Below, one piece after another: positions 1 to 64,000 of a DNA stretch of 64,000 nucleotides; position 1 is the stretch's first letter; the number at the start of each line of letters is the position of its first letter. The position numbers and the translations under genes were made by a program. This stretch comes from Nostoc sp. CMAA1605 (GTDB taxonomy: Bacteria; Cyanobacteriota; Cyanobacteriia; Cyanobacteriales; Nostocaceae). A model generated the notes under the pieces. It was not told the DNA's origin. It worked only from the letters and a program-made list of their open reading frames with translations, and made no database searches. The stretch is from contig NZ_PJIZ01000005.1 of NCBI RefSeq assembly GCF_021596505.1, positions 87,852 through 151,851 on the forward strand, written 5' to 3'.

Positions 1-36
1 AACGCATATAGCTTTGTTGTGGATGAATATTTATGA
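1..36 (+). CDS. C-terminal end of an upstream ORF, probably PstC (phosphate ABC permease), partial
   Basis: Frame 1 reads NAYSFVVDEYL* and its TGA overlaps the pstA ATG (ATGA). Identity inferred only from pst operon order. Confidence 0.4.
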   Translation, partial: NAYSFVVDEYL

Positions 37-914
37 CTGCTCATTTTCCTGAAAGGGCTTTAACTCGCGTTACCACATCTCCCCGCACCATGTTTAACAC
101 CGCGATGACGGGAGTAGCATTTGCTTGTGGGTTATTGGCACTATTGCCTTTATTTGCGGTACTGTCCTATGTCTTAATTCAAGGTTTTAGCAGCCTCAAT
201 TTCCGTATCTTTACAGAACTACCGCCAGCCCCTTTAAGGGGACAAGGTGGTTTTGGTAACGCTATTTTGGGAACGCTATTAATGGTAGGTATCGGTGCAT
301 CAATTAGTATTCCTGTAGGTGTAATTGCTGCCATCTATTTAACAGAATTTAGTTCTGGTAAACTGGCTAGATGGATACGTTTTGCTACCAACGTATTAAG
401 CGGAGTTCCTTCCATTATTGCGGGGGTATTTGCTTATGGGGTTGTGGTTTTAACCTTAGTAAAATTCAATCTCGGCTCATATTCAGCACTGGGTGGGGGG
501 TTTGCACTCTCAATATTGATGCTACCCATTATTGTGAGAACCACCGATGAAGCCTTGCAGCTAGTATCGCAAGATTTACGCCAAGCTTCAGTAGGTTTAG
601 GGGCTACTAATTTTCAGACTGTCATACAAGTTGTCTTACCTGCGGCCTTACCAGCCATTGTTACAGGAACTACATTAGCGATCGCCCGTGCAGCCGGAGA
701 AACTGCACCTTTATTGTTTACCGCCTTATTTTCATCATTTTGGCCAGATAGCTTATTTAAACCGACAGCATCCCTGGCTGTTTTGGTGTTTAACTTCGCT
801 ATTTCTCCCTATAAGAACTGGCAAGCCTTAGCTTGGGCTGCTTCTTTGATTTTGGTCTTGATGGTGTTAGTCACTAGTATCATCGCTCGTTGGGCAACCC
901 GCCAGAAAGCTTAG
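33..914 (+). CDS. pstA: Phosphate ABC transporter permease PstA
   Basis: 293 aa, multi-TM, PstA-type permease motifs (GIGASISIPVGVIAAIYLTEF, ARAAGETAPLLFTALF); followed by pstB. Confidence 0.93.
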   Translation: MTAHFPERALTRVTTSPRTMFNTAMTGVAFACGLLALLPLFAVLSYVLIQGFSSLNFRIFTELPPAPLRGQGGFGNAILGTLLMVGIGASISIPVGVIAAIYLTEFSSGKLARWIRFATNVLSGVPSIIAGVFAYGVVVLTLVKFNLGSYSALGGGFALSILMLPIIVRTTDEALQLVSQDLRQASVGLGATNFQTVIQVVLPAALPAIVTGTTLAIARAAGETAPLLFTALFSSFWPDSLFKPTASLAVLVFNFAISPYKNWQALAWAASLILVLMVLVTSIIARWATRQKA

Positions 915-980
915 AGACAAATTTTTTCTAGCTTTGGCAAGATTGCTTTGCTTTCTTTTTAACGCACACCAAAACAATAT

Positions 981-1787
981 ATGGCTACTAACATTAGCAC
1001 AGTGAATAGTACAGAGACCGTTTTAAAAACGGAGAACTTGAATGTCTACTATGGTAAATTTCTGGCTTTACAGAATATTTGGTTAGACATTCCCAAAAAT
1101 AAAGTTACAGCTTTCATTGGCCCTTCTGGTTGCGGTAAAAGTACCTTACTGCGATGCTATAACCGTCTCAATGACCTAATTGAATCATTCCGCGCAGAAG
1201 GGAAGATTTTCTATTATGACAAAAACTTATACGCACCCGATATCGACCCCGTAGAAGTACGTCGTCGCATTGGGATGGTGTTTCAAAGACCAAACCCATT
1301 CCCCAAATCAATTTATGACAACATTGCTTTTGGAGCTAAAATCAACGGCTACAAAGGTAATATGGATGAGTTGGTAGAAAGAAGCTTACGCCAAGCCGCC
1401 TTATGGGATGAAGTCAAAGATAAACTCAGACAAAGTGGCTCATCTTTATCTGGTGGACAACAGCAAAGATTATGTATTGCACGAGCGGTAGCAGTGCAAC
1501 CCGAAATCATCCTGATGGATGAACCTTGTTCAGCGTTAGACCCCATCTCTACCCTGCGGGTAGAAGAACTGATTCATGAATTGAAAGAGCAATATACTAT
1601 TGTGATTGTGACTCACAATATGCAGCAAGCTGCACGAGTCTCCGACATGACAGCCTTTTTCAACGTCCGTTCCACAGAAACCGGAGGTCGTATCGGCTAC
1701 TTAGTAGAATATGATGCCACAGAAGTCATTTTCAACAATCCCAAGCAAGAAGACACTAGAGATTACGTCAGTGGTAGATTCGGTTAA
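981..1787 (+). CDS. pstB: Phosphate ABC transporter ATP-binding protein PstB
   Basis: Walker [10 protein letters not shown], signature LSGGQQQRL, Walker B IILMDEP; typical PstB length and sequence. Confidence 0.96.
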
Positions 1788-1814
1788 GTATCATCAATAA
1801 ATATTGCGACAGAT

Positions 1815-1848
1815 GGGGGATGCTTTATTTGCATCCCATATTTTTTGG
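1815..1848 (+). terminator. Rho-independent-like terminator after pstB
   Basis: GGGATGC-tttattt-GCATCCC followed by atattttttgg. Confidence 0.75.
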
Positions 1849-1941
1849 TTATTAGTTAATAGTCATTAGTCATTAGTCATTAGGGAACGGGGAGAAGTAG
1901 ACAAGGTTAACGAGGTAGATGAGGTAGATTTTAATCCAATC

Positions 1942-2004
1942 TCCAATGCCCAATGCCCAATGCCCAATGCCCAATGCCCAATGCCCAATCCCCAATCCCC
2001 AACC
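1942..2004. repeat. Heptameric STRR array (CCCAATG)n / (CCCAATC)n
   Basis: Tandem ccaatgcccaatgcccaatg...ccccaatcccc. Confidence 0.9.
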
Positions 2005-2005
2005 C

Positions 2006-4183
2006 CTATTCCCGACTCCCAACGCCCTTTTTCCAGCCAGCATCCTCTAGAGATGGGTACTGTGAACTAGATATTTGTGTAGTGATATTTGGCGGAGTGT
2101 TTTGAGGTTCTCCAAACACAATGATGGAACAAGTGATTTGTCTGGCTAGTTGAGTTGTCAAATCGCTAATGGCTAATCCGCCAGGATTAGTGTGATTACG
2201 AATAAAGGGTAAAACTACCAAGTCATATAATCTTGTTGCTTGCAAAATTGCTTGGGCTGTATTCTCATGGGCAAGAATTTGAATTTCTGGTGGATTGGCT
2301 GTAGATAATTTCCCTACCAACTGGGAAAGGTGCGATCGCCTAGCGGCGATTTTACTAGAACTGGTGCGGCGATCGCATACATTTAAAACCGTTACCTGGG
2401 CTTGATTCGCTTCTGCTAGCATCTGGGCAAATTGCACTGGCTGTAGTGATGGGGTGATGAGATTTTCTAAAGGGACTAAAATCCGTTGAATTTTTTGGGG
2501 CGAATCTACTAGGCGTGTAACTGCTACCGGACAATGAGCTGCCCATAATACACCATCAATGACATTGCCGAATAGTCGCGCTCTTAAGCCAGTGCGTTTA
2601 CCCCAACCCATGACAATTAAATCAGCTTTTTGCTCACGGGCGGCTCGGCTAATTCCTGACGCAAAAGCATCATCTATTCTCAATAATGGCTCTGCTTCTA
2701 TCCCAAAGGCTTGACTGTGATAAATAGCCTTGGTTAACAAACGCTCACTTCTCTGTACCGATAATTCTAACTGTGGTGCATCCATCTGAGATGCAGCCGG
2801 TGCGATCGCTAGTGGAATAATCTTACCCTTTGTCTGACGTGCTAATAAAGCCGCCATTTCCACTAAATGCTGCTGAGTGTGGGGATTATAAATTGGTACA
2901 ACTATCGTAAAAGTCTGTGTGCGCGGTGCTTCTGACTGTTGCTGTGGTAAATCGGTGGTGGCTGTAGTTGTGATTGCTTGCGGAGTTAAGGTGACAGCTG
3001 TGCGGCTAGTAATCAATGGCCCCAAAATTGATGTAACTAACATCAAAATGATAAAGCTACTCAATAACTCCGGTGATAATAGTCCGGCTCGATAGCCTAC
3101 AAAAGTTGCGGCTAAAGTTGTACCGACTTGCGGTATTGAGAGTGACCACATTGTCAGCATTTCTTGCCAGCTATAGCGATAAATGAATTTTGCTAACCAA
3201 GCAGCAATAAATTTACTGGCAATCAAACTGATCAAAATTAAAGAAGTTAACCTAAAAATTAAAAGATTGTTGAATAAAGTTGGTAAATCAATCAATAAAC
3301 CCAAGTTCACAAAGAAAATGGGGATAAATAAAACACTACCAATAAATACTATTTTTTCTTTAACTGGCCCTTCGCCGACGACATCATTGACGGCTAAACC
3401 TGCTAGAAACGCACCAAAAATCTTTTCTACTCCAATTAGTTGCGCTCCCATCACAGCTAAAAATAGAGTCAGCACTACAAATAAAAACTTATTCCCTTCA
3501 TCATCTCCTGAGCGGCGAAAAAATTCTTTGCCTAGCCAGTCTAAACCCACCACAATCACAACAGAGTAAATAATTAATTCCCCCAGTAAGGCAAGTAGTG
3601 TAGTTAAGCTAAAAATCTTGATCTGAGATATCGCCACGCATCCCACCAAGACTATCAGCGCGCCTATATCAGTAAAAGCCGTAGCTGCAATTGTAGTTGT
3701 GACAGCTTCATTACTAACTACTCCCAAACGACTCAGCAAAGGATAAGCTAAAAGAGTATGGGAAGCAAATAATGAGCCTAATAATATAGAATGCTGCAAA
3801 TTGAGATGAAAAATTCTGCCAACTAAAATTCCTAGTAAAAACGATATACCAAAACTCAAGCAGGCAAAACCTAAAGCACGTTGTTTTTGTCGTCGCCACT
3901 GCGCGATTTCCACCTCCAAACCTGCGACAAACATTAAATAAACTAGACCAATGTCTGCTAGCAAGTTGATGATGCTTGATTTGTTCTGAAATAGATCCCA
4001 GCCTGATGGGCCAAGCACTAATCCAGATAAAACCAAGCCAACTAATCCAGGTAATTTCAGCCGTTCAAATAAAATAGGTACAACTAAAATAACTACCAGC
4101 AAAATAGCAAAGGGAACAATTGGTTCTTGTCCCAGAACTTGGGTAGTTGGTTCTAGTGCAAGAACTTGTAATATTCGTTCCAT
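2006..4183 (-). CDS. CPA2-type Na+(K+)/H+ antiporter with C-terminal universal-stress-like domains
   Basis: 725 aa; N-terminal multi-TM Na/H exchanger ([17 protein letters not shown]...), C-terminal USP-like segments ([13 protein letters not shown]...[19 protein letters not shown]). Confidence 0.88.
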
Positions 4184-4367
4184 AGGTTAGGAGTTGCAGG
4201 AGCGATGGTGAAGCTATGATTCTATGATTCCTTTTAATAATTTTCTGCAATCGTCTATCGCCTTCGGGAGAATTCACAATTTAGAACACCCTCTGGTGTT
4301 TCTAACTTACACCTAAGTATCTGGAAAGCCACTCTTAAAAATTAACAATTATCTGGGAATTAACTAT

Positions 4368-5024
4368 TTATGGGTGAATCTGGCTCAAAATAAATCGTAG
4401 GCGATCGTAGTCGTCTTTGAGGAGGACACTAAGAGTGCGTCCAGCCTTAATCAGCCATTCCCTGTCAGCTTTGCGTAATTGGTAAACTTCCCGAATCGCC
4501 GCCGCAGTTAACGCTTCTACCGGCGCGCCGTTAATGGCTAGCAGTGTCCGCAAAAAATCTAACTCTTCGGTAAATTTAACTATTAAATCTGGTTCACACC
4601 GATAAACAGCTTGATGAATTTGGGGGGGACGTGGTGGTAAATATTGATAAACTCTTTGGTTAGCACCTGTAATTGTTAATGGTGGGGCAAAACCGACGAT
4701 CGCCGCCCGAAATTCAGTTTTGAGCATGGCAAAAATTTGCGGCTGTTCCTCGCGTAATTCTTGCAATGATAACCCCAAAGCCACGGCTCGGTGTACAGAA
4801 TCAACGGGCATTGTAGTAGCATAATATACTACTGCAAAAACTTGATTACCCGATTCCTCATCTACAGCTAGCACCCAACTACCAAAAGGCGGCATAGATG
4901 GAAAGCTTAAATCTTCCGGTTCTAGACACTGTGCCAAAAATTCAGTAGAGGTAGTTTCGATCACCTCCGCAATGTGGTTAGGGTGGCGATCGCTCGTATT
5001 AAACTGTGGTAGAGGAAGACGCAT
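4368..5024 (-). CDS. HAS-barrel-like conserved cyanobacterial protein
   Basis: 218 aa; N-terminal IAEVIETTSTEFLAQC... resembles the HAS-barrel (HerA/ATP synthase barrel) family. Confidence 0.6.
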   Translation of the reverse strand: MRLPLPQFNTSDRHPNHIAEVIETTSTEFLAQCLEPEDLSFPSMPPFGSWVLAVDEESGNQVFAVVYYATTMPVDSVHRAVALGLSLQELREEQPQIFAMLKTEFRAAIVGFAPPLTITGANQRVYQYLPPRPPQIHQAVYRCEPDLIVKFTEELDFLRTLLAINGAPVEALTAAAIREVYQLRKADREWLIKAGRTLSVLLKDDYDRLRFILSQIHP

Positions 5025-5137
5025 GAGAGTGCTGAGTGCTGTTAGCGGTAGCGCGGCGTTTAGCCGGTGATGAGTGATAAGTCAATAGTCACTATTCTTT
5101 TACTAATGACTATTGACTATGGACTAATGACTAAGAC

Positions 5138-5335
5138 TTATTTTCCTTTTTTCTTGCCAGTAGCGATTTCTACAGGTTCTAGTTCCGATAGGCGAAAGGT
5201 AATGATTTTATCCCAGTTTCCGCCTTCAAACAACACAGCTACTTTGCCATCACTGACGCGTTGTACTAGTCCTTCATAGCGATAGTAAGTATCTGCGGGA
5301 TTCTTAACACGAACAGTTGCTCCAGGTAGAATCAT
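5138..5335 (-). CDS. ndhS: NAD(P)H-quinone oxidoreductase subunit S (NdhS), SH3-like
   Basis: 65 aa [53 protein letters not shown], characteristic of NdhS. Confidence 0.82.
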
Positions 5336-5441
5336 GACTTCTTTCCTTAGTTATTCCTTCTAATAGCTTAATATCTTTGATTGGTCTATAGTCCATAGTT
5401 CATAGTTTCACTTTTCCCAATAGTAACTATTGACTGAAGCC

Positions 5442-5496
5442 GCACTCAGCACTCATTACTCAGCACTCAGCACTCATTACTCAGCACTCATTACTC
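5442..5496. repeat. STRR array of CAGCACT / CATTACT heptamers
   Basis: cactcagcactcattactcagcactcagcactcattactcagcactcattact. Confidence 0.85.
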
Positions 5497-5501
5497 CAAA
5501 A

Positions 5502-6815
5502 TCAATAATACTTCTGCCGTTGGCGAAAATTGGCTACCGATTCTACTATTCCTAGTGCCATGAAATTCGTCAACATTGCCGATCGTCCGTAACTCATCCA
5601 AGGTAACGGTATCCCCGCTACAGGTGCTAAACCTACAGTCATACCAACATTAACAATCAATTGAAACACAATCATCGACAAAACACCGATCGCCAATAAC
5701 GAACCAAAATTATCTTTGGCTGTTTGAGCAACGTGTAGCAACCGCCAGCAGATCAAACAGAAAATAAATAAAACAACTAAACATCCAACGAAACCAAATT
5801 CTTCCCCTACAGCCGAAAATATAAAGTCTGTATGTTGTTCAGGAACGAAATTCAGTTGTGTCATCGGCCCTTTAAACAAACCCCAACCCCACATTTCACC
5901 TGCACCGATAGCAATGCGTGATTGATGTTGGTGATAACCAGCTCCTAATATATCCTGATCAGGACGTAGAAAGGTTGTCAGTCGGGCTTTTTGATAATCC
6001 CTCAAAATATGATTCCAGGCGAAAATTCCTAGTTCACCACCTATCATATTAATAGCTCCAGCACCAATTCCAGCCATACCAAACCGTCGCCAAGGCAGAG
6101 TGAACCAAGCCAAAATGCCCATAGCTATCGACCAAAGAATGCCTAAAGGCCCTAGTGCGATTTCATGAAAAACTACTAATGGTTCTGATAACGGCCAAGA
6201 TGTACCAAATAAAATGGCTGCAATCACGGGAGATACTAACAAAATTAACCAACCTGGATTAGCATTTGCCCAATACAACATTCCTAATACTATTGATCCA
6301 AACACTAGAGATGTTGCCAAATCAGGTTGCACAAATACCAATAACCAAGGTAGGGCTGTAAAAGCTAAAGCTCGGCAAAAATTAGGTAGAGTAGCTGCCG
6401 TATTTTTGTGTAATAGAGCCGCTAACGTGATGATTACTCCCACTTTGGCGAATTCTGAGGGTTGGACGTTAAAACCCGCAATATTAATCCATCGCTGTGC
6501 GCCTTTAGCACTAGTCCCAGCAATCATCACCGCAATTAGACTGAAGTTAGTAATTGCGTATGTTACCCAATGCCATTGCAGTAAATTCTCGTAACGAAAG
6601 CGACAAATAAATAACGCAATTAAAGTACCTATACCAGCAACTAACCAATGCCACCACCAATCTGTTACAGGTTGCTTCAGTTCAGTGCTAAGAATCATGA
6701 GTCCGCCAAAGAAGCTGACTCCCACAGGCAGAATAAATAAGAGCCAATCTATCTGCTGCCAAGGTTTAACCCAATACTGCCAACGAATTTTAGGAAGCGA
6801 ACGTTTCAATAACAT
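5502..6815 (-). CDS. rodA: Rod-shape determining SEDS glycosyltransferase RodA
   Basis: 437 aa FtsW/RodA/SpoVE family; GMTVGLAPVAGIPLPWMSYGRSAML motif. Confidence 0.92.
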   Translation of the reverse strand: MLLKRSLPKIRWQYWVKPWQQIDWLLFILPVGVSFFGGLMILSTELKQPVTDWWWHWLVAGIGTLIALFICRFRYENLLQWHWVTYAITNFSLIAVMIAGTSAKGAQRWINIAGFNVQPSEFAKVGVIITLAALLHKNTAATLPNFCRALAFTALPWLLVFVQPDLATSLVFGSIVLGMLYWANANPGWLILLVSPVIAAILFGTSWPLSEPLVVFHEIALGPLGILWSIAMGILAWFTLPWRRFGMAGIGAGAINMIGGELGIFAWNHILRDYQKARLTTFLRPDQDILGAGYHQHQSRIAIGAGEMWGWGLFKGPMTQLNFVPEQHTDFIFSAVGEEFGFVGCLVVLFIFCLICWRLLHVAQTAKDNFGSLLAIGVLSMIVFQLIVNVGMTVGLAPVAGIPLPWMSYGRSAMLTNFMALGIVESVANFRQRQKYY

Positions 6816-6826
6816 TTTGATTGTTG

Positions 6827-6916
6827 ATTAGGGATTGGGGATTGGGGATTGGGGACTGGGGACACTTCGACAAGCTCAGTGCTTCGCTGGGGACTGGGGA
6901 TTGGGGATTGGGGACG
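6827..6916. repeat. (GGGGATT/GGGGACT)n heptamer array interrupted by a ~27-bp non-heptameric insert
   Basis: ggggattgggg...ggactggggacacttcgacaagctcagtgcttcgctggggactgggg. Confidence 0.85.
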
Positions 6917-6958
6917 AGAAAGACAAGGTAGACAAATTTTATCCTAATACTTAATTAC

Positions 6959-7026
6959 CTATGCCCCATGCCCTATGCCCCATGCCCTATGACCTATGCC
7001 CCATGCCCCATACCCTATGCCCCATG
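6959..7026. repeat. (ATGCCCC/ATGCCCT)n heptamer array
   Basis: ctatgccccatgccctatgccccatgccctatg... Confidence 0.85.
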
Positions 7027-7087
7027 ATTATTAATAACTCTGAATTCCCAAGCTTTCACTCAGGAATTAGACAAAAATTAAGATTTA

Positions 7088-8158
7088 CTATGTGAGAGCA
7101 GCGACAGAAACTTTACCGGCGATATTTAAGGCGATCGCTTTTAAAGCTTTGGCTGAGGCTGAATCTGGATCAGCGACAACTATCGGTACGCCATTATCAC
7201 CACCAATTCTAGTGGAAATCTCTAGGGGAACACAGCCTAATAAGGGAACTCCTAATTCGGCTGCGGTTTTAGAACCACCACCAGAACCGAATATATCGTA
7301 TTGTTTATCTGGCATATCGGGAGGAATGAAATAGCTCATGTTTTCTATCATTCCCAATACCGGCACGTTCATTTGCTGGAACATCCGCAAACCTTTACGA
7401 GAATCTAACAGTGCTACAGTTTGTGGTGTTGTGACAATCACAGCCCCAGACATCGGTACAGACTGAGTTAGGGTTAACTGAGCATCACCAGTTCCTGGTG
7501 GCATATCCACAATTAAATAGTCTAGTTGTCCCCATTCCACTTGATAGAGAAACTGGCGAATCACACCATTGAGCATAGGCCCACGCCAAATGACTGGCTG
7601 ATCTCGGTCAATGAGAAAACCCATTGAAACTAATTTGACACCATGATTAAATGCTGGTTCTAAAACTTCACCTTTGTCTGTAGAACGCACCACAATTTGA
7701 GCGTCCGCTAGTCCTAACATGGTGGGATCATTTGGCCCGTATATATCCGCGTCTAATAAGCCGACTTTCGCCCCTGTTTGAGCTAATGCGACAGCGACAT
7801 TCACCGCCACCGTGCTTTTACCGACACCACCCTTACCACTAGAAACAGCAATAATATTTTTCACCCCTGGAACACCATTGCGGTCAGGTAAGCTTTTTTG
7901 TTGTGGTGTTTCTGCTGTGACCTCGACACTGACATCCGTTACCCCAGGTAGCTTTTTCACAGCTTTTTCACAGTCTTCCACGATAAATTCCCTTAAGGGA
8001 CAAGCGGGAGTTGTTAAAACCAAAGTAAAGCTGACTTTACCACCTTCAATTTTGACGTTGCGAATCATGTTGAGTTCTACAAGACTCTTACGTAGTTCAG
8101 GGTCTTGTACTGGCCGCAACACTTCTAAAACAGATTGGGAATCGAGGACATCGTACAT
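7088..8158 (-). CDS. Mrp/NBP35-type Fe-S cluster carrier ATPase
   Basis: 356 aa; N-terminal MIP18/DUF59 domain, GKGGVGKSTVAVNVAVALAQ deviant Walker A, DYLIVDMPPGTGDAQLTL. Confidence 0.93.
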   Translation of the reverse strand: MYDVLDSQSVLEVLRPVQDPELRKSLVELNMIRNVKIEGGKVSFTLVLTTPACPLREFIVEDCEKAVKKLPGVTDVSVEVTAETPQQKSLPDRNGVPGVKNIIAVSSGKGGVGKSTVAVNVAVALAQTGAKVGLLDADIYGPNDPTMLGLADAQIVVRSTDKGEVLEPAFNHGVKLVSMGFLIDRDQPVIWRGPMLNGVIRQFLYQVEWGQLDYLIVDMPPGTGDAQLTLTQSVPMSGAVIVTTPQTVALLDSRKGLRMFQQMNVPVLGMIENMSYFIPPDMPDKQYDIFGSGGGSKTAAELGVPLLGCVPLEISTRIGGDNGVPIVVADPDSASAKALKAIALNIAGKVSVAALT

Positions 8159-8335
8159 AACAATTCAAAATGCAAAATTAAAAATTCAAAATGTAAAGCA
8201 ATTATTGCTTGGTGTGTTCTCTGCGATCGGCGTAACAAAATTTAAAAAACTTTTATTATCACCTAATAGAATCTTAACTTTCTTTAGGTATCTAAAGATG
8301 AGAAGCCCAGAATTGGCAATGCAACACCCTGCCAA

Positions 8336-9070
8336 CTAAGACTGGGATGCAAGTTTCTCCTTAACCCAAGCACGAAAAGCACGAGTAGTAGAAACTTCCC
8401 CATTTTGTTTAGCTGCTGAAATAAATTGGGGAATCTCCCTCACTGGGACAGGTGCAAAAGTCATACTCATTGGCACTTCTGAATATTGTCCGTCTGTAAG
8501 TTGATAAATTCTTAATGTAGTGCCGTTATAACGCCAAAACTCAGGAACTCCCATCGCTGCATACAGCTTCAATTTGTCTATTGCAGAGCGAGAATATTCC
8601 ACCTCTAGCACCAAATCAGGCGGTGGGTCAGTGGCTAGGTCAATATTTTCTTTATTTCTCACTAAAGCTTCATTTTGGATATAGTAGCTACTATCTGGCT
8701 CTGCTCCCCGTTCTAAATCATCCCGCGTTAAAGTCAAAGAACCAGAACGTTTAATTTCTAAACCAAATTCTTCACAGAGCGCAAACACAAAACCTTCTAT
8801 TAAACGGTTTGAGTTTTCGTGTGGCATCAGTGGAGACATAATTTCTAATATTCCATTGTCGTAAGCCAGTCGGGAACTGCGCTCTGTACCCATCTCCAGA
8901 AGCATAGTTTTAAAAGTTTGCCAGCTGATGTTGTGAAGTAAACTTCTAGTTTCTGCTGGGTGTGTTATCGCCACCATAGTTGATTTCTCCCCAGGATATT
9001 GGCTGATACCAAGAGTTTGCCATATTTTGCAATAGTTGGTTTGGTGAACGACAGCCATTGAGACTTTCAC
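8336..9070 (-). CDS. Uma2-family (PD-(D/E)XK-like) protein
   Basis: LSWQTFKTMLLEMG...PDSSYYIQN...PPDLVLEVEYSRSAIDKLKLYAAMGVPEFWRY, typical Uma2/DUF820. Confidence 0.85.
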   Translation of the reverse strand: MKVSMAVVHQTNYCKIWQTLGISQYPGEKSTMVAITHPAETRSLLHNISWQTFKTMLLEMGTERSSRLAYDNGILEIMSPLMPHENSNRLIEGFVFALCEEFGLEIKRSGSLTLTRDDLERGAEPDSSYYIQNEALVRNKENIDLATDPPPDLVLEVEYSRSAIDKLKLYAAMGVPEFWRYNGTTLRIYQLTDGQYSEVPMSMTFAPVPVREIPQFISAAKQNGEVSTTRAFRAWVKEKLASQS

Positions 9071-9250
9071 TCAAATTGACTCAGGGTGTAGGGTGCGTCA
9101 GTTCAAGAGAAGCTAACTATAGTCAGAAATTATTTATACTGACGCACTCTACCCAACTAAATATCCTGAGCAAAAAAAGACACCACAAAGCTGGACAGCT
9201 TGTGGCTTATCTAAATTTATTCCATTTAAAGTTGAAAACCAATTTCTCAA

Positions 9251-11623
9251 TTATCGCTTGGGTGTACCTAAACCCCGACGTTCCAGAACTTGGCGCACCT
9301 GTGGACTGGGTGTGTAGTTATAGCCGTAAGCTGAGTTTTCCGAATCATCCATAATTTGCGGTGTGAGAAGTACAATCACTTCTCGACGTTCATTGGTTCT
9401 GTTTGTACTTCTAAAGAGTGAACCAATCAGAGGAATGTCCCCCAAGATAGGGATTTTAGACACACTTGTCCGGTCTTGGTCTTGAATAATACCTGACAAA
9501 ATTAGTGTTTGACCATCTCGCAGGCGAATCAAACCAGAATTCAAAGAACGTTCCGATACCAAGAAAATTGTTTGGCTATTACCAGAAACATTGAGTACAG
9601 CTGAAGATTGGGGTGCTTTGACAACTGGAGCAACTGATAAGGACAGAAAACCATTATCATCAATCCTATCAAGTTTGACAGCTAGAGTTAAACCTACATC
9701 AGTTTTTTCGGCTGTTACTGTTTGGGTGGAAGTTCCATCACCGCGAGTTGTTTCACTCTTAATGTTTCCTACCACTTCTTGAGTGAGTTTGACATTAGCA
9801 GTTTGACCTTCCTGCACAATTAAAGTCGGATCAGTCAAAATCTTGGCATTACCATTTGTCACTTGAGCCTGCAAACTAGCAAGAAGACGTTTGGGAAACT
9901 GGTATATGGTGGGTAAGCTATAGGTATAGGTACTAGGAGTAGCACCAGTAATCTGGCTAGCATATCTAGTTGGTTCACCAGTTACAGGATCAAATTCTAC
10001 TGGTACAGCAGTCACTGTACCGGCTGTGCCTTCTGTGTAGCTACTTAGTCCTGGTTGTGTAGGATTACTGCTGACACCTGCACTTGGTGTTCCTGTATTG
10101 GGATTGTTAGGATCTAAGAAAATATTGGCACTACTGAGAGGGTTACTGGTTGTTGGTGTACTAGTAACACTATTGGCAACTTCTGTACCAGTAGCCGGCC
10201 GAGAGCCGCCAAAGTTAAAGGTGGCTGCCCCACCATCCACAGAGAAGTAGTTATTCCCAATACCAAAGGAAAAACTCGCGCTGTAGTCTTGGTTGCCTGT
10301 GAGGTTAACATCGATAATTTTGACATTAACGACCGCCTGACGACGGCGAATATCAAGTTGAGTTAATTGAGTCATCGCCATCTCAACTAACTTCGGAGGG
10401 CCAATTAATGTCAAAGCATTGGTACGCTCATCCCCTAAAGCCTGTAAACCCCGCAGTAGTGGAGTCGAATCTGTATAGTTAATTCGTTGAGTTTCTACTC
10501 TAGTTTCTGTAGTAGTCTGGGTTTGGGTTACGGGTGCAACGCCAGTTCCTACAGGTACGGCACTAACATTAGTAACTTGACGTTCCCGGCTCACAGCTGT
10601 TTCTGCACCTAAGCCGACCAGAAAATTTAAAGCCACTCCCACACTGACTTGATTAAGTCGCAAGCTCCGCATAACTACGTCGCGTGTGGAGTTAGGCAGT
10701 TTTGGCCCTACAAAAATTGTCCTGTTGCTGCGGTTAGCTTCTAAACCACTCAGGCGCAAGACGTAGTTAAATACATCCTGCACAGGTTCATTTTCTATGT
10801 CTAGAGAGATGGTTTGCTGAATTGCTTGCCCATCTTTACTACCTTCACCACCGATATAAGCCAAGTTGAGATTAGCCGCGCGCGCCAGCAATGATAAAAC
10901 TTCACGCACTGGCGCATCCCGCAACACTAAACGCGGCACTCGTTCCTGTGTGCCTAAATCTATAGTGCTAGGAGAAGCATCTGTAACGGCAACAGCAATG
11001 TCTCCCACTGGCGGGGGAACGGCTCTGGGTAATAATGGTGGTGCTTGGCTAACAGGTTGACCCACACCTGCTGGTTGTGCCGGTCTACCGTCAATAGTGA
11101 TTTCCGGGTTAGGGACAAGCACATTGGGGACTGCGCCTGGTTGAGCCGCCGTAGCTCCAGGGGTTGGTGTAGATGCTGGTGGTGTTGGGGTAATTGGCAC
11201 TGATGCTGTAGTCCCAGTTGATGGGCTGTAGCTGAGGGTAATACTGTCAGATTTTCTGACTACAGGTTGACCACTAGGTGCATCATTATCACCAGTGACT
11301 ATTACCCGAATACTATTAGCATCAAGTTGGACAACTTCAACAGAGGCAATTCCAGGAGCTGGTTTTTCTTGGCGAAAATTATTGCCCTGCTTTAAACGCA
11401 ACTGGGTGTTGATGATATCGGAAACTAAGGTATTACCTCTTTTCGTCGTAAAAACTTGGGGACGAGAGCCAGCAGAGGTTTTTAAAGTCACGCTTACTCC
11501 GCCATTAACGGGAGCTAATTTGACTTCATTAACTTGTGTAATCTGTGCTGATACTGGTTGTGCCGCCAGAAATAATAAAGTAGCAGCACCCAAAATAAAA
11601 TTATTACCGTGAAACTGTTTCAC
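9251..11623 (-). CDS. pilQ: Type IV pilus secretin PilQ (AMIN domain + secretin)
   Basis: 790 aa; signal peptide, AMIN-like domain, secretin C-terminus (LRDGQTLILSGIIQDQDRTSVSKIPILGDIPLIGSLFRS). Confidence 0.92.
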   Translation of the reverse strand: MKQFHGNNFILGAATLLFLAAQPVSAQITQVNEVKLAPVNGGVSVTLKTSAGSRPQVFTTKRGNTLVSDIINTQLRLKQGNNFRQEKPAPGIASVEVVQLDANSIRVIVTGDNDAPSGQPVVRKSDSITLSYSPSTGTTASVPITPTPPASTPTPGATAAQPGAVPNVLVPNPEITIDGRPAQPAGVGQPVSQAPPLLPRAVPPPVGDIAVAVTDASPSTIDLGTQERVPRLVLRDAPVREVLSLLARAANLNLAYIGGEGSKDGQAIQQTISLDIENEPVQDVFNYVLRLSGLEANRSNRTIFVGPKLPNSTRDVVMRSLRLNQVSVGVALNFLVGLGAETAVSRERQVTNVSAVPVGTGVAPVTQTQTTTETRVETQRINYTDSTPLLRGLQALGDERTNALTLIGPPKLVEMAMTQLTQLDIRRRQAVVNVKIIDVNLTGNQDYSASFSFGIGNNYFSVDGGAATFNFGGSRPATGTEVANSVTSTPTTSNPLSSANIFLDPNNPNTGTPSAGVSSNPTQPGLSSYTEGTAGTVTAVPVEFDPVTGEPTRYASQITGATPSTYTYSLPTIYQFPKRLLASLQAQVTNGNAKILTDPTLIVQEGQTANVKLTQEVVGNIKSETTRGDGTSTQTVTAEKTDVGLTLAVKLDRIDDNGFLSLSVAPVVKAPQSSAVLNVSGNSQTIFLVSERSLNSGLIRLRDGQTLILSGIIQDQDRTSVSKIPILGDIPLIGSLFRSTNRTNERREVIVLLTPQIMDDSENSAYGYNYTPSPQVRQVLERRGLGTPKR

Positions 11624-11683
11624 AGTTCATTCCTCACCTAATAAAGTCATTAGTTGTTAGTCGTTAAGGTTTTTCCCCTGGAA

Positions 11684-12451
11684 TTACTTCTTAGGTGCAG
11701 CTTTAGCCGCCTCCGCAGTAAGTTCTTCTGGACTTAGGGGCATTAATGCTTGTAATTGAAAAGATGTCGTAATTGGTGCAGGCCCTATCCTCCGCACAGG
11801 TTTACCGAATTTATCTGTAGCTTGGATATTGGCTAATGCTGATTGATAGTCTTTAACTATTAGTAATGGTTGTAGACGTTCGATATTCCGAATGATTGAT
11901 TGTGTTTGTTCGTATGTGCCGATAATTTCGATGTTGACGCTACTGCGTTTGAGTTTGCCGTCAACTGCAACTCCTAATGAGCCATCCTTGACAATTTCGG
12001 GTTTTTCTGTGGCTGGGACAAACTTTTGGAGTTTGGCTTTGACGGTATTTAAGGAATTTGCAGAGCTACCAGATTCTACTAAACGATTGAGATCCAATAG
12101 TAGGGTATCCAGGGTTTTTTCGTCGGAGAATAAAGCTAAAACCTGTTGCTTTTGTTTTTTTGCTTGGTCTAACTCTTCTTTGATTTTGCCAATTTGTTTG
12201 ACAGTGGCTTGCTTTTGCTGAATTTGCCCTTGGAGGTCGTTGCTTTGTGCTTGCTTTTGCTGATAGGCTTCCCAAGCAGGCATAAGTATATTCAGCAGCA
12301 TATAGATAGCTCCAGCTAAACCTACGACTGCCACTAAAATACCGATGATTTTGGGTGTAAATGCAATACCAAAAACCACAGGATAGGATGGTGCGCCTGA
12401 TTCTAAATCTGCGGCGTTTTCGGCAAAATTTAAATCTTCACTCAGCGTCAT
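11684..12451 (-). CDS. pilO: Type IV pilus assembly protein PilO
   Basis: 255 aa, single TM plus coiled coil, between pilN and pilQ. Confidence 0.85.
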   Translation of the reverse strand: MTLSEDLNFAENAADLESGAPSYPVVFGIAFTPKIIGILVAVVGLAGAIYMLLNILMPAWEAYQQKQAQSNDLQGQIQQKQATVKQIGKIKEELDQAKKQKQQVLALFSDEKTLDTLLLDLNRLVESGSSANSLNTVKAKLQKFVPATEKPEIVKDGSLGVAVDGKLKRSSVNIEIIGTYEQTQSIIRNIERLQPLLIVKDYQSALANIQATDKFGKPVRRIGPAPITTSFQLQALMPLSPEELTAEAAKAAPKK

Positions 12452-13212
12452 CGTGTAATGACTCCTGTTTTTTGCATACTACGAATGCGGGAGACGAGTC
12501 CCACCGTGCCTTTCTGCTCTAGTTCCCGAATCAATTCTGAAGCAGGAACATCACTAAGACGAGATTGAATTGTATATCTAACTACTTGGGGTGGTTTGAT
12601 GACTACACCACTTCTAGTAGTGGTGGCTGTAACTGGTGCATCTACTAAAGTGGCGGTGGTAATTCTGCTTTCGGAAGATTTTAAGAACCGCGACTGTTGC
12701 AGACTTAATAAAAAGTCGTTGACATTATCGAAAGAACGAGCTATTCCGGTAATTTCTATGCCTCCGGCGGGGTTAGGTGGTGGTTGTCCTTCTACTGGGG
12801 CTAGAGGTGGAATTTGCTTGATATTTTCAATTTGTACTGTTGGAGGAATGCGATCGCGCACATCTTCTAACATGGCTGACCAAGGACGAATTTGGTCAAA
12901 TACTGTCACTAAGCTTTGGGTTTCTGCTTTGACGGCAGCTGCTTGTGTTTTAATTTGGTTAATATTGGTGATTTCTGCGTCTAATTTTTTGCTTTGTTCT
13001 TCCAGTTGAGCAATTGACTGCTCTATTTCACTGGTTTTACCTTGCACGAGCCATAACCCAATTCCCACCAATACTGGTAAACCTACGCCCACCGTTACCC
13101 CTAGATATACCGGGGTGAGATTCCCTGATGGTAATTTTACTCCCGGACTTTTATCAGCTTTGGGTTGGTAGGCTGGTCGGTCTTTGAGAAAGTTAATATC
13201 TAAACTGTACAT
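12448..13212 (-). CDS. pilN: Type IV pilus assembly protein PilN
   Basis: MYSLDINFLKDRPAYQ start, TM, coiled coil; 4-bp overlap with pilO. Confidence 0.86.
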   Translation of the reverse strand: MYSLDINFLKDRPAYQPKADKSPGVKLPSGNLTPVYLGVTVGVGLPVLVGIGLWLVQGKTSEIEQSIAQLEEQSKKLDAEITNINQIKTQAAAVKAETQSLVTVFDQIRPWSAMLEDVRDRIPPTVQIENIKQIPPLAPVEGQPPPNPAGGIEITGIARSFDNVNDFLLSLQQSRFLKSSESRITTATLVDAPVTATTTRSGVVIKPPQVVRYTIQSRLSDVPASELIRELEQKGTVGLVSRIRSMQKTGVITR

Positions 13213-13216
13213 TCAA

Positions 13217-14341
13217 TTACACCTCCCGCATTCCTAAACCCAGGACAATTCCTAAACCCGAACGCTGTTGAGCAGGATATTTTTGTTCATCGACTTGTAA
13301 GGACAAAGAGCCAATTGGATCTACTTGGGTAGTAGGTATGCTGAGTCTTTGGGTAAAGAATTCATCTATGTGTTGGAGTCCGCCCCCAGGCCCTGCTAAG
13401 AAGATTTGTGCTACCTCTATGTTTTCACTTTGATTGAGGTAGAAATCTATGGAACGGCGTAGCTCATCTGTAAGTTCTCCTAAGATTCGCAATACGCCAG
13501 CCATTCCCGGATTAGTTTCTGTAACTCCGGTTTTATCAGCATCTACGGGTGTGACAGGAATCGCCATTTCATACAAAAGTTCCATATCCCGTGATGTTGG
13601 TAGACTCATGGCTCTAGCTAAAGCCATTTGCATTTGGTAGGTACCTATGGGTACAGTCCGAGAAAATTGGGGGATACCGTTGACGATAATGGCTATTTCC
13701 GTGCTGTCAAATTCGATATCAACTAAGACAGCTGCTTCTTGGGGGCTGAGTTCTCGTAAATGGCGATCGCGGATTGTCCGAATGAGTGCAAAACTGTTAA
13801 TCTCTAAAACATTAATTTGCAATCCTGCTTGCTCAAAGGTACTAATATATGTATCTGTCACCTCCTTGCGGGTAGCAACTAGCAGCACTTGTACTTTTTC
13901 GATGCCATCTTCATCTACAAAGTACCCAAGTTTTTGATAATCTACATCAGCTTCCTCACGAGGATAGGGTAAATACAAGGCTGCTTCATGGTTTAACACC
14001 ATATCTCGGAGTTCTTTATCGTCTAACTCTGCCGGTACAGGAATAATCCGTACAACCGAATCTCGTCCTGGTACGCCGGTGGATACACGAGAAGTCTTGA
14101 TTTTACTTTCAGCTAAAGCTTGCTGAATAAGTTGCGCCATAGCTGGGGGATCAGTAATTTGACCATCAGTGACAATCCCTTCTGGAACTGGTACTGATGT
14201 TAAAGATTCGAGTTTCAAGCCTTGACGCTGCTTGCGTAGTTGCACTACATTGACTCGTTCTGGTGCGATTTCCACACCTACCCCTCTATGAGATTTGCCA
14301 AACAGACTACTGAAACTTTTTACCACAGTAATGCCCGCCAA
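13217..14341 (-). CDS. pilM: Type IV pilus assembly ATPase-like protein PilM
   Basis: 374 aa, actin-like PilM family; operon context. Confidence 0.9.
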   Translation of the reverse strand: MAGITVVKSFSSLFGKSHRGVGVEIAPERVNVVQLRKQRQGLKLESLTSVPVPEGIVTDGQITDPPAMAQLIQQALAESKIKTSRVSTGVPGRDSVVRIIPVPAELDDKELRDMVLNHEAALYLPYPREEADVDYQKLGYFVDEDGIEKVQVLLVATRKEVTDTYISTFEQAGLQINVLEINSFALIRTIRDRHLRELSPQEAAVLVDIEFDSTEIAIIVNGIPQFSRTVPIGTYQMQMALARAMSLPTSRDMELLYEMAIPVTPVDADKTGVTETNPGMAGVLRILGELTDELRRSIDFYLNQSENIEVAQIFLAGPGGGLQHIDEFFTQRLSIPTTQVDPIGSLSLQVDEQKYPAQQRSGLGIVLGLGMREV

Positions 14342-14522
14342 ACTGCAAAATTAAAAATTTAAATGTTACTTAAGTAGTCATTTCGTCATCAGTCATTAGT
14401 CACTAGTAAATTAGGCTATTGACTGTTGAATTTGGACTTTTGACACCTAATCTTTTTAGCCTATAATCTCGACAATTCTGCATAAGCTTTTTAACTTCAT
14501 CAAGCGTGAAAATACTGGTAAA

Positions 14523-15821
14523 ATGATGCAATTACGAAAATTCCCAAAGCTAGTCGCTTTCATCATGTTAGGTTTACTGACTAGTTGGATTGTCAGTTGC
14601 AGCGATGGCAAAGTTAATACCAATAATCAACCAGCTGCTTCTGGAACAGCCAAGATTGAGTTTTGGACAATGCAACTCCAACCGAAATTTACAGACTACT
14701 TCCAAAGCTTAATTGCCAACTTTGAGTCACAAAATCCTGGTATAAAGGTAAACTGGGTTGATGTGCCTTGGACAGCGATGGAGAACAAAATTTTAACAGC
14801 TGTCTCCGCAAAAACGCCACCTGATGTTGTTAACCTCAATCCAGATTTTGCCTCTCAATTAGCGGGTCGAAATGCTTGGTTAGATTTAGACACAAAAGTT
14901 CCAACAGCAGACCGTTCCGCCTATCTACCGAATATTTGGAAAGCTGGTACACTCAACGGCAAAAGCTTCGGTCTTCCTTGGTATCTCACCACAAAGCTGA
15001 CTATTTATAACACTGATCTCTTAAAGCAGGCAGGTATTAATCAACCTCCCAACACTTACGCACAACTAGCACAACAAGCACAACAAATTAAAGACAAAAC
15101 AGGTAAATACGCCTTTTTTGCGACTTTTGTTCCCCAGGATTCCGCAGAGGTGCTGCAATCATTGGTGCAGATGGGAGTGACTTTAGTGGATGCAGAAGGT
15201 AAAGCCGCTTTTAATACGCCTCAAGGTAAAGCAGCGTTTCAGTATTGGGTAGACCTGTATAGAAAAGGGTTATTACCGAAAGAAGCACTAACTCAAGGAC
15301 ATCGCCACGCGATTGATTTATACCAATCTGGTGAAACAGCATTCTTAGCTTCGGGGCCGGAGTCTCTCCAAAATATCGCTACCAATGCGCCAAAAATTGC
15401 TCAAGCTTCTGCGATCGCACCCCAATTGACCGGTGATACAGGTAAGAAAAATGTAGCAGTGATGAATATCGTCATTCCCCGTGAAACAAAACAACCTGAT
15501 GCGGCGGTAAAATTTGCTTTATTTGTCACCAATAATGAGAATCAGCTAGCCTTTGCCAAAGCCGCAAATGTTCTTCCATCCACAACTCAAGCTTTAGCTG
15601 ATAGTTACTTTAAAGATGTTCCTGCTAATGCTTCTACAGTCGAAAAAGCTAGAGTTGTCAGCGCGCAACAACTACAACAAGCAGAAGTTTTAACTCCTCC
15701 ATTAAAAGATATTAAAAAGCTGCAAAAGGCAATTTATGAAAACCTACAAGCAGCAATGTTAGGAGAAAAAAATGTAGATCAAGCAGTTGCAGATGCAGCT
15801 AAGGAATGGGATAATCGGTAG
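14523..15821 (+). CDS. Extracellular solute-binding lipoprotein of a sugar-type ABC transporter (family 1)
   Basis: Lipobox-like LTSWIVSCSDG; KIEFWTMQLQPKFTDYFQSLIANFESQNPGIKVNWVDVPW. Confidence 0.87.
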   Translation: MMQLRKFPKLVAFIMLGLLTSWIVSCSDGKVNTNNQPAASGTAKIEFWTMQLQPKFTDYFQSLIANFESQNPGIKVNWVDVPWTAMENKILTAVSAKTPPDVVNLNPDFASQLAGRNAWLDLDTKVPTADRSAYLPNIWKAGTLNGKSFGLPWYLTTKLTIYNTDLLKQAGINQPPNTYAQLAQQAQQIKDKTGKYAFFATFVPQDSAEVLQSLVQMGVTLVDAEGKAAFNTPQGKAAFQYWVDLYRKGLLPKEALTQGHRHAIDLYQSGETAFLASGPESLQNIATNAPKIAQASAIAPQLTGDTGKKNVAVMNIVIPRETKQPDAAVKFALFVTNNENQLAFAKAANVLPSTTQALADSYFKDVPANASTVEKARVVSAQQLQQAEVLTPPLKDIKKLQKAIYENLQAAMLGEKNVDQAVADAAKEWDNR

Positions 15822-15827
15822 CAGTAA

Positions 15828-15863
15828 TACCAATTCGCAATTCGCAATTCGCAATTCGCAATG
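15828..15863. repeat. (GCAATTC)n heptamer array
   Basis: caattcgcaattcgcaattcgcaattcgcaatgg. Confidence 0.85.
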
Positions 15864-16004
15864 GACTAACGCCCCGCTACGCTGACGCAATTAAGAAAGT
15901 CGGTTTCAAGCCAATACACTTCAATTAAACCTAACATTTGGTGTTTGTGAAGTAAGAAAAAGTTCGTAGTAAGGACTTCAGTCCTCATCTAAGGACTAAA
16001 GTCC

Positions 16005-16052
16005 TCTCTACGAGACGCTGCGCGTAGCTTGCTTCCCCGGAGGGGTACACTA
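16005..16052. repeat. Dispersed palindromic repeat, copy A
   Basis: ctctacgagacgctgcgcgtagcttgcttccccggaggggtacactac; near-identical to 37877-37926. Confidence 0.8.
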
Positions 16053-16121
16053 CAAACTGTTTTCTTAACTGAACTGTATTGTGTTTCAAGCTTTGCATCT
16101 GTTGCTTAATTTTGGAGAATT

Positions 16122-16178
16122 GGTATAAAACCGTGAAAACCAAGATACTGGACTTCTTCGAGAAGTCTGGTATCTAGA
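16122..16178. terminator. Hairpin between convergent genes, possible bidirectional terminator
   Basis: AGATACtgGACTTCTtcgAGAAGTCtgGTATCT. Confidence 0.5.
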
Positions 16179-16263
16179 CACTGCAAGTTCTCACAAATCA
16201 GATATAACTGCTATGTAAATAAAGTAAACTTCACCTTTTACCTTTTACAGTTTGCCTTTTACC

Positions 16264-17340
16264 TTATTGTCTAGATTGTCGAATAGGAATTTGAATGATA
16301 AATTTTGCCCCTATTCCTGGTGTAGAGCAACATTCCAATTTACCCCCATGTAATTCAATAATAATTCTGTAGCTAATTGATAAACCTAAGCCTGTACCTT
16401 TACCGACATCTTTAGTGGTGAAGAATGGGTCAAATAATTTAGCTTTCACTTGCTCATCAATTCCTCCTCCATTATCAGCAATAATAATTTCCGCCCAATT
16501 ATCATCAATGACTTGTGTAAAAACCTCAATTTGAGGAGTTTGTATACACTGCCCATCACTTTTTATATTTTTAATTACTTTCTCTTCTAACGCATCAATA
16601 GCATTAGCAATAATATTCATAAATACTTGATTAAGCTGTCCAGGATAACATTCGATTAACGGTAATTTTCCATAATGACGGATCACTTTAACGCCATGTA
16701 AATTATGAGGTGATGGCTTAATACGGTTGTTTAAAATTACTAAAGTGCTATCAATACCTTCGTGAATATCAACAGTTTTAAAATCAGCTTGATCTAGACG
16801 GGAAAATGTTCTGAGAGATTTCACTATCTCACAGATACGCTCTGCACCTACCATCATTGATTGGAATAATTTAGCTGAATCTGTTTTGATAAATTCTAAT
16901 TCAATTGCTTGAATTTTGTTTTTAATTATGGCTACAGGTTCAGTATAGAATTGCTGATAAAGTTCGACTAAATCTAGTAAATCTTGAATATAATTATTAG
17001 CATAATTCAAGTTTCCATAAATAAAACTGACAGGATTATTAATTTCATGGGCAATACCTGCAACTAAAACTCCGAGAGCTGACATTTTTTCAGATTCTAC
17101 TAGTTTCAGTTGTAGAGTTTTGAGATTGACTAAAGTAGTTTCTAGTTCTTGAGTGCGGCTTTCTAGAGCTATTTGTGAAGTTTCTAACTCCCGAATCACA
17201 TTTTTAAGCACTGCTTCTCTGACTTCACTAGCATTTTCTAGCTGTTCACGATCAGCTTCTGAACGTTGTAGTTTTTTTTGCAAAATCCGAACTGTTTTTT
17301 CGAGTTCTTTAATTTTGCTTTCGTTGTCTATAGATTCCAT
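16264..17340 (-). CDS. Sensor histidine kinase (coiled coil + HisKA/HATPase_c, no obvious input domain)
   Basis: GIAHEINNPVSFIYGNL H-box; NAIDALEE N-box; DNGGGID; GKGTGLGLSISYRII. Confidence 0.9.
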   Translation of the reverse strand: MESIDNESKIKELEKTVRILQKKLQRSEADREQLENASEVREAVLKNVIRELETSQIALESRTQELETTLVNLKTLQLKLVESEKMSALGVLVAGIAHEINNPVSFIYGNLNYANNYIQDLLDLVELYQQFYTEPVAIIKNKIQAIELEFIKTDSAKLFQSMMVGAERICEIVKSLRTFSRLDQADFKTVDIHEGIDSTLVILNNRIKPSPHNLHGVKVIRHYGKLPLIECYPGQLNQVFMNIIANAIDALEEKVIKNIKSDGQCIQTPQIEVFTQVIDDNWAEIIIADNGGGIDEQVKAKLFDPFFTTKDVGKGTGLGLSISYRIIIELHGGKLECCSTPGIGAKFIIQIPIRQSRQ

Positions 17341-17346
17341 AAACCT

Positions 17347-18522
17347 TCATTTTGTACCTAGCAGTAGGGTGACAAAGGTTTCTTGATGATAGTAAGTTGA
17401 ACCCTGTGATTCTAAGGGAGCAAATTCACCATAGGTGTAGAACCCACAAATAGGTATGTCTTTTGCAAGTTCGCTTTTGATCATTTGATATTCTTCTTTA
17501 GCTTTTGTCCCTAAAAGCCAACGACGACAACAGCAGGAAAAGAGTAAAATGGCATCGGGTTCTGTACCAGGATAACGTGCAAGCGCAGTCTGAAGTGAAC
17601 TTTTCACAGAACAAAGAATTTCTTCCCGATTAAAATCTGTCATTTGCACAATGGCTTGTTCTGGAACATCCCCTAAGAAGTTGATGCTACCAGTTTGCGG
17701 ATCAAAAGTATTGGGAACGCGCATATAATAGCGATCGCTATCTCCCTCATACACTGCTAAGGGATTTTCTGCGGTTGGTGTGCGATCGCCTAAATATCGC
17801 TGATAAAATTCCAATGCTGATACTCCATCAATTTCGTACAAAACTGTTCCTTGAGATTTGGTTATAACACTCCTGCGTCCCATCGGTTCCCAACCACAAG
17901 CAGTTCCGTAGGAAAATAGAATATCTCCAGCAAAAATTAGAATAGGTAAGGAGTCAGTCAATACTTCGGTTTGAAAAAATTGATAGGTAGTCTGAAATCT
18001 AAATTGATCGCCAGCCGCACCACCTACAATGGGTATATCAGAACCCAAAGCCGACTTTAAACCCTCTAAAATTAATCCCCCGTTAGTAGTAGAACCATCT
18101 GCTAGATAGCTAGCCGGTAGCGGTATACATAACTGAGCAGGTTTATCGGATTTTTCTTTGGCTTTTTGAACTGCTTCCTGAGCAGCATTTAAAGGATTGG
18201 CTTTCACTCCATATCCCAAACCCGCATGAATTTCTACAGTATCAGAACAAAACAGCATCAGTGTTAAAGAATCTTGTTGAAACCCTAAAATTGACGACAT
18301 TTCGCCATCCGTAGTACAACCAATCAAGTCTATTTCAGGAAATACTGCGGAGATTTTTTGCAAGATTAAAGCATGATCAAAATCAATAGCTGCAAATAAC
18401 ATAGCAGCCTGCGGTGGAATATCTGTTAAATCACTTAAATCATGGACGCATTTTGCTAAAACTTCTTCAATAGCGGCTTGACTATCAGGATCATCACTAT
18501 GTCCAACAACAACTTTCAGCAT
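17347..18522 (-). CDS. FIST domain signal-sensing protein
   Basis: 391 aa, FIST_N/FIST_C-like (AAMLFAAIDFDH...LIGCTTDGEMSS...ILLFSCCCRRWLLG...PICGFYTYGEFAPL). Confidence 0.85.
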   Translation of the reverse strand: MLKVVVGHSDDPDSQAAIEEVLAKCVHDLSDLTDIPPQAAMLFAAIDFDHALILQKISAVFPEIDLIGCTTDGEMSSILGFQQDSLTLMLFCSDTVEIHAGLGYGVKANPLNAAQEAVQKAKEKSDKPAQLCIPLPASYLADGSTTNGGLILEGLKSALGSDIPIVGGAAGDQFRFQTTYQFFQTEVLTDSLPILIFAGDILFSYGTACGWEPMGRRSVITKSQGTVLYEIDGVSALEFYQRYLGDRTPTAENPLAVYEGDSDRYYMRVPNTFDPQTGSINFLGDVPEQAIVQMTDFNREEILCSVKSSLQTALARYPGTEPDAILLFSCCCRRWLLGTKAKEEYQMIKSELAKDIPICGFYTYGEFAPLESQGSTYYHQETFVTLLLGTK

Positions 18523-18818
18523 ATTTACCTCTTAAGTAATTTCAATAATTAAAGCTAATTTAAAATTTTGCAGCATAATTATGCTAGTTTTTCTAATTCA
18601 AACTCCCATTAGTAAAAACTCATTATAATGTATATAAAAACAACCGTATATTATCTATTAAATACGGTTTTCTCTTTGGGTTGAGATATGAAGATAGAGA
18701 ATATAAGATGCCTCTAAACTAGAATTAACTAAATTTAGTTTTCCCAGTAAAGATAGTAGATGAACATAAATCAATACAAATTTTTATTAAAGTTGTTCTT
18801 CCATTTCTTTGACAAAAA

Positions 18819-20066
18819 TTAAATTTTACTGAATAAATTTCCTATTAAATAAAGAGAACCGCACACAACGACTAAACCATCACCAGGAGTCAATGCTGCA
18901 TCTATCGCCGATATTTCATCAGCATAAGTTTGACAAGAGTACAAATCTGGACAAATATCACAGGCTAACTTGGCTAATTCTGTAGGATTAGCTGAAGCGT
19001 TATCTGGTACTGGGACTAAATATAATCGGTCATTTGGTTTTAGTAAAACTTGAAAAATATCAGCATGATCTTTAGTAGATAACATCCCCATGACCCAAGT
19101 TATATTTTGAGGGTTGAGACTATCTACATAATCACGTAGGACTCTAGCGGCGGCTGGATTATGTGCGCCATCAATTAAGAGTTGATGATTTTTCCAATTA
19201 ATCCATTGCATTCGCCCTGGCCACTTAGTTTTAGCCATACCATTAGTAATTGCTGTGGCAGAAATATTCCAGCCTTGCTGTTGAAGAATTTCTAAAGTAG
19301 CTAAAGCTAAAGCAGAATTATGTAATTGTATTTGTCCCTGTAAAGGTAGAGGATATTGAATGAAATTGGCATCGAAAATAGACTGATATTCTGCCCATCC
19401 TGATTGGATTTCTCGTCCAGGTTGGGGCGTGATCACGGGACATTGTAATTCTTGAGCGCGCGATCGCACAACTGCTTGAGCATCCGGTGGTAATACTCCC
19501 ACCACAGCCGGACACCCAGGCTTTAAAATCCCAGCTTTTTCTCCAGCGATATCAGCCACAGTAGGGCCTAACTGCTGCCAATGTTCCCTGCTAATGGAAG
19601 TAATTACCGTCACCAGTGGCTGAGATATCACATTAGTAGCATCCAACCGTCCCCCTAAGCCTACCTCTACCACAGCTACATCAACTTGCTGCCTAGCAAA
19701 ATACAACCAAGCTGCGGCGGTAATAATTTCAAATTGAGTAGGGGACTGCTCAGAGCTAACAGCATTCTTTACTTCTGTTAATAATTCGTAAAGTTCCGCA
19801 GCAGAAATTGGCTGTTCATTCAGACAAATGCGTTCTGTCCAACTCACCAAATGAGGAGAAGTGTAACGTCCTGTACGATAGCCTGCTTGAGTCAGAACAG
19901 ATGACAAATAAGCACAAACCGAACCTTTGCCGTTTGTGCCAGCCACATGAATCACACTGACTTGGTGATGGGGGTTTCCCAGGTTTGCTAACAGTGCGTT
20001 AATCCGTGAAAGTCCGAGGTTAACGCCAAAATGTTGAAATGATTGGAGTAGAGAATCTATATTCAC
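18819..20066 (-). CDS. folC: Folylpolyglutamate/dihydrofolate synthase
   Basis: HVAGTNGKGSVCAYLSSVLTQAGYRTGRYTSPHL; Mur ligase family. Confidence 0.93.
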   Translation of the reverse strand: MNIDSLLQSFQHFGVNLGLSRINALLANLGNPHHQVSVIHVAGTNGKGSVCAYLSSVLTQAGYRTGRYTSPHLVSWTERICLNEQPISAAELYELLTEVKNAVSSEQSPTQFEIITAAAWLYFARQQVDVAVVEVGLGGRLDATNVISQPLVTVITSISREHWQQLGPTVADIAGEKAGILKPGCPAVVGVLPPDAQAVVRSRAQELQCPVITPQPGREIQSGWAEYQSIFDANFIQYPLPLQGQIQLHNSALALATLEILQQQGWNISATAITNGMAKTKWPGRMQWINWKNHQLLIDGAHNPAAARVLRDYVDSLNPQNITWVMGMLSTKDHADIFQVLLKPNDRLYLVPVPDNASANPTELAKLACDICPDLYSCQTYADEISAIDAALTPGDGLVVVCGSLYLIGNLFSKI

Positions 20067-20110
20067 GATCAGGTATTGGCTGAAACTACCTTGACATAGT
20101 TAACAACAGC

Positions 20111-20926
20111 CTAACCTTCTGTTTCATCTGTGAGCAAACTATTGGGATCAATGCCTTGAGATTGTAAGTAGGCTATTAGGCGTTCTTTTTGTTGACGTTC
20201 CTGTTCAGCGCGTTGTTTTTCCTGTTCAGCCCGTTGGCGTTCCTGTTCAGCGCGTTGTTTTTCCTGTTCAGCCCGTTGGCGTTCTTGTTGCACCATCTCT
20301 ACAGCCCAGGGTAACAAATTACCCGATTCATCCCACCATCGCAACCAATAACCAGTTCTCCCCTCTTTCGTCCCGCGCCAAGTTCCTAAATATAATCCTA
20401 TAGTCGCTATCCAATGGCGACCATTTTCATCTGGTTGCTTTAACTCATAGCGTCCATTTTCTAGTTGATGAAACTCCAATAATCCACCATCTGGGTCAAA
20501 AATGATGTAAATGGGGATTTGTAAAATTTGTTCGTAGAAAAACCACTTCCCTGGCGGGTAGGTGCGCTTTGATGAATACTCTTCCCCTTCTGTCTGGGAT
20601 AAAAATTCCATGACTATGGCAGGAATTTCTCCTTCTAAGTGAGGAGTGTAGCTGGTGCGATCGCCTACAATTTCATTTACACGGGGAATATATAACCAAT
20701 CTGGTGCTTTAGCGATAAATTGCCCATTCACAGTGGCACAAATCGCAAAATTCGAGGCGATTAACATTTGCTCTTGGATGAACCCAATAATTTCTAAGCT
20801 TTCACACAAAGCACCAGCCAGGATTGGCTGACCAGTATTTTCCGCCGGTTTATCCCCTAGCTTAAAATCTTCGGGCAATGGTTGCCAACAAATATCTAGT
20901 GTGGTGATTTGGGCTACCATAAGCAA
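20111..20926 (-). CDS. Uma2-family protein with C-terminal KQRAEQERQ repeat coiled coil
   Basis: PAIVMEFLSQTEGEEYSSKRTYPPGKWFFYEQILQIPIYIIFDP; QEKQRAEQERQRAEQEKQRAEQERQ. Confidence 0.83.
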   Translation of the reverse strand: MLMVAQITTLDICWQPLPEDFKLGDKPAENTGQPILAGALCESLEIIGFIQEQMLIASNFAICATVNGQFIAKAPDWLYIPRVNEIVGDRTSYTPHLEGEIPAIVMEFLSQTEGEEYSSKRTYPPGKWFFYEQILQIPIYIIFDPDGGLLEFHQLENGRYELKQPDENGRHWIATIGLYLGTWRGTKEGRTGYWLRWWDESGNLLPWAVEMVQQERQRAEQEKQRAEQERQRAEQEKQRAEQERQQKERLIAYLQSQGIDPNSLLTDETEG

Positions 20927-21078
20927 GGTTTTGGCATTTTTCTAAATTGTATCACTGAATTGGTACAGCTAATCCAGTATTCAGTACAACGAGTAATCCC
21001 AGTCCCCAAAATTAACAAAACCGACTGTTACAGTGAAAATAACAGCCGGTAATCAATTTGGTAATCTTAAATTAGAGT

Positions 21079-21207
21079 TTAGGCTTCTCTGTTCAAAAAG
21101 CTTTGAACTTGTCTGAGAGCCGCAGCACCGATGTTGAACAAAGCCCAGCCACCAGCAACAGCGATGGGAGCTAAAACGATCGCTACGCGAAAATCAATAC
21201 CATCCAT
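21079..21207 (-). CDS. psbY: Photosystem II protein Y (PsbY)
   Basis: Missed by ORF track (42 aa): [42 protein letters not shown]. Confidence 0.8.
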
Positions 21208-21336
21208 TTCTAGTACCCCTCTATCAAAGTAGAAATTAAAGTTTTATCAACTACTCTCATTTTTATTTTTAGCTGAAGTGGGCAATTTTGCTAGGGGGTT
21301 TTGTAAAGAAACATTAAATAGTTGGTTGATAGTCAT

Positions 21337-21412
21337 TAGGGATTGGGGATTGGGGATTGGGGATTGGGGACTGGGGACTGGGGACTGGGGACTGGGGATT
21401 GGGGACTGGGGG
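21337..21412. repeat. (GGGGATT/GGGGACT)n heptamer array, G-tract rich
   Basis: About ten consecutive GGGG tracts spaced by 3 nt. Confidence 0.9.
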
Positions 21413-21483
21413 ACAAGGTAGACAAGGTAGATTTTAATGCCCTATGCCCTATGCCCTATGCCCTATTCCCAATGCCCAAATTT

Positions 21484-22005
21484 CTAAGCAAACCCCAAAT
21501 CCGTTCCCTTGTCGGCGTGGACTAAAGCTAACTTTTTGTAACGTTCGGCGTGTTCTATGAGGTTGGCGGCTTCTTCTTGTGTAACTTGGCGAAGAATTTT
21601 GCCGGGAATGCCTACAACTAGGGATAAGGGGGGTATATTCTTGGTTACTACTGCACCAGCACCGATGATGCTACCTGCTCCTACTCTGACTCCATCTAAA
21701 ACTACTGCGCCGATACCAATTAGACAGCCGCGCTCAATATGGGCTGAATGTACAACAGCACGATGTCCTACTGTCACATGGTCTTCTAAAATTGTGGGCA
21801 ACCCAGGATCACCATGCAAAATAGCCCCGTCTTGAATATTTGTGCATTCGCCAATGTCAATGCGTTCTACATCTGCTCGCACAACTGCACCATACCAAAT
21901 GCTGACTCCGGCTGCTATGTTGACTGAACCCATGACAACGGCGTTGGCTGCAATGAAAGCGGCTTGAGAAAAATCGGGAGAAGGCCAGTAAGAAACGGTA
22001 GACAC
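21484..22005 (-). CDS. Gamma-carbonic-anhydrase-like left-handed beta-helix protein
   Basis: Hexapeptide repeats (NIAAGVSIWYGAVVRADVERIDIGECTNIQDGAILHGDPG...). Probable GTG start at 22005; the ORF is open to 22113. Confidence 0.85.
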   Translation of the reverse strand: MSTVSYWPSPDFSQAAFIAANAVVMGSVNIAAGVSIWYGAVVRADVERIDIGECTNIQDGAILHGDPGLPTILEDHVTVGHRAVVHSAHIERGCLIGIGAVVLDGVRVGAGSIIGAGAVVTKNIPPLSLVVGIPGKILRQVTQEEAANLIEHAERYKKLALVHADKGTDLGFA

Positions 22006-22032
22006 GATAGAATAGGAATAAGGTACCCAGGA

Positions 22033-22108
22033 ACACTGGAGAGGCTCCATCCTTGGAGACTGGTTGCAAAACCAGAATATCACAGTGTCATTCCTCTTCG
22101 CGGAGGAA
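22033..22108. ncRNA. Candidate structured RNA / leader: three-way junction plus adjacent hairpin (strand unresolved)
   Basis: Pairing by eye: ACACTG(22033-38)/CAGTGT(22083-88); CTCCA(22045-49)/TGGAG(22054-58); CTGGTT(22060-65)-GCAA-AACCAG(22070-75); TTCCTC(22091-96)/GAGGAA(22103-08). Confidence 0.35.
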
Positions 22109-22244
22109 GACAATCCGTAAAAGTTGTTCTCGCTTCATGTTTTTGATGTGCAGTCGAGAATGATTTCTCCCTGGTGATAGAGCCGGAGTGTAAAATCCAA
22201 CCCACTGGTGCTGGTGAATACGAAAATACGTTTGTACGCACTTC

Positions 22245-22757
22245 ATGATGAATCCAGGCTTGCAGTACCCTATATTCGGAGCTGATATACAGTGTCCCCA
22301 TTGTCGGCAAACTATTCCGGCACTGACACTAACTGATACTTATTTATGCCCTCGTCATGGCGCGTTTGAAGCTAATCCCAAAACTGGAGAGTTAGTTCAT
22401 CTACAGTCTGGGCGACATTGGCGACGGTGGAACAATGAGTGGTATAGACAGCATACTCATCCTGATGGCATTCGGTTTGAAATCCACGAAGCCTTAGACA
22501 AACTATACACCCAAGGCTATCGAGCGACACGAGTGATCATCGCCAGACGTTATCAGGAGTTGATGAGTGGCTATTTAGAACGCAGTACACCTTGGCGTTC
22601 TGGACAGCAAGAAGCATCATCTGCAAGGCTATACGGCTTACCTGTAGAATTTAGTCCTGATCCAGCCGAAGATCCTTGCTGGGAAGTGATTAATTTCGAT
22701 TTAGATAAAGAACCGGGTGTGCCGGTGCGCTACCCTTATTTCAGATTGTTTGAATAA
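22245..22757 (+). CDS. Conserved cyanobacterial zinc-ribbon-like protein (TIGR02652-type)
   Basis: MMNPGLQYPIFGADIQCPHCRQTIPALTLTDTYLCPRHGAFEANPKTGELVHLQSGRHWRRWNNEWYRQH. Confidence 0.7.
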   Translation: MMNPGLQYPIFGADIQCPHCRQTIPALTLTDTYLCPRHGAFEANPKTGELVHLQSGRHWRRWNNEWYRQHTHPDGIRFEIHEALDKLYTQGYRATRVIIARRYQELMSGYLERSTPWRSGQQEASSARLYGLPVEFSPDPAEDPCWEVINFDLDKEPGVPVRYPYFRLFE

Positions 22758-22880
22758 ACTTGATTTCATCAAGTTTATGGGTATAAGGGTGTAAGGGTGT
22801 GAGGGTGTAGGGGTCGAATTGATTATCTGATTCCCCCTTCCCAATCCCCAGTCCCCAATCCCTAATCCCCAATCTCCAAA

Positions 22881-23309
22881 ATGCACCACGCCTCTATTCG
22901 GACTGCGAATATCCATCACGCGATCGCTTTTTATGAAATTCTAGGTTTTACAGTCTGTGAACGCTTCACCACAGGCTACACCCTCGCTTGCTGGATGGAA
23001 GGATTAGGCGGAAGAATTGAATTAATTCAAATACCCCAACCCAAACCCGCACCGGATGCGTTTGGTGATGAGCATTATGTGGGTTACTATCACCTATCGT
23101 TTGATTTAACGGAAATTACTGAAGATTTACCAGGGTGGTTGACAAATTTACAAAAACGAGTAGCATTATCAGTAGAATTACCACCTTTAAAAATTCTTTT
23201 AGAACCGACTCAACAGCAAATAGGCGATCGCATTTTAGAAGTAGCCTTTATTGCCGATACGGATGGCTTACCTTTAGAGTTCATCCGATTTTTAAGCAAA
23301 CAACATTAG
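22881..23309 (+). CDS. VOC (glyoxalase/bleomycin-resistance) family protein
   Basis: HHASIRTANIHHAIAFYEILGFTVCERFTTGYTLACWM...DTDGLPLEFI. Confidence 0.85.
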   Translation: MHHASIRTANIHHAIAFYEILGFTVCERFTTGYTLACWMEGLGGRIELIQIPQPKPAPDAFGDEHYVGYYHLSFDLTEITEDLPGWLTNLQKRVALSVELPPLKILLEPTQQQIGDRILEVAFIADTDGLPLEFIRFLSKQH

Positions 23310-23442
23310 TTTCTCGTTTTTATTTTGTCTTTTTATATACATTTATTGCTATCGTCAAGGTAACATATTTATTCAAGAGAATGAGAATATTCTCGGCAAT
23401 AACTATAGAGAATGATTTTATTTAATACATCTACCACAGCAA

Positions 23443-26268
23443 ATGTCTATATTATCAGCTGCCTATAGATATCGTTTTCATCTATTGCTGTTTGTTGTTT
23501 CATTAATGACCTTATTATTTCTTGGCAATGCGCCTGCTAAGAGTCAAGATATAAGTACCCTAAATCGTGAGAGAAACCAATTAACATTAGTGACCAAAAA
23601 TTCCCAAGATTTAAAATTAACGGAAAATGTCCACAGAACTGTTTTAGAAAATGGACTAACTGTTCTCATTAAAGAAGTTCATACAGCTCCTGTAGTGAGT
23701 GTGCAAGTATGGTACAAGTTTGGTTCACGCCAAGAAGCACCAGGAGTCAACGGTATTGCCCATCAACTAGAACATATGATGTTCAAAGGTACAACCAACC
23801 GTCCGACTCAATTTGGCTGGTTGTTTAGTGCTTTGGGTAGTGACTCGAATGCTTTTACAAGCTATGACCAAACAGCATATTACGGCACAGTCGAACGAGA
23901 CAAGCTCAAAGCATTGCTAGTTCTAGAAGCCGATAGAATGCAGAATGCTCTCATGGATAGTGAACACTTAGCTAGCGAGAAGCGGGTAGTCATTTCGGAG
24001 TTACAAGGTTACGAAAATAGCCCAGAATATCGACTCAGTCGTGCTATTTTACGGTCAGTATTTCCCAATGGTTACGGTTTACCTGTAGGTGGTACTAAGG
24101 CTGATGTCGAAAAATTCCAGATTGAGCAAGTCCGCCAATACTATCGTCAGTTTTATCATCCTGAAAATGCCGTTTTAATCATTGTCGGCGATTGCCAAGC
24201 TCAAAAAACTCTAGCTACAGTCAAGGAAATCTTTGGTAATATTCCCAAGGGTCAACAGTCAGTAGTCAATGGTCAACAGTCAGTAGTCAATGGTCAACAG
24301 TCAGTAGTCAATGGTGCTAAGTCGCCAATCTTGTTACGAGAACAGGGTTCAGCTTCATTATTGCAGGCTTTGTATCCCTTACCATCTGCAAATCATCCAG
24401 ATATGCCGGCTCTAGAAGTGGCAGATTATATTTTGACAGAGGGTAGAAATTCCCGACTATATCAAGCTTTGGTGGAATCGGGTTTAGCCACTGATATTTC
24501 AGGTGCAGTGGTGAGTTTACAGCAAGGTGGGTGGTATGAGTTGCTAGTCACGGCTGATCCTGATGAAGATGTGAGTAAGCTGACACCTGTGGTGAACCAG
24601 GCGATCGCAAAACTGACTAAAACAGGAGTCACCGCCGCCGAGTTAGCTAGAGCTAAAAGACAGTTAGAATCTGCGACTATTTTGAGTAACCGTAGTATTA
24701 CTGATCAAGCCATGCAGTTAGGCAATGATGAGACAACTACGGGTGATTATCGCTTTACAGACCATTATTTAGCGGCTGTGCATCAAGTTACCTCCGCAGA
24801 TGTTAAAGCTGTATTAAAGAAATATCTGCGCCCATCTGCACGGAAAGTGGGAATTTTTCAACCAATTACCAATCAAAATAAAGAAATCGCCTCAAAACAG
24901 CCACCTCCACAAACTAAGGAAAATTTGTCTGGTAATTTACCCACTTTGCCAGCTGAGATGCTGCGCTACTTACCAGTCATTGAACATGATGAACAGGTTA
25001 ACAATAAGACATTGCAAGTACCACAGCAGTTTACCCTAGCTAATGGTTTACAGGTATTATTATTAAGCGATCGCTCGACACCCACCATTACTTTAAGTGG
25101 TCATATCCAAGCAGGTACAGAATTTGACCCAGGAGAACAAGTAGGATTAGCTGCACTAGTAGCAGATAGCTTGATGAGTGGAACCAAAACCAAAAATGCT
25201 GTTACCCTAGCGAAAGCCTTGGAAGACAGAGGCGCGACTTTAGATTTTGAAGCTTATCGGAATGGCGTACAAATAGAGGGTAATAGTCTGGCGGAAGACT
25301 TACCAGTATTAATTAAAACCTTAGCAGATGCCCTAAAAAATAGTACATTTCCGCAGAAAGAGTTGGAATTAAATCGTCAGCAAGCCTTAACAGACTTGAA
25401 AGTAGAACTAGATGATCCAGCCGCAGTGGCGCGCAAAATATTTTTGCAATCGATTTACCCCAAAAAACATCCTCTACATAAGTTCCCCACAGCCGAGAGT
25501 CTGCAAAGTATTAAGAGAAAAGATGTGATTGCTTTCCAAAACAAATACTATCGTCCAGATAGTATGGTGTTAGCACTGGTGGGAGATTTTGACACAGAAG
25601 AAGTGCGATCGCTAATTCAACAAGAGTTTGGTGATTGGCGTGCTAGTGGTTCACCCCCCAAAGTCGAATATCCCCAAGTATCCAACCCCAGTAATTTAGT
25701 ACGAGTTAACCCAGTAATTCCAGGTAAAGCCCAAGCTATCACCTACATGGGTTATACAGGAATCAAACGCCAAGACCCTAGATTTTACAGTGCTTTAGTA
25801 TTGAATCAAATATTAGGCGGCGATACATTATCTAGTCGCCTGGGTGCAGAAATCCGCGATCGCCAAGGACTCACCTACGGAATTTACAGTCACTTCCAAG
25901 CGGAAAAAGACTTTGGCACATTTTGGATTGAAATGCAAACCAGTCCAGAAGATGCTAATCAAGCGATCGCTAGCACCCGTAAATTACTACAAAACGTCCA
26001 TCAACAAGGTGTTACAGCCACAGAATTAGAAATGGCTAAACGTAGTCTGACTGGTAGTTATCACGTTTCTTTAGCAGATCCAGAAGAATTAACTAGTAAC
26101 ATCCTGATGAATCAGGTGTATGGTTTAGACAAAACAGAATTACACACCTACACTCAAAAAATTCAACAAGTTACCCTGACAGAAGTGAATCAAGCCGCCC
26201 GTGAATTACTACATCCTGATAATCTGGTTGTAGTGACTGCTGGCCCTCCTATCTTGGCTCACAGATAG
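23443..26268 (+). CDS. M16 family metallopeptidase (two fused M16 modules)
   Basis: 941 aa; HxxEH zinc motif in HQLEHMMFKGT; second module lacks an evident HxxEH. Confidence 0.9.
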   Translation: MSILSAAYRYRFHLLLFVVSLMTLLFLGNAPAKSQDISTLNRERNQLTLVTKNSQDLKLTENVHRTVLENGLTVLIKEVHTAPVVSVQVWYKFGSRQEAPGVNGIAHQLEHMMFKGTTNRPTQFGWLFSALGSDSNAFTSYDQTAYYGTVERDKLKALLVLEADRMQNALMDSEHLASEKRVVISELQGYENSPEYRLSRAILRSVFPNGYGLPVGGTKADVEKFQIEQVRQYYRQFYHPENAVLIIVGDCQAQKTLATVKEIFGNIPKGQQSVVNGQQSVVNGQQSVVNGAKSPILLREQGSASLLQALYPLPSANHPDMPALEVADYILTEGRNSRLYQALVESGLATDISGAVVSLQQGGWYELLVTADPDEDVSKLTPVVNQAIAKLTKTGVTAAELARAKRQLESATILSNRSITDQAMQLGNDETTTGDYRFTDHYLAAVHQVTSADVKAVLKKYLRPSARKVGIFQPITNQNKEIASKQPPPQTKENLSGNLPTLPAEMLRYLPVIEHDEQVNNKTLQVPQQFTLANGLQVLLLSDRSTPTITLSGHIQAGTEFDPGEQVGLAALVADSLMSGTKTKNAVTLAKALEDRGATLDFEAYRNGVQIEGNSLAEDLPVLIKTLADALKNSTFPQKELELNRQQALTDLKVELDDPAAVARKIFLQSIYPKKHPLHKFPTAESLQSIKRKDVIAFQNKYYRPDSMVLALVGDFDTEEVRSLIQQEFGDWRASGSPPKVEYPQVSNPSNLVRVNPVIPGKAQAITYMGYTGIKRQDPRFYSALVLNQILGGDTLSSRLGAEIRDRQGLTYGIYSHFQAEKDFGTFWIEMQTSPEDANQAIASTRKLLQNVHQQGVTATELEMAKRSLTGSYHVSLADPEELTSNILMNQVYGLDKTELHTYTQKIQQVTLTEVNQAARELLHPDNLVVVTAGPPILAHR
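24250..24314 (+). repeat. Intragenic 21-bp tandem repeat x3 in the M16 peptidase CDS
   Basis: (ggtcaacagtcagtagtcaat)x3, encoding GQQSVVN x3. Confidence 0.97.
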
Positions 26269-26271
26269 TGG

Positions 26272-26312
26272 GCATGGGGCATGGGGCATGGGGCATGGGG
26301 CATTGGGCATTG
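26272..26312. repeat. (GGGGCAT)n heptamer array
   Basis: ggcatggggcatggggcatggggcatggggcattggg. Confidence 0.9.
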
Positions 26313-26354
26313 GGAGACAAGGTAGACAAGGTAGGCAAGGAAAAAGAGTGTCAA

Positions 26355-26440
26355 CCACTAATGACTAATGACTAATGACTAATGACTAATGACTAATGAC
26401 TATTGACTATTGACTATTGACTATTGACTATTGACTATTT
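26355..26440. repeat. (TAATGAC)n-(TATTGAC)n heptamer array
   Basis: actaatgactaatgac...tattgactattgac. Confidence 0.92.
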
Positions 26441-26546
26441 CGCCACAAAAAATAAGCTAACTTAAAAATAGATAGTATTTCTCAACTAAACTTTTAGTAA
26501 AACACAGCAAAATTAGCTCTAAGGCGCAAGTAATCATTAGTTTCCC

Positions 26547-27371
26547 ATGAACATCCTCACCAATTTACTTTCTCAAGTACCTAAACCCGTAACACCTAAA
26601 CAACGCCGAGGAATTGAAATTAAATCGCCGCGTGAAATTGATATTATGCGGCAATCAGCAAAAATTGTTGCTACTGTCCTCAAGGAAATTTCGGAGTTAG
26701 TCAAGCCAGGTATGACTACAGCCGATTTAGATGCTTACGCAGAAAAACGTATCCGTGAAATGGGTGCAACACCTAGTTTTAAGGGATATCACGGCTTTAA
26801 AGGTTCTATCTGTGCCAGCATTAATCATGAAGTAGTGCATGGTATCCCTAATCCGAAAAAAGTCATTCGGGCTGGGGATGTCTTAAAAGTAGATACAGGT
26901 GCTTACTATCAAGGATTTCATGGTGATTCTTGCATTACTATCGCTGTGGAGGAAGTCACCCCAGAAGCTGCTAGATTAATTCGCGTTGCGGAAGAAGCAC
27001 TTTATAAAGGTATTGAACAAGTCAAAGCAGGTGCATACTTATTAGATTTAGCCGGTGCCATTGAAGATCATGTGAAAGCACATGGTTACACTGTGGTGGA
27101 AGAATTCACCGGACACGGTGTCGGACGTAACTTACATGAAGAACCGTCTGTATTTAACTACCGTACAAGAGAAATGCCGAATGTGAAACTGCGTGCTGGT
27201 ATGACTTTGGCCATTGAACCCATTTTAAACGCAGGTTCTAAACATACACGCACTTTATCAGATAGATGGACGGCTGTAACTGTAGATAATTCCTTATCAG
27301 CACAGTTTGAGCATACAGTCTTAGTGACAGAAACTGGTTATGAAATTTTGACCGATCGCACCAAAATTTAA
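26547..27371 (+). CDS. map: Type I methionyl aminopeptidase
   Basis: GVVHGIPN-like [52 protein letters not shown]. Confidence 0.95.
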
Positions 27372-27386
27372 TAGCAGAATATAACC

Positions 27387-27415
27387 AAAAGCGATACCGT
27401 AGGTATCGCTTTTTG
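27387..27415 (+). terminator. Rho-independent terminator downstream of map
   Basis: AAAAGCGATACC-gta-GGTATCGCTTTTT perfect stem. Confidence 0.9.
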
Positions 27416-27498
27416 CTGACAAACAAAAACTTTTGTAAAACCAAATTGCAAAAGGTGGGAATTTGCAGATTATCTACTGTAATGCCACCTTTATCATC

Positions 27499-27644
27499 CT
27501 GACTTTTCACGTTATGTGGAAAAGTTAACGCAAAACCTAACCCCCTAGCCCCCTTCCCTACTAGGGAAGGGGGAAAAGTTAAAGCCTCTCCCCGTGTCGG
27601 GGAGAGGTTTGGAGAGGGGTTTTCCAGATACCGTGAAAAGTCAG
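27499..27644 (+). mobile_element. 146-bp MITE, copy 1 (10-bp TSD CTTTATCATC)
   Basis: TIR CTGACTTTTCACG...CGTGAAAAGTCAG; flanks 27489-27498 and 27645-27654 both ctttatcatc. Confidence 0.92.
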
Positions 27645-27661
27645 CTTTATCATCAATAAAC

Positions 27662-28912
27662 ATGAAAAAACGGATTTTTGGTGTAACAGTAGGTTTATTT
27701 GCTTTCGTGTTGGCGATAGTTATCCTGCTAGGACAGTTCAATGTTGTTGTCGCAGCACCTAATTCAGCAGTTTATGACAAAGCCAAGAAAGCACAAAGCG
27801 ATTTTTTGAGTAAACTAGAAACCCTAGTCAACATCGACTCTGGTACAGGTTATGAACCAGGATTAACTAAGGTTGAAGATATTGTAATTGAGCATCTGAA
27901 ATCTATAGGTGCAGAAGTTCAAACCATTAATGCCACTCCTAGCAAGGGAAGGAATATCTTAGCCACCATCAAAGGAACTGGTAAAGGTAAGATTCTGCTG
28001 CTTGCCCACACCGACACAGTATTTGAGGAAGGAACAGCCGCTAAACGTCCCTTCAAAATATTAGGTGGCAAAGCCTACGGTCCAGGAGTAATGGATGATA
28101 AAGGGGGAATTATTTTAGGGTTCGAGGCACTAAAAATTTTACAAGAATTACAGCTTCAGAACTTTGAAAAGATTACCTTTTTAATTAATCCTGATGAAGA
28201 AAAAGGATCATTTGGTTCACGGGAATTAATCAAAGAAACTGCTAAAAAACATGATGTGGCTTTGGTGTTAGAATTTGGTTCGCCTGAAGATAAAGTTACC
28301 TCATGGCGCAAGGGCATTGGTTACTACGGATTTGAAGTCCAAGGTAAGTCTGCCCATGCAGGGGCTGAACCAGAAAAAGGCTGTAATGCACTCGTAGAAG
28401 CAGCCCACCAAACTCTACAACTGAGTAAATTGGGTGATGCCAGCAAACAGACTAGTGTTAATTTTACTGTTTTTCAGGCAGGCGATCGCCGAAATACAAT
28501 TCCAGATTCTGCGAAAGTTCAGGCTGATGTGCGGGTACTCGAAGCCGAAGAATATAATCGCCTCGAACGGGATTTTACTCGCTTATCGAAAAACAAACTC
28601 CTACCCTGCACTGAAATCAAGGTAATTTCAGACAGAGGTCGTCCACCCTTTCCACCCAACCCCAAAACCGATGCTTTAGTGAAAAAAGCACAAGCTATTT
28701 ATCAAACAATAGGTTTTAAGCTAGGTGTAGAGGGTAGTGGAGGCGGTACTGATGGTAACTATGCAGCCTCCGTTGGTACAACCACACTTGATGCACTTGG
28801 TCCTGTAGGTGGGGGCGCACATAGTCCAGAGGAATATATTGATTTAGACCGCATTGCACCAAGAATTTACCTGCTTACCAAGCTGTTAATAGATTTAGGA
28901 AATGCCAGCTGA
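27662..28912 (+). CDS. M20 family metallopeptidase (glutamate carboxypeptidase-like), secreted
   Basis: Signal peptide; LLLAHTDTVFEEG, GPGVMDDKGGIILG, NPDEEKGSFGSRELI. Confidence 0.9.
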   Translation: MKKRIFGVTVGLFAFVLAIVILLGQFNVVVAAPNSAVYDKAKKAQSDFLSKLETLVNIDSGTGYEPGLTKVEDIVIEHLKSIGAEVQTINATPSKGRNILATIKGTGKGKILLLAHTDTVFEEGTAAKRPFKILGGKAYGPGVMDDKGGIILGFEALKILQELQLQNFEKITFLINPDEEKGSFGSRELIKETAKKHDVALVLEFGSPEDKVTSWRKGIGYYGFEVQGKSAHAGAEPEKGCNALVEAAHQTLQLSKLGDASKQTSVNFTVFQAGDRRNTIPDSAKVQADVRVLEAEEYNRLERDFTRLSKNKLLPCTEIKVISDRGRPPFPPNPKTDALVKKAQAIYQTIGFKLGVEGSGGGTDGNYAASVGTTTLDALGPVGGGAHSPEEYIDLDRIAPRIYLLTKLLIDLGNAS

Positions 28913-28997
28913 TATGGTGAATACCAGCTTTCAATATAGAGTGTTTGCAATTTAAAAAGCATCTCAAAGCAACCTTTTGGCTTGGTAATTCTAGTTT

Positions 28998-29143
28998 CTG
29001 ACTTTTCACGGGATCTGGAAAACCCCTCTCCAAACCTCTCCCCGACGCGGGGAGAGGCTTTAACTTTTCCCCCTTCCCTAGTAGGGAAGGGGGCTAGGGG
29101 GTTAGGTTTTGCGTGAACTTTTCCACATAACGTGAAAAGTCAG
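28998..29143 (-). mobile_element. 146-bp MITE, copy 2, inverted (10-bp TSD ATTCTAGTTT)
   Basis: Reverse complement differs from copy 1 at 3 of 146 positions by eye; flanks 28988-28997 and 29144-29153 both attctagttt. Confidence 0.92.
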
Positions 29144-29197
29144 ATTCTAGTTTCAGTCTTGCTACATCTTGTGAATTGATGGAAAAACACCTACTGT

Positions 29198-29222
29198 AGC
29201 CCCTGAATTCTATTCAGGGGCT
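29198..29222. terminator. Strong hairpin, possible terminator
   Basis: AGCCCCTGAAT-tct-ATTCAGGGGCT. Confidence 0.6.
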
Positions 29223-29451
29223 TTACGCATCATGACTCGTAAATTCCTCAATGCCAGTTGTACTATATCAAGAGTTATGATTTTCTCAGTCATTAAATCT
29301 GACTTTTCTATAATTGTCCTGAAATTATTTGATCACTTGTGAGAGTCGAAAAATCCATTTTCTCAAGAAAACTAGATTTTGCAGTCTCGAATTTTTGATA
29401 AATTACATAGGATTACTATAGTTACCTGCAATATTTTTTTAGGCATAACCT

Positions 29452-30378
29452 ATGAGTGTTGAAAAAAAACATTGGTTACAAATGGCTGTTCAAGTTAAAG
29501 GTTCAGTCCTGGCATCAATATATAGACGGGTAATTGGCTGTGGATTATTTGGAGTTTTCGTTTCTCTACTTTATTACTTAAAATTACCTGTATCACAACC
29601 AATTTTAGGGACTGTTATTCCTAGCATTGTTTTGGGTTTGTTATTAGTTTTTCGCACTAATACAGCCTATGAAAGATTTTGGGAAGGGCGAAAATGTTGG
29701 GGTTCTATAGTTAATAATGTCCGTAACATAGCAAGACAAATTTTAGCATCCGTTGGCGAGACTGCACCAGAAGATAAGAAAGAAAAAATTGGAGCCTTAT
29801 ATTTATTAGTAGCTTTTGCAGTGGCAACTAAAATACATCTTAGAGGAGAATCAGTCAATAATGAGTTAGAAGAATTAATGTCCTCTGCTAAATACTTCAA
29901 ACTAAAAAGCATGAATAATCCTCCTCTAGAAATAGCTTTTTGGGTAGAAGATTATTTACAAAAGCAATATAGAAATAATTCTCTCAATTCTTATCAATTA
30001 ACAGCTATTCAACAATTATTAAATAATTTGGTAGATAATTTAGGTGCTTGTGAACGCATTTTAAAAACCCCCATGCCCCTAGCGTATTCCATTCACTTAA
30101 AGCAATTATTATTACTATATTGTTTGTTACTACCATTTCAAATGGTGCAAAGTTTAGGATGGTGGACAGGTGCAGTTACAGCATTAGTAAGTTTCACCTT
30201 ATTTGGCATTGAAGCCATCGGATTAGAGATAGAAAATCCTTTTGGTTACGATGCCAATGACTTACCTCTTGATACAATTTGTCAGACTATGCGACGTAAT
30301 ATTGATGATTTAATCAGTCTATACTTAACGCGATCGCTCCAAAATAACGAACTATCCCTTTTGCCTCCTGAATTGTAA
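29452..30378 (+). CDS. Bestrophin-family (UPF0187) ion channel
   Basis: GLLLVFRTNTAYERFWEGRKCWGSIVNNVRN; 308 aa. Confidence 0.9.
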   Translation: MSVEKKHWLQMAVQVKGSVLASIYRRVIGCGLFGVFVSLLYYLKLPVSQPILGTVIPSIVLGLLLVFRTNTAYERFWEGRKCWGSIVNNVRNIARQILASVGETAPEDKKEKIGALYLLVAFAVATKIHLRGESVNNELEELMSSAKYFKLKSMNNPPLEIAFWVEDYLQKQYRNNSLNSYQLTAIQQLLNNLVDNLGACERILKTPMPLAYSIHLKQLLLLYCLLLPFQMVQSLGWWTGAVTALVSFTLFGIEAIGLEIENPFGYDANDLPLDTICQTMRRNIDDLISLYLTRSLQNNELSLLPPEL

Positions 30379-30387
30379 ATGGGCATG

Positions 30388-30500
30388 ATGGGGCATGGGG
30401 CATGGGGCATTGGGCATTGGGCATTGGGGTAAATATTTTTCCCTTGTCTCTCTTGTCTCCCCTACACCCCCACACCCCTACACCCCTACACCCCCCACAC
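30388..30500. repeat. STRR arrays (GGGGCAT)n and (ACACCCCT)n-like
   Basis: ggggcatggggcattgggcattgg...; cccctacacccccacacccctacaccccta. Confidence 0.8.
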
Positions 30501-30501
30501 C

Positions 30502-31350
30502 CTACAACCTCCTAATAGCCAGTTCCAAGCCTTCGCACACACCAGCGAGAAAGTCTAAATCTAAAGTGGCAATTGTATCGCTGGGTTGATGATAATGAGG
30601 GTTTCGCAAAAAGGCTGTATCTGTCACCATTATTGCTGGATAACCTGCATCCCAAAATGGTGCATGATCACTTAGTCTGGTTTGAGGTACTATCAAGCCT
30701 CTCTTGGGAACTGGTAGCCACTGACTGGAAATTCCTACTTTGCGGATACTGCGACTCATAGCGATTAAATCAGGAATTGTCCGCAAATTGCCGATTAGGG
30801 CAATAAAATCGCCAGTATTGGGGTAAAACTTCTCTAAAGGCGGCGGATAATTTTGGCCCCCAGGGGTAGAATCACGATACCCTAACATTTCTAGAGACAT
30901 CATCAAACGTAGCGGTTGCTGTTGTTGTCGCAGGAGATTGGCATAGTCAGCACTACCCAACAAGCCATATTCTTCCATATCAAAAGCCACCAGCCGCAAA
31001 GGATATTTAGCTGGTTGGGCAGCAAACTTTCTGGCTAATTCTAGTAATACAGCCACACCCGTTGCATTATCATCAGCCCCTGACGTTCCTGGTACAGCAT
31101 CATAGTGCGCCCCAATTAAAATAGGAGGTAAATCCTGACGTTTAGGTGTGGATTGGGCAGGTAAATTGAGGATGAGATTGTGAAAATCTCTCTTGTTCAC
31201 AGTAAAGGTGTGGATTTCCACACTTCCCCAACAAGAAAATTCTTGGCGGATGTATTCTTGAACAAAGAAATGTCCCGCAGTTGCTAGATAAGGATCGCGT
31301 TCTCGCGCTATCTGTTGGAGGTAATTATGTAATCTTGCTTGTAAATTCAA
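30502..31350 (-). CDS. M28 family peptidase
   Basis: PPILIGAHYDAVPGTSGADDNATGVAVLLELARKFA...AFDMEEYGLLGSADYA. Confidence 0.91.
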   Translation of the reverse strand: MNLQARLHNYLQQIARERDPYLATAGHFFVQEYIRQEFSCWGSVEIHTFTVNKRDFHNLILNLPAQSTPKRQDLPPILIGAHYDAVPGTSGADDNATGVAVLLELARKFAAQPAKYPLRLVAFDMEEYGLLGSADYANLLRQQQQPLRLMMSLEMLGYRDSTPGGQNYPPPLEKFYPNTGDFIALIGNLRTIPDLIAMSRSIRKVGISSQWLPVPKRGLIVPQTRLSDHAPFWDAGYPAIMVTDTAFLRNPHYHQPSDTIATLDLDFLAGVCEGLELAIRRL

Positions 31351-31642
31351 GTGTTTTTCACAGTTTTAATCTCAAATTTATGATGCAGGGATCAAGCAAA
31401 ACCCAACGCAGTAGTTGCACGTATAAAGTTTATATATCTTGGACTGTTGACTGTTGACTAGTGACTATCATGTGAATGTTATTCTAGTGTTGCAACTAAC
31501 TCCTCAAGCTTTTACGCCTCCAACTTTGGCTGCAATCACCCCTATTATACTATTGGGGTAATCTTACCTTGTAGCATTAAGCAAGAGGTCATCCCGCCCA
31601 ATCATAATATATGTATAAGACGCACTAGGAGAAGAGTAACGC

Positions 31643-33718
31643 ATGGGCAAGGTAGTCGGCATCGACTTGGGTACAACCAACTCAGTAGTCGCCGTAATGG
31701 AGGGTGGCAAGCCGGTGGTGATTGCCAATGCAGAAGGAATGCGAACAACCCCCTCCGTGGTAGGCTTCAGCAAAGAAGGCGAACGGGTGGTTGGGCAAAT
31801 GGCAAGACGGCAAACAGTCCTCAACCCACAAAACACTTATTTTGCGGTGAAACGCTTTATTGGGCGCAAGTACGGCGAACTGAACCCAGAATCAAAGCGT
31901 GTTCCTTACACTATCCGTAAAGACGATGTAGGTAATATCAAAATTGCCTGTCCCCGCTTAAGTAAAGACTTTGCCCCAGAAGAAGTTTCAGCAATGGTGC
32001 TGAAAAAATTGGCAGATGATGCTAGTGCATATTTAGGCGCACCAGTAACAGGGGCAGTAATTACAGTTCCCGCTTATTTTAATGATTCGCAACGCCAAGC
32101 AACCCGTGATGCAGGCAGAATTGCCGGGTTGGAGGTGCTGCGGATTCTCAATGAACCGACAGCTGCATCTTTGGCTTATGGGTTAGATAGAGGTGATACG
32201 GAAACCATCTTAGTATTTGACTTGGGTGGGGGAACTTTTGACGTATCAATTCTGGAAGTAGGCGACGGGGTATTTGAGGTTAAATCTACTAGCGGTGATA
32301 CCCAACTGGGTGGGAATGATTTTGATCGAAAAATAGTTGATTGGTTAGCAGAGCAATTTTTAGAAGCAGAAGGCGTAGACTTAAGACGCGATCGCCAAGC
32401 TTTGCAACGTTTAATGGAAGCCGCAGAAAAGGCCAAAATCGAACTTTCTGCTGTCAGTATCACCGAAATTAACTTACCTTTCATCACAGCTACGGAAGAT
32501 GGGCCGAAACATCTAGAAACTCGCATGACACGCGCCCAGTTTGAAGGTTTATGTGATGACTTACTCGGACGTATCCGCAACCCAGTGAAACGGGCTTTAA
32601 AAGATGCAGGTTTGCGCCCAGATGACATTGAAGAAGTCGTACTAGTCGGCGGTTCTACACGAATGCCAATGGTAAAACAACTGGTGCGGAATATGATTGG
32701 CATTGAACCCAGCGAAAATGTCAACCCAGATGAAGTGGTGGCGATGGGTGCAGCCATTCAAGCAGGTATCCTGGCTGGGGAATTTAAAGATGTGCTGCTA
32801 TTGGATGTTACGCCTTTATCTTTAGGCTTGGAAACCATTGGCGGTGTGATGAAAAAATTAATCCCCCGCAATACTACAATCCCCGTTCGCCGTTCGGATA
32901 TTTTCTCCACCTCTGAAAATAACCAAAACAGCGTGGAAATTCACGTTGTCCAAGGTGAGAGGGAAATGGCATCGGATAATAAATCTTTGGGTAGGTTCAA
33001 ACTCTATGGCATCCCACCCGCACCCAGGGGTATACCGCAAATTCAGGTATCATTAGATATAGATGCTAACGGAATTTTGCAGGTGACAGCCTTAGATAGA
33101 ACCACCGGCAGAGAACAAAGCATCACCATTCAAGGGGCTTCTACCTTGAGTGAGTCAGAAGTCAACCGCATGATTCAGGATGCGAAAAAATACGCCGATA
33201 TTGACAGGGAACGCAAAGAAAGAGTAGAAAAACGCACCCGTTCTGAGGCTTTAATTCTGCAAGCCGAAAGACAACTTAGAGAAGTCGCCTTAGAATTTGG
33301 AATGCAGTTTGCCCGCAATCGCCGCCAACGCATCGATAACATTTGCCGAGAACTCAAAGAAAGTCTCAAAGAAGACGACGATCGCGGTATTGATCAAGCC
33401 TACGTAGATTTACAGGATGCTTTGTATGAATTAAATCGCGAAGTCCGGGAATATTATGCGGAAGACGAAGACGACGATTTATTTGGTACCATCCGCGATA
33501 TCTTTGTAGGCGATAAAGATAAAGACCGCGATCGCGACTTTTACCGAGATAATTACCGCGACAACTATCGAGAACGGGACTCTTATAATCGAGACTACAA
33601 CAACAGAGATAATGGACGCGATCGCGATCGTCGTTCCTCCTACGATAATCCTCCCCCCCGCCGCCAACCCCGTCCCAGCTATCAAGATAATTGGGATGAT
33701 GACGATGATTGGGTGTAA
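31643..33718 (+). CDS. dnaK: Hsp70 chaperone DnaK paralog with Arg/Asp-rich C-terminal tail
   Basis: [22 protein letters not shown]; tail [23 protein letters not shown]...WDDDDDWV. Confidence 0.95.
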
Positions 33719-33819
33719 CGGCATAGGGCATAGGGCATGGGGCATGGGGGAGGCAGCTGCGTGGGCGGGTTTCCCGACTTGAGCGGGCTGCCGTCATTGG
33801 GAATATAATCTACCTCTCT

Positions 33820-33865
33820 AAACCCTTACACCCTTACACCCCTATACCCCTACACCCCTACACTT
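33820..33865. repeat. (ACACCCT/ACACCCC)n STRR array
   Basis: aacccttacacccttacacccctatacccctacacccctacac. Confidence 0.85.
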
Positions 33866-33980
33866 CTGTTTCCTGAATTTGGATTTAGTAATTGGTAATT
33901 AGTATTTAGTAATTGAGTATGAATATTAATCCATTACTAAATTAAAGATTACTAAAATCTCAACTTTAAAAGTTAAATAA

Positions 33981-34979
33981 ATGAATATGCAAAATTTGCA
34001 GAATTTTCGAGATTATTACGAAATTTTAGGAGTAGCTAAAGACGCTACAAACGAGGAAATTAAAAAGAATTATCGGCGGTTAGCTAGACAATATCACCCA
34101 GACCTCAATCCAGGCAATAAAGCAGCAGAAGAAAAGTTTAAAGATATTGGCGAAGCTTACGAAGTCCTTTCGGATACAGCCAAACGCGCCCAATATGACC
34201 AATTTAGCCGCTACTGGAAACAAAAGGGCTTTAGTAAGCAAACACCAAAACCTAAAACTTGGGAACAGAAAGGAGAACGGAATGGCAATCAAAATGTAGA
34301 TCCGAGTCAGTTTGCCAATTTTGAAGATTTTATTAATCAAGTTGTGGGTGTAGGTGGTCGCAAAGACACCAGAAATGGGGCAAGTAGCAGCACTACAACT
34401 GATCCATTTCGCACTCCTAAAAGTAAAGTTCAATATACAGTTCCCAAAAATCCACCACGTCCCACACGGCGGGATATTGAAGCGAGATTAACCCTACCAC
34501 TAGAGAAAGCTTATCAAGGTGGGAAAGAACGGATTAGATTAGAAGATGGGCGATCGCTAGAAGTCGATATGCCCCCTGGGATGGTTACAGGGCAAAGTGT
34601 CCGACTGCGAGATCAAGGTATTGGTGGCGGCGACCTTTATTTAAAAATAACTGTCGAACCACATCCATTATTTAAACTCGAAGGTGCTAATATCTCTTGC
34701 CAAGTACCAGTCACACCCACAGAAGCCGTTTTAGGCGGACAAGTAGAAGCACCCACCCTAGATGGCCCTGTGAAAATGACCATTCCCCCTGGAGTCAGGT
34801 CTGGTCAAAGATTTCGCTTGGCAAATAAAGGTTATCCCACCGAAGGTGGGAAACGAGGAGATCAATTAGTGGAAATCCAAATAATTGCCCCGAAAAACAT
34901 TAGCCAGGAAGAAAGAGAACTCTACGAAAAATTGCGGCAAATTGAAACCTTTAAACCCCGCGCTGATTTATTGGGTTAA
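33981..34979 (+). CDS. dnaJ: DnaJ-class chaperone (J domain + DnaJ C-terminal domain, no Zn finger)
   Basis: [35 protein letters not shown]-terminal substrate-binding domain. Confidence 0.93.
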
Positions 34980-35014
34980 AATTTTGTCGATAAATTCTCA
35001 CCCATAGAATTAAA

Positions 35015-35929
35015 CTAAAGCAGTTGACGCAATTCTGCAACTGAGTTAGCTGTAATAATCTGGCGTAAAATCTCCTTCAATTGTGCTGTGTCACTAATTT
35101 GATTAATTTGTGACAGTAACTGCAAACCATCATTACCAAATTTCATCTCTAGATTAATTTCGATACTCGAAATTAGTCCTTGTCTTTCACCGCGCGCCTG
35201 TCCGCGTGCTTCACCGCGTGCTTCGCCGCGTGCTTCACCGCGTGCTTCACCCTCACGCAAAATCTCTTGATACCAAGGTGATTCACGTAGCACAGTCATA
35301 TCCCACCTCATAATTTCTTGAACTAAAGAACTCTCTAACACAAACGTAGCAAAAAAAGCTAAGACAGTTTCTAACTGGTTTAACTGTTCATCTGCACGCA
35401 GAATTTGCAATGCTTCTCGAATGACTAATTCATCTTCGCCGCCTTTGAGAATCGGCACAAATGGCAGTAATGAGGGTAGAGGTTCTTGCAAAGCAATGTT
35501 GACATCCACTTCCCAAAGGTTAATCACTCGATAATCTTGGATAACTCTGAGTCCGGCGAAATTGGAAGTAAAACTGGTAGGGATTTCTTCGTTAGTCGTT
35601 TTGAGAATATTGATTAAGACAGGATAGATAGGTAAATTATATTTTTCTTCTGCTAGTCCTGCATAGGCACGCATTCGACGTGGCATTTGTTGCTTGTAGC
35701 GTAATTGCAGTTCGTTGAGAACCAGAAATTCACCGTATTGAGGACTATTAGCACGGATTAAAACATCGCTTTCTCGGCTAATCCATTGAAATTCTGAATT
35801 GAGGATTTCCCCAGCGAGAATATCAGGCATCTGAGTGACCCATCTTACCCAGTTGTCCGGTGCTAGGCTGATTAATTTTTTCGTACTGACATCTGCGGCT
35901 TTAGTCACCTTGCTGCACTCCGAATTCAA
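35015..35929 (-). CDS. Rpn/YadD-like putative transposase/nuclease family protein (DUF4351-type C-terminus)
   Basis: DNWVRWVTQMPDILAGEILNSEFQWISRESDVLIRANSPQYGEFLVLNELQLRYKQQMPRRMRAYAGLAEEKYNLPIYPVLINIL; repeated GEAR. Confidence 0.65.
   Translation of the reverse strand: MNSECSKVTKAADVSTKKLISLAPDNWVRWVTQMPDILAGEILNSEFQWISRESDVLIRANSPQYGEFLVLNELQLRYKQQMPRRMRAYAGLAEEKYNLPIYPVLINILKTTNEEIPTSFTSNFAGLRVIQDYRVINLWEVDVNIALQEPLPSLLPFVPILKGGEDELVIREALQILRADEQLNQLETVLAFFATFVLESSLVQEIMRWDMTVLRESPWYQEILREGEARGEARGEARGEARGQARGERQGLISSIEINLEMKFGNDGLQLLSQINQISDTAQLKEILRQIITANSVAELRQLL
35186..35252 (-). repeat. 12-bp in-frame repeats encoding GEARGEARGEARGEARGQARGE
   Basis: cgcgtgcttcaccgcgtgcttcgccgcgtgcttcaccgcgtgcttcac. 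Confidence 0.9.
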
Positions 35930-36080
35930 AATACCCTAAAAGTAATAGGATGTTGACCTTAGCGTTTGACTTGATCTCTCCCCTAAATCCCTATACTTTC
36001 CGATGCCTAAATTCTATGAAACTAATCGTAACCTAGTAGGGTTAAGAGGTTTACAATATTAAAAAAAACTTGATAGCAAG

Positions 36081-36647
36081 GTGAATCAAACGTCTGTGAA
36101 TCAACACGGGACAATGCCGCAAAGCAGTGAACCCAATTATTACTCATTGCTAGGACTACATCCTTCAGCATCGGTAATTGATATTCGTCGTGCCTATCGG
36201 GAGTTGAGTAAACGCTATCATCCCGATACCACAGAACTAGCTGCTGCTGTTGCTACGCAAAAATTTCAGCAAATTAACGAAGCCTACGCCACGTTAAGTA
36301 ATCCTGAAAGGCGTTTAAATTATGACATCAAGATAGGTTATTCTCGGTTTGGAGTGATTCAAGCACCCCCTGATTTGCGTCATCCTGCTGCTTATAGCTA
36401 CGATTACTCAAAATCAGCTTACTTGGATGCGAGCGATCGCCCACTCTCCTCTGGTGAAATTTTTGCCTTATTCATTTTGGCAGTGACTTTTGTAGGCTGT
36501 TTACTACTAGCAGTAACTATTGGCGTAATTCGTGGTGATCAAGCTTTACAAACCCAGACACCCACACCAGTTGTTACACCAATTTCTTATGTGGGGACTG
36601 GGGATTGGGGACTGGGGACTGGGGAGAAGGAAAAATTGTTTGAGTAA
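36081..36647 (+). CDS. J-domain protein with C-terminal TM segment
   Basis: NYYSLLGLHPSASVIDIRRAYRELSKRYHPDT; TM FILAVTFVGCLLLAVTIGVI; probable GTG start. Confidence 0.85.
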   Translation: MNQTSVNQHGTMPQSSEPNYYSLLGLHPSASVIDIRRAYRELSKRYHPDTTELAAAVATQKFQQINEAYATLSNPERRLNYDIKIGYSRFGVIQAPPDLRHPAAYSYDYSKSAYLDASDRPLSSGEIFALFILAVTFVGCLLLAVTIGVIRGDQALQTQTPTPVVTPISYVGTGDWGLGTGEKEKLFE

Positions 36648-36755
36648 TGAGTAATGAGTAATGAGTAATGACTATTGACTATTGACTATTGACTATTGAC
36701 TATTGACTATTGACTATTGACTATTGACCATTGACTATTGACTATTGACCACTAA
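36594..36755. repeat. STRR arrays (GGGGAYT)n, (GTAATGA)n, (CTATTGA)n
   Basis: ggggactggggattggggactgggg ... gagtaatgagtaatgagtaatgactattgactattgac. Confidence 0.92.
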
Positions 36756-36773
36756 TAAACATTTTGAACTCTT

Positions 36774-37046
36774 ATGTCTACACTGCCTCCTGATACACCT
36801 TTATACAGTCATCCACTGCCACAAATTGAGCAGTGGTTAAAAGAACAAGGTTGTCAACAAGATGAAACACAACTACATTGCTGGCGTATACAAAAAGCAA
36901 GTTGGCAGGCCGAATTGTGGCTGGATATTGAGCAAATAGTGGTGCGATACATCCAAGCCGGGGAAAATGGTCAAGATATCCAACGTGCTTTTAAGTATTC
37001 CTTAAGTCGGGAAGATATTGAACAAGCTGTGTTTTCTGGCCCCTAG
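36774..37046 (+). CDS. DUF3143-type conserved cyanobacterial protein
   Basis: 90 aa MSTLPPDTPLYSHPLPQIEQWLKEQGCQQDETQLHCWRIQKASWQAELWLDIEQIVVRY; adjacent to J-domain gene. Confidence 0.75.
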   Translation: MSTLPPDTPLYSHPLPQIEQWLKEQGCQQDETQLHCWRIQKASWQAELWLDIEQIVVRYIQAGENGQDIQRAFKYSLSREDIEQAVFSGP

Positions 37047-37196
37047 TAGAGCCGAATGCTCAGTATTCAATGAAAATTCAGTCCACAGAGATACCTAGTA
37101 AGTTGCATTATTTCAGCTGTTGATCAAAACTGTAAACCCTCTCCCTTACTCCCTTCTCCCCTGCAATATTAATATGCAGGTTAAAGGTAGAACGGT

Positions 37197-37571
37197 TTAT
37201 CTATTATTGTCTTGGAGTTCGTCAGCACTTCTTTTAGCTGTATCTGGATACACAGAACCCCATTGCTTTATAGCTTCGCCAGATTCTTTAGCAATTCTTT
37301 TGGCTCTTTCAACGGGAGCATCTTCTGTTTGACGAGCTTCTCTATTCCATTCTCCTGTAGTTTTGGGTCTATCAGCATCGTCTTGATGCACAACTTTATC
37401 GACTCTTCTGGTAACAGCATCAGCGTTACGTCCAGATTCTATATTGGAATTTAAGCCGGTTGTTAACACTAAAAAACCAACTAAGACAACAGCAAAAAGA
37501 CGCTTAATTTCCAAGTCCCGAAATATAGATTTGATGGAATTGATTGCTTTAGTAAATAAACTAACCATCAT
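37197..37571 (-). CDS. Conserved hypothetical membrane-anchored protein
   Basis: 124 aa, one TM (RLFAVVLVGFLVLTTGLNS) then a charged tail. Confidence 0.6.
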   Translation of the reverse strand: MMVSLFTKAINSIKSIFRDLEIKRLFAVVLVGFLVLTTGLNSNIESGRNADAVTRRVDKVVHQDDADRPKTTGEWNREARQTEDAPVERAKRIAKESGEAIKQWGSVYPDTAKRSADELQDNNR

Positions 37572-37876
37572 TACACTCCATTGATTAAATGTGGATAATC
37601 TTCAAGTTGGCAGAGATTTATTGATTACTTCAGTAAACATATCCGCGAGTACACCACAAAGATTTATAAAATCAGGTTGTAGCCTCATTTGCGGATATAT
37701 CTAAACCTCTGCAAGCAACTGAGTTCAGCGACGCGATATTGCTTATCTCATCGCTTTAGTCATTGTTGGCACAATTTAAAACTAGCTATAAAAAGCTAGT
37801 TATTCCTCTAGCAAAAGTTATAAATTGTTTATTGTTTGTAGTACCGTAATTGGTATTATCTAAGAACTGAAATCAT

Positions 37877-37926
37877 CTCTAAGAGACGCTGCGCGTAGCT
37901 TGCTTCCCCGTAGAGGTACACTAAAG
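37877..37926. repeat. Dispersed palindromic repeat, copy B
   Basis: ctctaagagacgctgcgcgtagcttgcttccccgtagaggtacactaaag. Confidence 0.8.
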
Positions 37927-37984
37927 ACTTTTTATTTTACTAATATCTAATTACAGAGGTAGATATTTTGTGAATTGGCAACCT

Positions 37985-40606
37985 CTAAATGTTGATTTGT
38001 AATAAATCTAGTTCTCTTGTAAAGATTTCATCTATTGGTAACATTTGACCGTCGGTTGTCATAAATTTATGGTCTTTTGTCGCTCGAATAGTTGAACCAT
38101 CTTCTAAGCCATATTCAAAAATTTCTTGTTGTCCACGATTATGCCATTGTGCAATGAGTTGAGTGTAGACAAGACCATTATGATCAATTGTGTACACAGT
38201 ACATTCAATTTGTTGTTCTACAATCTTACCAATGGGTAAAAAACCATATTCAATTGTCAAAATTTCTGTGTCGTAACTTAAACAATACTCAGCGAATTTC
38301 AACATATCATCAAATAGTTGTTCCGCTACTTGCTTTTTCACTCCATTTTTCGTTGAACCGTCGATAAACTTTTCTTGCTGCTTTTGCATCTCGGAAACTT
38401 TCTTTTTACCCATAGCGCGACGCAGCAAGTCGGCTTGTCCCAGGGAATAGCCAGCCATATCTTGAGCAATTTTCATGATTTGCTCTTGATAAACCATGAT
38501 GCCATAGGTTTCATTTAAAATCGGTTCTAAAATTTGGCTATCATATTGAATGCTTTCTCTACCATGTTTCCGGTTAATAAATTTGGGAATCAATCCCGCA
38601 TCTAAAGGGCCTGGTCGATATAATGCCAAAATAGAAGATATATCTTCAATATTCGAGGGTTTCAAATCTCTGACTATCTGCTTCATGCCAGAAGATTCTA
38701 ATTGAAATATCCCTTCTAATTCTCCTGATTCTAAAAGTTCATAGGTTTTCTGCACATCTTTAGGTAAGGTTGTATGCTCACCTTTAGCTAAGATTTTTTG
38801 TGCTTTACGTTCTTGGTTAGTAATTTCATAGGGGTCAATTTTAAACCCATGATTTTCCGCAATTAAATCAATGGTTTTTTGAATCATGGTTAAATTCTTC
38901 AGACCCAAAAAGTCCATTTTCAATAGACCCATTGATTCCAAGTCTTCCATGAAATATTGAGTAATTACTGAGCCGTCATTATTGCGTTGTAGAGGCACAA
39001 TTTCATCTAATGGTTCGGCAGAAATGACGACACCGGCGGCGTGAACTCCGAAGGTTTTGTTAGTACCTTCAATTCGCATAGCCATATCCAGCCAACGGCG
39101 TACATTAGGGTCATTATCATATTTGGCTTTAAACTCTGGTTCGGGAGTATCATCAGAAATCATCACCTTGAGTTTAGTAGGTTTCCCCCGCACGACAGGA
39201 ATTAATTTCGCCATTTTGTCGGCTTCGCCATAGGGAATATTTAACACTCTGGCGACATCTTTTAATACTGCTTTGGAAGTCAGACGGTTAAAGGTGATAA
39301 TTTGGGCGACTCTTTCTTTACCGTATTTTTCTGTAACATAATCAATGACTTTATCTCGTTGTTCAATACAGAAATCTGTATCAATATCAGGCATTGATTT
39401 ACGTTCTGGGTTTAAGAATCGTTCAAATAATAAGCCGTGATGTACGGGGTCAATATTAGTAATTCCCATTGTATAGGCGACTAATGAACCAGCCGCCGAA
39501 CCTCTACCTGGCCCCACAGGAATGTTATTATCTCTAGCAAATTTGATGTAGTCCCAAACTACTAAAAAGTAGGTGGAAAAGCCCATTTGTTGCAGCATTT
39601 TGAGTTCATATTCCAATCTTTCCCGATAGACTGGATCAACTTCAGAGCGAGATTTGCGATTTAATTTTTCTAATAATCCTTGCCAAGCGACTTCTTCAAC
39701 GTAGGTGTCGGCAGTATGACCAGCCGGGATGGGATAATTAGGAATCCGAGGTTCACCCATAATCTGGTAAGGCTCGACCTTATCGGCTACCTCTAGGGTT
39801 GTAGCGATCGCTTCTGCAATAATATCCTCTGGCAAGTGATCTCGAAATAGCAGGTGCATCTCTTCGGCTGATTTGAGATATTCTGTTCCGCTATAACGCA
39901 TCCGGTTTTCTTCTACAATTAGCTTACCTGTTTGAATACACAGCAAAGCGTCGTGGGCTTCTACGTCAAAACAAGAAATGAAATGTGAGTCGTTAGTCGC
40001 AATAAATTTAATGTTGAGTTCTTTAGCAATCTTAATAACTTCTACATTGACAATCCGGTCTTCTTGTGAACCGTGGTCTTGAATTTCTAAATAAAAATCA
40101 TCTCCAAAAACATCTTTATACCATTGTGCGACTTTCCGGGCTGCATCTGGTCTACCGCTAAGGATAGCTTGAGGAATTTCGCCACCTAAACAAGCACTCG
40201 TAACTATCAAGCCCTCACGATATTTTTGTAACAATTCTTTATTGATACAAGGGCGAGAAAATATACCTTTACCTTGGACACCTTGGAGGTGAGAAATTGT
40301 AGTTAATTTAACTAGATGTTTGTAACCTTTAGTATTTTTCGCGAGAACAACTTGATGATACTTCGGGCGACGTTCTTGTTTTTCAATATCACCGTTAATA
40401 ATATACATTTCATTGCCGATGATTGGCTTGACGTTTTTACTACGGCAGATTTTCAGTAATTCCACTGCACCATACATGACACCATGATCAGTGACAGCGA
40501 TCGCATTTATCCCCAATGCGATCGCCCGATCAATCAAATCCGGTAACTGACTTGCACCATCTAGTAGACTGTAATCGCTGTGTATGTGTAAAGGTACGAA
40601 GGACAT
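37985..40606 (-). CDS. dnaE: DNA polymerase III alpha subunit, N-terminal half fused to split N-intein (DnaE-N)
   Basis: PHP/Pol IIIalpha motifs ([19 protein letters not shown]); ends in the N-intein after [12 protein letters not shown]. Confidence 0.96.
37988..38284 (-). other. Split DnaE N-intein coding segment (99 aa)
   Basis: [42 protein letters not shown]...[34 protein letters not shown]; Block A Cys1 and Block B TKDH. Confidence 0.95.
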
Positions 40607-40674
40607 AGTTAGTAGTCAATAGTCAATAGTCATTAGTCAATAGTTATTAGTCATTAGTCAAAAGTCAATACTCA

Positions 40675-40740
40675 TTGGTGAGTGCTGTTAGCGGTAGCGC
40701 GGCGTTTAGCCGGTGCTGAGTGCTGAGTGGTAAGTGGTGA
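40675..40740. repeat. GC-rich ~27-bp module nested in GAGTGCT heptamers (copy 2)
   Basis: gagtgctgttagcggtagcgcggcgtttagccggtgctgagtgctgag. Confidence 0.8.
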
Positions 40741-40760
40741 GTAAGTATGAAGTGATTCTT

Positions 40761-40830
40761 CCCCTATACCCTTACACCCTTACATCCCTACACCCCTACA
40801 CCCTTACACCCCTACACCCCTATCCCTTAC
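40761..40830. repeat. (ACACCCT)n STRR array
   Basis: ccctatacccttacacccttacatccctacacccctacaccc. Confidence 0.85.
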
Positions 40831-40908
40831 ACTCCCAAAACGCAAAAAGCCACGGTAAACGAGGCTTGGTTTGCAGGTTATGTAGTTAGTGTAGCCAATC
40901 TTTGGTAG

Positions 40909-41088
40909 TTAATGCTGTTGTGGGCCTTTGGCATCACATTCTTTGTGCCAGCACCTTTCTAAAAGTCCGATGCGCCAGATATGGGCAAAACGGCGGGGAT
41001 TGAGTTCTAGTCTTTGATCACGGCTAAATAATGGTTGGTTAAGATAAGACCATAGAGGAAATTTAATCTTGTTGTGTTTATCATCCAT
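40909..41088 (-). CDS. Small conserved hypothetical protein (59 aa)
   Basis: MDDKHNKIKFPLWSYLNQPLFSRDQRLELNPRRFAHIWRIGLLERCWHKECDAKGPQQH; likely internal ATG at 41088. Confidence 0.55.
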   Translation of the reverse strand: MDDKHNKIKFPLWSYLNQPLFSRDQRLELNPRRFAHIWRIGLLERCWHKECDAKGPQQH

Positions 41089-41735
41089 AGTGAGGAACAA
41101 AATAGTATAAAAGACGTTAAGCAATAGTTAGCAATGAGGAAAAATCCATCTAGATACTGATTTTCTTGTTAAAGATGCCATGATATACATTCAAATGTCC
41201 TGGTGGCAATTGCGGATTTTTACTTAAACATTTCTGCCACACTTGCAAGACTAGTAATTTATTGAAAAGTTCCTTAATAAAGTATTTCTACTTATATCTA
41301 CCGGAGGTGTGATTGTCGTTAATAGTGGGACTTTGATATAGTCAGTTAGAGCTTAGATTCACGGTTGCTGGGATCATTTTTGCAAGACAATATACCGAGA
41401 TTGTGTTTGTATAAAGTCTATAACTAACTCATAAATCTAGAGATTCTCAGTGGTTAATCGACAGTTGCAAGTAATAAATATCAATAATTAATCACCCACT
41501 AATGACTGATATTTAATTTAAGTATAAAAACGTTAATTAATTTAACGATTTATTTAATCATCACAATCTGAAAGTCATAAAGCAAGGGGTTTTGTATAGG
41601 ACTTTATAATCTTGATCAATGTATTTTTTGATATATTTATGTTAAAAAATTAACTGATTGATATTAGTTATTAATCAGTATGGGTAGGTGATATGACATA
41701 TAGCAGTCTGAGTCTGAATTGCAAGAATTTACGGT

Positions 41736-41778
41736 GTTAAGATACCCGACTTCTGGAAAAAATCGGGTATCTTGTTTC
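41736..41778. terminator. Hairpin downstream of the tyrosine phenol-lyase-like gene
   Basis: AAGATACCCGAcTTctggaaaaAATCGGGTATCTT. Confidence 0.6.
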
Positions 41779-41846
41779 TCATGAATGATTGAGAGTGTTT
41801 CGGTGAAACTTGTCAGTTCAACAGTCAACTGTTAACTGTTAAATAC

Positions 41847-43267
<1,421 letters not shown>

Positions 43268-43829
43268 CTAGCCCTTTTTGCATACTATTTTGGTAGCTAG
43301 AATCTCCAGTGGCAATAATGTTACAAATATTAGAAAATATTTAGCTGATGCGACCAAAACCAATATCCGTCTCCAATACCCAACCTCTCGTTAAGATTTC
43401 TTTCAAGATTGTCCATCTGAGAACATTGAATATTTTGATATAGGAAAATAAATATAAGCATCAACAAATATCTTTTTGTAAACTTTTGTTTAATCTCAGC
43501 TAGAAAATTTCTTTAGTCTCCAGTTATTTTCTAGCTGGATTAACTTACCTATGATTATATAATGACCAACTGAACTGATATTTACTTGTCAAGTGAATAT
43601 TATATAAATGATAGTTTTTCTCTATACTAATTATCGCCAATTACATAGTCTAAATTTAGATTTAATCTAGTATTAATAGTAACTTAATACACTCTATTAT
43701 TCCGATTTAAAGGTATAATAAGATTTATCCACTAAGATTTTTTGCGTACTTAATTTTTGATTCCTTACTTAAGCATGAACTCATTGATAGATAATCGAGT
43801 TAAGCTAGATTAAGCTATAGGATTCATAC

Positions 43830-44711
43830 TTGCTCATGAGTTCCCGTGCATTGCTATTAGTCAATCGTCATGCCCGCAAAGGACAAAAACGTCTCTTGGA
43901 AGTAATTAATTGCTTGCAAAAATCCGGCTTGGAATTAATTGAAGAATCTACAGAACATCCCAAAAATTTAGCTCATATTATACACAAATATAAAAATCAT
44001 GTAGATTTAGTCATAGTTGGTGGTGGTGATGGGACACTAAATGCAGTAGTAGATGCTTTAGTAGAGACGCAATTACCTTTAGGAATATTACCTTTAGGAA
44101 CTGCCAATGACTTAGCAAAAACGCTAGGGATTTCTAATTCCATACCAGAAGCTTGTAAAACAATAGTTACTGGGGAATTGCGGCGTATTGATTTAGGGTG
44201 TGTCAATGGTAAACACTTTTTTAATGTTGCTAGTTTAGGGATGAGTGTCAAAATTACCCAAAAACTGACGAAAGAATTTAAACGACGCTGGGGAATTCTA
44301 GCTTATGCGGCGACAGCACTACAAGTAATTTGGGAATCTCGACCTTTTAGTGCCGAAATTCGTATCCAAAACCAACGATATCCGGTAAAAACAGTACAAA
44401 TTGCTGTTGGTAATGGTCGCTACTATGGTGGTGGTATGGCTATAGTTCATGATGCCAAAATCGATGACCAAAGACTAGACCTCTACAGTTTAGAAATTAA
44501 ACATTGGTGGCAAATAATTCCATTACTACCAGCTATCCGTAACGGGAGACATATTCATCGGCAAAATGTCCGTGCTTTACATGGACAAGAGATGGAAATT
44601 TATACACGTAGACCCCGGCCAATTAACACCGATGGCGAAATCACCACATACACCCCCGCTAAATTCCAAGTTATTCCCCAAGCCGTAGCTGTCTTTGTCC
44701 CGTCGGTTTAG
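43830..44711 (+). CDS. YegS/BmrU-type diacylglycerol/lipid kinase
   Basis: DLVIVGGGDGTLNAVVDALV, PLGILPLGTANDLAKTLGI. Confidence 0.92.
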   Translation: MLMSSRALLLVNRHARKGQKRLLEVINCLQKSGLELIEESTEHPKNLAHIIHKYKNHVDLVIVGGGDGTLNAVVDALVETQLPLGILPLGTANDLAKTLGISNSIPEACKTIVTGELRRIDLGCVNGKHFFNVASLGMSVKITQKLTKEFKRRWGILAYAATALQVIWESRPFSAEIRIQNQRYPVKTVQIAVGNGRYYGGGMAIVHDAKIDDQRLDLYSLEIKHWWQIIPLLPAIRNGRHIHRQNVRALHGQEMEIYTRRPRPINTDGEITTYTPAKFQVIPQAVAVFVPSV

Positions 44712-44834
44712 GGAATGGAATGAGTAATGAGTAATGAGTAATGAGTAGTGACTATTGACTATCTTCTCTGGAATCAAAACAGATTTATTTGTATTTAAAC
44801 TCAATTCTCTTGTAGTTAACTGAAATCGGGTACT

Positions 44835-45467
44835 GTGGCCACTCACATCAATTCACGCCAGATGGACTTGAGATTTTCTCAAGAGATTAAGCTACTGCTG
44901 CAAAAGTTAGCCGAACATCATTTAAGTCTCGGTGAGATTTTAGCGGAAACTTCCGAACGGGGTTTTAGCTTAGTTATTGCTTTGTTAGTCTTACCGTTTT
45001 TGTTTCCTATGCCACCTGGTTTAACAGGGCCTTTTGGTGCGGGATGTCTATTATTATCTGTACAGATGATACTTGGTAGGCGATCGCCTTGGCTACCCAA
45101 AAGAATCGCTCGTTATAAATTTCCTCGCCCTTTTGCCCAGTTAATCTTACAAAATCTCCGCCGTATTACCAAAATCTTTGAAAAAATTGCCCGTCCCCGC
45201 TTGGCTAAAATTGCAGAAAATCCCCTCACTTGGCGAATTAATGGCTTATGTATCTCTTGGCTGACAATTTTACTCATGTCACCAGTACCGTTTACTAATC
45301 CGATTCCCACTGTGGGAATTTTACTATTGACAGTAGCCACCATTGAATCTGATGGCTTGTTGATTTGCGTAAGTTACGGCATCACGACTTTAATTACTAT
45401 TTTATTTGGATTTATTGGTTATGCCTTGTGGTTAGCTCCCAGTTGGCTACCATCTCTGTGGCGATAA
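44835..45467 (+). CDS. ExoD-family exopolysaccharide synthesis protein
   Basis: 210 aa; LGEILAETSERGFSLVIALLVLPFLFPMPPGLTGPFGAGCLLLSVQMILGRRSPWLP; non-ATG start possible. Confidence 0.86.
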   Translation: MATHINSRQMDLRFSQEIKLLLQKLAEHHLSLGEILAETSERGFSLVIALLVLPFLFPMPPGLTGPFGAGCLLLSVQMILGRRSPWLPKRIARYKFPRPFAQLILQNLRRITKIFEKIARPRLAKIAENPLTWRINGLCISWLTILLMSPVPFTNPIPTVGILLLTVATIESDGLLICVSYGITTLITILFGFIGYALWLAPSWLPSLWR

Positions 45468-45470
45468 TAA

Positions 45471-45508
45471 AAAGCCCTCAGCCACAGACTGAGGGGCTTG
45501 CTTTTATT
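45471..45508 (+). terminator. Rho-independent terminator
   Basis: AAAAAGCCCTCAGccacagaCTGAGGGGCTTgctttt immediately after the stop codon. Confidence 0.9.
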
Positions 45509-45631
45509 AAGGTGCATCTACTTACTGATATATCCACTATGGATTTTGCCGCATCGGGAAGAATCGTTAGAAACTAATAATCCTTTATATTTACTTTATT
45601 TTGGTCTTACTGCCAGATGCGTAAAAAATAC

Positions 45632-46204
45632 TTACTTTAATGGAATTTTCGCTTTTTGAAAGACCTGTTCGGCTGTCAATTCCCATCCTGGAAATAAAGA
45701 ATCTGTAATTAATTCATCTCCCATATAGGTTTTTGGTGCAGCATCGGGATAAAACACAGTAATGCTTCTAGCTTTCCTATCTAAAATCCACACTCGCAGC
45801 ACATTAGCATTTAAATAATCCTGTGCCTTAGCTACCATTTGTCCAAAGGTTTGTCCTGGTGAAATAATTTCAATTACTAAATCAGGCGGTACAGAACAGA
45901 CTCCCTCTTCTTCCCAATCTGATGGCAAACGCTCATGAGAAATATACAATACATCTGGTACTGGCACCCAGTCTTTTCCTCTGCGGGTTAATGCTACTGC
46001 TAACTCTGGGCAAACCTCTCCTTTGCCCTCACATAATTGTTCGATTAAATTGATTGAGGCGCGGGTGAGTTTCGAGTGGTGCTTTTTTGGTGACATCTTA
46101 GGAATAGCTTGACCATCGATGAGTTCATAAGTTGTATCTCCCTCACCTGGGGACAGATTTAAGAACTCTTGCAAGGTGAGATGACTATCAGCTTGGAGAA
46201 GCAT
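45632..46204 (-). CDS. Uma2-family protein (tandem paralog 1)
   Basis: 190 aa; PPDLVIEIISPGQTFGQMVAKAQDYLNANVLRVWILD. Confidence 0.88.
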   Translation of the reverse strand: MLLQADSHLTLQEFLNLSPGEGDTTYELIDGQAIPKMSPKKHHSKLTRASINLIEQLCEGKGEVCPELAVALTRRGKDWVPVPDVLYISHERLPSDWEEEGVCSVPPDLVIEIISPGQTFGQMVAKAQDYLNANVLRVWILDRKARSITVFYPDAAPKTYMGDELITDSLFPGWELTAEQVFQKAKIPLK

Positions 46205-46284
46205 AGCAGAAACTAAAGGGTGGCTAATTGTAATTCTTATTGGGTATATCTAAAACCCCATACTGCCAGATGAGCAGCAAATAC

Positions 46285-46857
46285 TTAATTTAATGGAATT
46301 TTCGCTTTTTGAAATAACTGTTCGGCTGTAAATTCCCATCCTGGGAATAAAGAATCTGTAATTAGTTCATCTCCCATATAGGTTTTTGGTGAAGCGTCGG
46401 GATAAAACACAGTCATGCTTCTAGCTTTGCTATCTAAAATCCATACTCGCAACACATGAGCATTTAAATAATCCTGTGCTTTAGCTGCCATTTGCCCAAA
46501 GGTTTGTCCTGGTGAAATAATTTCAATTACTAAATCAGGCGGTACAGGACAGGCTTCATCTTCATTCCATTCTGTGGGTAAACGTTCATAGGAAATATAG
46601 ACAATATCTGGTACTGGAATCCAATCTATTTCCTTTTTCTTTAATAGAACAGCCCATTCTGGACAAACAATTCCCCTATGTTCACATCTTTCTTCTATCA
46701 AAGAGAGAAGAACATGAGTCAGCTTGGCGTGAAAAAATTTTGGTGACATTTTAGGAATAGCTTGACCATCGATGAGTTCATAAGTTGTATCTCCCTCGCC
46801 TGGGGACAGATTTAAGAACTCTTGCAAGGTGAGATGATTGTCAGCTTGGAGGAGCAT
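46285..46857 (-). CDS. Uma2-family protein (tandem paralog 2)
   Basis: Same length as, and very similar N- and C-termini to, 45632-46204. Confidence 0.88.
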   Translation of the reverse strand: MLLQADNHLTLQEFLNLSPGEGDTTYELIDGQAIPKMSPKFFHAKLTHVLLSLIEERCEHRGIVCPEWAVLLKKKEIDWIPVPDIVYISYERLPTEWNEDEACPVPPDLVIEIISPGQTFGQMAAKAQDYLNAHVLRVWILDSKARSMTVFYPDASPKTYMGDELITDSLFPGWEFTAEQLFQKAKIPLN

Positions 46858-46892
46858 AGCAAAAACCAGAAGATGGCTAATTTTAATTGTAA

Positions 46893-47983
46893 TTACATTG
46901 CCTGTAAAACTTCCTTAATAACATCTGCTGGTACTTCATCAGTAATTGTCACTACACCAATTTGAGTTGGTAAAATAAACCGTACTTTGCCATTTTTGAC
47001 TTTCTTATCTAGTTGCAGTGCGTCAATAATACCGTCAATATCTAAACCCTCTGGTAACTTGGTAGGTAAACCTGCTTTTTGAATCAAAGCGTTTTGACGT
47101 TCTGTGTCTTCTTTTTGCCACATTCCCAATTTCACAGCAATTTGTCCGGCTGCTACCATCCCAATAGCGACAGCTTCACCATGATTAACTAACCGATAAC
47201 CAGTCAAGCTTTCCACAGCATGACCAATAGTGTGTCCATAGTTGAGAATAGCCCGCAGTCCCCCTTCCTTTTCATCTTTGCTGACAACATCAGCTTTAGC
47301 TTGACAAGAACGAGTGAGGATAGAACTAATCAATTCTGGCTTGATATAGCGTAGTTGATTCAGGTGTTTGCTAGCTTCCATTTGCTGGAATAATTCCGCA
47401 TCCCAAATCACACCATACTTAATTACCTCTGCCATACCGGCGCGAAATTCCCTTGTGGGAAGGGTTTTCAGCACATCTGGGTCAATTAATACCAAACGTG
47501 GTTGATGGAATGCACCAATGAGGTTTTTACCTTGGGGATGATTTACCCCTGTTTTACCACCTATAGCTGAATCTACCATTGCTAGCAGAGTAGTAGGCAC
47601 TTGTACAACATTAATTCCCCGTAGCCAACTAGCCGCCGCAAAGCCAGTCATGTCACCAATTACCCCTCCCCCTAAAGCCACCATTGTGGAGGAACGTTCT
47701 AGGCGATTTTCTAGGGCAATATCGTAGAGTTTTTGAATAGAATTAAGAGTTTTGTAGCGTTCTCCGGCTGGGAGACAATAGCTAGCAACTTGAAAGCCAG
47801 CATCTTCCAGAGATTTATACTTTTTTCGCCATAATGCTTAAATATGGTGGGATTCGACACCAGTAATACTTTTTTACCCAGCTTCAAATCAGCCATCCGT
47901 TGACCAAGCAGTTCTAAACTTCCAGATGCGATCGCAATCTCATAAGACTGCTGTGGTAGATTCACATTAATTACAGAAGTCAT
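46893..47983 (-). pseudogene. aroB: 3-dehydroquinate synthase with a 1-bp frameshift
   Basis: N-part [54 protein letters not shown], then -1 frame [63 protein letters not shown]... Confidence 0.93.
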
Positions 47984-48029
47984 TACCCAAACCCCAAAAA
48001 GCGCAGTGGGCTGTATTTTACCGTATTTT

Positions 48030-48153
48030 GGGGGACTGGGGATTGGGGATTGGGGATTGGGGAGGCAGGGGGAGCAGGGGAAGCAGGGGGAGCAGGGGGA
48101 GCAGGGGAAGAAAAACTTCACTCATTACTCATTACTCATTACTCATTACTCAG
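48030..48153. repeat. STRR arrays: (GGGGAYT)n, (GGGGAGCA)n, (CATTACT)n
   Basis: ggggactggggattgggg; gcagggggagcaggggaagcagggggagcag; actcattactcattactcatt. Confidence 0.9.
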
Positions 48154-48190
48154 CACGGGCTAAACGCCCCGCTTCCGCTAACAGCACTCA
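48150..48190. repeat. GC-rich module nested in heptamers (copy 3, inverted)
   Basis: cagcacgggctaaacgccccgcttccgctaacagcactc. Confidence 0.75.
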
Positions 48191-48211
48191 CCACTCAGCA
48201 CTAACCAGCAC

Positions 48212-48814
48212 TCATCTCCAAACTTCGGTTAAATCTAAGACAAATCCTGGTAACACATCTTCGCCTGATAAACTGACGGGATGATTGAGGGTTTCAACTG
48301 CTTGGCCTGGGCGATAAATTTCTACTCTTTGATGTTTGCAGTCAATTAACCAACCTAAACGCGCACCATTATTTATGTATTCCCTCATCTTGGTGCGTAG
48401 CTTTTCTATGGAGTCACTTTTAGAACGTAGCTCCAGCACGAAATCAGGGCAAATCGGGGCGAAGGTTTCCTGCTGTTCTATACTAAGAGCATCCCATCTA
48501 TCTTGACGTATCCATGCAGCATCAGGAAAGCGATCGCTACCGTCAGGAAGATGAAACCCAGTTGAAGAGTCAAATACTATACCTAACTTAGCTTGACGAT
48601 TCCACAACCACAGTTGTCCAGTAATATCCAAGTTTCTCTTACCAGTATCACTCCCTGTTGGTGGCATGACAATCAATTCCCCTTCCGCAGTTCGTTCCAA
48701 TTGTAAATCTCTGTTAACCAACGCTAACTGCACAAATTGCTCATGAGAAACCGTCAGAGTTAGAGTCTCTGGAATATTGACCGCAAGACTTTGGGATATT
48801 TGCGTCATCGTCAA
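48212..48814 (-). CDS. Uma2-family protein
   Basis: DAAWIRQDRWDALSIEQQETFAPICPDFVLELRSKSDSIEKLRTKMREYINNGARLGWLID. Confidence 0.88.
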   Translation of the reverse strand: MTMTQISQSLAVNIPETLTLTVSHEQFVQLALVNRDLQLERTAEGELIVMPPTGSDTGKRNLDITGQLWLWNRQAKLGIVFDSSTGFHLPDGSDRFPDAAWIRQDRWDALSIEQQETFAPICPDFVLELRSKSDSIEKLRTKMREYINNGARLGWLIDCKHQRVEIYRPGQAVETLNHPVSLSGEDVLPGFVLDLTEVWR

Positions 48815-48864
48815 GCAACAGGCAAAAGGAAATATATTTCTTAGTCTAGTTCATCTTCCGCATT

Positions 48865-49010
48865 AAGTAATGAGTGCTGAGTAATGAGTAATGAGTAATG
48901 AGTGCTGAGTGCTGAGTGCTGAGTGCTGAGTGCTGACTAATGACTATTGACTATTGACTAATGACTAATGACTAATGACTATTGACTATTGACTATTGAC
49001 CAATGACTAA
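48865..49010. repeat. Compound STRR array (GAGTAAT/GAGTGCT/ACTAATG/ACTATTG)
   Basis: taatgagtgctgagtaatgagtaatgagtaatgagtgctgagtgctgagt... Confidence 0.92.
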
Positions 49011-49057
49011 AAATTAATGGTTCAATATAGTTAGTAAAGTATTGTGGAGAAAGATAA

Positions 49058-49153
49058 ATGTTAGGAGTAGTATCTTACGTCCTTTTCTTGGCGTTGTTCA
49101 CCGGTATAGCTGTGGGTCTGCTGTTCGGTCTGCGTTCTGCTAAGATTCTTTAA
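49058..49153 (+). CDS. petL: Cytochrome b6-f complex subunit VI (PetL)
   Basis: Missed by ORF track (31 aa): [31 protein letters not shown]. Confidence 0.83.
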
Positions 49154-49234
49154 TTTAGGGATATAGGATATGGGGGTTTCGGGGTGGAAGTGAGGCAGAA
49201 TTCTACACCCCTACACCCCCATACCCTTACACCC

Positions 49235-50239
49235 CTACACCCCTACTTGACTAACTACCCGATTTGGTCTTGAAGCAGGGGGACGCATTTCTAAGCCGAA
49301 TAAATTCAACATTTCTTGGTCTGCGTCGTAATCTGGACAGGGAGTGGTGACTGTTAACATCTTGTTGTCGTCACTAGAAAAGATGGAGTTAGCCCCCGCC
49401 ATAAAGCAAAAAGCTTGTTCAACTTGCGAAAGTCTCGCCCTTCCTGCACTTAAACGCACATCGGAAGTAGGCATAATGATGCGGGCTGTGGCTATCATTC
49501 TGACAACATCCCAAATGGGGACATCTGGCTGATTTTCTAAGGGTGTACCTTCTACTTGGGAAAGAATATTAACTGGTACTGATTCTGGGTGAGGATTGAG
49601 ATTGGCTAAGGTGTGTAACATGGAGATGCGATCCTCAACGCTTTCGCCTAAGCCGAGAATACCACCGGAACAGACTGTAACGTTGGTTTGTCGGACATTT
49701 TCGATAGTGTGTAAGCGATCGCCATAAGTCCTAGTGGTGATAATTGTACTGTAATATTCTGCTGAGGTATCTAAGTTATGGTTATAAGCATACAGTCCCG
49801 CAGTTTCTAAACGTTTAGCTTGGTCTGCTGTCAGCATTCCCAAAGTACAGCACACCTCTAAACCCATGTCAGTCACATCTTTGACCATATCCAGGACTTT
49901 CTCAAATTGAGAATTATCCCGCACTTCCCGCCAAGCCGCACCCATACACACACGACTGACACCTTTTTGTTTTGCAGTTTGGGCGATGTTAATTACTGTT
50001 TCTTTATCTAAAAGTGCTTGGGGCTTGACTTCAGTTTGGTAACGGGAAGACTGGGCGCAGTAACTACAATCTTCTGGACAGCCGCCAGTTTTTATCGATA
50101 TTAGCTTACATACTTGGATTTGTTTGGGGTCATGATATTGACGATGAATGCTAGCAGCTTGATAAATTAGCTCTAGCAAAGGTGTATTATATATTTCCCG
50201 AATTTCTAGTTCTTGCCAATCGTAGCGTATTCCCGACAT
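49235..50239 (-). CDS. bioB: Biotin synthase
   Basis: Radical [17 protein letters not shown]; 334 aa. Confidence 0.96.
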
Positions 50240-50583
50240 TACTATCCTTCTTCTAGACTGGATTGATTAACAGCTGTCTTCTTGTTATATCCCCTAACGT
50301 GCATCTTTTGGCGCAGGCGATCGCACCTATTATCCTCAACCAAGATGCTAGAGGGTATGATTAACCAGTCACAGAAATGCCGAAAAATTTCTGTAAATTT
50401 AGTGACAATATATAACAGAAAACAGGGAACAGGGAATAGGGAACAGGAAACGGGTAATTATCTTGATATATGAATTTTTCTGAAGATTATGATTTAACTC
50501 ACTGGTAATCTGCGGTAAAGATGTCTTTCCCCTACACCCTTACACCCCTACACCCCTACACCCCTACACACCCTATCCTGAAT

Positions 50584-51162
50584 ATGAAATCAGAACTACC
50601 CATCATTACCAGCGATCGCCTACTATTACGCATAGGTATTCAAGAAGATATCCCTAGAATTGTGCAGTATTTTCGAGAAAATAAAGATTTTCTCACACCT
50701 TTTTATCCTACCTGGACAGAACATTTCTTTACAGAAGACTACTGGCACAATCAAGTCGAAAACAACTTTTTAGAATTTATTCATGACCAATCTTTAAAAT
50801 TATTTATTTTTCCTAAAAAACAACCGAAAACAATTATTGGTACTGTAAATTTCAATAATTTTATCCGTGGGGCAGCCCATTTTTGTCATTTAGGTTATGG
50901 TCTAGCCGAAACCGCCCAAGGTCAAGGTTATATGACAGAAGCCTTACAGGTAGCTACCGAATATGTTTTTCAAGAATTAAATTTTCATCGCATCATGGCT
51001 AACTATATGCCCCACAATCAACGCAGTGGCAACGTCCTCAAGCGACTTGGATTTGTGGTTGAAGGTTACGCTAGAGACTATTTACTAATTAACGGTCAAT
51101 GGCAAGACCATATTCTCACGAGTTTAATCAATCCTCACTGGCAGCCCAATGAGTGGGAATAG
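50584..51162 (+). CDS. GNAT (RimJ/RimL-type) N-acetyltransferase
   Basis: Probable start MKSELPIITSDRLLLRIG; the upstream extension to 50521 is translated ACACCCCT repeat. Confidence 0.88.
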   Translation: MKSELPIITSDRLLLRIGIQEDIPRIVQYFRENKDFLTPFYPTWTEHFFTEDYWHNQVENNFLEFIHDQSLKLFIFPKKQPKTIIGTVNFNNFIRGAAHFCHLGYGLAETAQGQGYMTEALQVATEYVFQELNFHRIMANYMPHNQRSGNVLKRLGFVVEGYARDYLLINGQWQDHILTSLINPHWQPNEWE

Positions 51163-51278
51163 GTACTGGGGACTGGGGACTGGGGACTGGGGACTGGGGA
51201 CTGGGGAATTGCTAGACAAGTGGACAAGGTAGATTTTTCCCAATGCCCAATGCCCAATGCCCAATGCCCCATGCCCAA
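51163..51278. repeat. (GGGGACT)n and (CCCAATG)n STRR arrays
   Basis: tactggggactggggactggggactggggactggggactgggg; cccaatgcccaatgccc. Confidence 0.9.
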
Positions 51279-52745
51279 TTAACTAATTACATCGGCTTTC
51301 TCTAAAGATTCTGGTACATTTTCGGAGTTCTTAAAGGCAAACCTTAATAAAGGGGGTGCTAAAAATGTTGTCAGAATTACCATAATCACAATCGCAGCTT
51401 GCAGAGGTTTATCTAACGTACCACTAGCGGCACCAATGCCTGCAAAGACTAAACCCACTTCACCACGGGGAATCATTCCTACACCTACGGCTACACGGTT
51501 GATTCCAGGCTGACCGAAAACTGCCCAACCGGTAACAACTTTACCTATAATTGCTACCACGATTAAGAAGGTAGAAATAATTAGTCCTTCTCTATTTTCT
51601 GGAACTATGGGATTCAGCACGCCCAAATCTACTTTCGCTCCCACAGTTACGAAGAAAACGGGAACGAGGATATCAGCAATAGGCTTGACTTGCTCATCCA
51701 ATTCGTTGCGTTTATCAGTTTCATCTAAAACTAAGCCAGCCGCAAACGCACCTAAGATAGCTTCTAAATGAATAGCGTTACCTAAAAACGCCATGAAGAA
51801 GGCAAAAATAAACGCTGGAATGACTAAATTACCCCGCGTTTTTAAAATGCTAGTAATTGCACAGAAGCTTTGATTAAAGAACTTACCCAGTAAGATTGAG
51901 CCAATCAGAAAAACAGTAGCACTGACAATTAAATAGATGACGTTGAAAATATCGACTTCGCCAGTTTTTGCTAAACTTGCAACTACTGCTAAGACGATAA
52001 TGCCTAAAATATCGTCAATGACTGCTGCACCAACAATAATTTGACCTTCTCTGGATTTGAGACGACCGAGTTCTGAGAGGACTTTGGAGGTAATACCAAT
52101 ACTTGTCGCGGTTAGGGCTGCACCAGCAAAAATCGCCGGAATCGCTGGGGCATGAAATAATAAAATTAACCCGGCTGTACCAGCAGCAAAAGGAACTGCT
52201 ACCCCGACACAAGCCACTATTGTTGCTTGATAACCAACTTTTTGCAGTTCTCTTAAATCTGATTCTAAGCCAATTTCAAACAACAGAATAATTACACCCA
52301 ACTCAGCCAGTATAGAAATACCTTCACTCTGAGAGCTAAAAATTGCTGTAGCTGCATCAGGGGTAAGATTATTAATCAATTGCAGCACCTTCATAATCAT
52401 AGAGTCATCTGCTACTGCACCGCTTTGGGGAAACACAACTAGATGCAGTGCGGAAGCACCCACAATTACGCCACCAACTAATTCACCCAAAACCGGTGGT
52501 AAGTCAATCATCCTCGACAACTCACCGCCGATTTTACTAGCCAAATAAATGACTACTAAACTCAGTAGTACACCAGTCAACACAATGGGAGCATCTTCGG
52601 CATTATTAGCTTCTGTTGTCAACAACAAAGATGGCAATGCCGAAACTAGGGGTGTCAAAGAATTCATCGCCTGAAGGATTGGTTCTGAAAAAGTCATCTG
52701 AATTTCTCTGTAAATGCTGGGTTCAAAGAATTTCGGATTGGTCAA
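51279..52745 (-). CDS. CPA2 Na+/H+ antiporter (NapA/KefB type)
   Basis: 488 aa, ELGVIILLFEIGLESDLREL, GAAVIDDILGIIVLAV; possible internal start MTFSEPILQAMN. Confidence 0.9.
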   Translation of the reverse strand: MTNPKFFEPSIYREIQMTFSEPILQAMNSLTPLVSALPSLLLTTEANNAEDAPIVLTGVLLSLVVIYLASKIGGELSRMIDLPPVLGELVGGVIVGASALHLVVFPQSGAVADDSMIMKVLQLINNLTPDAATAIFSSQSEGISILAELGVIILLFEIGLESDLRELQKVGYQATIVACVGVAVPFAAGTAGLILLFHAPAIPAIFAGAALTATSIGITSKVLSELGRLKSREGQIIVGAAVIDDILGIIVLAVVASLAKTGEVDIFNVIYLIVSATVFLIGSILLGKFFNQSFCAITSILKTRGNLVIPAFIFAFFMAFLGNAIHLEAILGAFAAGLVLDETDKRNELDEQVKPIADILVPVFFVTVGAKVDLGVLNPIVPENREGLIISTFLIVVAIIGKVVTGWAVFGQPGINRVAVGVGMIPRGEVGLVFAGIGAASGTLDKPLQAAIVIMVILTTFLAPPLLRFAFKNSENVPESLEKADVIS

Positions 52746-53373
52746 TCACGAATTAATGTGGTTTGCAAATTAGTCAAACAGGTTTTTACCTATCCAATCT
52801 AGTTATATCTTGCTTGTGTTTGAGTTTAACTTGTTACAGTCATGGAGGAAATAGGTAATTGGTTAGGGAAAAAAGGACGGGGAGAATGAATATTCTGGCA
52901 ATTTGGCAGCCAAAGTTATCAGCAAGTAGATTTAATGGATATATTCACAGGGACAGCGAGTATTGCGAGACGAATCAAGCAGGGATAAATCATAGTCTCC
53001 ATATTCCTAGCCCATCGCCAGTTGTTGACTAAGGGTTGATGAGTAACGCTACATAGTTGAAATACTCAAGTTACAGCCCTTGTCCACCGCCTCAAACAAC
53101 TGGCCATTAATCTCATAAAACAGAATATAGGAATCGGATTTGATGACTAAGCTACTTTCTTATGTAAGGAATGGATAGACAAGGTAGACAAGGTAAAAAT
53201 ATTTACCCCAATGCCCTATGCCCAAAATTCTTTAATTTTAAATTTTGAATTGAGTAGCCCTATGCTCCATAGGAATATTAATATGCAAATTAAAGGTGCT
53301 ACAGATTAACCCCACCTTCTTCTAGAAAATGGGGTTAATCTTTTTGAGTAAGATAATTAATTGCTGGAGAATT

Positions 53374-53649
53374 TTATGGTTGCCAGGGAGAAGGAATTGG
53401 CGTTGTAGAAATGACTTTATTCGCCATCAGTTTAATCGCAGTTCTACCACAACTGGGGCAAGGAACATCTAGCATTTGTGATGATACTCCTTCTACCTCA
53501 CTCAATAGGCCTTGTTTACAGTGCCAACATTCAAAAATGATGCGATGTACTGGCTGATTACAATCTAAAATTTTAACGTGTTGAAAATTCCTGATTTCAT
53601 TGTCATGATGTCTGGGCTTGTAGGGTTTCTTGATTTCTTTTACTTCCAT
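53374..53649 (-). CDS. Small zinc-ribbon-like hypothetical protein
   Basis: 91 aa with CWHC...CPSC cysteine pairs. Confidence 0.55.
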   Translation of the reverse strand: MEVKEIKKPYKPRHHDNEIRNFQHVKILDCNQPVHRIIFECWHCKQGLLSEVEGVSSQMLDVPCPSCGRTAIKLMANKVISTTPIPSPWQP

Positions 53650-54315
53650 TATTTTACCTGTCTAACTCACTAATCAAATTGTCCGGTAATTCAGGGCTAA
53701 TTTTTACTGAAAAGCGGGACTCGCACAATAATACAAAGATTCAGATTTGTAGATGCGAAAATTTCTACCCACAGGGGAGTAAAAAGAAATAACACTGATT
53801 ATGTCGTCAACTTTTTACTTATTTCAGATGATAGCTTTATTTTCGCAATCATATATTAAGTAATCAAAATTTTCATATTTTTATTTTGCGAACTCTACAT
53901 TCATTTTATAGTAATCTGCTTTGATTTCTAAAGTTATACTCTATCGTTATAGGTAGTATTGTTTCAAGATTATGGTGTTCCCTTTGTTCCTGTTCCCTAT
54001 ACCCTGTTAAAATTTCCCTACCTACGCCAGTAATTTCAATAGTCAAGTCCTTCTAGATTCAGTATAAATATTTATCCATAATCACCAAAAAATCAAATGT
54101 TTTGTAAAACTAAATACTAATTCGGAAAAATATTCTAGCATCGGGTAGATTAATGTATGTGGTTCTTCAGTAACTCTCATCTGCTTTCCTCCTCATAACC
54201 TAATACAGTTCAGATAAGACTATTTTTCCTTGTGCTGTTCCTTTACCTCCACAGAAGAAATTTCTTAACTGAACCATATTGCTTTATAACCTGTAACATA
54301 TAACCTATAAACTTT

Positions 54316-55197
54316 ATGGCTGAATTAACAGAAGCGTTAAAATTTATTGAAAAAATAGAAAAAGACAACCTTGGCCAATCTGTTTATGAAATAGCTAATC
54401 AACTGCGGGGATATACAAAACCGCAGTACACAACTAAGTTATGGACGTTAGCGACAGGGTATAACCAGAACTATATTCAAGGAGAATTTCAGGGAAAGCT
54501 GAGTTTGGAAGTGGTCTTAAGCGGTGAGAAAGTTGATTTTGGTCATTTTATTGCGTCTCTTTCCGACCAAATTAACCAACAGGGAATACGCAAGTCTGAT
54601 TTAACTAGTTGGACTGGCGACCACACTTCATGGGCGGGAGATATTGGTTCTGCAATTGTGTTTTATCGTTCCCAATCTGATCCTACTAACAAAATTAGTC
54701 TTGACGAAGCTTTGCGAAGACTAGCCAGTGATACTGACTGTAGTGCTAATGTAGCAGCTTATGTCATCGGTAATCTATTAAATCGCGATCGCAAACTCAC
54801 CATCTCTCAGGCAATTAGGCAATACGATGCTACTAGCTATGCAGTGCATATCCAAACATTCCTCAGCAAACGTTTTGGGGCAAATATTTCAGGTAACACA
54901 CTCCAGAATCCAGATACAGTAGAAGCTAAGATGCGTTTGACTGTATCTACCTATATTGGGTTATCTAGCACAGCATCTAATGTTTATAAGTCTGTGAAAA
55001 ACTTGGTTAAGCTACAACCACAGTTAGCATCGGAAAATCAAAATATCCCTAATGCCAGTGATTTATTGACTGGTTCTCTACATTTTTTGTCTCATTTAGT
55101 CAAATTTGGTGGTTTAGAAAGCTTAAATTTCCAACCCTATCAAGTTCCTAGCGTATCTTGGTTGGGGAAGGTGGATTATTTTGTCAATAGTCAATAG
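54316..55197 (+). CDS. Hypothetical protein, no recognised family
   Basis: 293-aa open frame with coding-like composition; last residues (VNSQ) encoded by STRR. Confidence 0.6.
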   Translation: MAELTEALKFIEKIEKDNLGQSVYEIANQLRGYTKPQYTTKLWTLATGYNQNYIQGEFQGKLSLEVVLSGEKVDFGHFIASLSDQINQQGIRKSDLTSWTGDHTSWAGDIGSAIVFYRSQSDPTNKISLDEALRRLASDTDCSANVAAYVIGNLLNRDRKLTISQAIRQYDATSYAVHIQTFLSKRFGANISGNTLQNPDTVEAKMRLTVSTYIGLSSTASNVYKSVKNLVKLQPQLASENQNIPNASDLLTGSLHFLSHLVKFGGLESLNFQPYQVPSVSWLGKVDYFVNSQ

Positions 55198-55245
55198 TCA
55201 ATAGTCATTAGTCATTAGTCATTAGTCATTAGTCATTAGTCAACT
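55185..55245. repeat. (GTCAATA)n/(GTCATTA)n STRR array overlapping the gene end
   Basis: gtcaatagtcaatagtcaatagtcattagtcattagtcatt. Confidence 0.92.
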
Positions 55246-55404
55246 AATGACTGGATTTACTCTTAACCCTGTTCTGTCACTTTCCGAAAACTTTTGCCTT
55301 TTCTGAATTCTATAGCTTTTGTATAACAGGCGTTTGCGCGATTATTTTTTGACAATAAATACAAGACCAAATTTTTTCTAATAGTATAGCTTGTATTGAT
55401 GCCC

Positions 55405-55779
55405 TCATAAGGTTTCTAGCGATTGCCCTCCCGGAAAGTGACAAAAGCGGGTTAAGCCGAAGTAAGTTAACACTAATTCGTTTGTACTATTATTTACGAC
55501 TTCGTGAATTTCTCCTGGTTCTACAGCGACACAGTTTCCGGGAAGTAGGGGGTATTCTTGACCGTTAATGTAAATTATGCCTGCGCCTGCTTCTACAAAA
55601 AAGACCTCGCACATATCTTGATGGGCGTGGGCTGCGGCTTTCTGTCCAGGTGCGAAACGGGCTTGGGAAAAATTGGTAAGGTGGGGTAAATCACCAAACC
55701 TTAGCATTACTTTCTTTTTAATCTCTGGGTTGTGAGAAACTGGTTCTTCTGGTATTTCGCCTAACGATGTCGCGATCAT
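55405..55779 (-). CDS. Cupin domain protein
   Basis: ARFAPGQKAAAHAHQDMCEVFFVEAGAGIIYINGQEYPLLPGNCVAVEPGEIHEV. Confidence 0.88.
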   Translation of the reverse strand: MIATSLGEIPEEPVSHNPEIKKKVMLRFGDLPHLTNFSQARFAPGQKAAAHAHQDMCEVFFVEAGAGIIYINGQEYPLLPGNCVAVEPGEIHEVVNNSTNELVLTYFGLTRFCHFPGGQSLETL

Positions 55780-55802
55780 AATTTATCCAAATGTTGAAAT
55801 TG

Positions 55803-55972
55803 TGGGCATGGGGCATGGGGCATAGGGCATAGGGCATAGGGCATAGGAAGAAAAATCTACCTTGTCTCCCTTGTCTCCCTTGTCCCCCTTGTCCCCCCAA
55901 TCCCCAATCCCCAGTCCCCAGTCCCCAGTCCCCAGTCCCCAATCCCCAATCCCCAATCCCCAATCCCCAATC
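55803..55972. repeat. Compound STRR array (GGGGCAT)n, (CTTGTCTCC)n, (CCCCAAT/CCCCAGT)n
   Basis: 170 bp of near-continuous short tandem repeats. Confidence 0.92.
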
Positions 55973-58847
55973 AACCCGGTCTCAAATCATTCGATAGTTC
56001 TACAATACCCCTAGAGCCATCGATTCTCACTCGTTGATCGTCTTGTAAAATCCATGTAGCTCCTTTAACATCCATCACTGCGGGAATTCCGTATTCACGG
56101 GCGACGATCGCACCGTGGGAAAGTCTACCCCCAGCTTCGGCAATTAAGCCGCCAGCCCTGACTAGTAAAGGGGCCCAGCCGGAATCTGTGTAGGGTACTA
56201 CGAGGATTGTGTCTTTGTCTATCTCTGGTAGGTTTTGTAAACTTCTGACTACTTTGATCCGTCCCTCTGCTTGTCCGTGGCTGGCGGGAATCCCTTGTAA
56301 AATTTGGTCTGAGTAAACACCGATAGTGGTTGTGGGATGGGGGGGTATATCACCGTAGACGACGAGGGGAATTTGTTCGATTTGGCTATCTTGGGAGAAT
56401 TGCGATCGCCTAAATGCAATCTGTTGGTTTAATTCTTGTAATAATTGGGGGTTAGCATCGGCTACTAGTAAACGCACTTCTTCTAGTTCTAAAAAGAAGA
56501 TATCTCCTGGTTGTTTGAGCCAGCCTGATTGCAACCAAATTTGTTCTAAAGCTAAAAATTTCCATCTTAATTGGGCAAGTAAGCGCGAATAAACCTCTGT
56601 GACTCTGCCTTTAATGTCTATCCGTCGCTGGACTATGCCGCGTTTGCGTTTACTTGGTTCTAGATTAATCTTGTCTGGTTCACTTAACTGAATTAACTGG
56701 ACGAATAATTGTTTGATGGGTTGGGGTTCTTCTTTCCAGGTGGGGATGGCGATATTTGTACCCACATCACTTAAATAACCGTAATCTTCTAATAATTCCT
56801 CTAATTCATAGAGAATTTTCTGCCCTTCTGGGGTTTGGCTCAATAAATCCAATACTTGCTCTGGCTCACACTCTGCTAGTATCTGTTTGGCATCGGCGGC
56901 TAAGGTTCTCAAGGAACGCATGGCGGCTATTTCAGGGGTAACGCTGTTGTCAATTTGCTCATCTTTGACGCGAAAAATCCCCTGGCGGATGGCTGCACTT
57001 AGGGGGGCTAAAATACTGTAATATGTACCGATACGGAGCAATTCTAGGTTAAAATCTATTCTTTCTAAGATTGCTGCTGGTTCTAACTCTTCTGTGCTTT
57101 CGTTAGCTAATCTTGACAAACCAGGAATGAAGATTTTTTGATAGTCTCGTTTAAATTCTTTCTCTAAATTTAGTTCTTGCTGGAGTAATTTCCATAACCC
57201 TGGTAGATTTTTGAGAGTAGACTGCAAAGGCGGTTTGGTCATTTTCGCGCCTCTAGTCAAAAATTCCAAACTTTCGGGCGGTAGTCCCATCCGCAGGAAA
57301 ATCTCCCCTAAGAGGGAGGCGTTAAAATAGGCTCTAGAGTAATGGAGTGTGGCTGTAGCGGCAAAGTCTAGCCCTGTGGCGCGATCACCTAAGACTAAAC
57401 TAAAAATATCTCCCCACACGCCACAAGTTAAAGGACGGTTAATCGACCAAGTTAAGGGATGAACTACCCCAGGAATCACCTCGGCGGCGATTTTTCTTGT
57501 CCAGATGGGGAGTAAAGTAGTAATTGGTCTAGCTTGGAGTAACCACAGGGTTTGACCGTCGTAACTCCATTCAATATCTTGGGGTACGCCCAGATAACGT
57601 TTTTCAATGCGGCGGGCTAAGTATGCTACTTGCTTGATAATTGCTTGGGGAACTCGTCCTGTCCCTTCTAACTGGACAGAGGAAAGATTATCTGTTTCGA
57701 CGACAAAGGCGCGATATTGTTCTGGTGTGACTTTACCGGAAACTACCTGTGTGGGGCTACCAGGTAAAGCTTCAATGATGACTGCATCGCCTTGTTGGGT
57801 GATGGGATCACGGCTAAAAGCTACCCCTGAATAAGCACTCTGCACTTGTTGTTGGATGAGTACCGCCATTGCTGTATCGGGTAAACCGCGATCGCGTCGA
57901 TACTGCACAGCAGCTGGATAATTGTAAGATTCCCTAACTTCGACAATGGCTCGTTGTAATTGTGCCTTACTGGTGACATGGATAATTGTGGCGTATTGTC
58001 CAGCAGCTGAGGCTTGTTCGGAGTCTTCCCCAATGGCGGAGGAACGGACTACGAGGGGAGATAAATCGGAAGGTTGGAGAAATGCTAATAATTTTTCGGG
58101 ATCATCACCAGGAACTAGCACCCAACCTTTGGGGACAGAATAACCCCACCGCTTCATTTGTGAGAGAGTGGCGGCTTTTTGTCCGACAAGGCCAGTATCT
58201 AACTCATCATCTAAAGAGAGAATAACGCGATCGCCACGTAAATATTCAAATACAGCTTGGGATTGGGCATCAACTTCTTGGGCTGGTAACTTTAAATCAT
58301 CGGGTATTTTCTTATAAATCCAACCTAGTAACGCCGCTAAGGCTACAGCCGCAATAATTTTCGGGAAATCTTCAGCGTGGAGAATCGCTACAAATAATGG
58401 AAACAAAAGTAACACCCCGTACTTTACCAAAACTCTTGACTGCAACAGGGTGAAGCTAATAATTGCCAGTAAACTCACAAATAAGGCTAACAGGGGATCA
58501 TGTACTAACAGTCCCCAAACTACGTTAGTTGTCCCCGCGCCTCGTCCCATTGAGTATCTGCCAAAGACTAGGGCTATTAAAGCCAGTATTTCCCAGAATG
58601 ACCCCTCTGGAAAGAAAGCACGGGTGAGATAAACCGCAGTCATACCCTTGATGGCTTCTGACGCTACCGCCAAAACCCCTGCTATAGTTCCACCGTGGTA
58701 AAAAGCGGCAGAAACACTGATATTTTTTGTCCCAATTTGCGCTATGTTCTTTTTCTTAAGTGCGTAAGTAATCCAAGCGATTACAGGTAACGCACCCAAG
58801 AAGGGACAGACGATTAAAATAGCTAAAGCACCCCAAAGTTCTCTCAT
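55971..58847 (-). CDS. Fusion: PlsY-like glycerol-3-phosphate acyltransferase + PEP synthase/PPDK-like ATP-grasp and PEP-utilising mobile domain
   Basis: 958 aa; N-terminal multi-TM PlsY-like (GTKNISVSAAFYHGGTIAGVLAV...FGRYSMGRGAGTTNVVWG); VVRSSAIGEDSEQASAAGQYATI; GGRLSHGAIVAREYGIPAVMDVKGAT. Confidence 0.85.
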   Translation of the reverse strand: MRELWGALAILIVCPFLGALPVIAWITYALKKKNIAQIGTKNISVSAAFYHGGTIAGVLAVASEAIKGMTAVYLTRAFFPEGSFWEILALIALVFGRYSMGRGAGTTNVVWGLLVHDPLLALFVSLLAIISFTLLQSRVLVKYGVLLLFPLFVAILHAEDFPKIIAAVALAALLGWIYKKIPDDLKLPAQEVDAQSQAVFEYLRGDRVILSLDDELDTGLVGQKAATLSQMKRWGYSVPKGWVLVPGDDPEKLLAFLQPSDLSPLVVRSSAIGEDSEQASAAGQYATIIHVTSKAQLQRAIVEVRESYNYPAAVQYRRDRGLPDTAMAVLIQQQVQSAYSGVAFSRDPITQQGDAVIIEALPGSPTQVVSGKVTPEQYRAFVVETDNLSSVQLEGTGRVPQAIIKQVAYLARRIEKRYLGVPQDIEWSYDGQTLWLLQARPITTLLPIWTRKIAAEVIPGVVHPLTWSINRPLTCGVWGDIFSLVLGDRATGLDFAATATLHYSRAYFNASLLGEIFLRMGLPPESLEFLTRGAKMTKPPLQSTLKNLPGLWKLLQQELNLEKEFKRDYQKIFIPGLSRLANESTEELEPAAILERIDFNLELLRIGTYYSILAPLSAAIRQGIFRVKDEQIDNSVTPEIAAMRSLRTLAADAKQILAECEPEQVLDLLSQTPEGQKILYELEELLEDYGYLSDVGTNIAIPTWKEEPQPIKQLFVQLIQLSEPDKINLEPSKRKRGIVQRRIDIKGRVTEVYSRLLAQLRWKFLALEQIWLQSGWLKQPGDIFFLELEEVRLLVADANPQLLQELNQQIAFRRSQFSQDSQIEQIPLVVYGDIPPHPTTTIGVYSDQILQGIPASHGQAEGRIKVVRSLQNLPEIDKDTILVVPYTDSGWAPLLVRAGGLIAEAGGRLSHGAIVAREYGIPAVMDVKGATWILQDDQRVRIDGSRGIVELSNDLRPG

Positions 58848-59013
58848 TATGGATTTTGGATTTTAGATTGATTTTGCACCTAAAATCTCAAATCTAAAAT
58901 TTTATAGTTATTTCCGCCAATTTTTACTAAATTTTAGGGCGCAATTAGGAAAAAGTAAAAAGGTAAAAGGCATTTATAACAAAGAAGCAGGTTTTCTGCC
59001 TGTCAACTCTGTG

Positions 59014-59041
59014 AGGACACTTAGCACTTGCTAAGTGTCCT
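59014..59041. terminator. Long perfect hairpin downstream of the small membrane-protein gene
   Basis: AGGACACTTAGC-actt-GCTAAGTGTCCT. Confidence 0.6.
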
Positions 59042-59058
59042 TTGAGGCTGCTATTGGC

Positions 59059-59199
59059 TCAATTTAAAGCATAAGCAGACTGTAACGCCCAAATAATCAG
59101 GACAGCAATTGACCCTAATAGTATCACAGTAGAGATGGTGACTACTTTGGGGGTGTCTGCCCCGTCAAATTTCATAATTCCTCGATTTAGGTCGGACAT
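59059..59199 (-). CDS. Small single-TM membrane protein (46 aa), family not assigned
   Basis: Missed by ORF track: MSDLNRGIMKFDGADTPKVVTISTVILLGSIAVLIIWALQSAYALN. Confidence 0.65.
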   Translation of the reverse strand: MSDLNRGIMKFDGADTPKVVTISTVILLGSIAVLIIWALQSAYALN

Positions 59200-59437
59200 A
59201 GCTTTGTAGTTCTCCCTTTATTACAGTGCTAATTTGTCCGTTTTCATCTTAGTCTTTCTCTATGCAGATAGGGTTATGTTTTACATAAGAATTTGTTTAA
59301 GCTTTGCAACGTTTTCCACATTAATTTTACGGCTTGTTATTAAAAATAGTGTTTAATTTTATACTAAAAATCTTCATTCAGGCATAAAAAAAGTGTTTCA
59401 GTCCTAATAACAGATATCCATACTAAGCCCCGTTGGG

Positions 59438-59478
59438 GCGGGTATAGGGGTATAGGGGTGTAGGGGTTTAGGGGAAAG
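59438..59478. repeat. (AGGGGTATA/AGGGGTGT)n STRR array
   Basis: ggcgggtataggggtataggggtgtaggggtttaggggaa. Confidence 0.8.
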
Positions 59479-59564
59479 AAAGAGCAGCCAACCTAATCCT
59501 TGGGTTAAAAGCCCTGCTCCTTGGGGCAAATGTGTTTGATTCTTTTTCAATTACTGCCCAACAC

Positions 59565-59610
59565 CTTAAACCCTTAAACCCTTAAACCCTTACACCCCTA
59601 TACCCTTAAT
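59565..59610. repeat. (AAACCCTT)n STRR array
   Basis: ttaaacccttaaacccttaaacccttacacccctatacccttaa. Confidence 0.85.
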
Positions 59611-59631
59611 GAACAATCGGAGATCAGCTTC

Positions 59632-61356
59632 ATGTCAATAATTCGCTCTCTCCTCATCCTGTGCAGGCGATTTCTGGGCAGGGTTAAATTCTCTTTAATT
59701 CTGTTCCTAGTTACTGTACTCTTATTGGTCAACTTGTCTAATGTTGCCAAAGCTGAATTGACTAACCGTTGTAAGGAAAACCACCCAGAGTTTCCTGGGA
59801 TTCTCGGTATTGCTACGAGCAAAGCTGTACAAGAGGCGATGGATTTAGACTGGAAAGCTGGGCTGAAAGATCAACTTGAACGAGGACGATGGATTCTGTG
59901 GAACAAGCAAACAGGAGCATTTTCTGTTTCGGCGGTGAAAGTTGGAGATCCCACAACGGGTGATAAGGAGGTTGATATTGGTTCTGCACCACCGGATACC
60001 GAGAATATTTTTACAGTCGGGATGTACCACACACATCCACCCAACCCGAAATACAAAGACGTTGGGCCTAGTCCAGCAGATAAATTCAAAGCAAGCGGAC
60101 TGAAAATTCCTTCTTTAGTGCGTGACAGTAACCCTGATACCCCAGATCCCAATGATTATCAGAATTATTTAGTAGGGCCAGCACAAGCTTGTGAAGATAC
60201 TGAAAATGCAAATAATTCTGTGAAGCTGCCTAATGAGCTTTTCCAGCCTGCTAATCCAGGTTCTGGTAACGGTACTAACAATGGCACTAACAACGGTACT
60301 AACAACGGCACTAGCGGCACTGATAATGATGGCAATAACTCATCAAGTAACGCCTCTAATCCAGGAAATACAGGCGATAAAGGCACAGGTAGCAGCTATG
60401 GCGACCCCCACATTATCACCTTGGATGGTTTTCGTTATAGTTTCCAGACAGTTGGTGAGTTTCTCCTAGAACAATCTACTGATGGCAAGTTTATCGTTCA
60501 AACTCGCCAAGAAAAAGTCCCTAAACAAGAACTGAGTTTAAATACGGCTGTGGCTGTGAAAGTAGGAAGCGATCGCATCGGTTATTATGCTCCTAGTTCC
60601 GGCAAATCTGAAGCAGCTTTACGAGTCAATGGCGAAGTCATCACCCTCAAAGATGAGACAGTGAAATTACCTGATGGTGGTTTTCTGCAAAAACAAAGCA
60701 CCGAATACACCATTGAAAGTCCTCGCGGGGAACAGGTAATCATTCGCCCGATTAAGGTTGCAGGATTACCATTTGTGAATGTGACTGTGACAGTTCCCAA
60801 CAACTATCAAGGCCAAATGACGGGTTTGTTAGGAGATTTTGACCAAAACGCCAATAATGACTTGAAAACACGCGGTGGGAAACTCATACCTAGTGAATCT
60901 AGCTATAGCAATGTCAAACTGGCGTTAAGTAATTTTTTACCGACACCCATTCCCTTAGATGAGTTTCAAAAAAGCTACTTTGACAAACTTTACCGTGATT
61001 TCGGTGATAGTTGGCGGATCAAGCAAGAGGACTCACTATTTGACTATGAAAAGGGACAATCAACGGCGACATTTACAGACCGTAATTTTCCCAAACGCTA
61101 CCATAATATAGCGTCCCTGATGCCGAACCAAATCAGCCAAGCAGAAAATGTCTGTCGTCAAGCTGGAGTCAATGATTTCATGCTCGAAGGCTGTATTCTG
61201 GATGTCGGGTTTACAGGGGAAAGTGGCTTTGCTAAAAATATGGTGAATGTATTAACTCATACTGTAGTTGATCGGGCTGTAAATCGCGCCTTGGATGAAG
61301 TGCGATCGCGCGTAAATATTCCCATTCCTGTAAAAATTCCTGGTTTTCCTTTCTAG
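59632..61356 (+). CDS. Secreted protein with JAMM/JAB-like N-domain, NGT repeat linker and vWD-like domain
   Basis: Signal/TM; GMYHTHPPNPKYKDVGPSPADKFKA (HxHP...SPxD); (NNGT)n; GDPHIITLDGFRYSFQTVGEFLLEQS...GLLGDFDQNANNDL. Confidence 0.78.
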   Translation: MSIIRSLLILCRRFLGRVKFSLILFLVTVLLLVNLSNVAKAELTNRCKENHPEFPGILGIATSKAVQEAMDLDWKAGLKDQLERGRWILWNKQTGAFSVSAVKVGDPTTGDKEVDIGSAPPDTENIFTVGMYHTHPPNPKYKDVGPSPADKFKASGLKIPSLVRDSNPDTPDPNDYQNYLVGPAQACEDTENANNSVKLPNELFQPANPGSGNGTNNGTNNGTNNGTSGTDNDGNNSSSNASNPGNTGDKGTGSSYGDPHIITLDGFRYSFQTVGEFLLEQSTDGKFIVQTRQEKVPKQELSLNTAVAVKVGSDRIGYYAPSSGKSEAALRVNGEVITLKDETVKLPDGGFLQKQSTEYTIESPRGEQVIIRPIKVAGLPFVNVTVTVPNNYQGQMTGLLGDFDQNANNDLKTRGGKLIPSESSYSNVKLALSNFLPTPIPLDEFQKSYFDKLYRDFGDSWRIKQEDSLFDYEKGQSTATFTDRNFPKRYHNIASLMPNQISQAENVCRQAGVNDFMLEGCILDVGFTGESGFAKNMVNVLTHTVVDRAVNRALDEVRSRVNIPIPVKIPGFPF

Positions 61357-61410
61357 AGTATAATTATTTACTTTCAATTCAGTTATGGGGCTGAATCACT
61401 AGGAGGGCGT

Positions 61411-62331
61411 TTGCTGATGAAATTATTTTTGCTGATTTTGGGGGTGGTGGTAGTAGCTTTAGTGCTGTTAGAGATTGGGTTGCGATCGCTGTTTGGTTTT
61501 GGTAATCCCCTCACTTATATTGCTGATGACCAAATTGGCTATTTATTAGCACCCAATCAACGCACTCGTCGCTTTGGTAATTTCATTGAAATTAATGAAT
61601 ATTCTATGCGGAGTGGGGCGGTAGCTCAGACACCCCCAACACGGCGAGTTCTCATGTTGGGAGATTCTATAGTTAATGGTGGATGGTGGACAGACCAAGC
61701 TAATACTATTTCTAGTTTATTGATGGCTAGCTTGTCTCAGCAGCAGCCAACGGAAGTATTAAATGCTTCCGCTAATTCTTGGGGGCCGAGAAATGAATTA
61801 GCTTATCTCAAGAAATATGGGACTTTCCAAGCTCAGATGATAGTATTATTAATTAATACAGATGACTTATTTGCTACTGCACCAACATCATTACCAGTGG
61901 GACGCGATCGCAATTATCCCAATCAAAAACCAGCTTTGGGATTAATAGAAGTATGGCAGCGTTATGTACAAAAGCAACAGCCGATTCCTGAACTAGCAGC
62001 AGTGCAGAAAGAAGCAGGCGATCGCGTGGGTGTAAATCTAGAGGCCATTGCTCAAATCCAAGCATTAACCCAGCAAAATCAGAGTAAATTCCTGTTGGTG
62101 ATGACTCCTCTACTGCGAGAACTCGGTAAACCAGGCCCCCGTGACTACGAAATTACAGCCCGTCAACGCCTCCAGGATTTTACCCAAGCGCAGCAGATTG
62201 CTTATATTGATTTCTTACCGATATTCAACGTCAATACTAACCCACAAGCCCTATACCAAGACCATATTCACTTGAATTTACAAGGTAATCAGATAGTCAG
62301 TCAAGAAATTGAGCGATCGCTTTTGAATTAA
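61411..62331 (+). CDS. SGNH/GDSL-like hydrolase, membrane-anchored
   Basis: VLMLGDSIVNGGWW block I; DHIHLNLQGNQIVSQ (DxxH) block V. Confidence 0.82.
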   Translation: MLMKLFLLILGVVVVALVLLEIGLRSLFGFGNPLTYIADDQIGYLLAPNQRTRRFGNFIEINEYSMRSGAVAQTPPTRRVLMLGDSIVNGGWWTDQANTISSLLMASLSQQQPTEVLNASANSWGPRNELAYLKKYGTFQAQMIVLLINTDDLFATAPTSLPVGRDRNYPNQKPALGLIEVWQRYVQKQQPIPELAAVQKEAGDRVGVNLEAIAQIQALTQQNQSKFLLVMTPLLRELGKPGPRDYEITARQRLQDFTQAQQIAYIDFLPIFNVNTNPQALYQDHIHLNLQGNQIVSQEIERSLLN

Positions 62332-62372
62332 AAATGAGGGGATAAAGTTATTGTAAAATTCCCAATATAGTC

Positions 62373-62408
62373 TAAGTTATTACACTGAATGTATAGTGTA
62401 ATAACTTA
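62373..62408. promoter_or_regulatory. 14-bp perfect inverted repeat 5' of the glycosyltransferase gene
   Basis: TAAGTTATTACACT-gaatgtat-AGTGTAATAACTTA, ending 14 nt before ATG 62423. Confidence 0.7.
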
Positions 62409-62422
62409 TAATTAGTGCTTAA

Positions 62423-63379
62423 ATGGCTTACCATCAAGTTATGAGTACAAAAGAGAATTTTCATGCAGAATCCTCGTCAGACTCACCTTACTGCATCTTT
62501 TTAGCTGGTAGTGTCAAACATAATTGGGATTATGCGGCTAAAGGAATGCGAATCACAATTGAAAGCTGTCGTATTTCTAATCCTGATATTCCTATCGCCG
62601 TAATTATCGATGATGATTCATCAGCTATTCGTGAGTTATTTGCAGGCTGCGAAATCATTGTTATTGATCCTTCAGAACTCCAGTTAGGATTGCGTCAAGA
62701 TTTAGGTATAGGAGTATATTTCATATTTTATGTACATCTATTGAGCCACTATAAAAAAGCTCTATATCTTGATGGAGATATAGTTGTTCTTGGGGATCTA
62801 AAACCTCTATTTGAAATCGAAGGAAAGTTGATTGCTAGGCGATTTGCAAGGGATCTATCAGTTGAATATGTAGATCACAAACTTATTATGCAAAAAGAGC
62901 AAGTTCCTCAAGTTACTGATTGCATCAATACAGGCGTAGTTCTATTTGATATGGAATATTGGGGAAGTGGTCAATTAAAGCAAGAGTTTTTATCTTTAGC
63001 AGAAGAACATGGATGGTATGCTTTTAAAAATCCTGACCAGGGATTTTTTAATATAATTTCTTGGAGACATCATATTAAAAATAATCTCCCTGACATTTAC
63101 AACAAATTTGCCGCAGAAATATATAAAAATCCTACACATGAGACTAAAGTTACTGAATCAGGTATATTGTTTCCCCAGTTATCTAACTCAGATATAAAAA
63201 TTGTCCACTTTATCGGGCCTCTCAAACCTTGGAATTTTGCCAAGGAAGGATATTCTTTAGATAAAAACTGCTACTGTTATTACGAACAATTTTTATCATG
63301 GCAAAACCGCTTTAATGAACGCTTAATTGTTTATCCAAACTTCATCAAACGCAAAATTAAAAGCATAGTTGATAAATGA
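62423..63379 (+). CDS. Glycosyltransferase family 8-like protein
   Basis: HYKKALYLDGDIVVLGDLKPLFEIE (DxD), NTGVVLFDMEYW, KIVHFIGPLKPW. Confidence 0.82.
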   Translation: MAYHQVMSTKENFHAESSSDSPYCIFLAGSVKHNWDYAAKGMRITIESCRISNPDIPIAVIIDDDSSAIRELFAGCEIIVIDPSELQLGLRQDLGIGVYFIFYVHLLSHYKKALYLDGDIVVLGDLKPLFEIEGKLIARRFARDLSVEYVDHKLIMQKEQVPQVTDCINTGVVLFDMEYWGSGQLKQEFLSLAEEHGWYAFKNPDQGFFNIISWRHHIKNNLPDIYNKFAAEIYKNPTHETKVTESGILFPQLSNSDIKIVHFIGPLKPWNFAKEGYSLDKNCYCYYEQFLSWQNRFNERLIVYPNFIKRKIKSIVDK

Positions 63380-63435
63380 TTGGAGCGCGTAAACTGTAGG
63401 TAAAGTATCTGTATTATTAGCAAAACCTTTGGATT

Positions 63436-63969
63436 TTAGACAAGATTTAAGTTCACGCGTACTATCAAATCGTTATAATCGCGATCGCCGCCATTAAATA
63501 AATCTTCAAAGCCAAAAGTATTATTACCCAATAGGTGGATATGATCAGCCTTGTCAGGGTTAGCCCCTAAAAAGGGGAAGTAAACTCTCGGATCATTATT
63601 CCGATTTTGATCAATCACCGCATCGGGTAAGCCATTAACAACAATAAACGGTGCATAAATTCCCCCAGGTTCAAATATACCAGTGTAGGTGGCTGTACTT
63701 TGGTTGCTAACTCTGAAATCCATCCCGCTAATCCGTCCGCTTACAGCCGCTTGTGTATAACCACTCTGCCCTACTAAGATATCTGCTGTACCATCACCGT
63801 TAGTATCAATCCCGCCATTCTCATCAACTACCCGATAAAAACCAATCAAGTTATCAAACACGGCTTCTCTATTGAGAAGAAAATCGGCTCTCACAGCTTG
63901 ATTGATCCCGCGCAAATCAATCACTTCACCTTGATGTTTGGCTTGCGAATTTATACCCAGGGGTAATGC
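63436..63969 (-). CDS. DUF4114-domain protein, C-terminal fragment
   Basis: FGFEDLFNGGDRDYNDLIVRVNLNLV signature. Frame open to about 63985 without an ATG upstream of 63924, so the 5' end is uncertain. Confidence 0.6.
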   Translation of the reverse strand, partial: ALPLGINSQAKHQGEVIDLRGINQAVRADFLLNREAVFDNLIGFYRVVDENGGIDTNGDGTADILVGQSGYTQAAVSGRISGMDFRVSNQSTATYTGIFEPGGIYAPFIVVNGLPDAVIDQNRNNDPRVYFPFLGANPDKADHIHLLGNNTFGFEDLFNGGDRDYNDLIVRVNLNLV

Positions 63970-64000
63970 TTGTTGTCTAGTTTTGAATTCTTACCCCAAA

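Follow-up and report, generated by a model that had tools for sequence, protein, structure and literature searches.

The window analysed here, a stretch of 64,000 nucleotides from Nostoc sp. CMAA1605, contains an intact M20-family peptidase gene bracketed by two short repeats in opposite orientation, which raises the question of what these repeats are, what moved them and whether the gene travelled with them. By aligning copy 1 with the reverse complement of copy 2, we obtained a gapless match with exactly 3 mismatches over 146 positions (98%). The features of the locus, in which the type-A IS is the insertion sequence described further below, are the following:

27489..27498: target-site duplication left of copy 1, CTTTATCATC, single in the empty site of G006
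27499..27644, + strand: MITE copy 1, 146 bp
27499..27524, + strand: left terminal inverted repeat of copy 1, CTGACTTTTCACGTTATGTGGAAAAG, 24 of 26 bases equal to the type-A IS end
27532..27623, + strand: core module of copy 1, two hairpins, AAAACCTAACC...GGAGAGGGGTTTT, common to other MITE families and of non-IS origin
27620..27644, - strand: right terminal inverted repeat of copy 1, reading inward as CTGACTTTTCACGGTATCTGGAAAA, 23 of 25 bases equal to the IS end
27645..27654: target-site duplication right of copy 1, CTTTATCATC
27662..28912, + strand: M20-family peptidase gene, intact, 416 aa, bracketed by both MITEs
28988..28997: target-site duplication left of copy 2, ATTCTAGTTT
28998..29143, - strand: MITE copy 2, 146 bp, opposite in orientation to copy 1, 143/146 identical
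29019..29110, - strand: core module of copy 2, the same two-hairpin module
29144..29153: target-site duplication right of copy 2, ATTCTAGTTT

Both copies have the termini CTGACTTTTCACG...CGTGAAAAGTCAG, and the 13-mer forming the MITE end is found in the window at the four element ends and nowhere else, which is more than chance would give. The positions given by a first-pass annotation, and the three differences that it had read by eye, are right to the base in the gapless alignment, and the two internal palindromes it described are both present. Each copy is also flanked by a perfect 10-bp target duplication of its own, as claimed (CTTTATCATC twice and ATTCTAGTTT twice). The terminal repeats are imperfect, as that annotation stated, but reach about 26 bp instead of about 25 bp. 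Its view that the element lacks coding capacity is right as far as a transposase is concerned, but the MITE is open in one frame and flanking ORFs can read through it.

By searching the window's own genome, we found about ten copies that are complete or almost so (131-168 bp, E 3e-71 to 4e-41), in addition to truncated and nested ones. The genome search proposed at first reading thus returns a multicopy family, and the boundaries of the two window copies hold in the multicopy comparison. All 13 genomes of the genus contain the exact 13-bp end, for which the reversed control gives hardly any matches, and 104 of the 193 genomes of the family contain the 25-bp end pattern CTGACTTTTCACGNNATNTGGAAAA, for which it gives none; an exact 33-bp search pointed to Trichormus sp. 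and Anabaena azotica as carriers. An Rfam search with the MITE gave no match, phage records gave none either, and no cyanobacterial paper was found when the literature was searched for the MITE sequences.

For the statistics of target duplications, 53 distinct elements of the family were taken from the own genome and its relatives (120-356 bp, with a mode at 146). A perfect duplication of 7-10 bp flanks 26 of them (10 bp, n=17; 9 bp, n=5; 8 bp, n=3; 7 bp, n=1), and 38/53 show 8-12 bp duplicated with no more than one mismatch, against none with a perfect duplication of at least 7 bp among 2756 cross-paired flanks. The duplications are thus mostly 8-10 bp with a mode of 10, so that the 10-bp length first noted is correct for both window copies without being a strict rule for the family.

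Several copies elsewhere have a history of their own. Two widely spaced end pairs considered as full IS were rejected, since G001:C1:276126-278083 is in fact two MITEs flanking host genes and G004:C1:1711006-1712871 a MITE interrupted by nested foreign insertions. In the latter contig (L112, 507-2372), the MITE has been broken up by elements nested in it that have CTACGGTGTACACACAAG ends; one of these encodes an IS4-like transposase, and the whole is an example of stacked small repeats. In an HlyD-like gene (L111, G001:C1, 527-672), the last ~50 codons come from a copy at its 3' end, so the insertion replaced the C-terminus. Longer variants (L021, L250, L258) have extra small repeats, for example of the CCACTGCGTTG...CAACGCAGTGG type, nested in the hairpin core.

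Copy 1 has a methionine-aminopeptidase-like (M24) gene on one side and, on the other, the M20 peptidase gene, whose start codon is 17 bp past it; copy 2 begins 85 bp past the stop codon. This placement, together with a very stable predicted fold (-81.9 kcal/mol, z -9.45) and terminator-like hairpins of both copies on one strand, would fit repeats kept as regulatory or transcript-processing elements (terminators, 5'/3' UTR structures) instead of selfish insertions. We consider this unlikely: the terminal inverted repeats by themselves account for part of the low energy, the terminator-like hairpins are as numerous as in shuffles (3 vs 2.4), the nearest relatives lack both insertions, and copies also sit within ORFs (L111 and the NRPS core of L014, see below). 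Very stable hairpins now stand in both UTRs, however, so that the insertions may secondarily affect the peptidase gene. The two copies are also mutually complementary over 146 nt.

As to what moves these elements, a plasmid search with the MITE ends gave repeated matches adjoining IS4-family transposases in Nostoc sp. HK-01, N. edaphicum and Halotia branconii. The IS on the Halotia branconii plasmid is 2094 bp long, has a 9-bp duplication and perfect 40-bp ends (CTGACTTTTCACGGGATGTGGAAAAGGGGAGTTGGTTCGC, starting CTGACTTTTCACGGGATGTGGAAAAG), and encodes a 473-aa transposase and a 133-aa ORF. The transposase matches NCBIfam NF033590 at 329.8 bits (cut-off 160), exceeds the cut-offs of NF049926 and of Pfam Tnp_DNA_bind and DDE_Tnp_1, aligns with the Tn5 transposase structure PDB 1mus (E 3.7e-41) and has the motif Y-x2-R-x3-E-x6-K at residue 339. 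As judged from these sequence matches, it is a Tn5 homologue, and the parent IS belongs to the IS50/Tn5 group of the IS4 family. The 133-aa ORF (L120, 4430-4831) is annotated in the Nostoc HK-01 copies too and has no Pfam or NCBIfam match.

Among the 193 genomes of the family, 28 have a match to this transposase at E<=1e-60, and the matches fall into two subtypes. Type A, to which the Halotia element belongs, is ~2.1 kb long with duplications of 9-10 bp, perfect in 12/21 candidates; type B is ~1.5 kb long, with CTGACTTTTCCCGTTAAGTCT ends and duplications of 9-11 bp. The MITE ends agree with those of the type-A IS at 24/26 and 23/25 bases, the interior of the MITE has no internal match to it, and the MITE duplications are in line in length with those of this parent. 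An autonomous IS with the same ~26-bp ends, which the annotation had suggested looking for, therefore exists in Nostocaceae, with 9-10 bp duplications and a Tn5-type transposase. Type-B ISs from different genera (L168, L172, L174, L175, L176, L178) have in common one in-frame TGA in the transposase, which, with perfect duplications in several of them, suggests recoding or a split transposase.

In the own genome, a protein search found no type-A or type-B transposase at E<=1e-10 and nothing over the NF033590 cut-off, in an assembly that is a 192-contig draft of 94% completeness, from which repeats can be lost. A close transposase is likewise absent from most genomes bearing the 25-bp end pattern. 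G002, of the same genus, retains a decayed 5' remnant of type A, with a transposase N-terminus 80% identical and an IS end, so the IS was once present in the genus. With 2/26 and 2/25 bases different between MITE and IS ends, the true partner could also be an IS still closer to the MITE and not yet sampled.

With type A missing from the own genome, the MITEs might instead be moved by another transposase, encoded by an IS with ends that only resemble those of type A. The 1.5-kb type-B IS (CTGACTTTTCCCGTTAAGTCT) is the obvious example, with the same first 10 bases and duplications of 9-11 bp. However, its ends diverge past base 10 whereas type A matches at 24/26, and type B is missing from the own genome just as type A is, which makes this explanation improbable, slightly more so than a regulatory role. 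The DDE_Tnp_1 transposases of the own genome were rejected as a source, since the ends of their elements (AGAGGGTGTTTGAAAAGT, CTGAGAGGGTGACAAG and CTTTCAAGGGTAGGGG) are unlike those of the MITE; the AGAGGGTGTTTGAAAAGT ends match another core-bearing MITE.

We therefore favour type A as the source of the transposase, and the two copies are very probably type I MITEs with ends of an IS4-family, IS50/Tn5-type IS of Nostocaceae around an unrelated two-hairpin core, mobilised in trans by the transposase of that IS. They are shorter than ~500 bp and multicopy, have no transposase ORF, and combine IS-like repeats with a matching duplication length and empty sites, as type I MITEs do. A type-A transposase produced by an IS in the same cell would bind the ~26-bp ends as it does its own, excise or copy the MITE and insert it at a cut with a stagger of 9-10 bp, giving duplications of mostly 8-10 bp; by analogy with Tn5, the chemistry is presumably cut-and-paste. 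Since no such transposase is detectable now, we infer that the type-A IS either resided formerly in this genome or entered it transiently. Two separate insertions of this kind would have placed the copies just upstream and just downstream of the peptidase gene.

The orthologous loci agree with this history. In G006 (95% identical) and G008 (85%) the peptidase gene occupies the equivalent position but neither MITE is there, and G006 shows each 10-bp target a single time. The two insertions are therefore independent and recent, as put forward at first reading. On this comparison, both are separate events that took place after the window lineage split from that of G006. The peptidase gene did not come in with the MITEs, and the layout resembles a composite transposon without being one. 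Inverted pairs of Tn5-type ends around a single gene are indeed the layout of Tn5, which speaks for a composite Tn5-like transposon moved as one 1645-bp unit. The copies have their own, differing duplications, though, the outer flanks are unlike (CTTTATCATC vs ATTCTAGTTT), and the gene stays in place in relatives that lack the MITEs, so that such a unit is refuted for this locus. Refuted as well, and least credible of all, is a local inverted duplication of one copy: each copy is the closest relative of the other (98%), but the similarity goes no further than the precise element ends, and the flanking duplication and empty site of one copy are distinct from those of the other.

What lies between the ends raises a question of its own. 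Internal deletion of an IS is the usual origin of a MITE, although it is not a requirement for mobilisation in trans. The interior here does not qualify as an internal deletion of the parent IS. It consists of a core of ~90 bp (element positions ~34-125) with two strong hairpins, CCCCCTTCCCTA-n-TAGGGAAGGGGG and CCTCTCCCCG-n-CGGGGAGAGG, which are 64% alike in inverted register. Searching the own genome with the full MITE also returned core-only matches, which run from query position 34-37 to 124-125 (one to 132), and the core palindrome is found 3-108 times per genome within the genus, with none for the reversed control. Thus, having no internal match in the IS and recurring elsewhere, the core is not a leftover of the Tn5-like IS. 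That the interior is a module common to unrelated MITEs had escaped the first reading, as had the lack of a detectable transposase in the own genome. Apart from the MITEs described so far, the core occurs in the own genome in the following forms:

End family (i): ACGC[CG][GA]TGTGCAACTT ends (ACGCCGTGTGCAACTT), 137 bp, AT-rich 6-7 bp duplications, in several relatives too
End family (ii): AGAGG[AG]TGTTTGAAAAGT ends, matching an IS5-family IS with five near-identical copies in the own genome
End family (iii): TTCAGTAATC ends, first hairpin kept, second different
Form (iv): bare cores, full or half

Complete cores from different end families are ~81-86% identical and have nearly equal boundaries. 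Finding the same core between unrelated ends indicates that these MITEs are chimeras of transposon ends around a common module, and the constant boundaries suggest that the module is a discrete unit. It could have come to lie between different ends through its own mobility, or abortive gap repair or recombination could have swapped the ends. We see about an even chance that the core, either mobile in its own right or captured again and again, has been loaded between the ends of at least three unrelated families (Tn5-like, IS5-like and ACGCCGTGTGCAACTT-ended with 6-7 bp duplications). The ACGCCGTGTGCAACTT-ended family had been considered a TA-target (IS630-like) one, which we rejected as more copies show AT-rich duplications of 6-7 bp; a search of plasmids for the parent IS of this family found none.

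One bare core lies in frame within an NRPS adenylation domain (L014, G000:C153, 127-216), where it encodes NPSPNLSPTRREASDVPPSLIGKGARGLG. At the corresponding site G006 has no core and ~15-18 other bases instead, so this core looks like a replacement and not like a simple insertion.

By comparing these elements with known systems, we found the closest likeness in IS50/Tn5, whose ends also begin CTGACT..., with duplications of ~9 bp and a transposase that has a Tn5-type DNA-binding domain, a DDE domain and the YREK motif. Two differences stand out. First, the MITE has just the ~26-bp ends, and the parent IS has the additional 133-aa ORF. Second, duplication length varies here, between 8 and 10 bp in the MITE and between 9 and 10 bp in the IS, whereas that of Tn5 is fixed at 9 bp. 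The core is reminiscent of REPINs, which are paired REP palindromes, in that it seems to be made of two inverted hairpin units and is dispersed and also found bare, but unlike them it lies mostly between transposon ends. In having one core in frame inside a protein gene (L014), it recalls the Rickettsia palindromic elements.

MITEs have been described in Nostocales before (Nezha; Anabaena PCC 7120, A. variabilis and Anabaena sp. 90; PMC10969869, PMC3542288), and like the present ones they are 100-300 bp long, multicopy, hairpin-rich and bounded by terminal inverted repeats, and sometimes open in frame. Those of Anabaena sp. 90 were classed as type II, and no IS of their genome matched them (PMC10969869, PMC3542288); in contrast, a matching IS was found here, outside the host genome. 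The family may overlap one in the list for Anabaena PCC 7120 (Wolk 2010).

A MITE of an IS4/IS50-type IS is thus a known kind of element, and the common core is the more interesting part, no report of one core common to unrelated MITEs having been found in the literature searched. An orphan family of cyanobacterial MITEs gains a concrete candidate transposase, with which mobilisation in trans becomes directly testable. One core between unrelated ends also bears on the origin of MITEs, usually credited to internal deletion, and clustering MITEs by their interior would merge elements moved by different transposases. If the reading of a mobile or captured core is true, Nostocales MITEs would arise from foreign ends combined with a common, host-tolerated core, and not by internal deletion of each IS.
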